Positions 1-33,030 of a stretch of 33,030 nucleotides of DNA are shown here, piece by piece. The notes below the pieces were generated by a model. It had not been told where the DNA came from. It did no database searches and worked only from the letters and a program-made list of their open reading frames with translations. The stretch spans positions 1 through 33,030 of the forward strand of contig JACRCV010000072.1 of assembly GCA_016218825.1 (NCBI GenBank), written 5' to 3'. The position numbers were made by a program, and so were the translations under genes. The stretch comes from Deltaproteobacteria bacterium (GTDB lineage Bacteria > Myxococcota > XYA12-FULL-58-9). The number at the start of each line of letters is the position of its first letter. Position 1 is the first letter of the stretch.

Positions 1-399
1 CTACGCGGCGAGGGCGCCGCAGGCGGCGCGCTGGACGGCGGAGGGCGAACTGAGAGATGGTGCAACTGTCACGCGGACGGGGTGACCCCCGGGGTCAATG
101 CTCCTGAGAAGACGGGGGTCAAAGGTAGTGAGAGCCGGCAACAGATCAAGCTCTCCGCCGAGGTGGGGCCCTTCAACAAATGCCGTTGCGAATCCGCCAA
201 GCCCGAAGCCAACATGCTGTTCCGGCAGCCGAAGCGTGATCGATCCTTTCAAGCCGACTCCGTCCGCATAGCTACCTGTAGCATGTACAGTCCCGCCTAC
301 TTTCCAACCAGCTGCCGGCTCCTCGTCTCCGTAGGCTAATGATGGAAGGAAGAGGCACCCGAACAGCAGCGTCAAAGCCAGTCTCGTATTTGTCGTCAT
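1..399 (-). CDS. small secreted protein, unknown function
   Basis: A 132-residue protein ending in TAG at the very edge of the window. I start it at the ATG at 399, not at an in-frame ATG 51 bases upstream, because 399 is preceded by GAGATGAGG at good spacing and is followed directly by a signal peptide (MTTNTRLALTLLFGC, then a hydrophobic stretch and a likely cut after SLAYG). The mature part is Gly-rich with alternating hydrophobic residues (GSITLRLPEQ, GFGLGGFATAF), which would suit a small outer-membrane or periplasmic beta protein, but I recognise no family. The last 35 residues are of different character (basic, Pro/Ala-rich), so a frameshift that replaced the natural C-terminus is possible. 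A CRP-like palindrome lies about 75 bases upstream. Confidence 0.55.
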   Translation of the reverse strand: MTTNTRLALTLLFGCLFLPSLAYGDEEPAAGWKVGGTVHATGSYADGVGLKGSITLRLPEQHVGFGLGGFATAFVEGPHLGGELDLLPALTTFDPRLLRSIDPGGHPVRVTVAPSLSSPSAVQRAACGALAA

Positions 400-473
400 G
401 ACCTCATCTCCATTTCGATTCCGGTGTATGGGCGTCGAGAACGTGTCCATACGTGGTATCTGGGATAGACGTC

Positions 474-489
474 TGTGATCCTAGTCACG
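474..489. promoter_or_regulatory. CRP/FNR-like inverted repeat
   Basis: TGTGA-TCCTAG-TCACG differs at one base from the CRP core TGTGA-N6-TCACA. On the minus strand it overlaps TAGGAT, a possible -10 hexamer for the secreted-protein gene that starts at 399, with TTGCTT 15 bases further up as a weak -35. The location therefore fits regulation of that gene, more readily repression than activation. Sequence match only. Confidence 0.3.
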
Positions 490-511
490 AAACGCACGAA
501 GCAACCCCTTG

Positions 512-848
512 TTAGTCTTCTAGTTTTCGGACGGCTTGTTTCAGGGCCGTCGTTGTCGATTGCACATACGGTCCCAGCTCCACGATTGGCCGGCCGGGGC
601 CGCGGCACGGGCGACCACCGAGATCGGCAGCGACGCCGCGAGCGCGAAAGCGAGCACCTCGACCGTCACCTCGCCGTTCGGCATCGTGTGCCGGACGATT
701 CCGCCCGCCGGCCCGATGGTCGTTGGATCGCCAACCGACGCAGGCCCGGGCGTAGAACCAGAAACGAGAGCCCCGGATGCTCGTGGCCAAAGGCGCGACA
801 GAAGGCGCGAAGGGGTCGGACTCGCAGGGCGGGGTCGGCCAGCTGGTC
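512..848 (-). pseudogene. possible decayed gene in the gene-poor stretch 400-879
   Basis: The 480 bases between the secreted protein and the kinase stop hold no intact gene that I trust. On the minus strand, three overlapping pieces in three frames read like protein: 848-744 (residues such as DPALRVRPLRAF and GHEHPGLSFLVL), 747-541 (GPAGGIVRHTMPNGEVTVEV, then a hydrophobic run) and 589-512 (PIVELGPYVQ to AVRKLED, then TAA). They follow one another in order, as expected for a gene broken by two frameshifts. The family is unknown. The alternative is that these are chance readings of GC-rich DNA; no start codon with a ribosome site was found. Confidence 0.22.
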
Positions 849-879
849 GCGAGAGCGGCGACCGCGGTCACTCCCGTGC

Positions 880-3800
880 TCAGTGCTCGCCCGCCGGGAC
901 GATGCCGAGCCCGAGGCGTTGCTGCTCGGTCTCGAACGCGGCGCGCAGCTGGCGCGCGTCCTCGGTCGACACGTAGGTGATGGCCATCTCCGGCGTCAGG
1001 CGCGTCACGATCTCGCGCATCGTCTCCATCGCGTGGGTCAGGTGGGCGGCGCCGGCGTCGGTGCCGGCCTTCAAGCGCCCGAGCGCCCCCGCGGTCTCGA
1101 CGTCGAGCGGCCGGAGCTGACTCTTCACCGCCGCGGCCGCGGCTTGCTGCAGCAGGGCCTCGGCCTCGTCGCGCCGACCGCAGGCCGCCGCGGTCTGGCC
1201 CCTGAGCGACAGCACGAAGGGCTCGAGATAGCCGAGGGTGCCGTCTTCGACCTCGACCGCGAGGCGGCCGACGAGCTCGGCGGCGGCGTCGGTGTGCCGA
1301 CTGACGAGCGCGCAGCGGGTGGCGTAGAGCAGCACCAGGGCGCGGTCCGCCGGATCCTCGAGGGGCTCCATCACCGCCTTGAAGCACGACAGCAGGTCGT
1401 CGCCGGGCTGCCCCCGGCCGCAGCGGACCTCGACCCAGGAGTGGATCGCGGGGGCCTCGGCGCGGGTCACCGGGTCGCCGATCACCCGCGCGGTCTCGAG
1501 CGCCGACACCAGGAGCCGCCGCGCCGCCTCCAGGTCGCCGAGCTTGGCGTAGGTCTGGCCGAGCTCGACCTCGGTCGCCGCGGTCCCCGGGACGTCGTCG
1601 CTTAGTTGACTCATCTCCAGCGCCGCCGACAGCGCCATGATCGACGCCCGGAAGTCGCCGAGGTGCCGGCGCACGATGCCGATGTTGTGCAGGCAGGCGC
1701 CCTCGTCGTCCTTGGCGCGCGTCGCTCGCATCAGCTCCAGGCTGCGCTCGTAGCGCTCCAGCGCCCCGGTCAGGTCGCCCTCGCGCAGCTTGACGTTGCC
1801 GATCTCCCGCAACACCAGCCCCTGGCGCAGCCGATCGCCGTTGGCGCGCGCCACCCGCAGGCCGTAGACCAGCGCGCTCTTCGCGGCCCGGAACCGCCCG
1901 GCCTGCAGGAAGCCGCGGCCGAGCACCGTGGTCGCCTCGGCGAGCGCCGGCAAGTCGCCCTGCGCTCGCGCCCGCCTTTGCGCCAAGCGCGCGTAGCGCA
2001 CCCCTTGCACCACCTCGCTGCGCTTCTTCGCCATCTGCGCTAGGTCAATGAGCACCGCGAGCGCCTCGCTGTCGGCGCCGGCGGCCTCGAGGTCGGCAAG
2101 CGCCGACTTCAACAGCTCTTCACCGCGGGCGTTGTCTCCGGCCTGCATCGCCACCCGGGCCTGGAGACGTCGCGCCCCCGCCTGCAGGCGGCGATCCGGG
2201 GGGCTCGCGAGCAGGGTCAGCGCCCGGGCGGCGCACGCCTCGGTCTCGGCCGGCACGCCGCGCATCCACGCGACGCGCCCCAGGCCCAAGGTTGCCTCGA
2301 CGACGATCTGGGTCTGGTCGGCGCCGGCGGCGCCGGCCGCGGTCTGAAACCACACCGCGGCGCGCTCGAGCTCGCCGGTGCGCTCGAACAGCCGGCCGAG
2401 ACGCAAGCCGATGGTCGCGGTGCGCCGGTCACCGGTCTCGGGGAGACGGGCGAAGGCGCGGGCGTAGTACTCGATGGCGCGGCGATCGGCGAACACCACG
2501 GCGGCGCGATCGCCGGCCTCGACCGCGGCGTCCACGGCGCGGCTGTCGTCGCTGCCCTTCAACAGGTGCTCGACCTGCTCCTCGGCGCGGCCGGCGACCG
2601 GCAGGTCGGCCACCGCCGCGGCCCGATCGTGGAGGAGGCGCCGGCGTGCCTGCGGGATCCGTTGGTACACCGCGGTGACCAGCGCGCGGCTGGCGAAGGC
2701 GTAGACCGGCTCGGTGGCTGCCGCCTCCAGCGTCAAGATCTCGCGGCGCGCGAGCTCGGCGAGGATCGCGGCGGTGCGGCCCAGGTCGGCGTCGACCATC
2801 GGCGAGACGTTTTGCGCCGAGAGGTGATGACCGAGCACCGCGGCGGCTTCGAGGACGCCGCGATCGGCCTCCGGCAGGGCGTCGATCCGGGCGGCGATCA
2901 GCTCGGTGTCGGCGTGGCGCGCGGCGCGGTAACGGCCGCCGGTGAACACGTAACCGTGCGCGGCGCGCTGGATGGTCTTGTCGACCACCAGGCGGGCGAG
3001 GGTGCGCTCGACCAGGCTCGGCATCCCCTGGCTGTCCTCGGTCAGGCGCAACAGCGCCGGCATCGGCAGCTGCAGGCCGAACAGGCGGTGCGCCGCGAGC
3101 GCGGCGATCTCGGCCTGCTTCAGGGGTGGCAGCGCCACCCTCTGGACATGGGCGCCCAACACCTCGAGCGTCGCGTTACCGTCGGCGCGGGCGTCGGCGC
3201 CGCAGATGACCAAGAGCGGCTTGTCGGCGAGCTCGTCGAACAGCGCCCGCAGCACCTCGAGGGCCATCGCCTCGGCGCGATGCAGGTCGTCGATCAAGAG
3301 CGCGGTCGGCGTGGCGCCGAAGGCCTGGGCGAGCTTCAGCCCGATCTGGCCGGCGTAGCGCGCCATCTCCGCGGCGCCGGTGCCGTGCTCGGGCAGCGTG
3401 GCCTTCGGCGCCTCCGGCGCGAAGAGCTCGGGGCACAGCGTCTGCGCCGCGGTGACGAGCGTCGGGATCGGCGCGGCGCTCTCGGCGGTGGCGCGGAAGC
3501 GGCCGACCGCGAAGCCCTCGAGCGCCAGGACGCTCGCGAGCTCGCGCAAGAACGGCGACTTGCCGACGCCCTTCTCGCCCTCGACGAGCAGGGCGCGACC
3601 GCGCCGTTCGCGGAGCACCTGCCGTCCGATCTGCTTGATCTGGGCCACCGCCTTGCGGCGGTGCGAGGTAGCGCCGCCGCGCAACAGCCGCTCGGTCGTG
3701 GCGCGCACCGGGCCGCGGCCGAGGCGTAGGTCTTGGAGCCCGCCGAGCGCGTCGGCGGCGAGCTGGGCGTCGGCGAAGCGCGCCGCCGGGTCGGGGTGGA

Positions 3801-4515
3801 CGAGGCGCATCACGAAGTCGGAGAGGCCGGCGGAGATCACCGGGTTCAGGCTCTGCGGCGTCGGCAGCGCTTCGGTCAGGCGGCGGGCCGCCTCCTCGAC
3901 CGTCCTGACCGCGGTCTGCGGCAGCAAGGCCTCGTAGAGCACCATCCCCAGCGAGTACAGATCGGCGCGCCCGTCCACCGGATCGCCGCGCACCACCTCG
4001 GGGGCCATGTACGGCAACGTCCCGGCGGCCGGCAGCTTGTCGCCGTGGGCGACGAGCAGCCCGAAGTCGATCAACCGGGCTGCGGACGCGGTGCCGCGGC
4101 CGACCACGAGGATGTTGCTCGGCTGGATGTCGCGATGCACGAAGCCGCGGGCGTGGATCGCGGCGAGCGCGTCCAAGACCTGCATCGCCACTGCGCCGAG
4201 GGCCTCGGGATCGTGGCGGTCGGCGAAGCTCGCGAGCTTGTCGCCCGGCACCAGCTCCATGGTGTAATAGGGCCGGCCTTTGGCGTTGACCCCGTAGTCG
4301 AAGGCGCGGACGACGTTCGGGTGGCGGAGCTCGCGCAGGCGGCGAAACTCGATGCGGTAGCGCTGCACCTGGCCGTCCTTGGTCGCGAGCTTCAGCGCCC
4401 GCACCACGTTCTGCAGCCGGTCATGGACTCGGACCACCCTCGACGCGGCGCCCCGGCCGAGATCGCCCTGGAGCGCGAAGCGGCCGCTGATGCCCTCGAA
4501 CTGGCCGTCGCTCAC
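880..4515 (-). CDS. Ser/Thr kinase - AAA ATPase - TPR signalling protein
   Basis: A 1,211-residue signalling protein. The GTG start at 4515 overlaps the stop of the esterase gene upstream (GTGA), so the two are translationally coupled; a longer reading to 4980 only shadows the esterase. Residues 12-260 are a protein kinase: Gly loop near 17-27, Lys42 (RALKL), Glu56, catalytic loop HRDIQPSN at 127-134, DFG at 150-152, APE at 171-173. The loop has Gln where Ser/Thr kinases have Lys (HRDxK), so activity is not certain. Residues ~280-560 are an AAA_16-type ATPase: Walker A GEKGVGKS at 313-320 and Walker B LLIDD followed by LHRAE. The remaining ~600 residues are Ala/Leu/Arg-rich helical hairpins typical of TPRs (for example GDLTGALERYERSLELM). 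By family knowledge these proteins sense or relay signals through TPR partners; the partner is unknown. Confidence 0.93.
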   Translation of the reverse strand: MSDGQFEGISGRFALQGDLGRGAASRVVRVHDRLQNVVRALKLATKDGQVQRYRIEFRRLRELRHPNVVRAFDYGVNAKGRPYYTMELVPGDKLASFADRHDPEALGAVAMQVLDALAAIHARGFVHRDIQPSNILVVGRGTASAARLIDFGLLVAHGDKLPAAGTLPYMAPEVVRGDPVDGRADLYSLGMVLYEALLPQTAVRTVEEAARRLTEALPTPQSLNPVISAGLSDFVMRLVHPDPAARFADAQLAADALGGLQDLRLGRGPVRATTERLLRGGATSHRRKAVAQIKQIGRQVLRERRGRALLVEGEKGVGKSPFLRELASVLALEGFAVGRFRATAESAAPIPTLVTAAQTLCPELFAPEAPKATLPEHGTGAAEMARYAGQIGLKLAQAFGATPTALLIDDLHRAEAMALEVLRALFDELADKPLLVICGADARADGNATLEVLGAHVQRVALPPLKQAEIAALAAHRLFGLQLPMPALLRLTEDSQGMPSLVERTLARLVVDKTIQRAAHGYVFTGGRYRAARHADTELIAARIDALPEADRGVLEAAAVLGHHLSAQNVSPMVDADLGRTAAILAELARREILTLEAAATEPVYAFASRALVTAVYQRIPQARRRLLHDRAAAVADLPVAGRAEEQVEHLLKGSDDSRAVDAAVEAGDRAAVVFADRRAIEYYARAFARLPETGDRRTATIGLRLGRLFERTGELERAAVWFQTAAGAAGADQTQIVVEATLGLGRVAWMRGVPAETEACAARALTLLASPPDRRLQAGARRLQARVAMQAGDNARGEELLKSALADLEAAGADSEALAVLIDLAQMAKKRSEVVQGVRYARLAQRRARAQGDLPALAEATTVLGRGFLQAGRFRAAKSALVYGLRVARANGDRLRQGLVLREIGNVKLREGDLTGALERYERSLELMRATRAKDDEGACLHNIGIVRRHLGDFRASIMALSAALEMSQLSDDVPGTAATEVELGQTYAKLGDLEAARRLLVSALETARVIGDPVTRAEAPAIHSWVEVRCGRGQPGDDLLSCFKAVMEPLEDPADRALVLLYATRCALVSRHTDAAAELVGRLAVEVEDGTLGYLEPFVLSLRGQTAAACGRRDEAEALLQQAAAAAVKSQLRPLDVETAGALGRLKAGTDAGAAHLTHAMETMREIVTRLTPEMAITYVSTEDARQLRAAFETEQQRLGLGIVPAGEH

Positions 4516-5294
4516 GGCCTCTCCGCCGTCGCCGCGAGCTCGACCGCGAAGTCGGTGACCACGCGGCGCACCTCGTCGCGCTCGTAGTCGCGGGTGAGGA
4601 TGTGGTTGGAGCGGGCGAGGGCGACGGTGCGGACGCTCGCGCTCTTCACCCGGGCCTCGAGGCGCGCCATGTTGGCGAACGGCACCACCCGGTCCTTGCG
4701 GCTGTAAATCAGGAGCAGCGGGCAAGTCACCTGTGGCAACAACCGGTCCACCTGGAGCATCAGCTCGCGAAAGGAGCTCAGCCCGGAGAGCGGCGAGCGG
4801 CCGACGTCGGGCTGCAGCGCCCGCGCCCCGGGGTCGTAGACGCTCGGCGCGGTCTTGCCCTTGAACTGCCGCAGCGGCCGGAACAGCGGCAACAGCGGCA
4901 ACAGCGGCTGGCGCAAGAACAGCGGCGCGGCGAGGATGGCGGCGCCGACGACCGGGTAGTGCACCGCGAGCTTCAGGCACAACAGGCCGCCCATCGAGAA
5001 GCCGCAGACGATCACGTGGTCAGACCGGGATCGCAGCGCGACGTAGGCGTCGACGACGCTCTCCCACCAGTCGGGCCAGCGGCTGGCGGCGAGCCGGGCC
5101 TCGCCCTGCGCGTGGCCGGCGAGCCGCACGTTCGCGACCACGAAACCCTGTTGGGCCAAGTGCAGCGCCAGGTCGCGCAGGTCATGGGGGGTGCCGGTGA
5201 AGCCGTGCGCCAGGAGCACCGCGGACTTGCCTGCCCCGGTCACGAAGGGGGCGAGGCGGTCCTCGGTGACCCCGGTGGGCATCGGCTCAGCCAT
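4512..5294 (-). CDS. alpha/beta hydrolase, Est30-like carboxylesterase / monoacylglycerol lipase
   Basis: A 260-residue cytoplasmic alpha/beta hydrolase. LLAHGFTGTPHDLRDLA carries the oxyanion-hole HG; the nucleophile elbow is GFSMGG; the acid is the Asp of SRKDRVVP; the base is the His of SNHILTRDYERDEV. This layout, and the conserved GFTGTP and THxI/SNHIL...DxERDxV stretches, match the Geobacillus Est30 carboxylesterase family (EC 3.1.1.1). No signal peptide is seen. I chose the ATG at 5294, just before the first conserved block; its ribosome site is weak (AGGA about 5 bases away), but a short upstream ORF with a strong site overlaps this start. Its last bases overlap the kinase gene, so esterase and kinase are co-transcribed; the substrate cannot be read from sequence. 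Confidence 0.9.
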   Translation of the reverse strand: MAEPMPTGVTEDRLAPFVTGAGKSAVLLAHGFTGTPHDLRDLALHLAQQGFVVANVRLAGHAQGEARLAASRWPDWWESVVDAYVALRSRSDHVIVCGFSMGGLLCLKLAVHYPVVGAAILAAPLFLRQPLLPLLPLFRPLRQFKGKTAPSVYDPGARALQPDVGRSPLSGLSSFRELMLQVDRLLPQVTCPLLLIYSRKDRVVPFANMARLEARVKSASVRTVALARSNHILTRDYERDEVRRVVTDFAVELAATAERP

Positions 5295-5364
5295 GGTCCT
5301 GGAGCCTCGGCGTCGACGCCGGCGGCAACCGGTCCGCCTTGCACTCGATCTCGGCCCGTCGCAT
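5287..5364 (-). CDS. candidate 25-codon leader ORF before the esterase
   Basis: The ATG at 5364 is preceded by a strong Shine-Dalgarno run (GGGGAGAGGGGCG) that the esterase start lacks. The frame runs 25 codons (MRRAEIECKADR...) and ends 8 bases inside the esterase coding sequence in another frame. Such an arrangement can deliver ribosomes to the weak downstream start. It could equally be a chance ORF next to a purine-rich tract. No similarity to a known peptide was recognised. Confidence 0.3.
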   Translation of the reverse strand: MRRAEIECKADRLPPASTPRLQDHG

Positions 5365-5453
5365 GCTCGCCCCTCTCCCCTGGTGTAGCACCGCCGCGAG
5401 TCTTCGGCCATGGCGGTAACGCCGGCGGTGGTCGTCAGCCGCAACCGGCGCGG

Positions 5454-5482
5454 TTGTGGCGCCCGGGGCGCGCGGCTACTGT
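5454..5482 (+). promoter_or_regulatory. candidate promoter for a leaderless mRNA (GNAT-like gene)
   Basis: TTGTGG at 5454-5459, exactly 17 bases, then TACTGT at 5477-5482. The GTG start at 5490 lies 7 bases after the -10 box, where transcription should begin, and there is no Shine-Dalgarno. The same geometry occurs at 11874-11909 and 27275-27310, which raises the value of this otherwise weak match. Confidence 0.4.
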
Positions 5483-5489
5483 AGTGGTC

Positions 5490-6089
5490 GTGACGCAGCC
5501 GTTTCCGGTTCAGGTCGGGCGGGCGACGCCCGCACAGCTCGAGCGAATCGCGGTGTGGCTCGCCGACCGGGCCATCTACGAAGACGCGTTCATGTTGGCC
5601 GCGCCCCCCGATCCGGCGTGGGTCGCGGCGTCGATGCTCCTCGTCAAGAACAACAGCGGCATCGAGTTTCAACCGGTGCGCTTCTGGTCGGTCGCGGACG
5701 CCGCCGGGGCCCAGGTCGGGTTCGCGATCGACTACGGCTGGGACTTTGCCGAGGACAGCGCCCGCGAGATCGACTGCGCCCTCGTGGCCTACGACGGCAA
5801 GAACCCGCGGCTGGCGCTGTACGCCTTTGCGTCGTTGATGCACCGCCTGTTCTCCGAGTGCGGCGCGACCGCGCTGTGGGCGCGGGTGCCGCTTCGCGGC
5901 GGCGGCGCCGGCCTGTCGCGGTTTTTCGCCGCTATCGGCACCACCGTGACCAAGGTCGGCAGGGTGGTGCAGCCCACCACCAAGGCGGAGCTGCGGCGCG
6001 CCTATTACACCGCGACGCCGGCGTCGTTCTACGCCTCGCCGCTCGGGATGCGGGCCAAAGCGCTCGAGCTCCCTCGAGACGGGCGCTAG
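5490..6089 (+). CDS. GNAT-like protein, possible N-acyltransferase
   Basis: A 199-residue cytoplasmic protein divergent from the esterase-kinase pair. I chose the GTG at 5490 because of the promoter spacing; a GTG six bases earlier is the alternative. The order of elements resembles a GNAT fold: an N-terminal helix-rich part (QLERIAVWLADRAIYEDAF), a strand with VRFWSVADAAGAQVGFAIDYG, a strand EIDCALVAYDGK, a helix LYAFASLMHRLFSECGATALWARV, and SRFFAAIGTTVTKVGRVVQ, like the 'rfyeklGF' end of acetyltransferases. The classic acetyl-CoA loop (Q/RxxGxG/A) is not clear, so activity is an inference. It ends in the convergent gap shared with the PilZ gene. Confidence 0.7.
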   Translation: MTQPFPVQVGRATPAQLERIAVWLADRAIYEDAFMLAAPPDPAWVAASMLLVKNNSGIEFQPVRFWSVADAAGAQVGFAIDYGWDFAEDSAREIDCALVAYDGKNPRLALYAFASLMHRLFSECGATALWARVPLRGGGAGLSRFFAAIGTTVTKVGRVVQPTTKAELRRAYYTATPASFYASPLGMRAKALELPRDGR

Positions 6090-6117
6090 ACCGCTCTGGT
6101 GCTGAAGCGGCCGTCGT

Positions 6118-6180
6118 GCCCGCCCCACTCGGGGGCGGGATCCGGCGCGGTTCGGACGTACTCAGGGGTGGGGGTGGGGA
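6118..6180. repeat. intergenic hairpin repeat, copy 1
   Basis: GCCCGCCCC, loop ACTCG, then GGGGCGGG form an 8-bp G/C stem (6118-6139), followed about 25 bases later by CAGGGGTGGGGGTGGGGA (6163-6180). Read on the minus strand this matches the copy at 22809-22874: the same CCCCACCCCCACCCC block and the same hairpin, with loop CGAGT against CGGGT. It fills the convergent gap between the GNAT-like and PilZ genes. There is no T-tract, so it is not a standard terminator; a REP-like repeat is the simplest reading. Confidence 0.6.
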
Positions 6181-6216
6181 GCGCGGCCGAGAGCGGCCGC
6201 GCGGGAATCAAAAGCG

Positions 6217-6594
6217 TCAGCGCGCGCCTTGGCTGCCGGATCGCATCGGCACGCCGTGGCGACCGAGGAAGCCACGCAGCTGCTCGAACTGGCGCACCGT
6301 CAGGCCGGTCAGGCGGAAGGCGATCCCCGGGATCCGGTCCCACTGCACGTCAGGCGCGTACTCGCTGGTGCGGACGACCTCGCCCTGGATCTCGAAGGGC
6401 AGCTGCTCCTCGTCCGGCAGGTCGGGCAGGATCGTCACCTTGGTGCCCGCCGGCAGCTGATGCATGGTCTCGACGAAGATGCCCGACTCCGACATGTCCA
6501 CGACCGGCCCGCTCCAGAACTCTTCGCCGGTGTCGTAGATGACGCGCAGGTTCGTGACCTTGAACCGCGGCGCCCGCTGTTTGTCTGTGCTCAT
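6217..6594 (-). CDS. PilZ-domain protein (TIGR02266-like)
   Basis: A 125-residue stand-alone PilZ domain. The N-terminal QRAPRFKV corresponds to the arginine-rich c-di-GMP loop (here R-x-x-R rather than the strict RxxxR), and VVDMSESGIFVET is the D/NxSxxG motif; the strand pattern LPAGTKVTILPDLP ... EIQGEVVRT ... IPGIAFRLTGL completes the barrel. The family binds cyclic di-GMP and acts on motility, polysaccharide or transcription machinery; with the altered Arg spacing, binding is likely but not certain. I start at the ATG at 6594, 8 bases after GAGG, rather than at an upstream in-frame ATG with no support. A TTGAGA box, 17 bases, CACTGT lies just upstream as a weak promoter candidate. The gene is divergent from the lipoprotein at 6768. 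Confidence 0.88.
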   Translation of the reverse strand: MSTDKQRAPRFKVTNLRVIYDTGEEFWSGPVVDMSESGIFVETMHQLPAGTKVTILPDLPDEEQLPFEIQGEVVRTSEYAPDVQWDRIPGIAFRLTGLTVRQFEQLRGFLGRHGVPMRSGSQGAR

Positions 6595-6767
6595 GCGTCG
6601 GACCTCGTCAGTCGGCAGACAGTGACGCAGATCTGGTGCGATCTCAAGGCCCTCGCGCGTGTCTCCCCCGTGTCGTGGCGCTGCATCCGGGGCCGACATG
6701 CGCTATCCTTTTCTGGTTTGCGGGGGCGCGGTGTCTAGATCTGGAACCCGAACGCAGGAGGGTCACC

Positions 6768-7988
6768 ATGAAGCGATTGGCCATTGTCTCGGTTGTCGTA
6801 TGGGCGGCGGCGTGCGGCAAAGAAACAGAGCCGAGCTCGGACGAGGCGCTGCTCGCGGCGTATCGCGGCGCCATCCCGTCGGAGGCGCAGATCACCGCCA
6901 AGGATCCGCAAGCCACCGTGCGCGCCGTCGGTGACCCGGCCGGCTGGCCCAGGGTTGCCGGCCCCGAGGCCGTGCAGATCAATCAGGCGGTGCTCGGTAT
7001 CGTCAGAGTCATGCGCGCCATCACCAACCTGCAGCCGACGCTCTTCAACAGCGCCACCAAGGAGTTCCTCTGGGGCCCGTGGGCGAACGAGGACGACTAC
7101 GGCACCGTCGCCGCCTACATCAAAGAGCTCGGGGTCTGCAAAGACACGCCGGCGTGCGCCGCGGCCGCCGACTGCACCGCGGTGCCGGGGTGCAAAGAGG
7201 ACTTCAAGTACGCCTACGCGCTCTTGCGCGGGCGAAACAACGACCTGACGACGATGAAGCCGGTGATCTGGGGCGCGGCGACCCCGGACCCGACGAACGA
7301 GGACAACGGCGTCGGCGTGACCCTCTTCGACTTCGAGGCCAACTTCGCGTTCGCCGATGCCAACGACCCCGACTTCGCGACCAAGGTCTTCGATCGCGGC
7401 CGCTTCGTCTCGGTGTACGGCGCCGCCGACGACGCCGAGAACCCCGGGGCGCGCTTTGGCTGGGTCTACGCGGTGTTTCGCAACTTCATCGGCAAGGACA
7501 AGTACGCGCCCGGCGCCGATCCGCAGCAAGCCGGCAGCGACGTCGACTACCTCTACGGTCACTACCGCGGCGCCGACGGCAACGTGCTCGACTTCCTGCA
7601 CTTCGAGGTGCCGCTCAACATCGACAACACCGCGACCGCGGCGCTGGAGACCCTGTCGGTGAAGATGGCGTTCTTGAACACCGGCTGGGGCCGCGCCGAG
7701 GTCGGCGCGAGCGGCGGTGACCTGGTGGCGCCGGCGGCCTACGACGAGACCGAGTGCTGGAGCGCCGCGCTCAACCGCACCTACCTGGCGCAGGTCTACA
7801 CCCCGGAGACCGGCGCGCCGATCGTCGGCACTCCGGAGGGCACCGAGCAGGGCTGCGGCCCCGACGTCGGCGGCGGCGTGATGTTGTTCGCCCGGCCCCT
7901 CGCCGACCTCGGCATCCCGACCCTGGACGACGTCGACCAGAGCATGCGCGCCGCCTGCGAGAGCGTCGCCGAGAACGGCATGCAGTAG
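6768..7988 (+). CDS. lipoprotein of unknown function
   Basis: A 406-residue predicted lipoprotein. The ATG is 5 bases after a perfect AGGAGG. The signal peptide MKRLAIVSVVVWAAAC ends in a lipobox with Cys16, followed by a short acidic/Ser linker (GKETEPSSDE). The mature part is soluble-looking, rich in Asp, Ala and aromatic residues, with two Cys-containing segments (VCKDTPACAAAADCTAVPGCKED; ETECWSAALNR ... EQGCGPD) that probably form disulfides. Tracts such as VKMAFLNTGWGRAEVGA and VPLNIDNTATAA look like beta structure. I do not recognise the family. It sits alone between the PilZ gene (divergent, 173-base gap) and the O-methyltransferase (convergent, 70-base gap). Confidence 0.85.
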   Translation: MKRLAIVSVVVWAAACGKETEPSSDEALLAAYRGAIPSEAQITAKDPQATVRAVGDPAGWPRVAGPEAVQINQAVLGIVRVMRAITNLQPTLFNSATKEFLWGPWANEDDYGTVAAYIKELGVCKDTPACAAAADCTAVPGCKEDFKYAYALLRGRNNDLTTMKPVIWGAATPDPTNEDNGVGVTLFDFEANFAFADANDPDFATKVFDRGRFVSVYGAADDAENPGARFGWVYAVFRNFIGKDKYAPGADPQQAGSDVDYLYGHYRGADGNVLDFLHFEVPLNIDNTATAALETLSVKMAFLNTGWGRAEVGASGGDLVAPAAYDETECWSAALNRTYLAQVYTPETGAPIVGTPEGTEQGCGPDVGGGVMLFARPLADLGIPTLDDVDQSMRAACESVAENGMQ

Positions 7989-8058
7989 CCGCGCCGGTAA
8001 GAGCAGGACGACGCGGATCAGCCAAGTCAGGTCGTAGCGCGCTTGCCGGCCGGCACGT

Positions 8059-8694
8059 TCAGCGCTTCACGCTCACCGACACTCCGTCACGCAGCGGCAG
8101 GATCGTCGTCACGAGGTCCTCGCGGGCCGCGAGCTCCGTGTTCAACCTCCGAATGGCGGCGGTGGCCGGGTCTGCGCCCCTTCCGGTCGTGACGCGGCCG
8201 GACCATAGGGCGTTGTCGAAGATCAGCAGGCCTCGTTGCCTGAGCTTGGGCAGCGCGAGTGCCGGGACTTCGGGGTATGCCTCCTTGTCGATGTCACAGA
8301 AGATGATGTCGAACATTCCGGCCTCTTTGCGCAGCACGTCGAGGGCGTCGCCGGTCTCGAAGCGGACGCGCCGCCCGAGGCCGGCTCGCGTCAGGTAGGC
8401 TGCCGCTTGGCGGCTGTTGTCGGCATCGAAGTCGGTGTGGATGACGAGCCCGCCGTCGCCGACGGCGGTGGCAAACCAGTAGGTGGAATAGCCATAACCC
8501 GAGCCGAGCTCGAGCACTCGGCGGGCACCCGATGCCAGCGCCAGGGTGAGCAACAGGCGGCCCACCAGCGGGCCGACGATCGGGAAGCCCCTGAGGTCGG
8601 CCTCGCGCTCCATCGCGGCGAGCACCGCATCGTCCGTCCGGCGCAGCCCCGCCAGGTACCGATCTATCTTTGCCGATACGATTTCCCCGCTCAT
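8059..8694 (-). CDS. SAM-dependent O-methyltransferase, catechol/CCoAOMT type
   Basis: A 211-residue class I methyltransferase of the O-methyltransferase family 3 (catechol and caffeoyl-CoA O-methyltransferases). Motif I is RVLELGSGYGYSTYWFA; the SAM ribose acid lies in VIHTDFD; MFDIIFCDIDKEAYPE supplies the metal-binding Asp; LIFDNALWSGRV holds the second metal Asp-Asn pair; the C-terminus LPLRDGVSVSVKR is the usual final strand. It should move a methyl group from SAM to a hydroxyl of a small aromatic or acyl-CoA substrate, with a divalent metal. Substrate unknown. GGGAG precedes the ATG. It lies 51 bases downstream of the large Cys-rich gene on the same strand and may be read from the same transcript, with no evident functional link. 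Confidence 0.93.
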   Translation of the reverse strand: MSGEIVSAKIDRYLAGLRRTDDAVLAAMEREADLRGFPIVGPLVGRLLLTLALASGARRVLELGSGYGYSTYWFATAVGDGGLVIHTDFDADNSRQAAAYLTRAGLGRRVRFETGDALDVLRKEAGMFDIIFCDIDKEAYPEVPALALPKLRQRGLLIFDNALWSGRVTTGRGADPATAAIRRLNTELAAREDLVTTILPLRDGVSVSVKR

Positions 8695-8745
8695 GCGAGT
8701 CTCCCAGGGCCTGGCGCGGCGGGCATCGGAGCCGCACCAAGGACT

Positions 8746-11700
8746 CTATGGGCAACCCTCGGAGCTGCTCTCGCGACCGCCAATATCGGGGCCGCTCGAG
8801 TTGAACAGGCCGGCGTCGCTGCCATTGACGTCGCGTCCGACGTTGGCCCCGGCGTCGATGAGCGTCGACGCGGAGACGCAGTAGTAGTCAGCGGTGCCGA
8901 AGATGACGCTGGTGTAGGCGGGGTCGGCGGAGAACTGAAAGAAGGTCCCGACCGGCAGGCAGCTGCAGCTGCTGCACTGTCCGCCGCACAACCCGCCGGT
9001 ATTGTTGAACGCGGCGTTGCCGTACACCGGCCCTGCCGCCAACGCGCCGGTGCACGACGCGCTCGTATTCCAGCCGACGCCGTCCTCGACGTAGATGGCA
9101 CGACCAGCGTTCCCGGTGATGAGGTTGTTGCGAATACAAAGGCTGGTCGAGGGGTCGCCGCTCGGTGTCTGACGAATGCCGTCACGACCGTTGTTGGCGA
9201 TGGTGTTGTGGTCGACGAACGTGCCGTCGTTCCGGTAGAGCTGGATCGCGTCCATGGCATTGTTGACGAGGACGTTGCCGGCGATCGCGCCGGAGGCGTC
9301 GTTGTTGTTGGCCCGCCCGAAGACGATGGCTGCCCGATTCGAGCCCGGCGCTCCCGTGCCGCCACGGATGACGTTGTTGTACACGAGCAGGTTGTCGCTG
9401 ATGTCGGTCTCGCCGCGGATGCCGCTCTCGCCGAATCCATCGATCACACAGTTTTGGATCGTGTTGCTCGCGGCGGCCACGGAGATGATGGTGTCGGTGT
9501 TGCCGGTGGAGTGGATGTTGAGGCCTTCCAAGAGGTTGTTGCTGCCGCTGAGTCGGAACACGCGAGTGTCCAGGCCGGGGATGTCGGCGTCGACGACAGT
9601 GCCGCGAGCTTGACGGATCTCCGCCCCGGTGCTGCTCGTCAGGCTATTGAAGCTCGCGGTGGTGGTGAAGCTGGCCAATATCAGGAGCTTGTCCCGCACG
9701 CCGGTGCTGCTGTTGGCGGTGGTGATACGCGCGTTGAGCTCGGTGGCGGTCGTGGCCGTGAGGCAGTCCTGGCCGCTGCCGCAGACGGCCGGGTTGGTGG
9801 TGCAATAGACCTCGACGCAGTCGACGACCTTGAGGGTCTCGCAAGCCGTATCGGTGTTCGTGGTGCAGTCGGCGCCGCAGGTCGGGAGTCCGTCGTCGCA
9901 GTCGGTCCCACTGCAGTCGGTCCCGGCGCCGCGGCCGTCGCCGTCGATGTCCAGGCAGGTGTCGGCGCAGTCGGGGACGCCGTCGAGGTCGAGATCGCTG
10001 ATGCAGTCGGCAGCGCAGCGCAGGTCGCCGTCGTCGCAATCCGATCCCGTACAGCTCGGACCACTCCCGTAGCCGTCGCCGTCGACGTCGATGCAGGGGT
10101 CGTCACAGTCGCGCCGGCCGTCGATGTCGGTGTCGGCGATACAGTCGGCGTTGCAGAGCGAGACCAGCTCGTCGCAGTCGGTGCCGGCGCAGGTTCTGGT
10201 TGCCGCGCCGCCCGGCAGACCGTAGCCGTCGCCGTCGGCGTCGAGGCAGCCGTCCGCGCAGTCCGAGAGCGCATCGGCGTCGACGTCGGTCGTGCAGTCG
10301 GCGATGCAAGTCGCCACCGCGTCGTTGCAGTCGGAACCCGAGCAGGTGTTCCCCGCCCCTCCACTCTGGCCGTAGCCATCGCCGTCCTTGTCGAGGCAGG
10401 TGTCGCCGCAGTCAGGGATGCCGTCGAGGTCGACGTCGGTGGCACAGTTGGTCGTGCAGGTCGGCAGGATGTCGCTGCAGTCGGCGGCGGCGCAGGCCGC
10501 ACCGGCACCATAGCCGTCGTTGTCCACGTCGATGCAGGGGTCGTCGCAGTCGCGCCGAGCGTCGCCGTCGCGGTCGGCCGTGCAATCGGCATTGCAGGGG
10601 CGAACACCCTCGTCGCAGTCGGCGCCAGTACAGGTGTTCGGGCTACCGCCCGCCACGCCGTAGCCGTCGCCGTCGGGATCGACGCAGCCATCGCGACAGT
10701 CGGGGAGACTGTCGCCGTCGACGTTGGTCGTGCAGTTGGCGGTGGGCGAGCCCGCGTCGTTGCAGGTGGCGCTGCCGTCGTTGCAGTCGGGGCCGATGCA
10801 GGTGTTGCCGCCGTCGCCGGCGGTGCCGTAGTTGTCGTGGTCGGCATCCATACAGGTGTCGGCGCAGTCGGGAACGCCGTCGTTGTCGACGTCGGTCGTG
10901 CAATTGGCACGGCAGCTCGACAGGTTGTCGTCGCAGTCGACGGCGGCACAGTTGTTGCCGGCGCCGCCGGGAGAGCCGAAGGCATCGCCGTCCCGGTCGA
11001 TGCAGCGATCGGCGCAGTCGGAGAGCGAGTCGCCGTCGGCGTCGATGGCGCAGTTGGTGGCGACGACGCTCGCGTCGTTGCAGGTGGCAACGAAGTCGTT
11101 GCAGTCGGCGCCCGTGCAGGTGTTGCCGCCGCCGCCGGGAGAGCCGAAGGTGTCGCCGTCCCGATCGATGCAGGTGTCGCTGCAGTCGGGCAGACTGTCT
11201 TGATCGACGTCGCTCGCGCAGCTGGCGCAGTCGGAGGGGCACGACGGCACGGTCTCGCTTCCGGTGCACGCGCCGTCACCGCAGGTGGCGCAGTCCTCAG
11301 GACAGGCCTGTACGGTCTCGGCCGCCGTGCAGCGCTGATCGCCGCAGGCGGCGCAGTCGTTCGGGCAAGTGGCGCTGGTCTCGCCGGCGTCGCAGGTGTC
11401 GTCGCCACACGTGGGCAGGCAGTCGGTGTCGCACGAAGCCGAGCTCTCACCCGCGGCGCTGCAGCACACGGTGTCACCGCAGGTTCCAGGCCCACAGCCG
11501 TTGGCGCCGCAGACCGACATCTGACAAGGCTGGCCGGCACAGGGATCGCCCGCGCCGATGCAGATCCCGCCCGAGCAGATGTCAGTGGCGGTGCAGAACA
11601 GTCCGTCGTTGCACGGCTCACCGTCGGGCTTGCCGACACACTGGTCGCTGACGATCACGCACCAGCCGCCAGGGTTGCAGCGGCGGCCGGCGGCACAGTC

Positions 11701-11808
11701 TTCGGCGGTCTCGCAGCGGTAGTCCGAGGAGAGCGTCGGGAAGTTGCAGGTGCAACGCGTGGCTCCGAGGAGAACCATCGTTGCACCGAGTCGCGCGTAT
11801 CGATTCAT
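8746..11808 (-). CDS. giant secreted Cys-rich, calcium-repeat and beta-helix protein
   Basis: A 1,020-residue cell-surface or secreted protein. Residues 1-21 look like an export signal (hydrophobic MVLLGAT then CTC; not a standard lipobox). Residues ~30-105 are Cys-rich. Residues 110-196 hold four CGDxxCxxxETxxxCPxDC-type units. Residues 197-647 are nine tandem units of 46-56 residues of the type CxxDxDxDGxPDCxDxCxDxDGDGYG...CxGxDCND, which combine thrombospondin type-3-like calcium loops with fixed cysteines; a tenth is cut short. From ~690 to ~960 the chain is Asn/Gly/Ile-rich with right-handed beta-helix rungs (NTIQNCVIDGFGESGI, NNVIRGG, NTIANNGRDGI). The C-terminus PDIGGRE matches the ends of other secreted beta-helix proteins. 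Calcium binding, adhesion or polysaccharide degradation are family-based guesses. The promoter at 11818-11846 lies just upstream. Confidence 0.9.
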   Translation of the reverse strand: MNRYARLGATMVLLGATRCTCNFPTLSSDYRCETAEDCAAGRRCNPGGWCVIVSDQCVGKPDGEPCNDGLFCTATDICSGGICIGAGDPCAGQPCQMSVCGANGCGPGTCGDTVCCSAAGESSASCDTDCLPTCGDDTCDAGETSATCPNDCAACGDQRCTAAETVQACPEDCATCGDGACTGSETVPSCPSDCASCASDVDQDSLPDCSDTCIDRDGDTFGSPGGGGNTCTGADCNDFVATCNDASVVATNCAIDADGDSLSDCADRCIDRDGDAFGSPGGAGNNCAAVDCDDNLSSCRANCTTDVDNDGVPDCADTCMDADHDNYGTAGDGGNTCIGPDCNDGSATCNDAGSPTANCTTNVDGDSLPDCRDGCVDPDGDGYGVAGGSPNTCTGADCDEGVRPCNADCTADRDGDARRDCDDPCIDVDNDGYGAGAACAAADCSDILPTCTTNCATDVDLDGIPDCGDTCLDKDGDGYGQSGGAGNTCSGSDCNDAVATCIADCTTDVDADALSDCADGCLDADGDGYGLPGGAATRTCAGTDCDELVSLCNADCIADTDIDGRRDCDDPCIDVDGDGYGSGPSCTGSDCDDGDLRCAADCISDLDLDGVPDCADTCLDIDGDGRGAGTDCSGTDCDDGLPTCGADCTTNTDTACETLKVVDCVEVYCTTNPAVCGSGQDCLTATTATELNARITTANSSTGVRDKLLILASFTTTASFNSLTSSTGAEIRQARGTVVDADIPGLDTRVFRLSGSNNLLEGLNIHSTGNTDTIISVAAASNTIQNCVIDGFGESGIRGETDISDNLLVYNNVIRGGTGAPGSNRAAIVFGRANNNDASGAIAGNVLVNNAMDAIQLYRNDGTFVDHNTIANNGRDGIRQTPSGDPSTSLCIRNNLITGNAGRAIYVEDGVGWNTSASCTGALAAGPVYGNAAFNNTGGLCGGQCSSCSCLPVGTFFQFSADPAYTSVIFGTADYYCVSASTLIDAGANVGRDVNGSDAGLFNSSGPDIGGRESSSEGCP
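9868..11220 (-). repeat. nine tandem ~150-base repeats encoding TSP3-like calcium units
   Basis: Within the giant gene, codons 197-647 form units starting at residues 197, 253, 303, 359, 409, 455, 505, 556 and 602 (lengths 56, 50, 56, 50, 46, 50, 51, 46, 46). Units 5 and 8 share RRDCDDPCIDVD; units 4 and 7 share xDGC then (C)DE...CNAD; units 6 and 9 share DLDGxPDCxDTCLD. Units 4-6 and 7-9 thus look like one three-unit block copied in tandem (10297-10734 and 9868-10296). Units 1 and 3 share an extra CNDA insert. Confidence 0.85.
11221..11481 (-). repeat. four CGD-x-Cys repeats in the giant secreted protein
   Basis: Codons 110-196 encode four related units with first Cys at residues 110, 134, 155 and 176; the last three are spaced exactly 21 residues (CGDDTCDAGETSATCPNDC, CGDQRCTAAETVQACPEDC, CGDGACTGSETVPSCPSDC). 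The four fixed cysteines per unit should pair as disulfides outside the cytoplasm. Confidence 0.8.
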
Positions 11809-11817
11809 GGCAGCTGA

Positions 11818-11846
11818 AGGCTAGCCGCATCGCGCTCGGTTTTCAA
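11818..11846 (-). promoter_or_regulatory. candidate promoter of the giant secreted-protein gene
   Basis: On the minus strand TTGAAA (11846-11841), exactly 17 bases, then TAGCCT (11823-11818). The ATG at 11808 follows 9 bases later, so the 5' leader would be only about 2-3 bases. It mirrors the divergent promoter at 11874-11902 (TTGAAA, 17, TAGTCT), so one factor could read both. Confidence 0.5.
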
Positions 11847-11861
11847 CGCTCGAACGCTGGG

Positions 11862-11871
11862 CGCAATTGCG
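11862..11871. promoter_or_regulatory. palindrome between divergent promoters
   Basis: CGCAATTGCG is a perfect 10-base palindrome lying between the two divergent TTGAAA promoters. It could be the site of a shared regulator; no matching regulator is identified. Confidence 0.25.
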
Positions 11872-11873
11872 AA

Positions 11874-11902
11874 TTGAAACCGCTGCGCCAACCCGCTAGT
11901 CT
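11874..11902 (+). promoter_or_regulatory. candidate promoter for a leaderless mRNA (membrane protein - kinase)
   Basis: TTGAAA (11874-11879), exactly 17 bases, TAGTCT (11897-11902), then six bases and the GTG start at 11909. No Shine-Dalgarno is present, so the transcript would start at or next to the start codon. Confidence 0.5.
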
Positions 11903-11908
11903 TGGCGC

Positions 11909-12889
11909 GTGCGCTCGAAGCTCAGTGGTCTCGTTTGGGCGGGTGCGGTCGCCTTCGGGTCGCTTTCATCGTCCGCGGCAACAGCCGGCGCTGGCCTCGG
12001 CAGCACCGTCGTCGTTCTTCCCGTCGGCGGCCGTCCCCCCAAAGGCATGGCCACGCTGCCGGCGACAATGACCCGCGTGTTGCTGCAGCAGCTGCGTACC
12101 CGCGGGGTCAACGCAACCGAGGGCAGCGCCAGCCTCGCTGAGACCGCAACGCTCGTAGGCTGCGACCCGGCGATGCCCGCCTGCCTGCTGCAGATCGCGT
12201 CGATCCTCGAGGCGTCAACCATGCTCACCGCCGTCGTTGGCTCACGTACTGCCACGAGCGGCGTGACCGTGGAGCTCGTGCTGGCGACCGCCGGCGCGGT
12301 GCCGGTACGTCGGACGGCGACGCTCCGCCGCGGCGATCCCGTGGCCTTGGCGCGCGAGTTCGCGCAGGCCGTGCAGGAGCTCCTCGACACGGAGCCCGCC
12401 GTCGACAAGCCGGCAGCGCCCACGAGCGCGTCCACCCCGGCGCCGGAAGGCCTCGCGGCCGCACCGTCGCCTCCGGCTGCGCCGCCCGCCGCACCGCCGC
12501 CGGAGACCATCCACAGGACGGAGACGCCGGCGGGTTCCGCCCCGGGGAACGTCGAGCTCTACAGCTTCGTGGTGGCCGGGGGCGGCGCGGCGCTCCTCGT
12601 CACGGGCGGCGTCCTTTTGGGCATGGCCCAGTCGATCCGCGACGAGGTCGCCACCGCCCCCACCGCGACCGAGGAGGACCTGCTGGCGCTCGCCGCGAAG
12701 GAGCGCCGCGGCAAGAACCTGACCCGCGCGGGCACTGGCCTGCTGTCCGCAGGCGGCGCCGCCCTCGCCGCCGGGGTCGGTCTCATCTTGTACCAGAGCC
12801 TCGTGCCGCCCGACCCGGCCGCGACGACGGCCTTACGAGTCGCACCCGTCCTCGGCGACCGACGCGCCGGCGTCATCGTCACGTGGTGA
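11909..12889 (+). CDS. envelope protein upstream of a kinase, unknown function
   Basis: A 326-residue protein with a GTG start set by the promoter spacing. Residues 1-27 are a signal peptide (ending near SSAATAGAG). Residues ~30-160 form a domain starting with GSTVVVLPVGGRPPKGM, with helices around MTRVLLQQLRTRGVNATEG and a two-Cys loop (GCDPAMPACLLQIASIL); this shape recalls the FlgO/TolB-N-like domains often found next to myxobacterial kinases. Residues 164-212 are a Pro/Ala linker. Two membrane segments follow (about 218-240 and 272-297), separated by a helical acidic stretch. It is followed after 24 bases by the kinase gene and is very likely co-transcribed with it; a role as the kinase's envelope partner is inference. 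Confidence 0.8.
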   Translation: MRSKLSGLVWAGAVAFGSLSSSAATAGAGLGSTVVVLPVGGRPPKGMATLPATMTRVLLQQLRTRGVNATEGSASLAETATLVGCDPAMPACLLQIASILEASTMLTAVVGSRTATSGVTVELVLATAGAVPVRRTATLRRGDPVALAREFAQAVQELLDTEPAVDKPAAPTSASTPAPEGLAAAPSPPAAPPAAPPPETIHRTETPAGSAPGNVELYSFVVAGGGAALLVTGGVLLGMAQSIRDEVATAPTATEEDLLALAAKERRGKNLTRAGTGLLSAGGAALAAGVGLILYQSLVPPDPAATTALRVAPVLGDRRAGVIVTW

Positions 12890-12913
12890 TGGCGGCGGGA
12901 GCGCAAAGCACCG

Positions 12914-14761
12914 ATGACCACGCCTAGGGCCACCGCTCGGCCCCCCAACTGGCCCGACCTGGGCAAGTACGAGATCCTGACCGAGATCGGCGCCGGCGGC
13001 ATGGCCACCGTCTATCTGGCGCGGCAGCGCGGCCCGCAGAGCTTCGAAAAGCTGGTGGTCGTCAAGACGATCCACCCCCACCTCGCCAAGCAAGAGCACT
13101 TCGTCAACATGTTCCTCGACGAGGCGAGGATCGCGGCGCAGATCAACCACCCAAACGTCATTCAGGTCTATGATCTCGGCATCGAGAACGACACCTACTT
13201 CATCGTCATGGAGTACCTCCAAGGCGAGCCGCTCAACTCCGTGCTGGAGACGAGCATCACCCGCAGCACGCCGCTGCCGCCGCAGTATGGCGCGCGGATC
13301 GTCGCGCGCGTCGCCGAAGGGCTGCACGCCGCCCACGAGCTCACCAGCATGACGGGCGACGTGCTCGATGTGGTGCACCGCGACGTCACACCGGGGAACA
13401 TCATCGTCAACTATGACGGGCGGGTGAAGGTCGTCGATTTCGGCGTCGCCAAGGCCCGCGGCCGTCTGACCCAGACCGAGGGCGGGCAGCTCAAGGGCAA
13501 GCTCTCCTACATGTCGCCCGAGCAGATCGAGGGCGACCGAGTCGATCGCCGATCGGACATCTTCGCAGCCGGAGTCGTCCTCTGGGAGGTCCTGGCCGTG
13601 CGCCGGCTCTTCCGGCATAGCAGCGAGGCCGCGGTCCTGGCGGCGATCTTCTCCAAGCGGCCAAAGCCTCCCTCGCACTTCCGCCCGAGTGTGCCGGCCG
13701 CGCTCGATGCCATCGCGCTGCGCGCCCTGGAGAAGGACCCTGCCAACCGCTACCAGACAGCGAGAGAGATGCAGATCGAGCTCGACGCCGCGTCGGCACC
13801 CCACGCCACCGATCCCGACCTGTCGCGCTGGATGGACACGTTGTTCGCGGACCGCGCCAGCGCCCGCAAGCGCGCCATCGCCCAGGTGGTCGAAGCTGCC
13901 AACGGGCACTTCGCGGCCGATTCGAGTGGGATCCGCGTCCTGCTCCGGGACGAGGACAGCGGCTCGCTGTCCCTGCCGGGCAAGAGCGCGGTGACCTCCA
14001 CGGTGCAGTGTGATCGGCCGACGACCCCACCGGACCTCGCCGGCGACACCGACGCCTATGAAGTGAACGATGCACCCTCGCCCGAAGCACAGGCCCACTC
14101 GCGGGCCCCCGCGCGCCCTGTGGGGGGATCGCCGCGGTTTCCGGCCGGAAAGCAGGGCATCGTGGCGGCGTTGGGTGTGACCCTCCTCGCCGGCCTCGGC
14201 CTGATGTTCGCGCTCAAGCCGACCGCCAACGATAGGATGTCGAGCGGTTCGAACCCCACCGACGGCCGCACCGTCGCCGTCTCCCCCAAGGCCGTTCTGC
14301 CGGATCTGCCTGGCGCCGCCGAGCCCCGGCCCGAAGCGTTGCCCGCGCCGACCCCCGAGGCTGATGCCGGCGGAACCGCGGAGAGTGCGCCGGCACCGGC
14401 CGGTGCAGCCCCGGCGAGGCAGACCGCCAAGCGCCAGCGGAAGGACGAGGCCAAGACCGACACGCCGCGGACAACCGCGAAGAAGCCGGTCGACGCCGCG
14501 GAGGCGAAGCGCCTCTTCGACGAGGCCACGCGGCTCTACCTGCGGGGCAAGCTCGATGACGCCGAGCGCAGCTATAAGGGGGCGCTCGCGGCCGACCCAG
14601 CCTTTGCCCCGGCGTACCGTGCCCTCGGTCTGCTCCACCAGCGACGCGGCAACAGGGCCCTGGCGATCAAGAACCTGCGCGCTTACCTGAACCTGTCGCC
14701 CTGGGCGGAGGACGCCGAAGCCACTCAGGCGCGCCTCAAAGAGCTCGCGGGCACCAAGTAG
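12914..14761 (+). CDS. transmembrane Ser/Thr protein kinase with C-terminal TPR
   Basis: A 615-residue kinase. The kinase domain spans ~18-285: Gly loop IGAGGMATVYLA (25-36), Lys51 (VVVKTI), Glu70, catalytic loop HRDVTPGN (155-162), DFG 175-177, SPE in place of APE at 201-203. Thr159 replaces the usual HRDxK lysine, a change common in myxobacterial kinases (HRDVS/TP). A linker follows, then one membrane helix (~415-434, GIVAALGVTLLAGLGLMFAL), a Pro/Ala/Glu-rich stretch, and a C-terminal domain (~505-615) with TPR units (AKRLFDEATRLYLRGKLDDAE; AYRALGLLHQRRGNRALAIKN). The kinase faces the cytoplasm and the TPR the periplasm. It lies directly after the envelope protein gene; the signal it senses is unknown. 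Confidence 0.94.
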   Translation: MTTPRATARPPNWPDLGKYEILTEIGAGGMATVYLARQRGPQSFEKLVVVKTIHPHLAKQEHFVNMFLDEARIAAQINHPNVIQVYDLGIENDTYFIVMEYLQGEPLNSVLETSITRSTPLPPQYGARIVARVAEGLHAAHELTSMTGDVLDVVHRDVTPGNIIVNYDGRVKVVDFGVAKARGRLTQTEGGQLKGKLSYMSPEQIEGDRVDRRSDIFAAGVVLWEVLAVRRLFRHSSEAAVLAAIFSKRPKPPSHFRPSVPAALDAIALRALEKDPANRYQTAREMQIELDAASAPHATDPDLSRWMDTLFADRASARKRAIAQVVEAANGHFAADSSGIRVLLRDEDSGSLSLPGKSAVTSTVQCDRPTTPPDLAGDTDAYEVNDAPSPEAQAHSRAPARPVGGSPRFPAGKQGIVAALGVTLLAGLGLMFALKPTANDRMSSGSNPTDGRTVAVSPKAVLPDLPGAAEPRPEALPAPTPEADAGGTAESAPAPAGAAPARQTAKRQRKDEAKTDTPRTTAKKPVDAAEAKRLFDEATRLYLRGKLDDAERSYKGALAADPAFAPAYRALGLLHQRRGNRALAIKNLRAYLNLSPWAEDAEATQARLKELAGTK

Positions 14762-14771
14762 CAGGTAGGGC

Positions 14772-14808
14772 TTGACACGAGCACGGTTTTGTTAGATGAC
14801 GCTAACAA
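14772..14808 (+). promoter_or_regulatory. promoter -35 box and DtxR-type operator of the feo operon
   Basis: TTGACA at 14772-14777 is a perfect -35 box. From 14789 to 14808 lies the inverted repeat TTGTTAG-ATGACG-CTAACAA, with 7-bp perfect arms. The halves GTTAG and CTAAC are the ones in DtxR/IdeR boxes (TTAGGTTAG...CTAACCTAA), here spread by 6 bases. It covers where the -10 box should be (TTAGAT or TAGATG, spacing 14-15), so a metal-loaded repressor bound here would block transcription. The downstream gene encodes just such a repressor. Confidence 0.6.
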
Positions 14809-14843
14809 TGACTAGCGCGGCTGCCAGCACCAAGGTTCACGAG

Positions 14844-15563
14844 ATGAGCCCCGCGCTCGAAGACTACCTCGAGACCATCTACCTCCTCGTCCAGGAGCAT
14901 GGCTTCGCCAGGGTCAAGGACATCGCACGGGCTCGCGACGTGAAGGCCGCCACGGTTTCGATTGCCTTGCGCAAGCTCGCCGAGCTCGAGCTCGTGCGCT
15001 ACGAGCGTCGCGAGTACATCGCCCTCTCACCCCACGGCGAGGAGGCGGGCCGCCGGGTGTTCACGCGGCATCGGCTGCTCGCCCGCTTCTTCGAGGAGGT
15101 GCTCGGGATGCCGGCGGCCGCTGCGAGCGAGCAAGCCTGCGCCATGGAGCACAGCCTGACCGACGACGCGATGAATCGCTTGGTGAGGTTCTTCGAGTTC
15201 GTCGGCTCGTGTCCGAACGTCGTCGACAGCTTCCGGGAGTGCCAGACGGCGCTTGGACCAGGGTGTTCCCCGGAACAGCGGAACACGAGTGGCGCGTGCG
15301 CGCTCTGCTCGGAGAAAGAGGAAGACCCACAGATGAGCTTGGCCGACTTGAAGCCGGGACAAAGCGCGGTGGTGACTCACGTCGGGGCGGCCGGCGCCCT
15401 GCGCCAGCGCCTGCTCGACATGGGGATCCTCCCGAACACCACCATCAACCTCGAACGCTCGGGGCCGGGCGGCGAGCCGCTCTGGATCCGTTGCCACGGC
15501 GCGCGCCTGGCGCTTCGCCGCACGGAGGCTACGGTCATTCGGGTGCGCGACGAGATGGCGTAG
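14844..15563 (+). CDS. DtxR-family iron-responsive repressor fused to FeoA
   Basis: A 239-residue regulator. I start at the ATG at 14844, which has AAGG 8 bases upstream and begins with the family's MSPALEDYLETIYLL; ATGs at 14796 and 14808 lie in the operator and have no ribosome site. The N-terminal half is winged helix (VKDIARARDVKAATVSIALRKL). The dimer/metal part has RHRLLARFFEEVLG and CAMEH, matching DtxR Cys102-x-x-Glu105-His106; Cys here points to iron rather than manganese. The place of DtxR Glu83 is Ala. A linker with cysteines (REC, PGC, GACALC) follows, then an SH3-like FeoA domain (MSLADLKPGQSAVVTHVG ... DMGILPNTTINL). It should repress the feo operon when Fe(II) is ample, and FeoA assists FeoB. 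Confidence 0.92.
   Translation: MSPALEDYLETIYLLVQEHGFARVKDIARARDVKAATVSIALRKLAELELVRYERREYIALSPHGEEAGRRVFTRHRLLARFFEEVLGMPAAAASEQACAMEHSLTDDAMNRLVRFFEFVGSCPNVVDSFRECQTALGPGCSPEQRNTSGACALCSEKEEDPQMSLADLKPGQSAVVTHVGAAGALRQRLLDMGILPNTTINLERSGPGGEPLWIRCHGARLALRRTEATVIRVRDEMA
15333..15563 (+). CDS. feoA: possible internal start giving free FeoA
   Basis: Inside the fusion, the in-frame ATG at 15333 opens exactly at the FeoA domain (MSLADLKPGQ) and is preceded by AGAGGAAG about 8 bases away. Translation from it would give a 76-residue protein, the usual size of stand-alone FeoA, before feoB. No separate feoA gene is present here. Whether the site is used cannot be told from sequence. Confidence 0.38.
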   Translation: MSLADLKPGQSAVVTHVGAAGALRQRLLDMGILPNTTINLERSGPGGEPLWIRCHGARLALRRTEATVIRVRDEMA

Positions 15564-15570
15564 GGGTTGG

Positions 15571-15578
15571 TTTTTTTT
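15571..15578 (+). other. T8 run between the regulator and feoB
   Basis: Eight consecutive T in the 41-base gap between the DtxR-FeoA fusion and feoB stand out in this GC-rich DNA. No stable hairpin precedes it, so it is not a convincing terminator; it might lower feoB expression or be a slippage site. Confidence 0.3.
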
Positions 15579-15604
15579 GCCCTCCGAAGTAGTCGAGGCT
15601 AACG

Positions 15605-17794
15605 ATGCTAGATGCTGCAAAGCAAATGACCAAGGCTGAGCCGGCGAAGGCGTTTCGGGTTGCCCTCGCCGGGAACCCCAACTGCGGCAAGACGTCGCTC
15701 TTCAACGCGCTGACGGGGGCACGCCAGCACGTCGCCAACTATCCTGGGGTCACGGTCGAGCGGCGGACCGGCAGCTGCGCGGTGGACGAGCTGCGCGCCG
15801 AGGTCGTGGATCTGCCAGGTACCTACAGCTTGAGCTCGTTCTCGCCGGAGGAGAAGGTCGCAGAGGACGAGTTGATGGACGGACCTGCCGTGGTGGTCGT
15901 GGTCGCCGACTCCACCCAGCTGCAGCGGAACCTCGTGCTCCTCGCCCAGATCATGCAGACCGGGGCCAACCCCGTCCTCTGCCTCAACATGGCCGACGAA
16001 GCGCGCGCCGCCGGCCAGACGCTCGATCTGCCGCTCATGGAGCAGCTGCTCGGCTTCCCGGTCGTCGAGACAGTGGGACATCGAGGGCACGGGGTCGCCG
16101 GCCTCAAGCAGGCCATCAGGCGTGCGGCACGAACGCCGGTCGTCCGGCACAAGATCGTGCTCGGCGCGGAGCTCGAGAGCGCCTTGGCTGCCATTCGCAA
16201 GGTCCTGCCGGCGAGCCCGGCCCGGGCGCTGAGCGACGACTGGACGGCCACGCGTCTGCTCCTCGATGATCCGGCGCACACCAAGAGAGTGGAATCCCTC
16301 CCCGGCGGCGACCGGGCGATCGCGGCGGCCCGCGGCCAACGCACTCGGCTCGAGTCGCTGACTCGCAAGGACATCTCGGTCTTCGTGACCGAGCGCTACT
16401 TCGGCTTCGTCGATGGGCTCCTGCGCGAGGCCCGCACGCTCGCGCCGCGCCTCGACCCGCGTGAGCTCTCGGACCGGATCGACGCCGTCGTGGTTCATCG
16501 CCACCTGGGCCTGCCGATCTTCGCGCTGGTCATGTTCGCGATCTTCTGGCTGACCTTCGCCGTCGGCCAGTACCCGATGGAGTGGATCCAAGCGGGTGCG
16601 ACGTGGCTCGGCGACACGGTGTCCGCGCTGTGGCCGGAGGGCCCCGATTCGGTCTTGCGGTCGTTGCTCGTCGACGGGGTGATCGGCGGCGTCGGCGGCG
16701 TCATCGTCTTCCTGCCGAACATCCTGCTCTTGTTCCTCGGCCTCGCCTTTCTCGAGGACACCGGCTACATGGCGCGCGCCGCCTATCTGACCGACCGGCT
16801 GATGCATCGATTCGGTCTCCACGGCAAGAGCTTCATCCCCATGCTGAGCGGCTTCGGTTGCACGGTGCCGGGCATCATGGCCACGAGGACGCTCGAGAAC
16901 GAGCGCGACCGGCTGGTCACGATGCTGGTGTTGCCGCTGATGTCCTGCGGCGCACGGCTCCCGATCTGGCTGCTGCTCATCCCGGCGTTCTTCCCGCCCA
17001 TCTGGCGCGCGCCGGTGCTCTGGCTGGTTTACGCCGCGGGCACTCTGCTCGCACTCGTGCTCGCGCTCGCGCTGCGCAAGACCTTGATGCGGGGCGACGA
17101 TGCGCCGTTCGTCATGGAGCTGCCGCCGTATCGTCTGCCGACCTTGCGCAGCGTCGTCATCAAGATGCTGGGCCGGGCAGGCCTCTACCTGCGCAAGGCC
17201 GGGACGACCATCCTCGCGCTCTCCATCCTCTTGTGGGTGGCGACGTCGTTTCCGAAGCCTTCTTCACATCGAGTCGACGAGCAGATCGCCGCGGGCGAAG
17301 TCGTGGTGACCGAGAAGGTCGACGCGGCGGCGGCGACGCCATTCGGGTCCGCTCCATTGGTGCTGTCCCAGAGCGAACTGGCGGGTCGGCGAGCGACGGA
17401 GGACCTCGAGTTCTCGGCGGCCGGTCGGGTGGGTCGCGCCCTGGCGCCGGTCTTCGCTCCTCTTGGGTTCGACTGGAAGATCGTGACGGCAATGATCGGC
17501 GCGTTCGCGGCCAAGGAGGTGTTCGTCGCGCAGATGGGCATCGTCTACTCGATCACCGATGCCGAAGCGGGCACCCAAGGGCTGCGCGCGGCACTGGCGC
17601 GCGACTACAGGCCGGTGACCGGGCTGAGCCTCATCATCTTCTTGCTCGTGGGGACGCCCTGCATGGCCACGTTCGCCATCACCCGGCGCGAATCGGGGCG
17701 CTGGCGCTTTGCGGCGCTGCAATTCGGTGGCTTGACCGCGATCGCCTATCTGCTGGCGCTGATCGTGTTCCAGGTCGGGCGCCTTTTCGGATGA
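15605..17794 (+). CDS. feoB: ferrous iron transporter FeoB
   Basis: A 729-residue Fe(II) transporter of the inner membrane. The N-terminal G domain has G1 GNPNCGKT at 23-30, G2 in the NYPGVTVE stretch, G3 DLPGTYSL and G4 NMAD; a helical GDI-like domain follows. The membrane part carries the Gate motifs, including PMLSGFGCTVPGIMATRT and MSCGARLPIW, and GTPCMATFAITRRESG near the end. Full length for the family. GAGG sits six bases before the ATG at 15605. It follows the regulator-FeoA fusion by 41 bases and is followed 13 bases later by a small Cys-rich membrane protein, so the three form one operon. It imports Fe(II), probably when oxygen is low. Confidence 0.98.
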   Translation: MLDAAKQMTKAEPAKAFRVALAGNPNCGKTSLFNALTGARQHVANYPGVTVERRTGSCAVDELRAEVVDLPGTYSLSSFSPEEKVAEDELMDGPAVVVVVADSTQLQRNLVLLAQIMQTGANPVLCLNMADEARAAGQTLDLPLMEQLLGFPVVETVGHRGHGVAGLKQAIRRAARTPVVRHKIVLGAELESALAAIRKVLPASPARALSDDWTATRLLLDDPAHTKRVESLPGGDRAIAAARGQRTRLESLTRKDISVFVTERYFGFVDGLLREARTLAPRLDPRELSDRIDAVVVHRHLGLPIFALVMFAIFWLTFAVGQYPMEWIQAGATWLGDTVSALWPEGPDSVLRSLLVDGVIGGVGGVIVFLPNILLLFLGLAFLEDTGYMARAAYLTDRLMHRFGLHGKSFIPMLSGFGCTVPGIMATRTLENERDRLVTMLVLPLMSCGARLPIWLLLIPAFFPPIWRAPVLWLVYAAGTLLALVLALALRKTLMRGDDAPFVMELPPYRLPTLRSVVIKMLGRAGLYLRKAGTTILALSILLWVATSFPKPSSHRVDEQIAAGEVVVTEKVDAAAATPFGSAPLVLSQSELAGRRATEDLEFSAAGRVGRALAPVFAPLGFDWKIVTAMIGAFAAKEVFVAQMGIVYSITDAEAGTQGLRAALARDYRPVTGLSLIIFLLVGTPCMATFAITRRESGRWRFAALQFGGLTAIAYLLALIVFQVGRLFG

Positions 17795-17807
17795 CTGGAG
17801 TCCTGCC

Positions 17808-17975
17808 ATGGAAACCTTCATCGTCACCTCGCTCGTCGGCCTCGCCGCTGCCTGGTTCGGCTGGCGCGTCCTGCGGCGTCTCAGACCAGTTCCCGGGAGC
17901 CCCCCCTGCGGCTCGAGCTGCGAAGGCTGCGCCTGTTCAGGCGCGAGTCGCAGCGTGCCGCCGGGGCAGCATTGA
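17808..17975 (+). CDS. FeoB-associated Cys-rich membrane protein
   Basis: A 55-residue protein. The ATG at 17808 has GGAG seven bases upstream and lies 13 bases after the feoB stop. One N-terminal membrane helix (METFIVTSLVGLAAAWFGW) is followed by a basic turn (RVLRRLRP) and a cysteine cluster, CGSSCEGCACSG. This is the layout of the small FeoB-associated Cys-rich proteins (PF12669), which sit at the 3' side of feoB in many bacteria and take the place of FeoC. The four cysteines could hold iron or an Fe-S cluster at the inner face of the membrane; that is inference. The reading frame is complete, with TGA at 17973. Confidence 0.88.
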   Translation: METFIVTSLVGLAAAWFGWRVLRRLRPVPGSPPCGSSCEGCACSGASRSVPPGQH

Positions 17976-18009
17976 TCCAGAGCCCATCCAACACGCCGAT
18001 CGCGAGGTG

Positions 18010-18027
18010 TTGCCTTCGCGACGGCAA
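18010..18027. promoter_or_regulatory. near-perfect 18-base palindrome before the outer-membrane protein gene
   Basis: TTGCC-T-TCGCGA-C-GGCAA has only one mismatched pair. It ends 13 bases before the ATG at 18041 and just upstream of its Shine-Dalgarno (GAGG at 18031). It may be an operator or an RNA hairpin that affects read-through from the feo operon or ribosome access. Confidence 0.3.
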
Positions 18028-18040
18028 ACCGAGGTGTAGC

Positions 18041-18913
18041 ATGTTGATACGAGATGTCGCCCGTTGTTCCCGAGCGTTCCCCCGCGGACTGGTCAGGCCT
18101 TCGGGTCTCGCCCTCTTCCTCGTTGGCGCCTTCGTGGCCATGCCGGCGGCCAGAGCCCAGGACCTCCCGCCGGAGCGGATACGGGACAACCTCTTCCTGC
18201 TCGAGGAGGCCTACAATCAGGAGCCCGGCGTCATCCAGCACATCTCGTTGTTCCAGTACCTGCCGCGCGCCAAGCAGTGGGTCTATTCGTTCACGGAGGA
18301 ATGGCCTGCACCCACCGACCTCAACCAGCTCTCAGTGACGCTCAACCTCGGCGGGGCAGAGCGCGATGGTTCCACGGGCCTCAATGACATGTTGCTGAAC
18401 TACCGACTCCAGGCGGTAGGCCTCGGCGGGCAGGGGTGGATCGCGATGGCGCCGCGCCTATCCCTCGTGCTCCCGACTGGAAGTCCGGAGAAGATGACGG
18501 GGCGCGGCAGTGTCGGCTTGCAGCTGAACCTCCCGGTCAGCATGGAGGCGGGACGCTACGTCGCCGTTCACCTGAATGCCGGCGCGACCGTGACGCCGGG
18601 CGCCCGCTCACCGGCCGGCCGCACCGCAACGGCTCTCGATGCGAATGCCGGAGCCGCGTTGGTCTGGCAGCCGGTGAAGTGGCTCAATCCGCTCGTGGAG
18701 TTTTCGTACACGATGATCGACGAGATCGGCGACGACGCCAACGCCCGTGCGCATGCGCTGGTCATCAACCCCGGCCTGCGCTTCGCCATCGACCACGGGC
18801 CTACCGGGCTTCAGGTCGTGCCTGGAATATCGGTTCCGATGCAGGTGCTGCCAGCGGCAGCCTTCGAGGTCGCGGCGCTGGCCTACCTGTCCTTCGAGCA
18901 CCCGGCGTTCTGA
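18041..18913 (+). CDS. outer-membrane beta-barrel protein (PF13557-like putative transporter)
   Basis: A 290-residue outer-membrane protein. The ATG at 18041 is six bases after GAGG; upstream in-frame codons lack support. The signal peptide has a basic start (MLIRDVARCSRAFPRGLVR), a hydrophobic core and a cut after MPAARA. The mature part has the alternating strands and hallmarks of the 'transporter / phenol MetA degradation' barrel family: HISLFQYLPRAKQWVYSFTEEW, GSTGLNDMLLNYRLQ, APRLSLVLPTGSPEKMTGRGS, VGLQLNLPVS, and a C-terminal Phe. It begins 65 bases after the FeoB-associated gene on the same strand, so it may belong to the feo operon and let a substrate, possibly iron, across the outer membrane; the palindrome in between could separate them. 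Confidence 0.82.
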   Translation: MLIRDVARCSRAFPRGLVRPSGLALFLVGAFVAMPAARAQDLPPERIRDNLFLLEEAYNQEPGVIQHISLFQYLPRAKQWVYSFTEEWPAPTDLNQLSVTLNLGGAERDGSTGLNDMLLNYRLQAVGLGGQGWIAMAPRLSLVLPTGSPEKMTGRGSVGLQLNLPVSMEAGRYVAVHLNAGATVTPGARSPAGRTATALDANAGAALVWQPVKWLNPLVEFSYTMIDEIGDDANARAHALVINPGLRFAIDHGPTGLQVVPGISVPMQVLPAAAFEVAALAYLSFEHPAF

Positions 18914-18958
18914 CGTTGGATTGACCCTGACAGGTCAGCGGTGGCAGCTTGTCGGCTG

Positions 18959-19777
<819 letters not shown>

Positions 19778-19785
19778 GAGCGCAC

Positions 19786-20892
19786 GTGGCCGCGAACGCC
19801 GAGCACCCGGCCGACGCCCTCTGCAGGATCCTGCTCGAGCTCCTGAAGATCCCGAGCGTCACCGGCAACGAGGCTCAGATCGCCGACAGCTTCGAGCGCT
19901 GGGCGCTGTCCCGGGTGCCGCGCCTCGAGCTGCAGCGCTTCGGCAACAACCTGGTGCTCGGCGACCTCACCGACGCTCGGCCGTGCGTCGCCCTCGTCGG
20001 CCACCTCGACACCGTGCCGCCGCACCCGAGCGACCCGGCGCCGCACCGCGAGGGCGACCGGGTGCTGGGCCGCGGCGCCACCGACATGAAGAGCGGCATC
20101 AGCGTCGCCCGCCTGCTCTTCGAGTCGCTGCCCCTCGACCGCCTGCCCTACGCCCTGCTCTTCGTGCTCTACGACCGCGAGGAGGGCCCGTTCGCCGAGA
20201 GCGGTCTCAAGATCTTGCTCGAAGAGGTCAAGGCGCTCTCCGCCATCGATCTGGCCGTCATCCTCGAGCCGACCGACAACGTCATCGAGGTCGGCTGCCT
20301 GGGCTCGCTGCACGCCAAGGTCGTCGTCCGCGGCAAAGCGGCGCACTCCGCCCGACCCTGGCAGGGGGCGAGCGCCATCGACAAGGCGTTGCCGCTGCTC
20401 ACCCGGGTCGCGGCCCGCGCCCCCGTCCCCGTCAACGTCGGCGGCCTCACCTTCAAAGAGAGCATGTGCTTCACGCTCGCGAGCGCCGGCCAGGCGCGCA
20501 ACGTCGTGCCGGACCGCTTCGAGCTCAACCTGAACTACCGCTTCGCCCCCGCCGATGATCCGGAGGTGGCCTGCAAGAACGCCGTCGCCACGGTCCGCGA
20601 CGTGGTCGGCGACGCCGAGATCGAGGTCGTCGATTTGGCGCCGCCCGGCAGCGTGCCGAAGGACAACCCGATCTTGACCGCGCTCGCGCTCCAGGTGGGC
20701 GGTCTTCGCCGGCCGAAAGAGGCGTGGACCGACGTCGCCCGCTTCGGCCTGTGGGGCATCGACGCGGTGAACTTCGGCCCCGGCACGCCGGCGCAAGCGC
20801 ATCAGGCCGCCGAGTGGGTGAGCGTCTCGCAGATGGTCGCCTGCTACGAGACCCTGCAGCGCTTCCTCGGCACCCCGCCGCCCGAGCTCTGA
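19786..20892 (+). CDS. dapE: succinyl-diaminopimelate desuccinylase (M20 family)
   Basis: A 368-residue metallopeptidase of the M20 family, of the DapE type found in actinobacteria. It removes succinate from N-succinyl-LL-diaminopimelate, two steps after DapD. The two-zinc motifs are visible: GHLDTVP, GRGATDMKSG, YDREEGPF (catalytic Glu), ILEPTDN, and the C-terminal FGPGTPAQAHQAAEWVSV His; AHSARPWQGASAI lies in the dimer domain. The GTG start at 19786 is five bases after AGGAG, which itself overlaps the dapD stop codon, so the pair is one tight operon. It ends in a 132-base convergent gap (20893-21024) where I see no gene and no T-tailed terminator. Confidence 0.95.
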   Translation: MAANAEHPADALCRILLELLKIPSVTGNEAQIADSFERWALSRVPRLELQRFGNNLVLGDLTDARPCVALVGHLDTVPPHPSDPAPHREGDRVLGRGATDMKSGISVARLLFESLPLDRLPYALLFVLYDREEGPFAESGLKILLEEVKALSAIDLAVILEPTDNVIEVGCLGSLHAKVVVRGKAAHSARPWQGASAIDKALPLLTRVAARAPVPVNVGGLTFKESMCFTLASAGQARNVVPDRFELNLNYRFAPADDPEVACKNAVATVRDVVGDAEIEVVDLAPPGSVPKDNPILTALALQVGGLRRPKEAWTDVARFGLWGIDAVNFGPGTPAQAHQAAEWVSVSQMVACYETLQRFLGTPPPEL

Positions 20893-21024
20893 GCCGCGGC
20901 GCCATATTCACTTCATCGTGAGCTGATCGTTCCGCGCCCTTCCTTCCGTTCCTCGCGCTCGCGGCTTCGCCTCCGCGCTGCGGTACCGGCGGGCGCGACC
21001 GTGTGGTCAGTTCCAGGAAGTGCC

Positions 21025-21684
21025 CTACGGATTCGCGTCGCTGCCGCTCGTGGCGCGCAGGATGCTGACGCCCTTGGGCGCCTCGAACTCCAGCTTTTGG
21101 TCCGGGATCTTGGCGCCGAACACCAGATCGGTGAAGCGATACTCGGTGCGGTTGCCGAGCGGATCGAAGACCACCGACACCCGCACCCGTCCGGTCTTCG
21201 GCTCCACCGCGAACAGGATGTGGTCGACGGTCGGGATCGGCGTCTTCGGCCACAGATCCACGGTCAGGTCCCCGGGGCTCCCGGCGTCACAGCTCGCCTG
21301 ACAGGCCTTGGCGTCGAACAACCGGCCGATGTCCCCCTGCCCCCAGAGGAAGCGCACCGCCGACGACAACGGGCTGTCCTGAAAGCGCTCGAACACCGTG
21401 ACCTGGGCGTTCTCGGGCTCGTAGAAGTACGCCGCCTTGCCGTCGAAGATGAAGTACTTCGCCGCCGGCTTTTCGTAGGTCCAGTTCAAGCGGCCGTCCT
21501 TCTTGGCCCACATCCTCCCGGACTCTTCGCGCCGCTTGCCGCGCAGCTTGTCGACGTAGGTCTGGGTGAAGCGCGCCTCGATGTCTCCCGCCTGGCGATA
21601 GCTCGCCTGCACCTTCCCCAAGACCTCGGCGGGGGCGGGGCTCGCGGCGACGATCACGGCGGTGACAAGCTCGAGCGCGTTCAT
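21025..21684 (-). CDS. LolA-like outer-membrane lipoprotein carrier
   Basis: A 219-residue periplasmic protein. A short signal peptide (MNALELVTAVIVAASPAPA) precedes a LolA fold: VLGKVQASYRQAGDIEARFTQ, GRMWAKKDGRLNWTYEKPAAKYFIFDGK, YFYEPENAQVTVF, PLSSAVRFLWGQGD, then strands HILFAVEPKTGRVRVSVVFDPLGN and YRFTDLVF. These are typical LolA family landmarks; LolA takes lipoproteins from LolCDE across the periplasm to the outer membrane. Two cysteines (ACQASC) sit in a loop. Several LolA-like paralogues exist in such genomes, so the specific role is inferred. AAGG lies about six bases before the ATG. It is the last gene of a three-gene minus-strand set, 57 bases after the YhbY gene. Confidence 0.9.
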   Translation of the reverse strand: MNALELVTAVIVAASPAPAEVLGKVQASYRQAGDIEARFTQTYVDKLRGKRREESGRMWAKKDGRLNWTYEKPAAKYFIFDGKAAYFYEPENAQVTVFERFQDSPLSSAVRFLWGQGDIGRLFDAKACQASCDAGSPGDLTVDLWPKTPIPTVDHILFAVEPKTGRVRVSVVFDPLGNRTEYRFTDLVFGAKIPDQKLEFEAPKGVSILRATSGSDANP

Positions 21685-21741
21685 GGTCGCCTTTCTCGCG
21701 AGCGGCGTCGGTGTGCTTCGACGCCTCCGGAGGTGATTGAT

Positions 21742-22074
21742 TCAGCCGGCGGCGCCCGGCGCCTTGCGGGTCGGCACCTTGATCTTCGGCGCCTTCGGGT
21801 GCCGGCGGTACAAGATCACGGTGTGGCCGACGACGCCGCAGAGCACCGCGTCGGCGCGCGCCGCGAGGCTCGCCGCCGTCTTGCGCTTGTCCTCGGGATC
21901 GTAGAGCCGCACCTTGATGAGCTCGTGGTCCAGAAGCGCCTGACCGACCGCGGCCACCACCTCGTCGGTGACACCCGCCCGCCCCACCTGCACCACCGGC
22001 TTCAGGTCGTGGGCCAGGCCCTTCAGGTGCTGGCGCTGATAGCCCGCGAGCCCGGGCGCGGCAGTCGTGGTCAT
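21742..22074 (-). CDS. yhbY: YhbY/CRM-domain RNA-binding protein
   Basis: A 110-residue RNA-binding protein with one CRM (CRS1-YhbY) domain: LAGYQRQHLKGLAHDLKPVVQVGRAGVTDEVVAAVGQALLDHELIKVRL, then AVLCGVVGHTVILYRRH. The VGRAGVT turn is the family's GxxG loop. YhbY associates with pre-50S ribosomal particles and helps assembly. A basic tail (KAPKIKVPTRK) follows. The ATG at 22074 comes 12 bases after the upstream lipoprotein stop; the ribosome site is weak, so translation may depend on coupling with that gene. It is followed by the LolA-like gene on the same transcript. Confidence 0.94.
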   Translation of the reverse strand: MTTTAAPGLAGYQRQHLKGLAHDLKPVVQVGRAGVTDEVVAAVGQALLDHELIKVRLYDPEDKRKTAASLAARADAVLCGVVGHTVILYRRHPKAPKIKVPTRKAPGAAG

Positions 22075-22086
22075 CGGCGCGCCCGA

Positions 22087-22680
22087 CTACTCGGGCTGCC
22101 AGCCGATGATCACCGACGTCGGCTTGTCGGGGGCCTCGCGCATCGCGGTGCAGCTCGCCGAGAGCTTGTCCTTCTTGCCGTTCAATACCACCATCCCGGC
22201 CATCATCGGGTTCTGCACCCGCTCGACCTTCAGGCCTTTGCCCTTCAGCGCTTTCTCGTAGAAGTCGGCGACCGCCACCGGGTCCTTGGCGACCGACAAC
22301 ATGAGAGTGTAGCCGTCGCCCTTCGGGGTCTTGTTGTGCGTGCCCGAGGCCACGGTCGCGCCCTCGATCACCGGGAGCGGGAAGCCTTCGGGGATCTTGC
22401 CGGTGCCGAACTCGGCGATGCCGTCCTTGCTCTCGATCTTCACGCCCTTGTCGTCGCCCTGGAAGGTCGCGGTCTCGCCCTTGTCGTTCGTCACCACCAG
22501 CGTGCCCTTGCCGTCTTTGCCTTCGCCGGCGAACGTCACCGTCTCGCCCTTGTCGTTCTTGATCGTCAGGGAGGTGCCGTCGAGCTTGACCTGGCCGCCG
22601 GTCGCGGTCTCTAAGAGCTTCTCGCCCATGCACTTGCAGCCCGAAAACGCCAACAACGCGAGGACGATGGACAGACGCAT
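22087..22680 (-). CDS. lipoprotein with internal repeats, unknown function
   Basis: A 197-residue predicted lipoprotein. The ATG at 22680 is six bases after AGGAG; the signal MRLSIVLALLAFSGC has a lipobox with Cys15. Residues ~30-85 hold two copies of a strand unit (TIKNDKGETVTFAGEGKDGK and VVTNDKGETATFQGDDKG) and a decayed third, like antiparallel beta rungs. The second half begins EFGTGKIPEGFPLPVIEGATV, followed by DPVAVADFYEKALKGKGLKVE; this 'IPEGFPLP' plus FYEKAL pattern recurs in secreted bacterial proteins of unknown role. It heads a unit with yhbY and the LolA-like gene. A promoter candidate is at 22709-22737. Confidence 0.85.
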   Translation of the reverse strand: MRLSIVLALLAFSGCKCMGEKLLETATGGQVKLDGTSLTIKNDKGETVTFAGEGKDGKGTLVVTNDKGETATFQGDDKGVKIESKDGIAEFGTGKIPEGFPLPVIEGATVASGTHNKTPKGDGYTLMLSVAKDPVAVADFYEKALKGKGLKVERVQNPMMAGMVVLNGKKDKLSASCTAMREAPDKPTSVIIGWQPE

Positions 22681-22708
22681 GTCGTTCTCCTGGAGAAGGT
22701 TCGGCCGC

Positions 22709-22737
22709 ACCATCGTGGAAGGCCCGAAGAACGTCAA
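22709..22737 (-). promoter_or_regulatory. candidate promoter of the lipoprotein-yhbY-LolA unit
   Basis: On the minus strand TTGACG (22737-22732), 17 bases, GATGGT (22714-22709). It gives a leader of about 22 bases that contains the AGGAG ribosome site. The -10 match is weak (3 of 6). Confidence 0.35.
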
Positions 22738-22808
22738 GGGGCGCCACCCACACCACGACCATCGGATCCTCGCCTTGATGATTCCCGGCGGGCGCGTCGC
22801 GCCCGTCC

Positions 22809-22874
22809 TCCCCACCCCCACCCCGGAGCGCCGCCTGCGGCGCCGCTCTCGGCCCGCCCCCGGGTGGGGCGGGC
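22809..22874. repeat. intergenic hairpin repeat, copy 2
   Basis: A CTCCCCACCCCCACCCC block (22808-22824) is followed by a hairpin at 22852-22874: arms GCCCGCCCC and GGGGCGGGC around loop CGGGT, a perfect 9-bp stem. Copy 1 is at 6118-6180 in the opposite orientation. Between block and hairpin lies a second small inverted repeat (CGCCGC...GCGGCG). It sits in the divergent gap before the DMT permease gene; no T-tract. Confidence 0.6.
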
Positions 22875-22917
22875 GACATCGGTCCGGACCGGCGTTCTTC
22901 GACGCGGCGCGGGCGGC

Positions 22918-23808
22918 ATGAGGTTCTTGGCGTCCGGCGAAGGCCTGTCGCTGCTCGCCGCCGTCACCTGGGCGGTGGCGATCGTGCTGTTCAAGAAGAG
23001 CGGCGACGCCCTGAGCCCGCTGGCGCTGAACCTGTTCAAGAACCTGGTGGGTCTTCTGTGCTTCGCGGTCACCGTCCTCATCACCGGTGATTCGCTGTTG
23101 CCGCCGGCCGCGACCGACGAGGTGTTGTTGCTGCTCACGAGCGGCATCCTCGGCATCGGCGTCGCCGACACCATGCTGTTTCGCAGCCTCAACATCCTCG
23201 GCGCCAGTCGCTCGGCGATCGTCGACTGCCTCTACAGCCCGTTCACGGTGCTGTGCTCCTACCTCATCCTCGGCGAGAGCCTGAGCGCGCTCACCATCGT
23301 CGGCGCCCTGTGCATCGTCGCCGGCATCGCCATCGTCGGTCGCGAACAGCCCGCGGTCCGCATCCCGACCCGGCTGTTCGTCGAAGGAGCGGGCCTGGGC
23401 ATCGCGGCGATGGCGCTGATGGCGATCGGCATCGTGATGGTGAAGCCGATCCTCTCCGAGCGCTCGGTGCTGATGGTCATCACCTGGCGCCTGATCGCCG
23501 GCTCCGCGGCGCTGGCGCTCGTCGCGGTCACCTCCCGCCGCCGCCGCGCCGAGGTCCGCTACGCGCTCACCCCCAGCCGCTCTTGGCTGTTCGCCGTGCC
23601 CGGCAGCGTCGCCGGCGCCTATCTCGCCCTGATCTTCTGGGTCGCGGGGATGAAGTACACCACGGTGATGACCGCCGCGATCTTGAACCAGACGAGCACC
23701 TTGCTCGTGGTGTTGCTCGCCGCGCTCTTCCTCAAGGAGGCGCTCACCTGGCCGAAGATGATCGCGGTGGCGCTCGGCGTCGTCGGCAGCTTGCTGGCGC
23801 TGGTGTGA
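22918..23808 (+). CDS. EamA/DMT-family permease
   Basis: A 296-residue inner-membrane protein with about ten membrane helices in two EamA halves. The first half runs SLLAAVTWAVAIVLFKKSG ... LNLFKNLVGLLCFAV ... ADTMLFRSLNILGASRSAIVDCLYSPFTVLCSYLILGESLS, the second GIAAMALMAIGIVMVKPIL ... LIFWVAGMKYTTVMTAAILNQTSTLLVVLLAALFLKEALTWPK. The ending 'FLKE.lt..k..avalgv.G' is characteristic. The family exports metabolites or amino acids; substrate unknown. No strong ribosome site at the ATG. It ends 7 bases before the convergent stop of the giant lipoprotein gene. Confidence 0.93.
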   Translation: MRFLASGEGLSLLAAVTWAVAIVLFKKSGDALSPLALNLFKNLVGLLCFAVTVLITGDSLLPPAATDEVLLLLTSGILGIGVADTMLFRSLNILGASRSAIVDCLYSPFTVLCSYLILGESLSALTIVGALCIVAGIAIVGREQPAVRIPTRLFVEGAGLGIAAMALMAIGIVMVKPILSERSVLMVITWRLIAGSAALALVAVTSRRRRAEVRYALTPSRSWLFAVPGSVAGAYLALIFWVAGMKYTTVMTAAILNQTSTLLVVLLAALFLKEALTWPKMIAVALGVVGSLLALV

Positions 23809-23815
23809 GCGGACC

Positions 23816-26800
23816 TCAACGACACGCAGGCGCCACGACCACGACCCCGGCCGCGGTCGCGGCGATGGTGTAGAGCCGGAGGTCGACGACGGAATCGGCC
23901 GCCGCCGGTAGCATCACCTCGCCCTCGCTCACCAGGGTGCCGGCGCCCGCGCTGTACGCCACCTGCATCAGACGCGGGCCGGGGATGATGTCGGCGTCGA
24001 TGAAGCCACCGGTCTGCCAGCCGAGCCAGGCCCGGCCGCTCTTCATCCAGCCGACCGTGATCGGCCGGCTCGGATCGGCGTTGGCGACGGCGAGCGACGC
24101 CGGCAGGGCGCTCGACAGGGAGTCGTAGAGCACCGCGCGGCCGGGCTCGCCGACGAGCACCGTGGTGCCGTCGACGGCGACGCGGTCGTAAGGCGGCATG
24201 GAGTCGTCCTGCAAGGTGTCGAAGATCACGTGCTCGGCGACCACGGTCGCGGTCGGGACGCCGGGCGGCGCGCTCGGGTCGGAGATGGCGTAGCTGGTGA
24301 TGTGCAGGCCGTAGCGCGGCGAGCACGGCGCGCCCGCGCCCGGACACTGGCTCCAATCGGTGACCGGCAAGGCCAGCGACACCTGGGTCTGGTTGTCGGC
24401 GACCCGCAGCCGGCCGGTCCACGAGAAGGGCTCGGCGCAGGGGTCCCCGAGGGGGAGCTCGAAGACCGGCATCGGGTTCACGGCGGCCACGCGCAGATCC
24501 CAGGCGCGGATCCCGGTCGGCGACGAGCACTGGTTGGCTTCGGCCGCGAAGGCGGTGAACGCCCAGATCTGGGCGCCGACCATGTCGGCCGAGCCGTTGT
24601 GAAGGCCCACGAGCCGGCGCGACTCGCCCAAGGGCGGTGCGGCGGCGGTGTCGGCCGCGACCACCTGCAGCCACGGCGCCCAGGCGGTGGAATCGCCGGT
24701 CATCGTGTGGGACGGGCCGACGCGGGAGTCGACGATGGCCGAGCGATGCAGGCCGACGACGGCGCGGGGCGTGTCCGGCGCCGAGGCCGCGGTCGTCAGC
24801 GACCAGCCGGTGACGGTCTCGGCGAGCAGGTCGATGCGGCCGACGGCGGCCGGGCCCACGACCAGGAGCTCGGTGGCGCCGCTGTCGACGATCGCCTCGA
24901 CGTTTCCGTGCCGCTCGCCCGAGACCCGGGCGAACGACGCCGACGGCTGGCACGGCAGGAACGGGCAGGGCGGGGCTTGCTCGCCGGGCGCCGCGCCCCC
25001 GCCGGCCGGCGGGGTGACGGGCACGAGCGGCAGCGCCAAATAGCCGCTGACGAGCAGCGCCGCGCCGGCGCGGTCGAGGCGATGACCGGCCATGGTGTCG
25101 ACCGGCCAGGCGGCGGACGGCGAGGGCAAGGCGTCGCAATAGGAGCAGATGCTGAAACCCTCGACGCCGCGGGGGCCGACGCCGTAGCCGCCCCAGGCCT
25201 CGACCACGAAGTCCTCGACGCCGGCGAAGGGGGTGACAAGGGCGGCCTCGTTGAGCAGCGGCCGACCGTCCGGCAAGCAGAGCTCCACCGCGTGGCCACA
25301 GGCGCGGCAAGTGAGATCGCGGCACGGGTCGATCCACACGGTCTGGCAGGTCCTGCCGTTGGGGCAGCGCAACGGGTTGGCGGCGCCGGCCGGCTGGCAG
25401 GCTTCATAGCAGCCGGCCGCCGGCAAGGGCGGCTCGCCGCAGCCAGGCGTGTAGAACGCGCCGGGGCAATACGGCGGCGGCGCGGCGATCGGGGGCTGCG
25501 GCGGCGGCGCGTCCGTGACGTCGTAGATCTGCAGCCCGGCGGTCGCGAGCGTCGAGACCCGGCGGCCGCGCACGCTCACCCGGCTCAGGCTCCCGAGCAC
25601 GTCGCTGTAGTGCTGCGCGTGAAAGACCACGCCGCCGGCCGGGTCGAGCTGCATCCAGTGCAAGAGCCGCGACGAGACCCACGAGACGTAGGGACCGTCG
25701 GCATCCAGATCGCGGAGGTCGGCGTCATCGCCCAAGTCGACGGCGGTGCCGGGAGTGGCGTCGAGGTCGCTCACCGGCAGGAAGATGGGGCCGTGGCAGG
25801 ACGCCGGCAGGCCGGACGCCGACGCCCCGCACCCGCCGCTTTGAACGCCGATCGCATAGACGACCCCTCCCTGAGCCCGCGCCAGCTCCGTCACCACGCC
25901 GGGGGACTCGGTCGAGTCCATGATCATCGTGTCGGCCACGACCTCCCAGACGAACGCCGGGGCGGCGGGGTCGGTGGCGTCGATCAAGGCCAGGAGGTGG
26001 TTGTAGGCGACGATGAACTTGCCGGGCGCGAGCGTCACCGGCGGCGCCGAGAGCACGACCGGCAAGGTGCTCACGTGTGACAGGCTGACGCCGTCGGCGA
26101 GCACCGCGATGCGCACGGCGTCGCGGTCGGCGAACAGATACCGGAAACCGTCGGTGGCCACGGTCGCGCCGCGGCCGCCGAAGGTCTCGTAGGTGCCGAC
26201 GATCGCGGGGTCGCGCCGGACGAAGGGGCCGCTCGTGCACCGGCCGCCCTGGCAGGTGTCCGGATCGGTGCAGGGGTCGCCGTCGGCGCACGGCAGGCCG
26301 TCGGTCGCGGCCGCGACGTCGATCTCTTTGCAGTCGCCGAAGAAACAGACGTGGGCGACGGCGCAGGAGAACATGCCGCAGGGGGTGCCGTCGTCGGCGT
26401 CGGGGTGGGAGCAGCCGTCCTGCGGATCGCAGAGGTCTTTGGTGCAAAAGTCGGCGTCGTCGCAGAAGACGCTGTCCGGGGGATAGACGCAGCCCTGGGC
26501 GGGATCGCAGAGGTTCTTGGTGCAGACGTTGTCGTCGTCGCAGGTGAAGCCGACGCCGCGGCAGGCGCCGTCGAAGCACTGATCGCCGCCGGTGCAGGCG
26601 TTGTCGTCGTTGCACGCGGCGCGGTTGTTCTCGTGCTCGCAGGTCTCGGTCGCGCGGACGAACCAGTCGTCGGTGCAGGGGTTGCCGTCGTCGCAGCTCG
26701 GCAAGGGCTTGGCGAACCCATCGGCCTCGACGAGCAGGACTTCTTTTCCCGGCACGTCGGTGCGCACGCCGATGACGCCCAAGAGCGGACCCGCCTCGAG

Positions 26801-27109
26801 CGCCTGCCAACCGACCGTGACCCTCATGCTCGTGCCCGGGCCCACCGCGGTCCCACGCGCGTCGTCTTGGGCTTCGGGCCATTCAAAGGTGAGCGCGGGG
26901 TCGTCGCTGAAGACCGCGCGCACGAAGGTGTGTCGCGTGCCGGTCGCCCGAACCACGAACGCGGCCGGCGTCAGATCGCCGACGAACACCTCGCCGAAGC
27001 CCACGGCCGGGTCGACCTCCACGTCCGCATCGGTGTGCCGCAAGCCGTCGTTGCCGCACCCTGCAGCCAACGCCAAGAACGTCAAGAGGAACGGACGTGA
27101 GCTCGGCAT
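23816..27109 (-). CDS. giant Cys-rich lipoprotein with ASH-like and slime-mould-type repeats
   Basis: A 1,097-residue predicted lipoprotein. I prefer the ATG at 27109: AAGGG lies at proper distance, whereas it abuts the ATG at 27118. The signal MPSSRPFLLTFLALAAGC has a lipobox at Cys18. Residues ~30-132 look like an Ig-type ASPM/SPD-2/Hydin domain (DPAVGFGEVFVGDLTPAAFVV ... SMRVTVGWQ). Residues 139-291 are Cys-rich repeats of the CDDGNxCTxDxC...GCxH kind (Dicty_CTDC, PF00526), e.g. CDDDNVCTKNLCDPAQGC and CDDADFCTKDLCDPQDGC. Residues ~300-1097 are beta-rich with recurring LLALIDATDP/VLYDSL-like strands, suggesting a propeller, interrupted by a second Cys cluster (~565-660). It should be exposed at the cell surface; function unknown, adhesion or recognition is a guess. 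Confidence 0.88.
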   Translation of the reverse strand: MPSSRPFLLTFLALAAGCGNDGLRHTDADVEVDPAVGFGEVFVGDLTPAAFVVRATGTRHTFVRAVFSDDPALTFEWPEAQDDARGTAVGPGTSMRVTVGWQALEAGPLLGVIGVRTDVPGKEVLLVEADGFAKPLPSCDDGNPCTDDWFVRATETCEHENNRAACNDDNACTGGDQCFDGACRGVGFTCDDDNVCTKNLCDPAQGCVYPPDSVFCDDADFCTKDLCDPQDGCSHPDADDGTPCGMFSCAVAHVCFFGDCKEIDVAAATDGLPCADGDPCTDPDTCQGGRCTSGPFVRRDPAIVGTYETFGGRGATVATDGFRYLFADRDAVRIAVLADGVSLSHVSTLPVVLSAPPVTLAPGKFIVAYNHLLALIDATDPAAPAFVWEVVADTMIMDSTESPGVVTELARAQGGVVYAIGVQSGGCGASASGLPASCHGPIFLPVSDLDATPGTAVDLGDDADLRDLDADGPYVSWVSSRLLHWMQLDPAGGVVFHAQHYSDVLGSLSRVSVRGRRVSTLATAGLQIYDVTDAPPPQPPIAAPPPYCPGAFYTPGCGEPPLPAAGCYEACQPAGAANPLRCPNGRTCQTVWIDPCRDLTCRACGHAVELCLPDGRPLLNEAALVTPFAGVEDFVVEAWGGYGVGPRGVEGFSICSYCDALPSPSAAWPVDTMAGHRLDRAGAALLVSGYLALPLVPVTPPAGGGAAPGEQAPPCPFLPCQPSASFARVSGERHGNVEAIVDSGATELLVVGPAAVGRIDLLAETVTGWSLTTAASAPDTPRAVVGLHRSAIVDSRVGPSHTMTGDSTAWAPWLQVVAADTAAAPPLGESRRLVGLHNGSADMVGAQIWAFTAFAAEANQCSSPTGIRAWDLRVAAVNPMPVFELPLGDPCAEPFSWTGRLRVADNQTQVSLALPVTDWSQCPGAGAPCSPRYGLHITSYAISDPSAPPGVPTATVVAEHVIFDTLQDDSMPPYDRVAVDGTTVLVGEPGRAVLYDSLSSALPASLAVANADPSRPITVGWMKSGRAWLGWQTGGFIDADIIPGPRLMQVAYSAGAGTLVSEGEVMLPAAADSVVDLRLYTIAATAAGVVVVAPACR

Positions 27110-27274
27110 GGCAGTCATCCCTTCAGGCTATCGGGGTCGAGACACCGGTGCGGCGTCAGACCGATCAATTTCCGTGCCGGCGATGATGTGCTGTAAGTAT
27201 TGGTAATCGCCTGATCTGCAGCACGCGCCTGTCAACGATGGTTGTCGCGCGCGCACTCCCGGGCCCAGGTGAAA

Positions 27275-27303
27275 TTGAGTCGCCTTTGGACCTGACGTAT
27301 GTT
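27275..27303 (+). promoter_or_regulatory. candidate promoter for a leaderless mRNA (TolC-like/RND operon)
   Basis: TTGAGT (27275-27280), exactly 17 bases, TATGTT (27298-27303), then six bases and the ATG at 27310. No Shine-Dalgarno precedes the ATG. Same geometry as at 11874-11909 and 5454-5490. Confidence 0.5.
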
Positions 27304-27309
27304 TGCCGG

Positions 27310-28857
27310 ATGATCCCACCCGGCGTTCGGTCTCTCGTCGGCCTTCTGGTGCCGACCGCGGGCGTCTTGCTGACGCCAGGCCTCGTCCTCGCCGAGCGCG
27401 CGGCGTCGACCCCGGCGCCTGCCGAGGGTCTTACGACCGCCGGTTCCCGCAACGCCGCGCCCGATCCAGCCGCGCCGGGTCCAGTCGGCGCGCTCGCCGA
27501 TCCCAAGCGCCTGGCTCTCGAGAGCGTCATCGCGCGCTTCCTGAGCGCCGATCCGCAGCTGCGCGGCGTCCGCGTCGAGCAGGCAATCGCCGCGTTGGAT
27601 CTGGCCGCGAGTCGCGATCGCTTCCGCGTCTACGCCACGGCGTCGCCGGGCGTCGCCGGCGACTTCCGGTTCAAGCCCAACCATGACGCGATCGTGCTCG
27701 GCGACCTTCCCCTGGGCGGCGTCATCGCCGACGATCCCTTGGGAGGGACGGCCGCGGCCAAGATCAATCTCCACGGCGTCTCCGATCCCCGAGGTTACCC
27801 GCCCGGCCACGTGGTCGCCGCCGAGCTCTCCTACGCCCTGCCCCTGCTCCGGAACCGCTTCGGCCGTCTCTACGAGCTCGAGGAACAGGTGTTTCGCGAC
27901 ATCGTCGAGGCCCGCGGCCTGCAGCTGCAAGCGGCGACCATCGAGCGCTGCGCCGCCGCGCTCGAGCTCTTTGCCGGCGCGCGAACCCTGCAAGAACAGC
28001 TGACGGTCTACGACGAGCTCTTGGAGACCCGCGACAAGACCTACAAACGGACCATCGCCGACTACAACAAGAAGCTCGTACAAAAGCTCGATTACCTGGC
28101 GGCCAAGGCCGACTTCTTGGCAGCGACGCAGCGTCGTGAGGAGCTCGCGGCCGCCAAAGCGCAGGCGATCGCGGTCTTGGCGACGTTCTTGGGCGAGCAG
28201 AGCACCTTCGAGCTCGAGGACCACCCGGCGCTGCACCACCCGCCGGTCGACCCCGGCGCCGCGCATCCGGGCGTCGGCGCCCATCCTCTGGTTCGCGTCT
28301 TGGACCAAGAGATCGAGAGCCTCGAGGGCCGCGCCGCCTTGGCGGCAAGGACCTACGGCCCCGAGCTCTTCCTCATCCCCAGGGCCGGGCTGAACGGCGC
28401 TTCCGACCTGCTGGTCGGCACCAGCACCCGGAGATTCCTCGACGCCTTCGTCGGCATCACCCTCGGCCTGACGCTGCCGGTCGTGGAACCCAACGCCGAC
28501 TACCAGCCCCGGTCGTGGCGTCACCAGGCCGAGCTGTTGCAGAGCCGGCGCGACGAGGTGGTTCGGGCGCTGACCGAGCGGGCGCGGCTGGCGGCGGTGG
28601 CGAGCGCGTCCATCGTCAAGCGCTTGGCGCACACGGACGAGAAGCTCTCCATCTCGCAGGCGCAGGTCGCCGAGGCCCGCGACCTGTACCAGAGAGGCCG
28701 CCTGGAGTTTCAGGACTACTTCCAGCACTGGGCGATCTTCGAGAACGCGCGCTTCGAGCGCCTCGAGCTCGAGCTCGAGCTCGTACACGCCTGGGCGGTG
28801 GCGTTCGCCGCCCGCGGCGATCCGCCTTCGTTCTGCGGCGCCGGAGCGGCGCCATGA
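27310..28857 (+). CDS. TolC-like outer-membrane efflux protein
   Basis: A 515-residue outer-membrane efflux protein. The ATG at 27310 opens a signal peptide (MIPPGVRSLVGLLVPTAGVLLTPGLVLA) and matches the promoter spacing; an earlier in-frame GTG/ATG lacks both. After a Pro/Ala linker, the body has long helices typical of OEP/TolC halves: VEQAIAALDLAASRDRF, YELEEQVFRDIVEARGLQLQAATIERCAAALELFAGARTLQEQL, and near the end RHQAELLQSRRDEVVRALTERARLAAVASASIVKR ... EKLSISQAQVAEARDLYQRGRLEFQDYF. The stop overlaps the RND permease start (ATGA), so the two are coupled. It forms the exit duct of an efflux system; substrate unknown. Confidence 0.88.
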   Translation: MIPPGVRSLVGLLVPTAGVLLTPGLVLAERAASTPAPAEGLTTAGSRNAAPDPAAPGPVGALADPKRLALESVIARFLSADPQLRGVRVEQAIAALDLAASRDRFRVYATASPGVAGDFRFKPNHDAIVLGDLPLGGVIADDPLGGTAAAKINLHGVSDPRGYPPGHVVAAELSYALPLLRNRFGRLYELEEQVFRDIVEARGLQLQAATIERCAAALELFAGARTLQEQLTVYDELLETRDKTYKRTIADYNKKLVQKLDYLAAKADFLAATQRREELAAAKAQAIAVLATFLGEQSTFELEDHPALHHPPVDPGAAHPGVGAHPLVRVLDQEIESLEGRAALAARTYGPELFLIPRAGLNGASDLLVGTSTRRFLDAFVGITLGLTLPVVEPNADYQPRSWRHQAELLQSRRDEVVRALTERARLAAVASASIVKRLAHTDEKLSISQAQVAEARDLYQRGRLEFQDYFQHWAIFENARFERLELELELVHAWAVAFAARGDPPSFCGAGAAP

Positions 28858-31800
28858 TCCATCGCCTCGCGACGTTCTTCGTCGAGCGGCCGCTCTGGGC
28901 CAACCTGATCACCGTCGCCGTCATCATCGCCGGCGGCCTGTTCGCCAAAGACGCCTCGCGCACCCTCCTGCCTCAAGGCGCGCCCCGACGCGTCGAGGTC
29001 CAGGCGACGCTGCCCGGTGCCTCGGCGTTGGACGTCGAGCGCTTCGTCACCTTTCGCCTGGAGGAGAGCCTCAAAGGCCTGCGCGGCATCGAGCGCGTCG
29101 AGTCGACGACCACCAACGGCCAGGTGCGGTTCGAGATCCGGGTGAATCCCAAGCTCGCGACCGCGACCGAGGTGGTCGACGAGGCCAAGCGCCGCTTCGA
29201 CGGCATTCGACACCGGCTGCCCAAGGACCTCTTGCCCATCCAGGTGGCGGAGCAGAGCTGGAGCGGACAGAGCGGCGGTTATTTCCGATTCATCGTCACC
29301 GGCTTCGACAAGGGCGACGACAAGCACCGCCGCGCGCTCAGCGTGCTCAGGGAGGCGCTGGAACGCCTGCCGGGCGTCTTCCTCACCGAGAGCAACCTCG
29401 AGAAGCGCAACCTCTACATCCGCCTGAACGACGCTCGCCTGGCGCGCGCCGGCGTCTCGGCCGCCGTGGTCCGGGAGCGCATCAGCGCGGCGCTCTTGGC
29501 CCTGCCCATCGGCTCGATCCGCGCCGGCGACGAGGACATCGCCATCGAGATCACCCGACCCTTCGTCGACCGCCTCGACAACCTGCGGAAGCTGCCGCTG
29601 TTGATGAACCGGGCGGGGGCCGGCATCTCGGTCGGCGACGTGGCGGAGATCCTGCTCGAAGAGCCGGACGAGACCGTCCGCCATACCCGCGACGGCGCGC
29701 CCTACGTCGACGTGACCCTGACCTACGAGGAGTCCGCCGACGTGATCGAGGTCAGCGAGCGGGTGCGCGCCTTCCTGGGCCAGGAGGCCAAAGAGATCCT
29801 GCCGGCGCCGCTCGGCGTCGAGATCGGCCACGACGTCAGCGAGCTCGTCGCCCACGAGCTCGGCCTCCTCAAGTCCGACGGCCTCCAGGGCGTCGTCTTG
29901 GTCATCCTGGTCCTCTGGTTCTTCTTCGGCTGGCGCGTCGGCCTGTTGGCGGCCATGGACTTCCCGGTCTCCTATCTCGGCGCCTTCATCGTCATGGACT
30001 ACTTCGGCGTCAACCTGAACATGATCTCGCTCGTCGGCTTGATCATCGTGGCCGGCGTGCTGGTGGACGACGTCGTGGTGGTCGCCGAGAACTACTCGCT
30101 GCATCGCGCCAACGGCCTCGCGCCCTCGACCGCCGCGGTTCGCTCGGTGACCGACGTGGCCAAGCCCATCCTCGGGATGTCGGTGACCGTCATGGTCACG
30201 TTCCTGCCCTTCCTGCTGCTGCAGGACGCGGCGGCGTTCATCGTCAAGCCGCTGCCGATCATCGTGCTGGCGACCATGCTGCTCTCGATCTTCGGCTGCT
30301 TCTGCCTGTTGCCGAGCCACCTCGCCCACATGGTCGGCTCGGTGACGCTGCCGCCGGAGCGTCGGATCATCACCTGGTCCCGCGGCATCTACGAGCGCTG
30401 TCTGCATGTCCTGCTGCGGCACCGCGGCCTCGTCCTCGTCGCGGTATTGGCGATCATCGGCGGCGCCGTGGCACTCCTCATGGGTCCGGCGCGCGTGTCG
30501 GGCAGCCTGCGGGTGGGCGGTGACGTCGCGATCTTCGTCGAGCTCGAGAGCGCCGTGTCCCTCGACGCCGCGGCCGAGGCAGTCGCGCCGGTCGAGGCGA
30601 TCGTCGGCAAGCTGCCCGCGGAGCTCAACGAGCACTACGAGACCAGCCTCGGGCGCTCCTACTTCCGCAAGCAGACCTATCACGGCTTCAAGTTCGCCCT
30701 GGTCGCCGTCAATCCCCCCGGCACCTTGGTCGAGCGCGACCAGAAGCGCGCCCGCATCGAGGCGCTGTTGCGGCCGCAGCTCGAGGCGCTCGCAGCCGCA
30801 GGCGGCTTCAAGCGACTCGCGATCTTGAGCGACGCGAACGACGAATCGGTGCAGGACGTCGTGACCGTCTATGTCTCCGGCGGTGATCGTATCGAGCTCG
30901 CCGACGTGCTCGGCGCCATCCGCCAGGCGACGGTCGCGACCGAAGGGGTGCGCGACGTCTTCATGGACGAGTCGCGGCTGCAGCGGGCGTTTCACTTCGT
31001 GCCCAACGAGACCGCGGTGTTGACCTATGGCCTGACGGTGGAGGGCATCGGCGCCCAGATCCGCGAGCACTTCTCGAAGCAGGAGCTGGTGCGCCTGCGC
31101 ACCCGCGGCGAAGAGCTGGACGTCCTCATCGATTTTGCCGGGGAAGATCCGACGCGGGCGGCGCAGCTGGCGAAGATGTCGGTGATGAGCGAGCGCGGCA
31201 TCGCGGTGCCGCTCAGCATGCTGGGGAGCTGGAGCGAGACCGAGGTCTTGCGCCGCATCGAGCACCAGGACCGCCTGCGCATGTTTCGCATCGACGTGCT
31301 CTTCGATCAGGCTCAGAAGTCCAGCGACGCGGTCACCGCGGCCGTCGAGAAACAGCTCGAGCCGGTGCGCAAGGCGTTCCCGGGCTATCACATCTCGGTC
31401 AAACCCGACGAGGAGCGCGCCAAGGCGGCGACGCGCACCAAGACGCTGCTGCTCCTCTGCCTCGGGCTCGTGTACCTGGTGCTGACGCTCACGTTGAGCT
31501 CGCTCGTACGGCCGCTCGTGGTTCTCTTTGCCGGTGGTTTCGGTTTCGTCGGCGTCGTCTACGCCTTCTTCCTGCACCACGAGACGTTCGGCATCCTGGC
31601 GGTCATCGGGATGTTCGGCCTGCTCGCGGTGGTGGTGAACGACTCCTTGGTCATGACCACGGCGCTCGGCGAGGCGTTGGCCAAGCCCAAGGAGCAGCGC
31701 CTGGAGGCCGTCGCCAAGGCCGCCGCGCTGCGCTTCCAGCCGTTCATGATCACCTCGCTCACCACCCTCGCGGGCATTCTGCCGCTCGCCTATGGCCTGG

Positions 31801-31997
31801 GCGGCAACGCCGGCTGGATGCAGCCGATGGTCTTGGCGATGGGCTGGGGCCTGTTGTTCGCCGCCATCCTGACCCTCTTCTTCATGCCCTGCCTGGTGGT
31901 CACCATGGACCACGCCGCGCACTGGACGCGCACCTTCCCCGGAGACGTCTGGCGCCGGCTTCTGAGAAGACCGCGCCGTTCGCGGCCGGAAGCGTAG
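28854..31997 (+). CDS. RND-family efflux permease
   Basis: A 1,047-residue inner-membrane proton-driven exporter of the AcrB/CusA superfamily. The first membrane helix starts at once (FVERPLWANLITVAVIIAGGLF), then two periplasmic porter halves each followed by a membrane bundle. The proton-relay aspartates are kept in LIIVAGVLVDDVVVVAENY, as in AcrB Asp407-Asp408. The second bundle has LTLSSLVRPLVVLFAGGFGFVGVVYAFF and GMFGLLAVVVNDSLVMTTALGEAL. Length is normal for HAE-type RND pumps. The ATG overlaps the stop of the TolC-like gene. No periplasmic adaptor (HlyD/AcrA-like) gene lies before, between or after in this window, which is unusual. The substrate cannot be predicted; there is no metal-binding signature that I can name. 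Confidence 0.95.
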   Translation: MIHRLATFFVERPLWANLITVAVIIAGGLFAKDASRTLLPQGAPRRVEVQATLPGASALDVERFVTFRLEESLKGLRGIERVESTTTNGQVRFEIRVNPKLATATEVVDEAKRRFDGIRHRLPKDLLPIQVAEQSWSGQSGGYFRFIVTGFDKGDDKHRRALSVLREALERLPGVFLTESNLEKRNLYIRLNDARLARAGVSAAVVRERISAALLALPIGSIRAGDEDIAIEITRPFVDRLDNLRKLPLLMNRAGAGISVGDVAEILLEEPDETVRHTRDGAPYVDVTLTYEESADVIEVSERVRAFLGQEAKEILPAPLGVEIGHDVSELVAHELGLLKSDGLQGVVLVILVLWFFFGWRVGLLAAMDFPVSYLGAFIVMDYFGVNLNMISLVGLIIVAGVLVDDVVVVAENYSLHRANGLAPSTAAVRSVTDVAKPILGMSVTVMVTFLPFLLLQDAAAFIVKPLPIIVLATMLLSIFGCFCLLPSHLAHMVGSVTLPPERRIITWSRGIYERCLHVLLRHRGLVLVAVLAIIGGAVALLMGPARVSGSLRVGGDVAIFVELESAVSLDAAAEAVAPVEAIVGKLPAELNEHYETSLGRSYFRKQTYHGFKFALVAVNPPGTLVERDQKRARIEALLRPQLEALAAAGGFKRLAILSDANDESVQDVVTVYVSGGDRIELADVLGAIRQATVATEGVRDVFMDESRLQRAFHFVPNETAVLTYGLTVEGIGAQIREHFSKQELVRLRTRGEELDVLIDFAGEDPTRAAQLAKMSVMSERGIAVPLSMLGSWSETEVLRRIEHQDRLRMFRIDVLFDQAQKSSDAVTAAVEKQLEPVRKAFPGYHISVKPDEERAKAATRTKTLLLLCLGLVYLVLTLTLSSLVRPLVVLFAGGFGFVGVVYAFFLHHETFGILAVIGMFGLLAVVVNDSLVMTTALGEALAKPKEQRLEAVAKAAALRFQPFMITSLTTLAGILPLAYGLGGNAGWMQPMVLAMGWGLLFAAILTLFFMPCLVVTMDHAAHWTRTFPGDVWRRLLRRPRRSRPEA

Positions 31998-32036
31998 GGC
32001 TGTTCGACGCCCAGTTCTACTGCCCCTCTTGTTGCG

Positions 32037-32186
32037 ATGCCCAAGGTGGCGTGTGGCACTGTCTTTTTGGGCGTGAGTCTCGCGTGCGCGCGGTGCGCCA
32101 CCACGCCGGGCCCCCGCGTCTACCAGGACCAGCTCCTGGCCCCGCGGGGCTGGTTCGCCTACAGCAGAGCTGCCACGTCTCGGTAG
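32037..32186 (+). pseudogene. truncated remnant of a secreted-protein gene
   Basis: From the ATG at 32037, 49 codons read as a signal peptide (MPKVACGTVFLGVSLACARC) followed by ATTPGPRVYQDQLLAPRGWF, which looks like the start of a mature envelope protein. The frame then runs into the antisense of the parE end and stops. This is the pattern of a gene cut short when the parDE cassette arrived. No good ribosome site is seen, and chance is possible. The rest of the gap after the RND gene (31998-32036) holds nothing evident. Confidence 0.35.
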
Positions 32187-32464
32187 CCGCTCAGGACGCG
32201 GACGACCGCAATGTCTGCGCCGGCGACTTTGTAGAAGATGAGGTACCGCCCGACGGGGAGGCACCGGAGTCCGGGGCGAATCTCGTCGCGAGAGCGTCCC
32301 AGCTCGGGATTCAGCACCAGGGTCTCGGACTTGTCTAGGATCTCATCGACCAAACGATCGGCAGCGGCTGGGCTGTCATCCGCGATGTAGCCCCAGATCT
32401 CCTCCAAGTCGGCCTCGGCAGCCGGCATCAGGCGGACGGTGCCGTGCGAAGCCTTCTCGGTCAT
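32159..32464 (-). CDS. parE: ParE/RelE-family toxin
   Basis: A 101-residue toxin of the ParE/RelE superfamily: VRLMPAAEADLEEIWGYIADDSPAAADRLVDEILDKSETLVLNPELGRSRDEIRPGLRCLPVGRYLIFYKVAGADIAVVRVL. The 'A..DL..I..yI' start, the LGR..de...glR turn and the 'Y.ifY......i.vvrVl.g.Rd' end are diagnostic. ParE toxins poison DNA gyrase. The ATG at 32464 overlaps the antitoxin stop (ATGA), the usual antitoxin-first order and coupling. The gene looks intact. Confidence 0.92.
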   Translation of the reverse strand: MTEKASHGTVRLMPAAEADLEEIWGYIADDSPAAADRLVDEILDKSETLVLNPELGRSRDEIRPGLRCLPVGRYLIFYKVAGADIAVVRVLSGYRDVAALL

Positions 32465-32739
32465 TTCGCCGCTGGCCCGGCGCTGCGGCGACCTCTGGCG
32501 CGCGCCTTGATGGCCTGGCGAAGTCCGGGCTCGAGCTGCTTGCCTTGGCCGGCCTCGAGCTGAGCGAGGCCGACATCGACGTCCGCGCGAAGGCTCGCGA
32601 GCCGGGCGTCGTGGAATTCGTCGCGCTCTTTGAGGAGTCGCAGGCCGTCCCGAACGACTTCGCTCGCCGTGTGGTACAAGCCGGTGCTGAGCTTGGCCTG
32701 GACGAGCTTCTCGAGCTCCGGGGTGAGGGATACGTTCAT
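32461..32739 (-). CDS. parD: ParD-family antitoxin
   Basis: A 92-residue antitoxin. The ATG at 32739 has GGGAG seven bases upstream and starts the ribbon-helix-helix MNVSLTPELEKLVQAKLSTGLYHTASEVVRDGLRLLKERDE; a longer reading to 32811 runs through the promoter. The second half is charged and Ala/Arg-rich (QLEPGLRQAIKARARGRR), as usual for the toxin-wrapping tail. ParD dimers bind their own promoter; a suitable 19-base palindrome overlaps the -35 box. It neutralises ParE. Confidence 0.93.
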   Translation of the reverse strand: MNVSLTPELEKLVQAKLSTGLYHTASEVVRDGLRLLKERDEFHDARLASLRADVDVGLAQLEAGQGKQLEPGLRQAIKARARGRRSAGPAAK

Positions 32740-32769
32740 GTTTTGACTCCCGATCGAAAGCCCGGGACC

Positions 32770-32804
32770 ATTGTGGGGGTCATAACAGTAATTGTCAACT
32801 ACTG
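32770..32804 (-). promoter_or_regulatory. parDE promoter and operator
   Basis: On the minus strand, a perfect -35 TTGACA (32798-32793), 17 bases, and CACAAT (32775-32770; 4 of 6 to TATAAT). The -35 lies inside a 19-base inverted repeat, CAGTAGTTGACAATTACTG (32804-32786), in which 16 of 18 paired bases match. This is what is expected of autoregulation by ParD. Confidence 0.65.
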
Positions 32805-32848
32805 ACATCACGCTTCAGTGCTTCGGACATGCGTGATTTCCGGTGGTT

Positions 32849-32896
32849 GGACGACCCGGACGGGACGACCCCGGGACGACCCCGGTGCCCGGTGCC
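32849..32896 (+). repeat. short direct repeats
   Basis: GGACGACCC occurs three times (32849, 32863, 32874), the last two as adjacent 11-base units CGGGACGACCC, followed by GGTGCCC and GGTGCC in tandem (32884-32896). They lie between the parDE promoter and the candidate intron end. Confidence 0.6.
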
Positions 32897-32914
32897 ATTG
32901 CGTCAGGAAGCCTC

Positions 32915-33030
32915 GTGCGAGGCAGAAAGGAGGTGCAGAACTCGCAACAGCAGCCCAGCGGATGAAAGCTCCGCCCGACAAACGGCTAGCCACCGGGTCG
33001 GCAGCGAGTCTTGCGTGCAGGATGGGGTGA
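32915..33030 (+). ncRNA. candidate 5' end of a group II intron, cut by the window edge
   Basis: GTGCG at 32915 matches the group II intron 5' consensus GUGYG. The following bases show features I associate with domain I of bacterial group II introns: GCAGAAAGGAGGTGCAG, then GAAAGCTCC, and finally GGCAGCGAGTCTTGCGTG (32999-33016), like the 'agcgagtc-tgcg' stretch of several such introns. No protein in this stretch is convincing. The maturase/reverse transcriptase gene would lie beyond the window, so the call rests on motif memory alone. Confidence 0.38.

Follow-up and report, generated by a model that had tools for sequence, protein, structure and literature searches.

The window, by which we mean the whole 33,030-nucleotide stretch of DNA that was analysed, carries a gene that encodes a DtxR-type protein joined in frame to a FeoA domain, with feoB following it on the same strand (Table 1). 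The longest open reading frame of the fusion, 14796-15563, encodes 255 residues, and the frame from ATG 14808 encodes 251. We consider ATG 14808 most likely to be the true start and set ATG 14796 aside, because the latter lies within a perfect inverted repeat and its equivalent codon is ATA in the same-genus relative L015. In the fusion protein, the Pfam matches to Fe_dep_repress (50.1 bits) and Fe_dep_repr_C (63.5 bits) were both above cut-off, and FeoA occupies residues 180-251 of the 255-residue form. The primary metal site, Cys-x2-Glu-His, is formed by C115, E118, and H119, which are invariant in 11 of 11 sequences; the metal site of CdDtxR is numbered Cys102, Glu105, and His106 in an excerpt of PMC4805248. 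An AlphaFold2 model of the fusion had a mean pLDDT of 88.9, and its top Foldseek matches were IdeR and SloR, with DtxR and MntR lower in the list. The product is predicted to be a repressor of the DtxR/IdeR family with putative metal-dependent DNA binding, and the DtxR-FeoA fusion is an already known architecture.

Table 1. Features of the fusion-feoB locus in window coordinates
Feature	Position	Strand	Basis or remark
Operator-like perfect inverted repeat TTGTTAG-N6-CTAACAA	14789-14795/14802-14808	.	Ends at the probable start codon
DtxR-FeoA fusion gene	14808..15563	+	ORF; Pfam matches above cut-off to Fe_dep_repress, Fe_dep_repr_C, and FeoA
Cys-rich linker, DtxR dimerisation domain to FeoA	15210..15332	+	Cys 139, 149, 157, 168, 171 (255-aa numbering)
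Shine-Dalgarno-like AGAGGAAG	15317..15324	+	8 nt ahead of the internal ATG; duplex -5.9 kcal/mol with the anti-SD
Embedded feoA frame	15333..15563	+	76 aa from ATG to stop codon; coincides with the FeoA domain
T8 run, 11 nt, operator-like GTAG-TCGAGG-CTAA ahead of feoB	15571..15602	.	Sequence
feoB, ferrous iron transporter	15605..17794	+	TIGR00437, 546.9 bits (above cut-off); Pfam FeoB_N, FeoB_C

Ahead of the gene stands a TTGACA hexamer (14772-14777), and after it comes the operator repeat that ends at ATG 14808. This ATG is without a Shine-Dalgarno (SD) sequence; the fusion mRNA may be leaderless. A consensus promoter scan returned no promoter-like site and no full match in the 14772-14808 region. 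The operator-like repeat suggests autoregulation of the fusion, and an operator-like match was seen near the gene start in 33 of 85 fusions. The upstream neighbour (12914-14761) is a Ser/Thr protein kinase whose C-terminal TPR matches fall below the Pfam cut-off.

The linker is rich in cysteine: across the 85 fusions, Cys makes up 8% of linker residues compared to 1% elsewhere, and 62 have the four-cysteine pattern C-x6-16-C-x4-36-C-x2-4-C. These cysteines could possibly form an Fe-S or zinc site; a literature search on the Cys-rich linker found nothing tied to such a linker by title or the start of an abstract. Between the fusion and feoB, the palindrome resembles TTAG-N6-CTAA, and a run of at least five T residues, a 9- to 13-nt spacer, and TAG recur in 18 of 58 feoB-linked loci, with a spacer of exactly 11 nt in 17 of these 18. 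The segment 15571-15602 may serve both as a terminator tail and as an iron-controlled promoter of feoB. A consensus terminator scan gave two terminator-like sites (0.9 expected), neither of them between the fusion and feoB.

The internal ATG and its sequence context

A sequence-only reading of this DNA had pointed to an in-frame ATG at 15333 with an SD about 8 bases ahead, starting exactly at the FeoA domain and giving a 76-residue product. Each of these points was confirmed. The codon at 15333-15335 is in frame with the 14796-15563 ORF and encodes residue 180, where the Pfam FeoA match begins, and AGAGGAAG is separated from it by the 8-nt spacer ACCCACAG. The coding part of the embedded frame (15333-15560, 76 aa) matches FeoA over residues 1-72 with 74.0 bits (cut-off 23), covering profile positions 1-73 of 74. 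Among sequence relatives of the embedded FeoA with solved structures, the best was 2k5f (E 1.1e-11). In the model of the whole fusion, strands are predicted in the FeoA domain core, a candidate SH3-like small barrel, with block-mean pLDDT of 92-97.

The SD was scored by its duplex with the anti-SD; the 3′ end of the genome's own 16S rRNA reads ...GGATCACCTCCTTTCT. The core GAGG (15318-15321) lies 11 nt from ATG 15333, a spacing that exceeds the usual SD optimum. Taken alone, the SD energy of the internal site is ordinary, since 11.6% of 1312 internal ATGs in ORFs of the same genome reach -5.9 kcal/mol or better; the gene's own candidate starts at 14796, 14808, and 14844 are weaker (-2.4, 0.4, and -3.3). 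The RNA around the site is open, with a local fold of -6.0 kcal/mol versus a gene mean of -16.0 kcal/mol; only 1.4% of the gene's codon positions are as open or more, and the site is more open than synonymous versions of the sequence (p 0.025). When both properties were combined (SD of -5.9 kcal/mol or lower and fold of -6.0 kcal/mol or higher, both thresholds being derived from ATG 15333 itself), this ATG was the only one to pass among 1355 internal ATGs in 197 sampled ORFs of the genome. Within the gene, ATG 15108 slightly outscores it on SD plus fold (-3.5 versus -2.9), and ATG 15333 ranks 2 of 14.

Such a site could also arise by chance, if the Glu/Lys-rich linker gave SD-like, open RNA for free and a Met stood at the boundary by luck. 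In line with this, 92% of synonymous linker versions have an SD at least as strong as that of the window, the Glu/Lys codons forcing it, and an equally good SD is common among internal ATGs, as noted. The composite score of the site was likewise unremarkable among synonymous versions (percentile 0.82), and the synonymous-version comparison made no selection on the codons of the window's SD visible. Against chance stands the joint occurrence of SD and openness, unique in the sample; we regard a chance origin as very improbable.

Comparison across fusions and linkage to feoB

We compared the site across orthologous fusions. A scan of genome contigs kept 80 named loci, which together with ten phylum loci and the window made 91 loci read, 81 of them distinct after 10 duplicates were dropped; in an enlarged set of 119, 31 duplicates were dropped, those ten included. 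L128 (no fused FeoA) and L167 and L168 (no recognisable FeoA boundary) were left out, as was L100 from the adjacency counts, its contig ending 577 nt downstream. The family-wide test thus covered 84 fusions, 26 of which were classed as not adjacent, meaning no feoB match within the 1.0-4.0 kb examined downstream; for L024-L026 and L030, the feoB search also took in longer duplicate loci. Each in-frame start codon was given a score combining SD energy, local fold, and codon type, and a start was called well-scoring at -1 or lower and between -5 and +2 codons from the FeoA boundary. This score was devised during the analysis, after the data had been viewed, and the feoB association therefore needs repetition. 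Class searches around Thermoanaerobaculia and Vicinamibacterales relatives yielded no new close orthologues, one giving three new ones at 33-41% identity and the other none.

An ATG in the exact boundary column was found in 14 of 80 fusions (L128 left out). With relatedness ignored in each comparison, these ATG-bearing boundaries had stronger SDs (median -5.9 versus -3.1 for others, p 0.011) and less structure (median percentile 0.11 in 14 rows versus 0.40 in 65, p 0.004; synonymous-adjusted, p 0.017). The SD-only synonymous test of ATG versus non-ATG rows was not significant (p 0.11), and six rows with an ATG one or two codons upstream showed no special openness (median percentile 0.37).

A tree that excluded the linker placed the window in a 15-row clade (SH-aLRT 99), in which feoB lies directly after the fusion in nine rows and was not found adjacent in six. 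The boundary ATG was present in 8 of the 9 feoB-linked fusions versus 1 of the 6 unlinked ones (p 0.011). The ninth linked row, L023, has a GTG one codon upstream, with an SD and open RNA, and with any start codon counted the comparison became 9/9 versus 1/6 (p 0.002). Unlinked rows carry Arg codons (L024-L026 and L059), GCG (L057), or an ATG with a weak SD (L056), and the genomes of L024-L026, L056, and L059 have feoB elsewhere, adjoining a free feoA. Well-scoring starts were found in six linked rows (the window, L050, L051, L052, L053, and L023) and in none of the unlinked rows; the linked rows that fell short were L055, L072, and the same-genus relative L015, whose SD is weak (-3.5) and which misses the score threshold. 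In four feoB-linked genomes, G006, G164, G196, and G210, the fused domain was the only FeoA found, with one FeoB each (G006 and G164 are 86% complete; the completeness of G196 and G210 is unrated).

Among the nine feoB-linked close orthologues, pairwise codon agreement is 0.78 at the ATG, top of 24 codon positions, a value to which the single codon for Met contributes. At linker codons -10 to -1 the agreement is 0-0.11, apart from one Cys column that reaches 0.58. This bears on the idea that the ATG and SD are an unused relic of a separate feoA that became fused in frame with dtxR. At L128, a DtxR without FeoA is directly followed by free FeoA frames, the Met stands where free FeoA proteins begin, and lineages differ in keeping it, all of which would fit a relic. 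Yet with the linker nearly saturated among close orthologues, an unused ATG should have decayed, and shared inheritance, once accounted for by simulation on the tree, does not remove the feoB association (see below). We hold a relic to be improbable.

Across the family, a well-scoring boundary start was present in 21 of 58 feoB-adjacent fusions versus 1 of 26 non-adjacent ones (Fisher p 0.001), and the association persisted when the trait was simulated on the tree (p 0.002). It was local to the boundary: in a gene-wide scan, p fell below 0.05 in windows around the FeoA boundary only, and well-scoring starts elsewhere in the gene were independent of feoB adjacency (1.17 versus 1.0 per gene, p 0.58), which is a further point against a chance origin. 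Among fourteen parameter variants, the twelve scored ones gave p 0.001-0.042 and the two that used the bare ATG gave 0.06 and 0.12; paired tree tests, with 5 usable pairs, were not significant. Collapsing Mucispirillum to one row gave p 0.004, omitting the window's clade p 0.018, and omitting both the clade and Mucispirillum 10/44 versus 1/20 (p 0.077). Most of the signal across the family thus comes from the window's clade and Mucispirillum; outside them it is a trend only.

In a check run after the score had been fixed, 50 genomes of the Mucispirillum schaedleri phylum were searched. All ten Mucispirillum-type genomes, five repeating the first set and five new, kept both the SD and the start codon, the fusions being 84-100% identical and feoB adjacent in each. 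Nine genomes have the SD GGAGGT, six nt ahead of the start codon, and the tenth has GAAGGT; 8 genomes use GTG as the start codon and 2 have ATG, and this codon was the best internal start in 10 of 10. Of the remaining Val codons in the fusions, only 21% are GTG, and the Gly-Gly-Arg codons that form the SD are free of synonymous change, a state shared by only 4% of three-codon windows. In the other new feoB-linked fusions, L227-L230, 4 of 4 had GTT or CTT and no start codon within the sixteen codons examined. The conservation of the internal site in orthologues, which the sequence-only reading had proposed as a check, thus came out mixed: the site was kept in feoB-linked members of the clade (8/9) and in the Mucispirillum-type genomes (10/10) but not family-wide (14/80 at the exact column) or in L227-L230 (0/4).

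These results must be weighed against the simpler view that only the full-length fusion is made, with the FeoA domain serving as the repressor's SH3-like C-terminal domain and the ATG encoding merely a methionine; in a variant of this view, the fused FeoA may touch FeoB, tethering or informing the repressor. DtxR proteins with a C-terminal FeoA are known (excerpts of PMC4805248 and PMC8980893), the FeoA domain is well conserved in the unlinked fusions L024-L026 with Arg at the site, and 37 of the 58 feoB-linked fusions have no well-scoring start. From this last count it is evident that the full-length protein, or another FeoA, can serve FeoB. What a full-length product leaves unexplained is the feoB-adjacency pattern of boundary starts, the alternation of GTG and ATG after a conserved SD in the Mucispirillum group, and an ATG that outlasts its linker. 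We consider it somewhat unlikely that nothing else is made.

Other sources of FeoA were also surveyed. Where a separate feoA intervenes ahead of feoB, 2 of 11 fusions had a well-scoring start (L111 and L115), compared to 19 of 47 where none intervenes (p 0.15); 28 of these 47 were also without a well-scoring start. The proposal that genomes lacking the site must have a separate FeoA was unsupported outside the clade: among the genomes searched, several whose fusions lack the site, for example G007, G011, G016, G207, and G217, showed no short separate FeoA frame. In L113, L114, L117, L122, and L124, labelled Fermentibacteria or Aegiribacteria, a frame carrying two FeoA domains stands between the fusion and feoB. 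The window's own genome has FeoA domains at three places, namely the window fusion and contigs C79 and C114. On C114, a free FeoA adjoins a third FeoB, and on C79 a second DtxR-type FeoA fusion lies close to another FeoB. This second fusion (L012, L006; G000:C79:162000-166500) combines Fe_dep_repr_C with FeoA, is positioned after a divergent FeoB, and gave no N-terminal Fe_dep_repress match at 0.001 or better. No other feoA was found adjoining the feoB at 15605. With the free FeoA on C114 and the fusion on C79, the genome has FeoA that owes nothing to the internal start, which rules out the internal ATG as its only FeoA source.

A candidate gene within a gene

The comparative tests moderately support an internal start. 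In the model that we favour, the full ORF would yield a DtxR-type repressor that senses iron and ends in a FeoA domain, and ribosomes would also initiate at ATG 15333, at the domain boundary, to give a free 76-residue FeoA that would bind the G-protein domain of FeoB, the product of the next gene. Where the fusion adjoins feoB, the internal site would tend to stay, and where FeoB moved away it would tend to be lost; well-scoring sites do track feoB adjacency, as a free FeoA for FeoB predicts. The sequences establish the anatomy, the site, and the comparative association, and from them we infer initiation at 15333, accumulation of free FeoA, and service to this FeoB. We think it somewhat probable that the dtxR-feoA fusion is a lineage-specific gene within a gene whose internal start at ATG 15333 is used, and, with about the same confidence, that such a start is the best single explanation of the site, its openness, its conservation, and the feoB association. 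The earlier suggestion that one gene makes both repressor and free FeoA gains partial support from the association with feoB adjacency, but the majority of feoB-linked fusions have no well-scoring start.

A broader scheme, which we offer as a long shot, is that in several phyla one gene gives both a repressor and a transporter partner. The two FeoA forms would compete for FeoB, channel occupancy would be reported to the repressor, the linker might add redox or Fe-S input, and how much of each form is made would be governed by the internal start.

A genome with a DtxR-FeoA fusion alone may be counted as FeoA-less; a real internal start would mean that it has FeoA after all. In that case, a repressor and a transporter subunit would be coupled through one gene, and signalling from FeoA-FeoB to regulation would become directly testable. 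The feoB-adjacency comparison is in addition a general approach for finding functional internal starts. Among the papers listed by literature searches on an internal start in FeoA, or on DtxR together with FeoA and FeoB, none dealt with this.

Several known systems share parts of this arrangement. Binding of FeoA to the FeoB G-domain is known for FeoAB of B. fragilis, and how FeoA works with FeoB is called enigmatic (both in an excerpt of PMC8980893). Like free FeoA (PDB 2k5f and 2k5l) and the FeoA-FeoB fusion (7r7b; excerpt of PMC8980893), the embedded frame encodes a full FeoA, as judged by Pfam and by sequence; unlike them, it forms the in-frame tail of a repressor gene instead of standing alone or being joined to FeoB. 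PgMntR of Porphyromonas gingivalis, which carries a pair of FeoA domains and whose gene accompanies that of a manganese transporter (excerpt of PMC4805248), and IdeR/DtxR resemble the fusion in the order of N-terminal HTH, metal/dimerisation domain, and FeoA domain and in the DtxR-family fold found by Foldseek. The window fusion differs from PgMntR in having one FeoA domain, a Cys-rich linker, a start-codon site at the boundary, and feoB next door. In-frame internal starts that give a separate C-terminal product are described for RpnS/RpnL (PMC10327210), the CTP1L endolysin (PMC4777826), and Cas11b (PMC11899642). The proposed FeoA has in common with these an in-frame internal start and a shorter second protein; unlike them, it would link a transcription factor to a transporter subunit.
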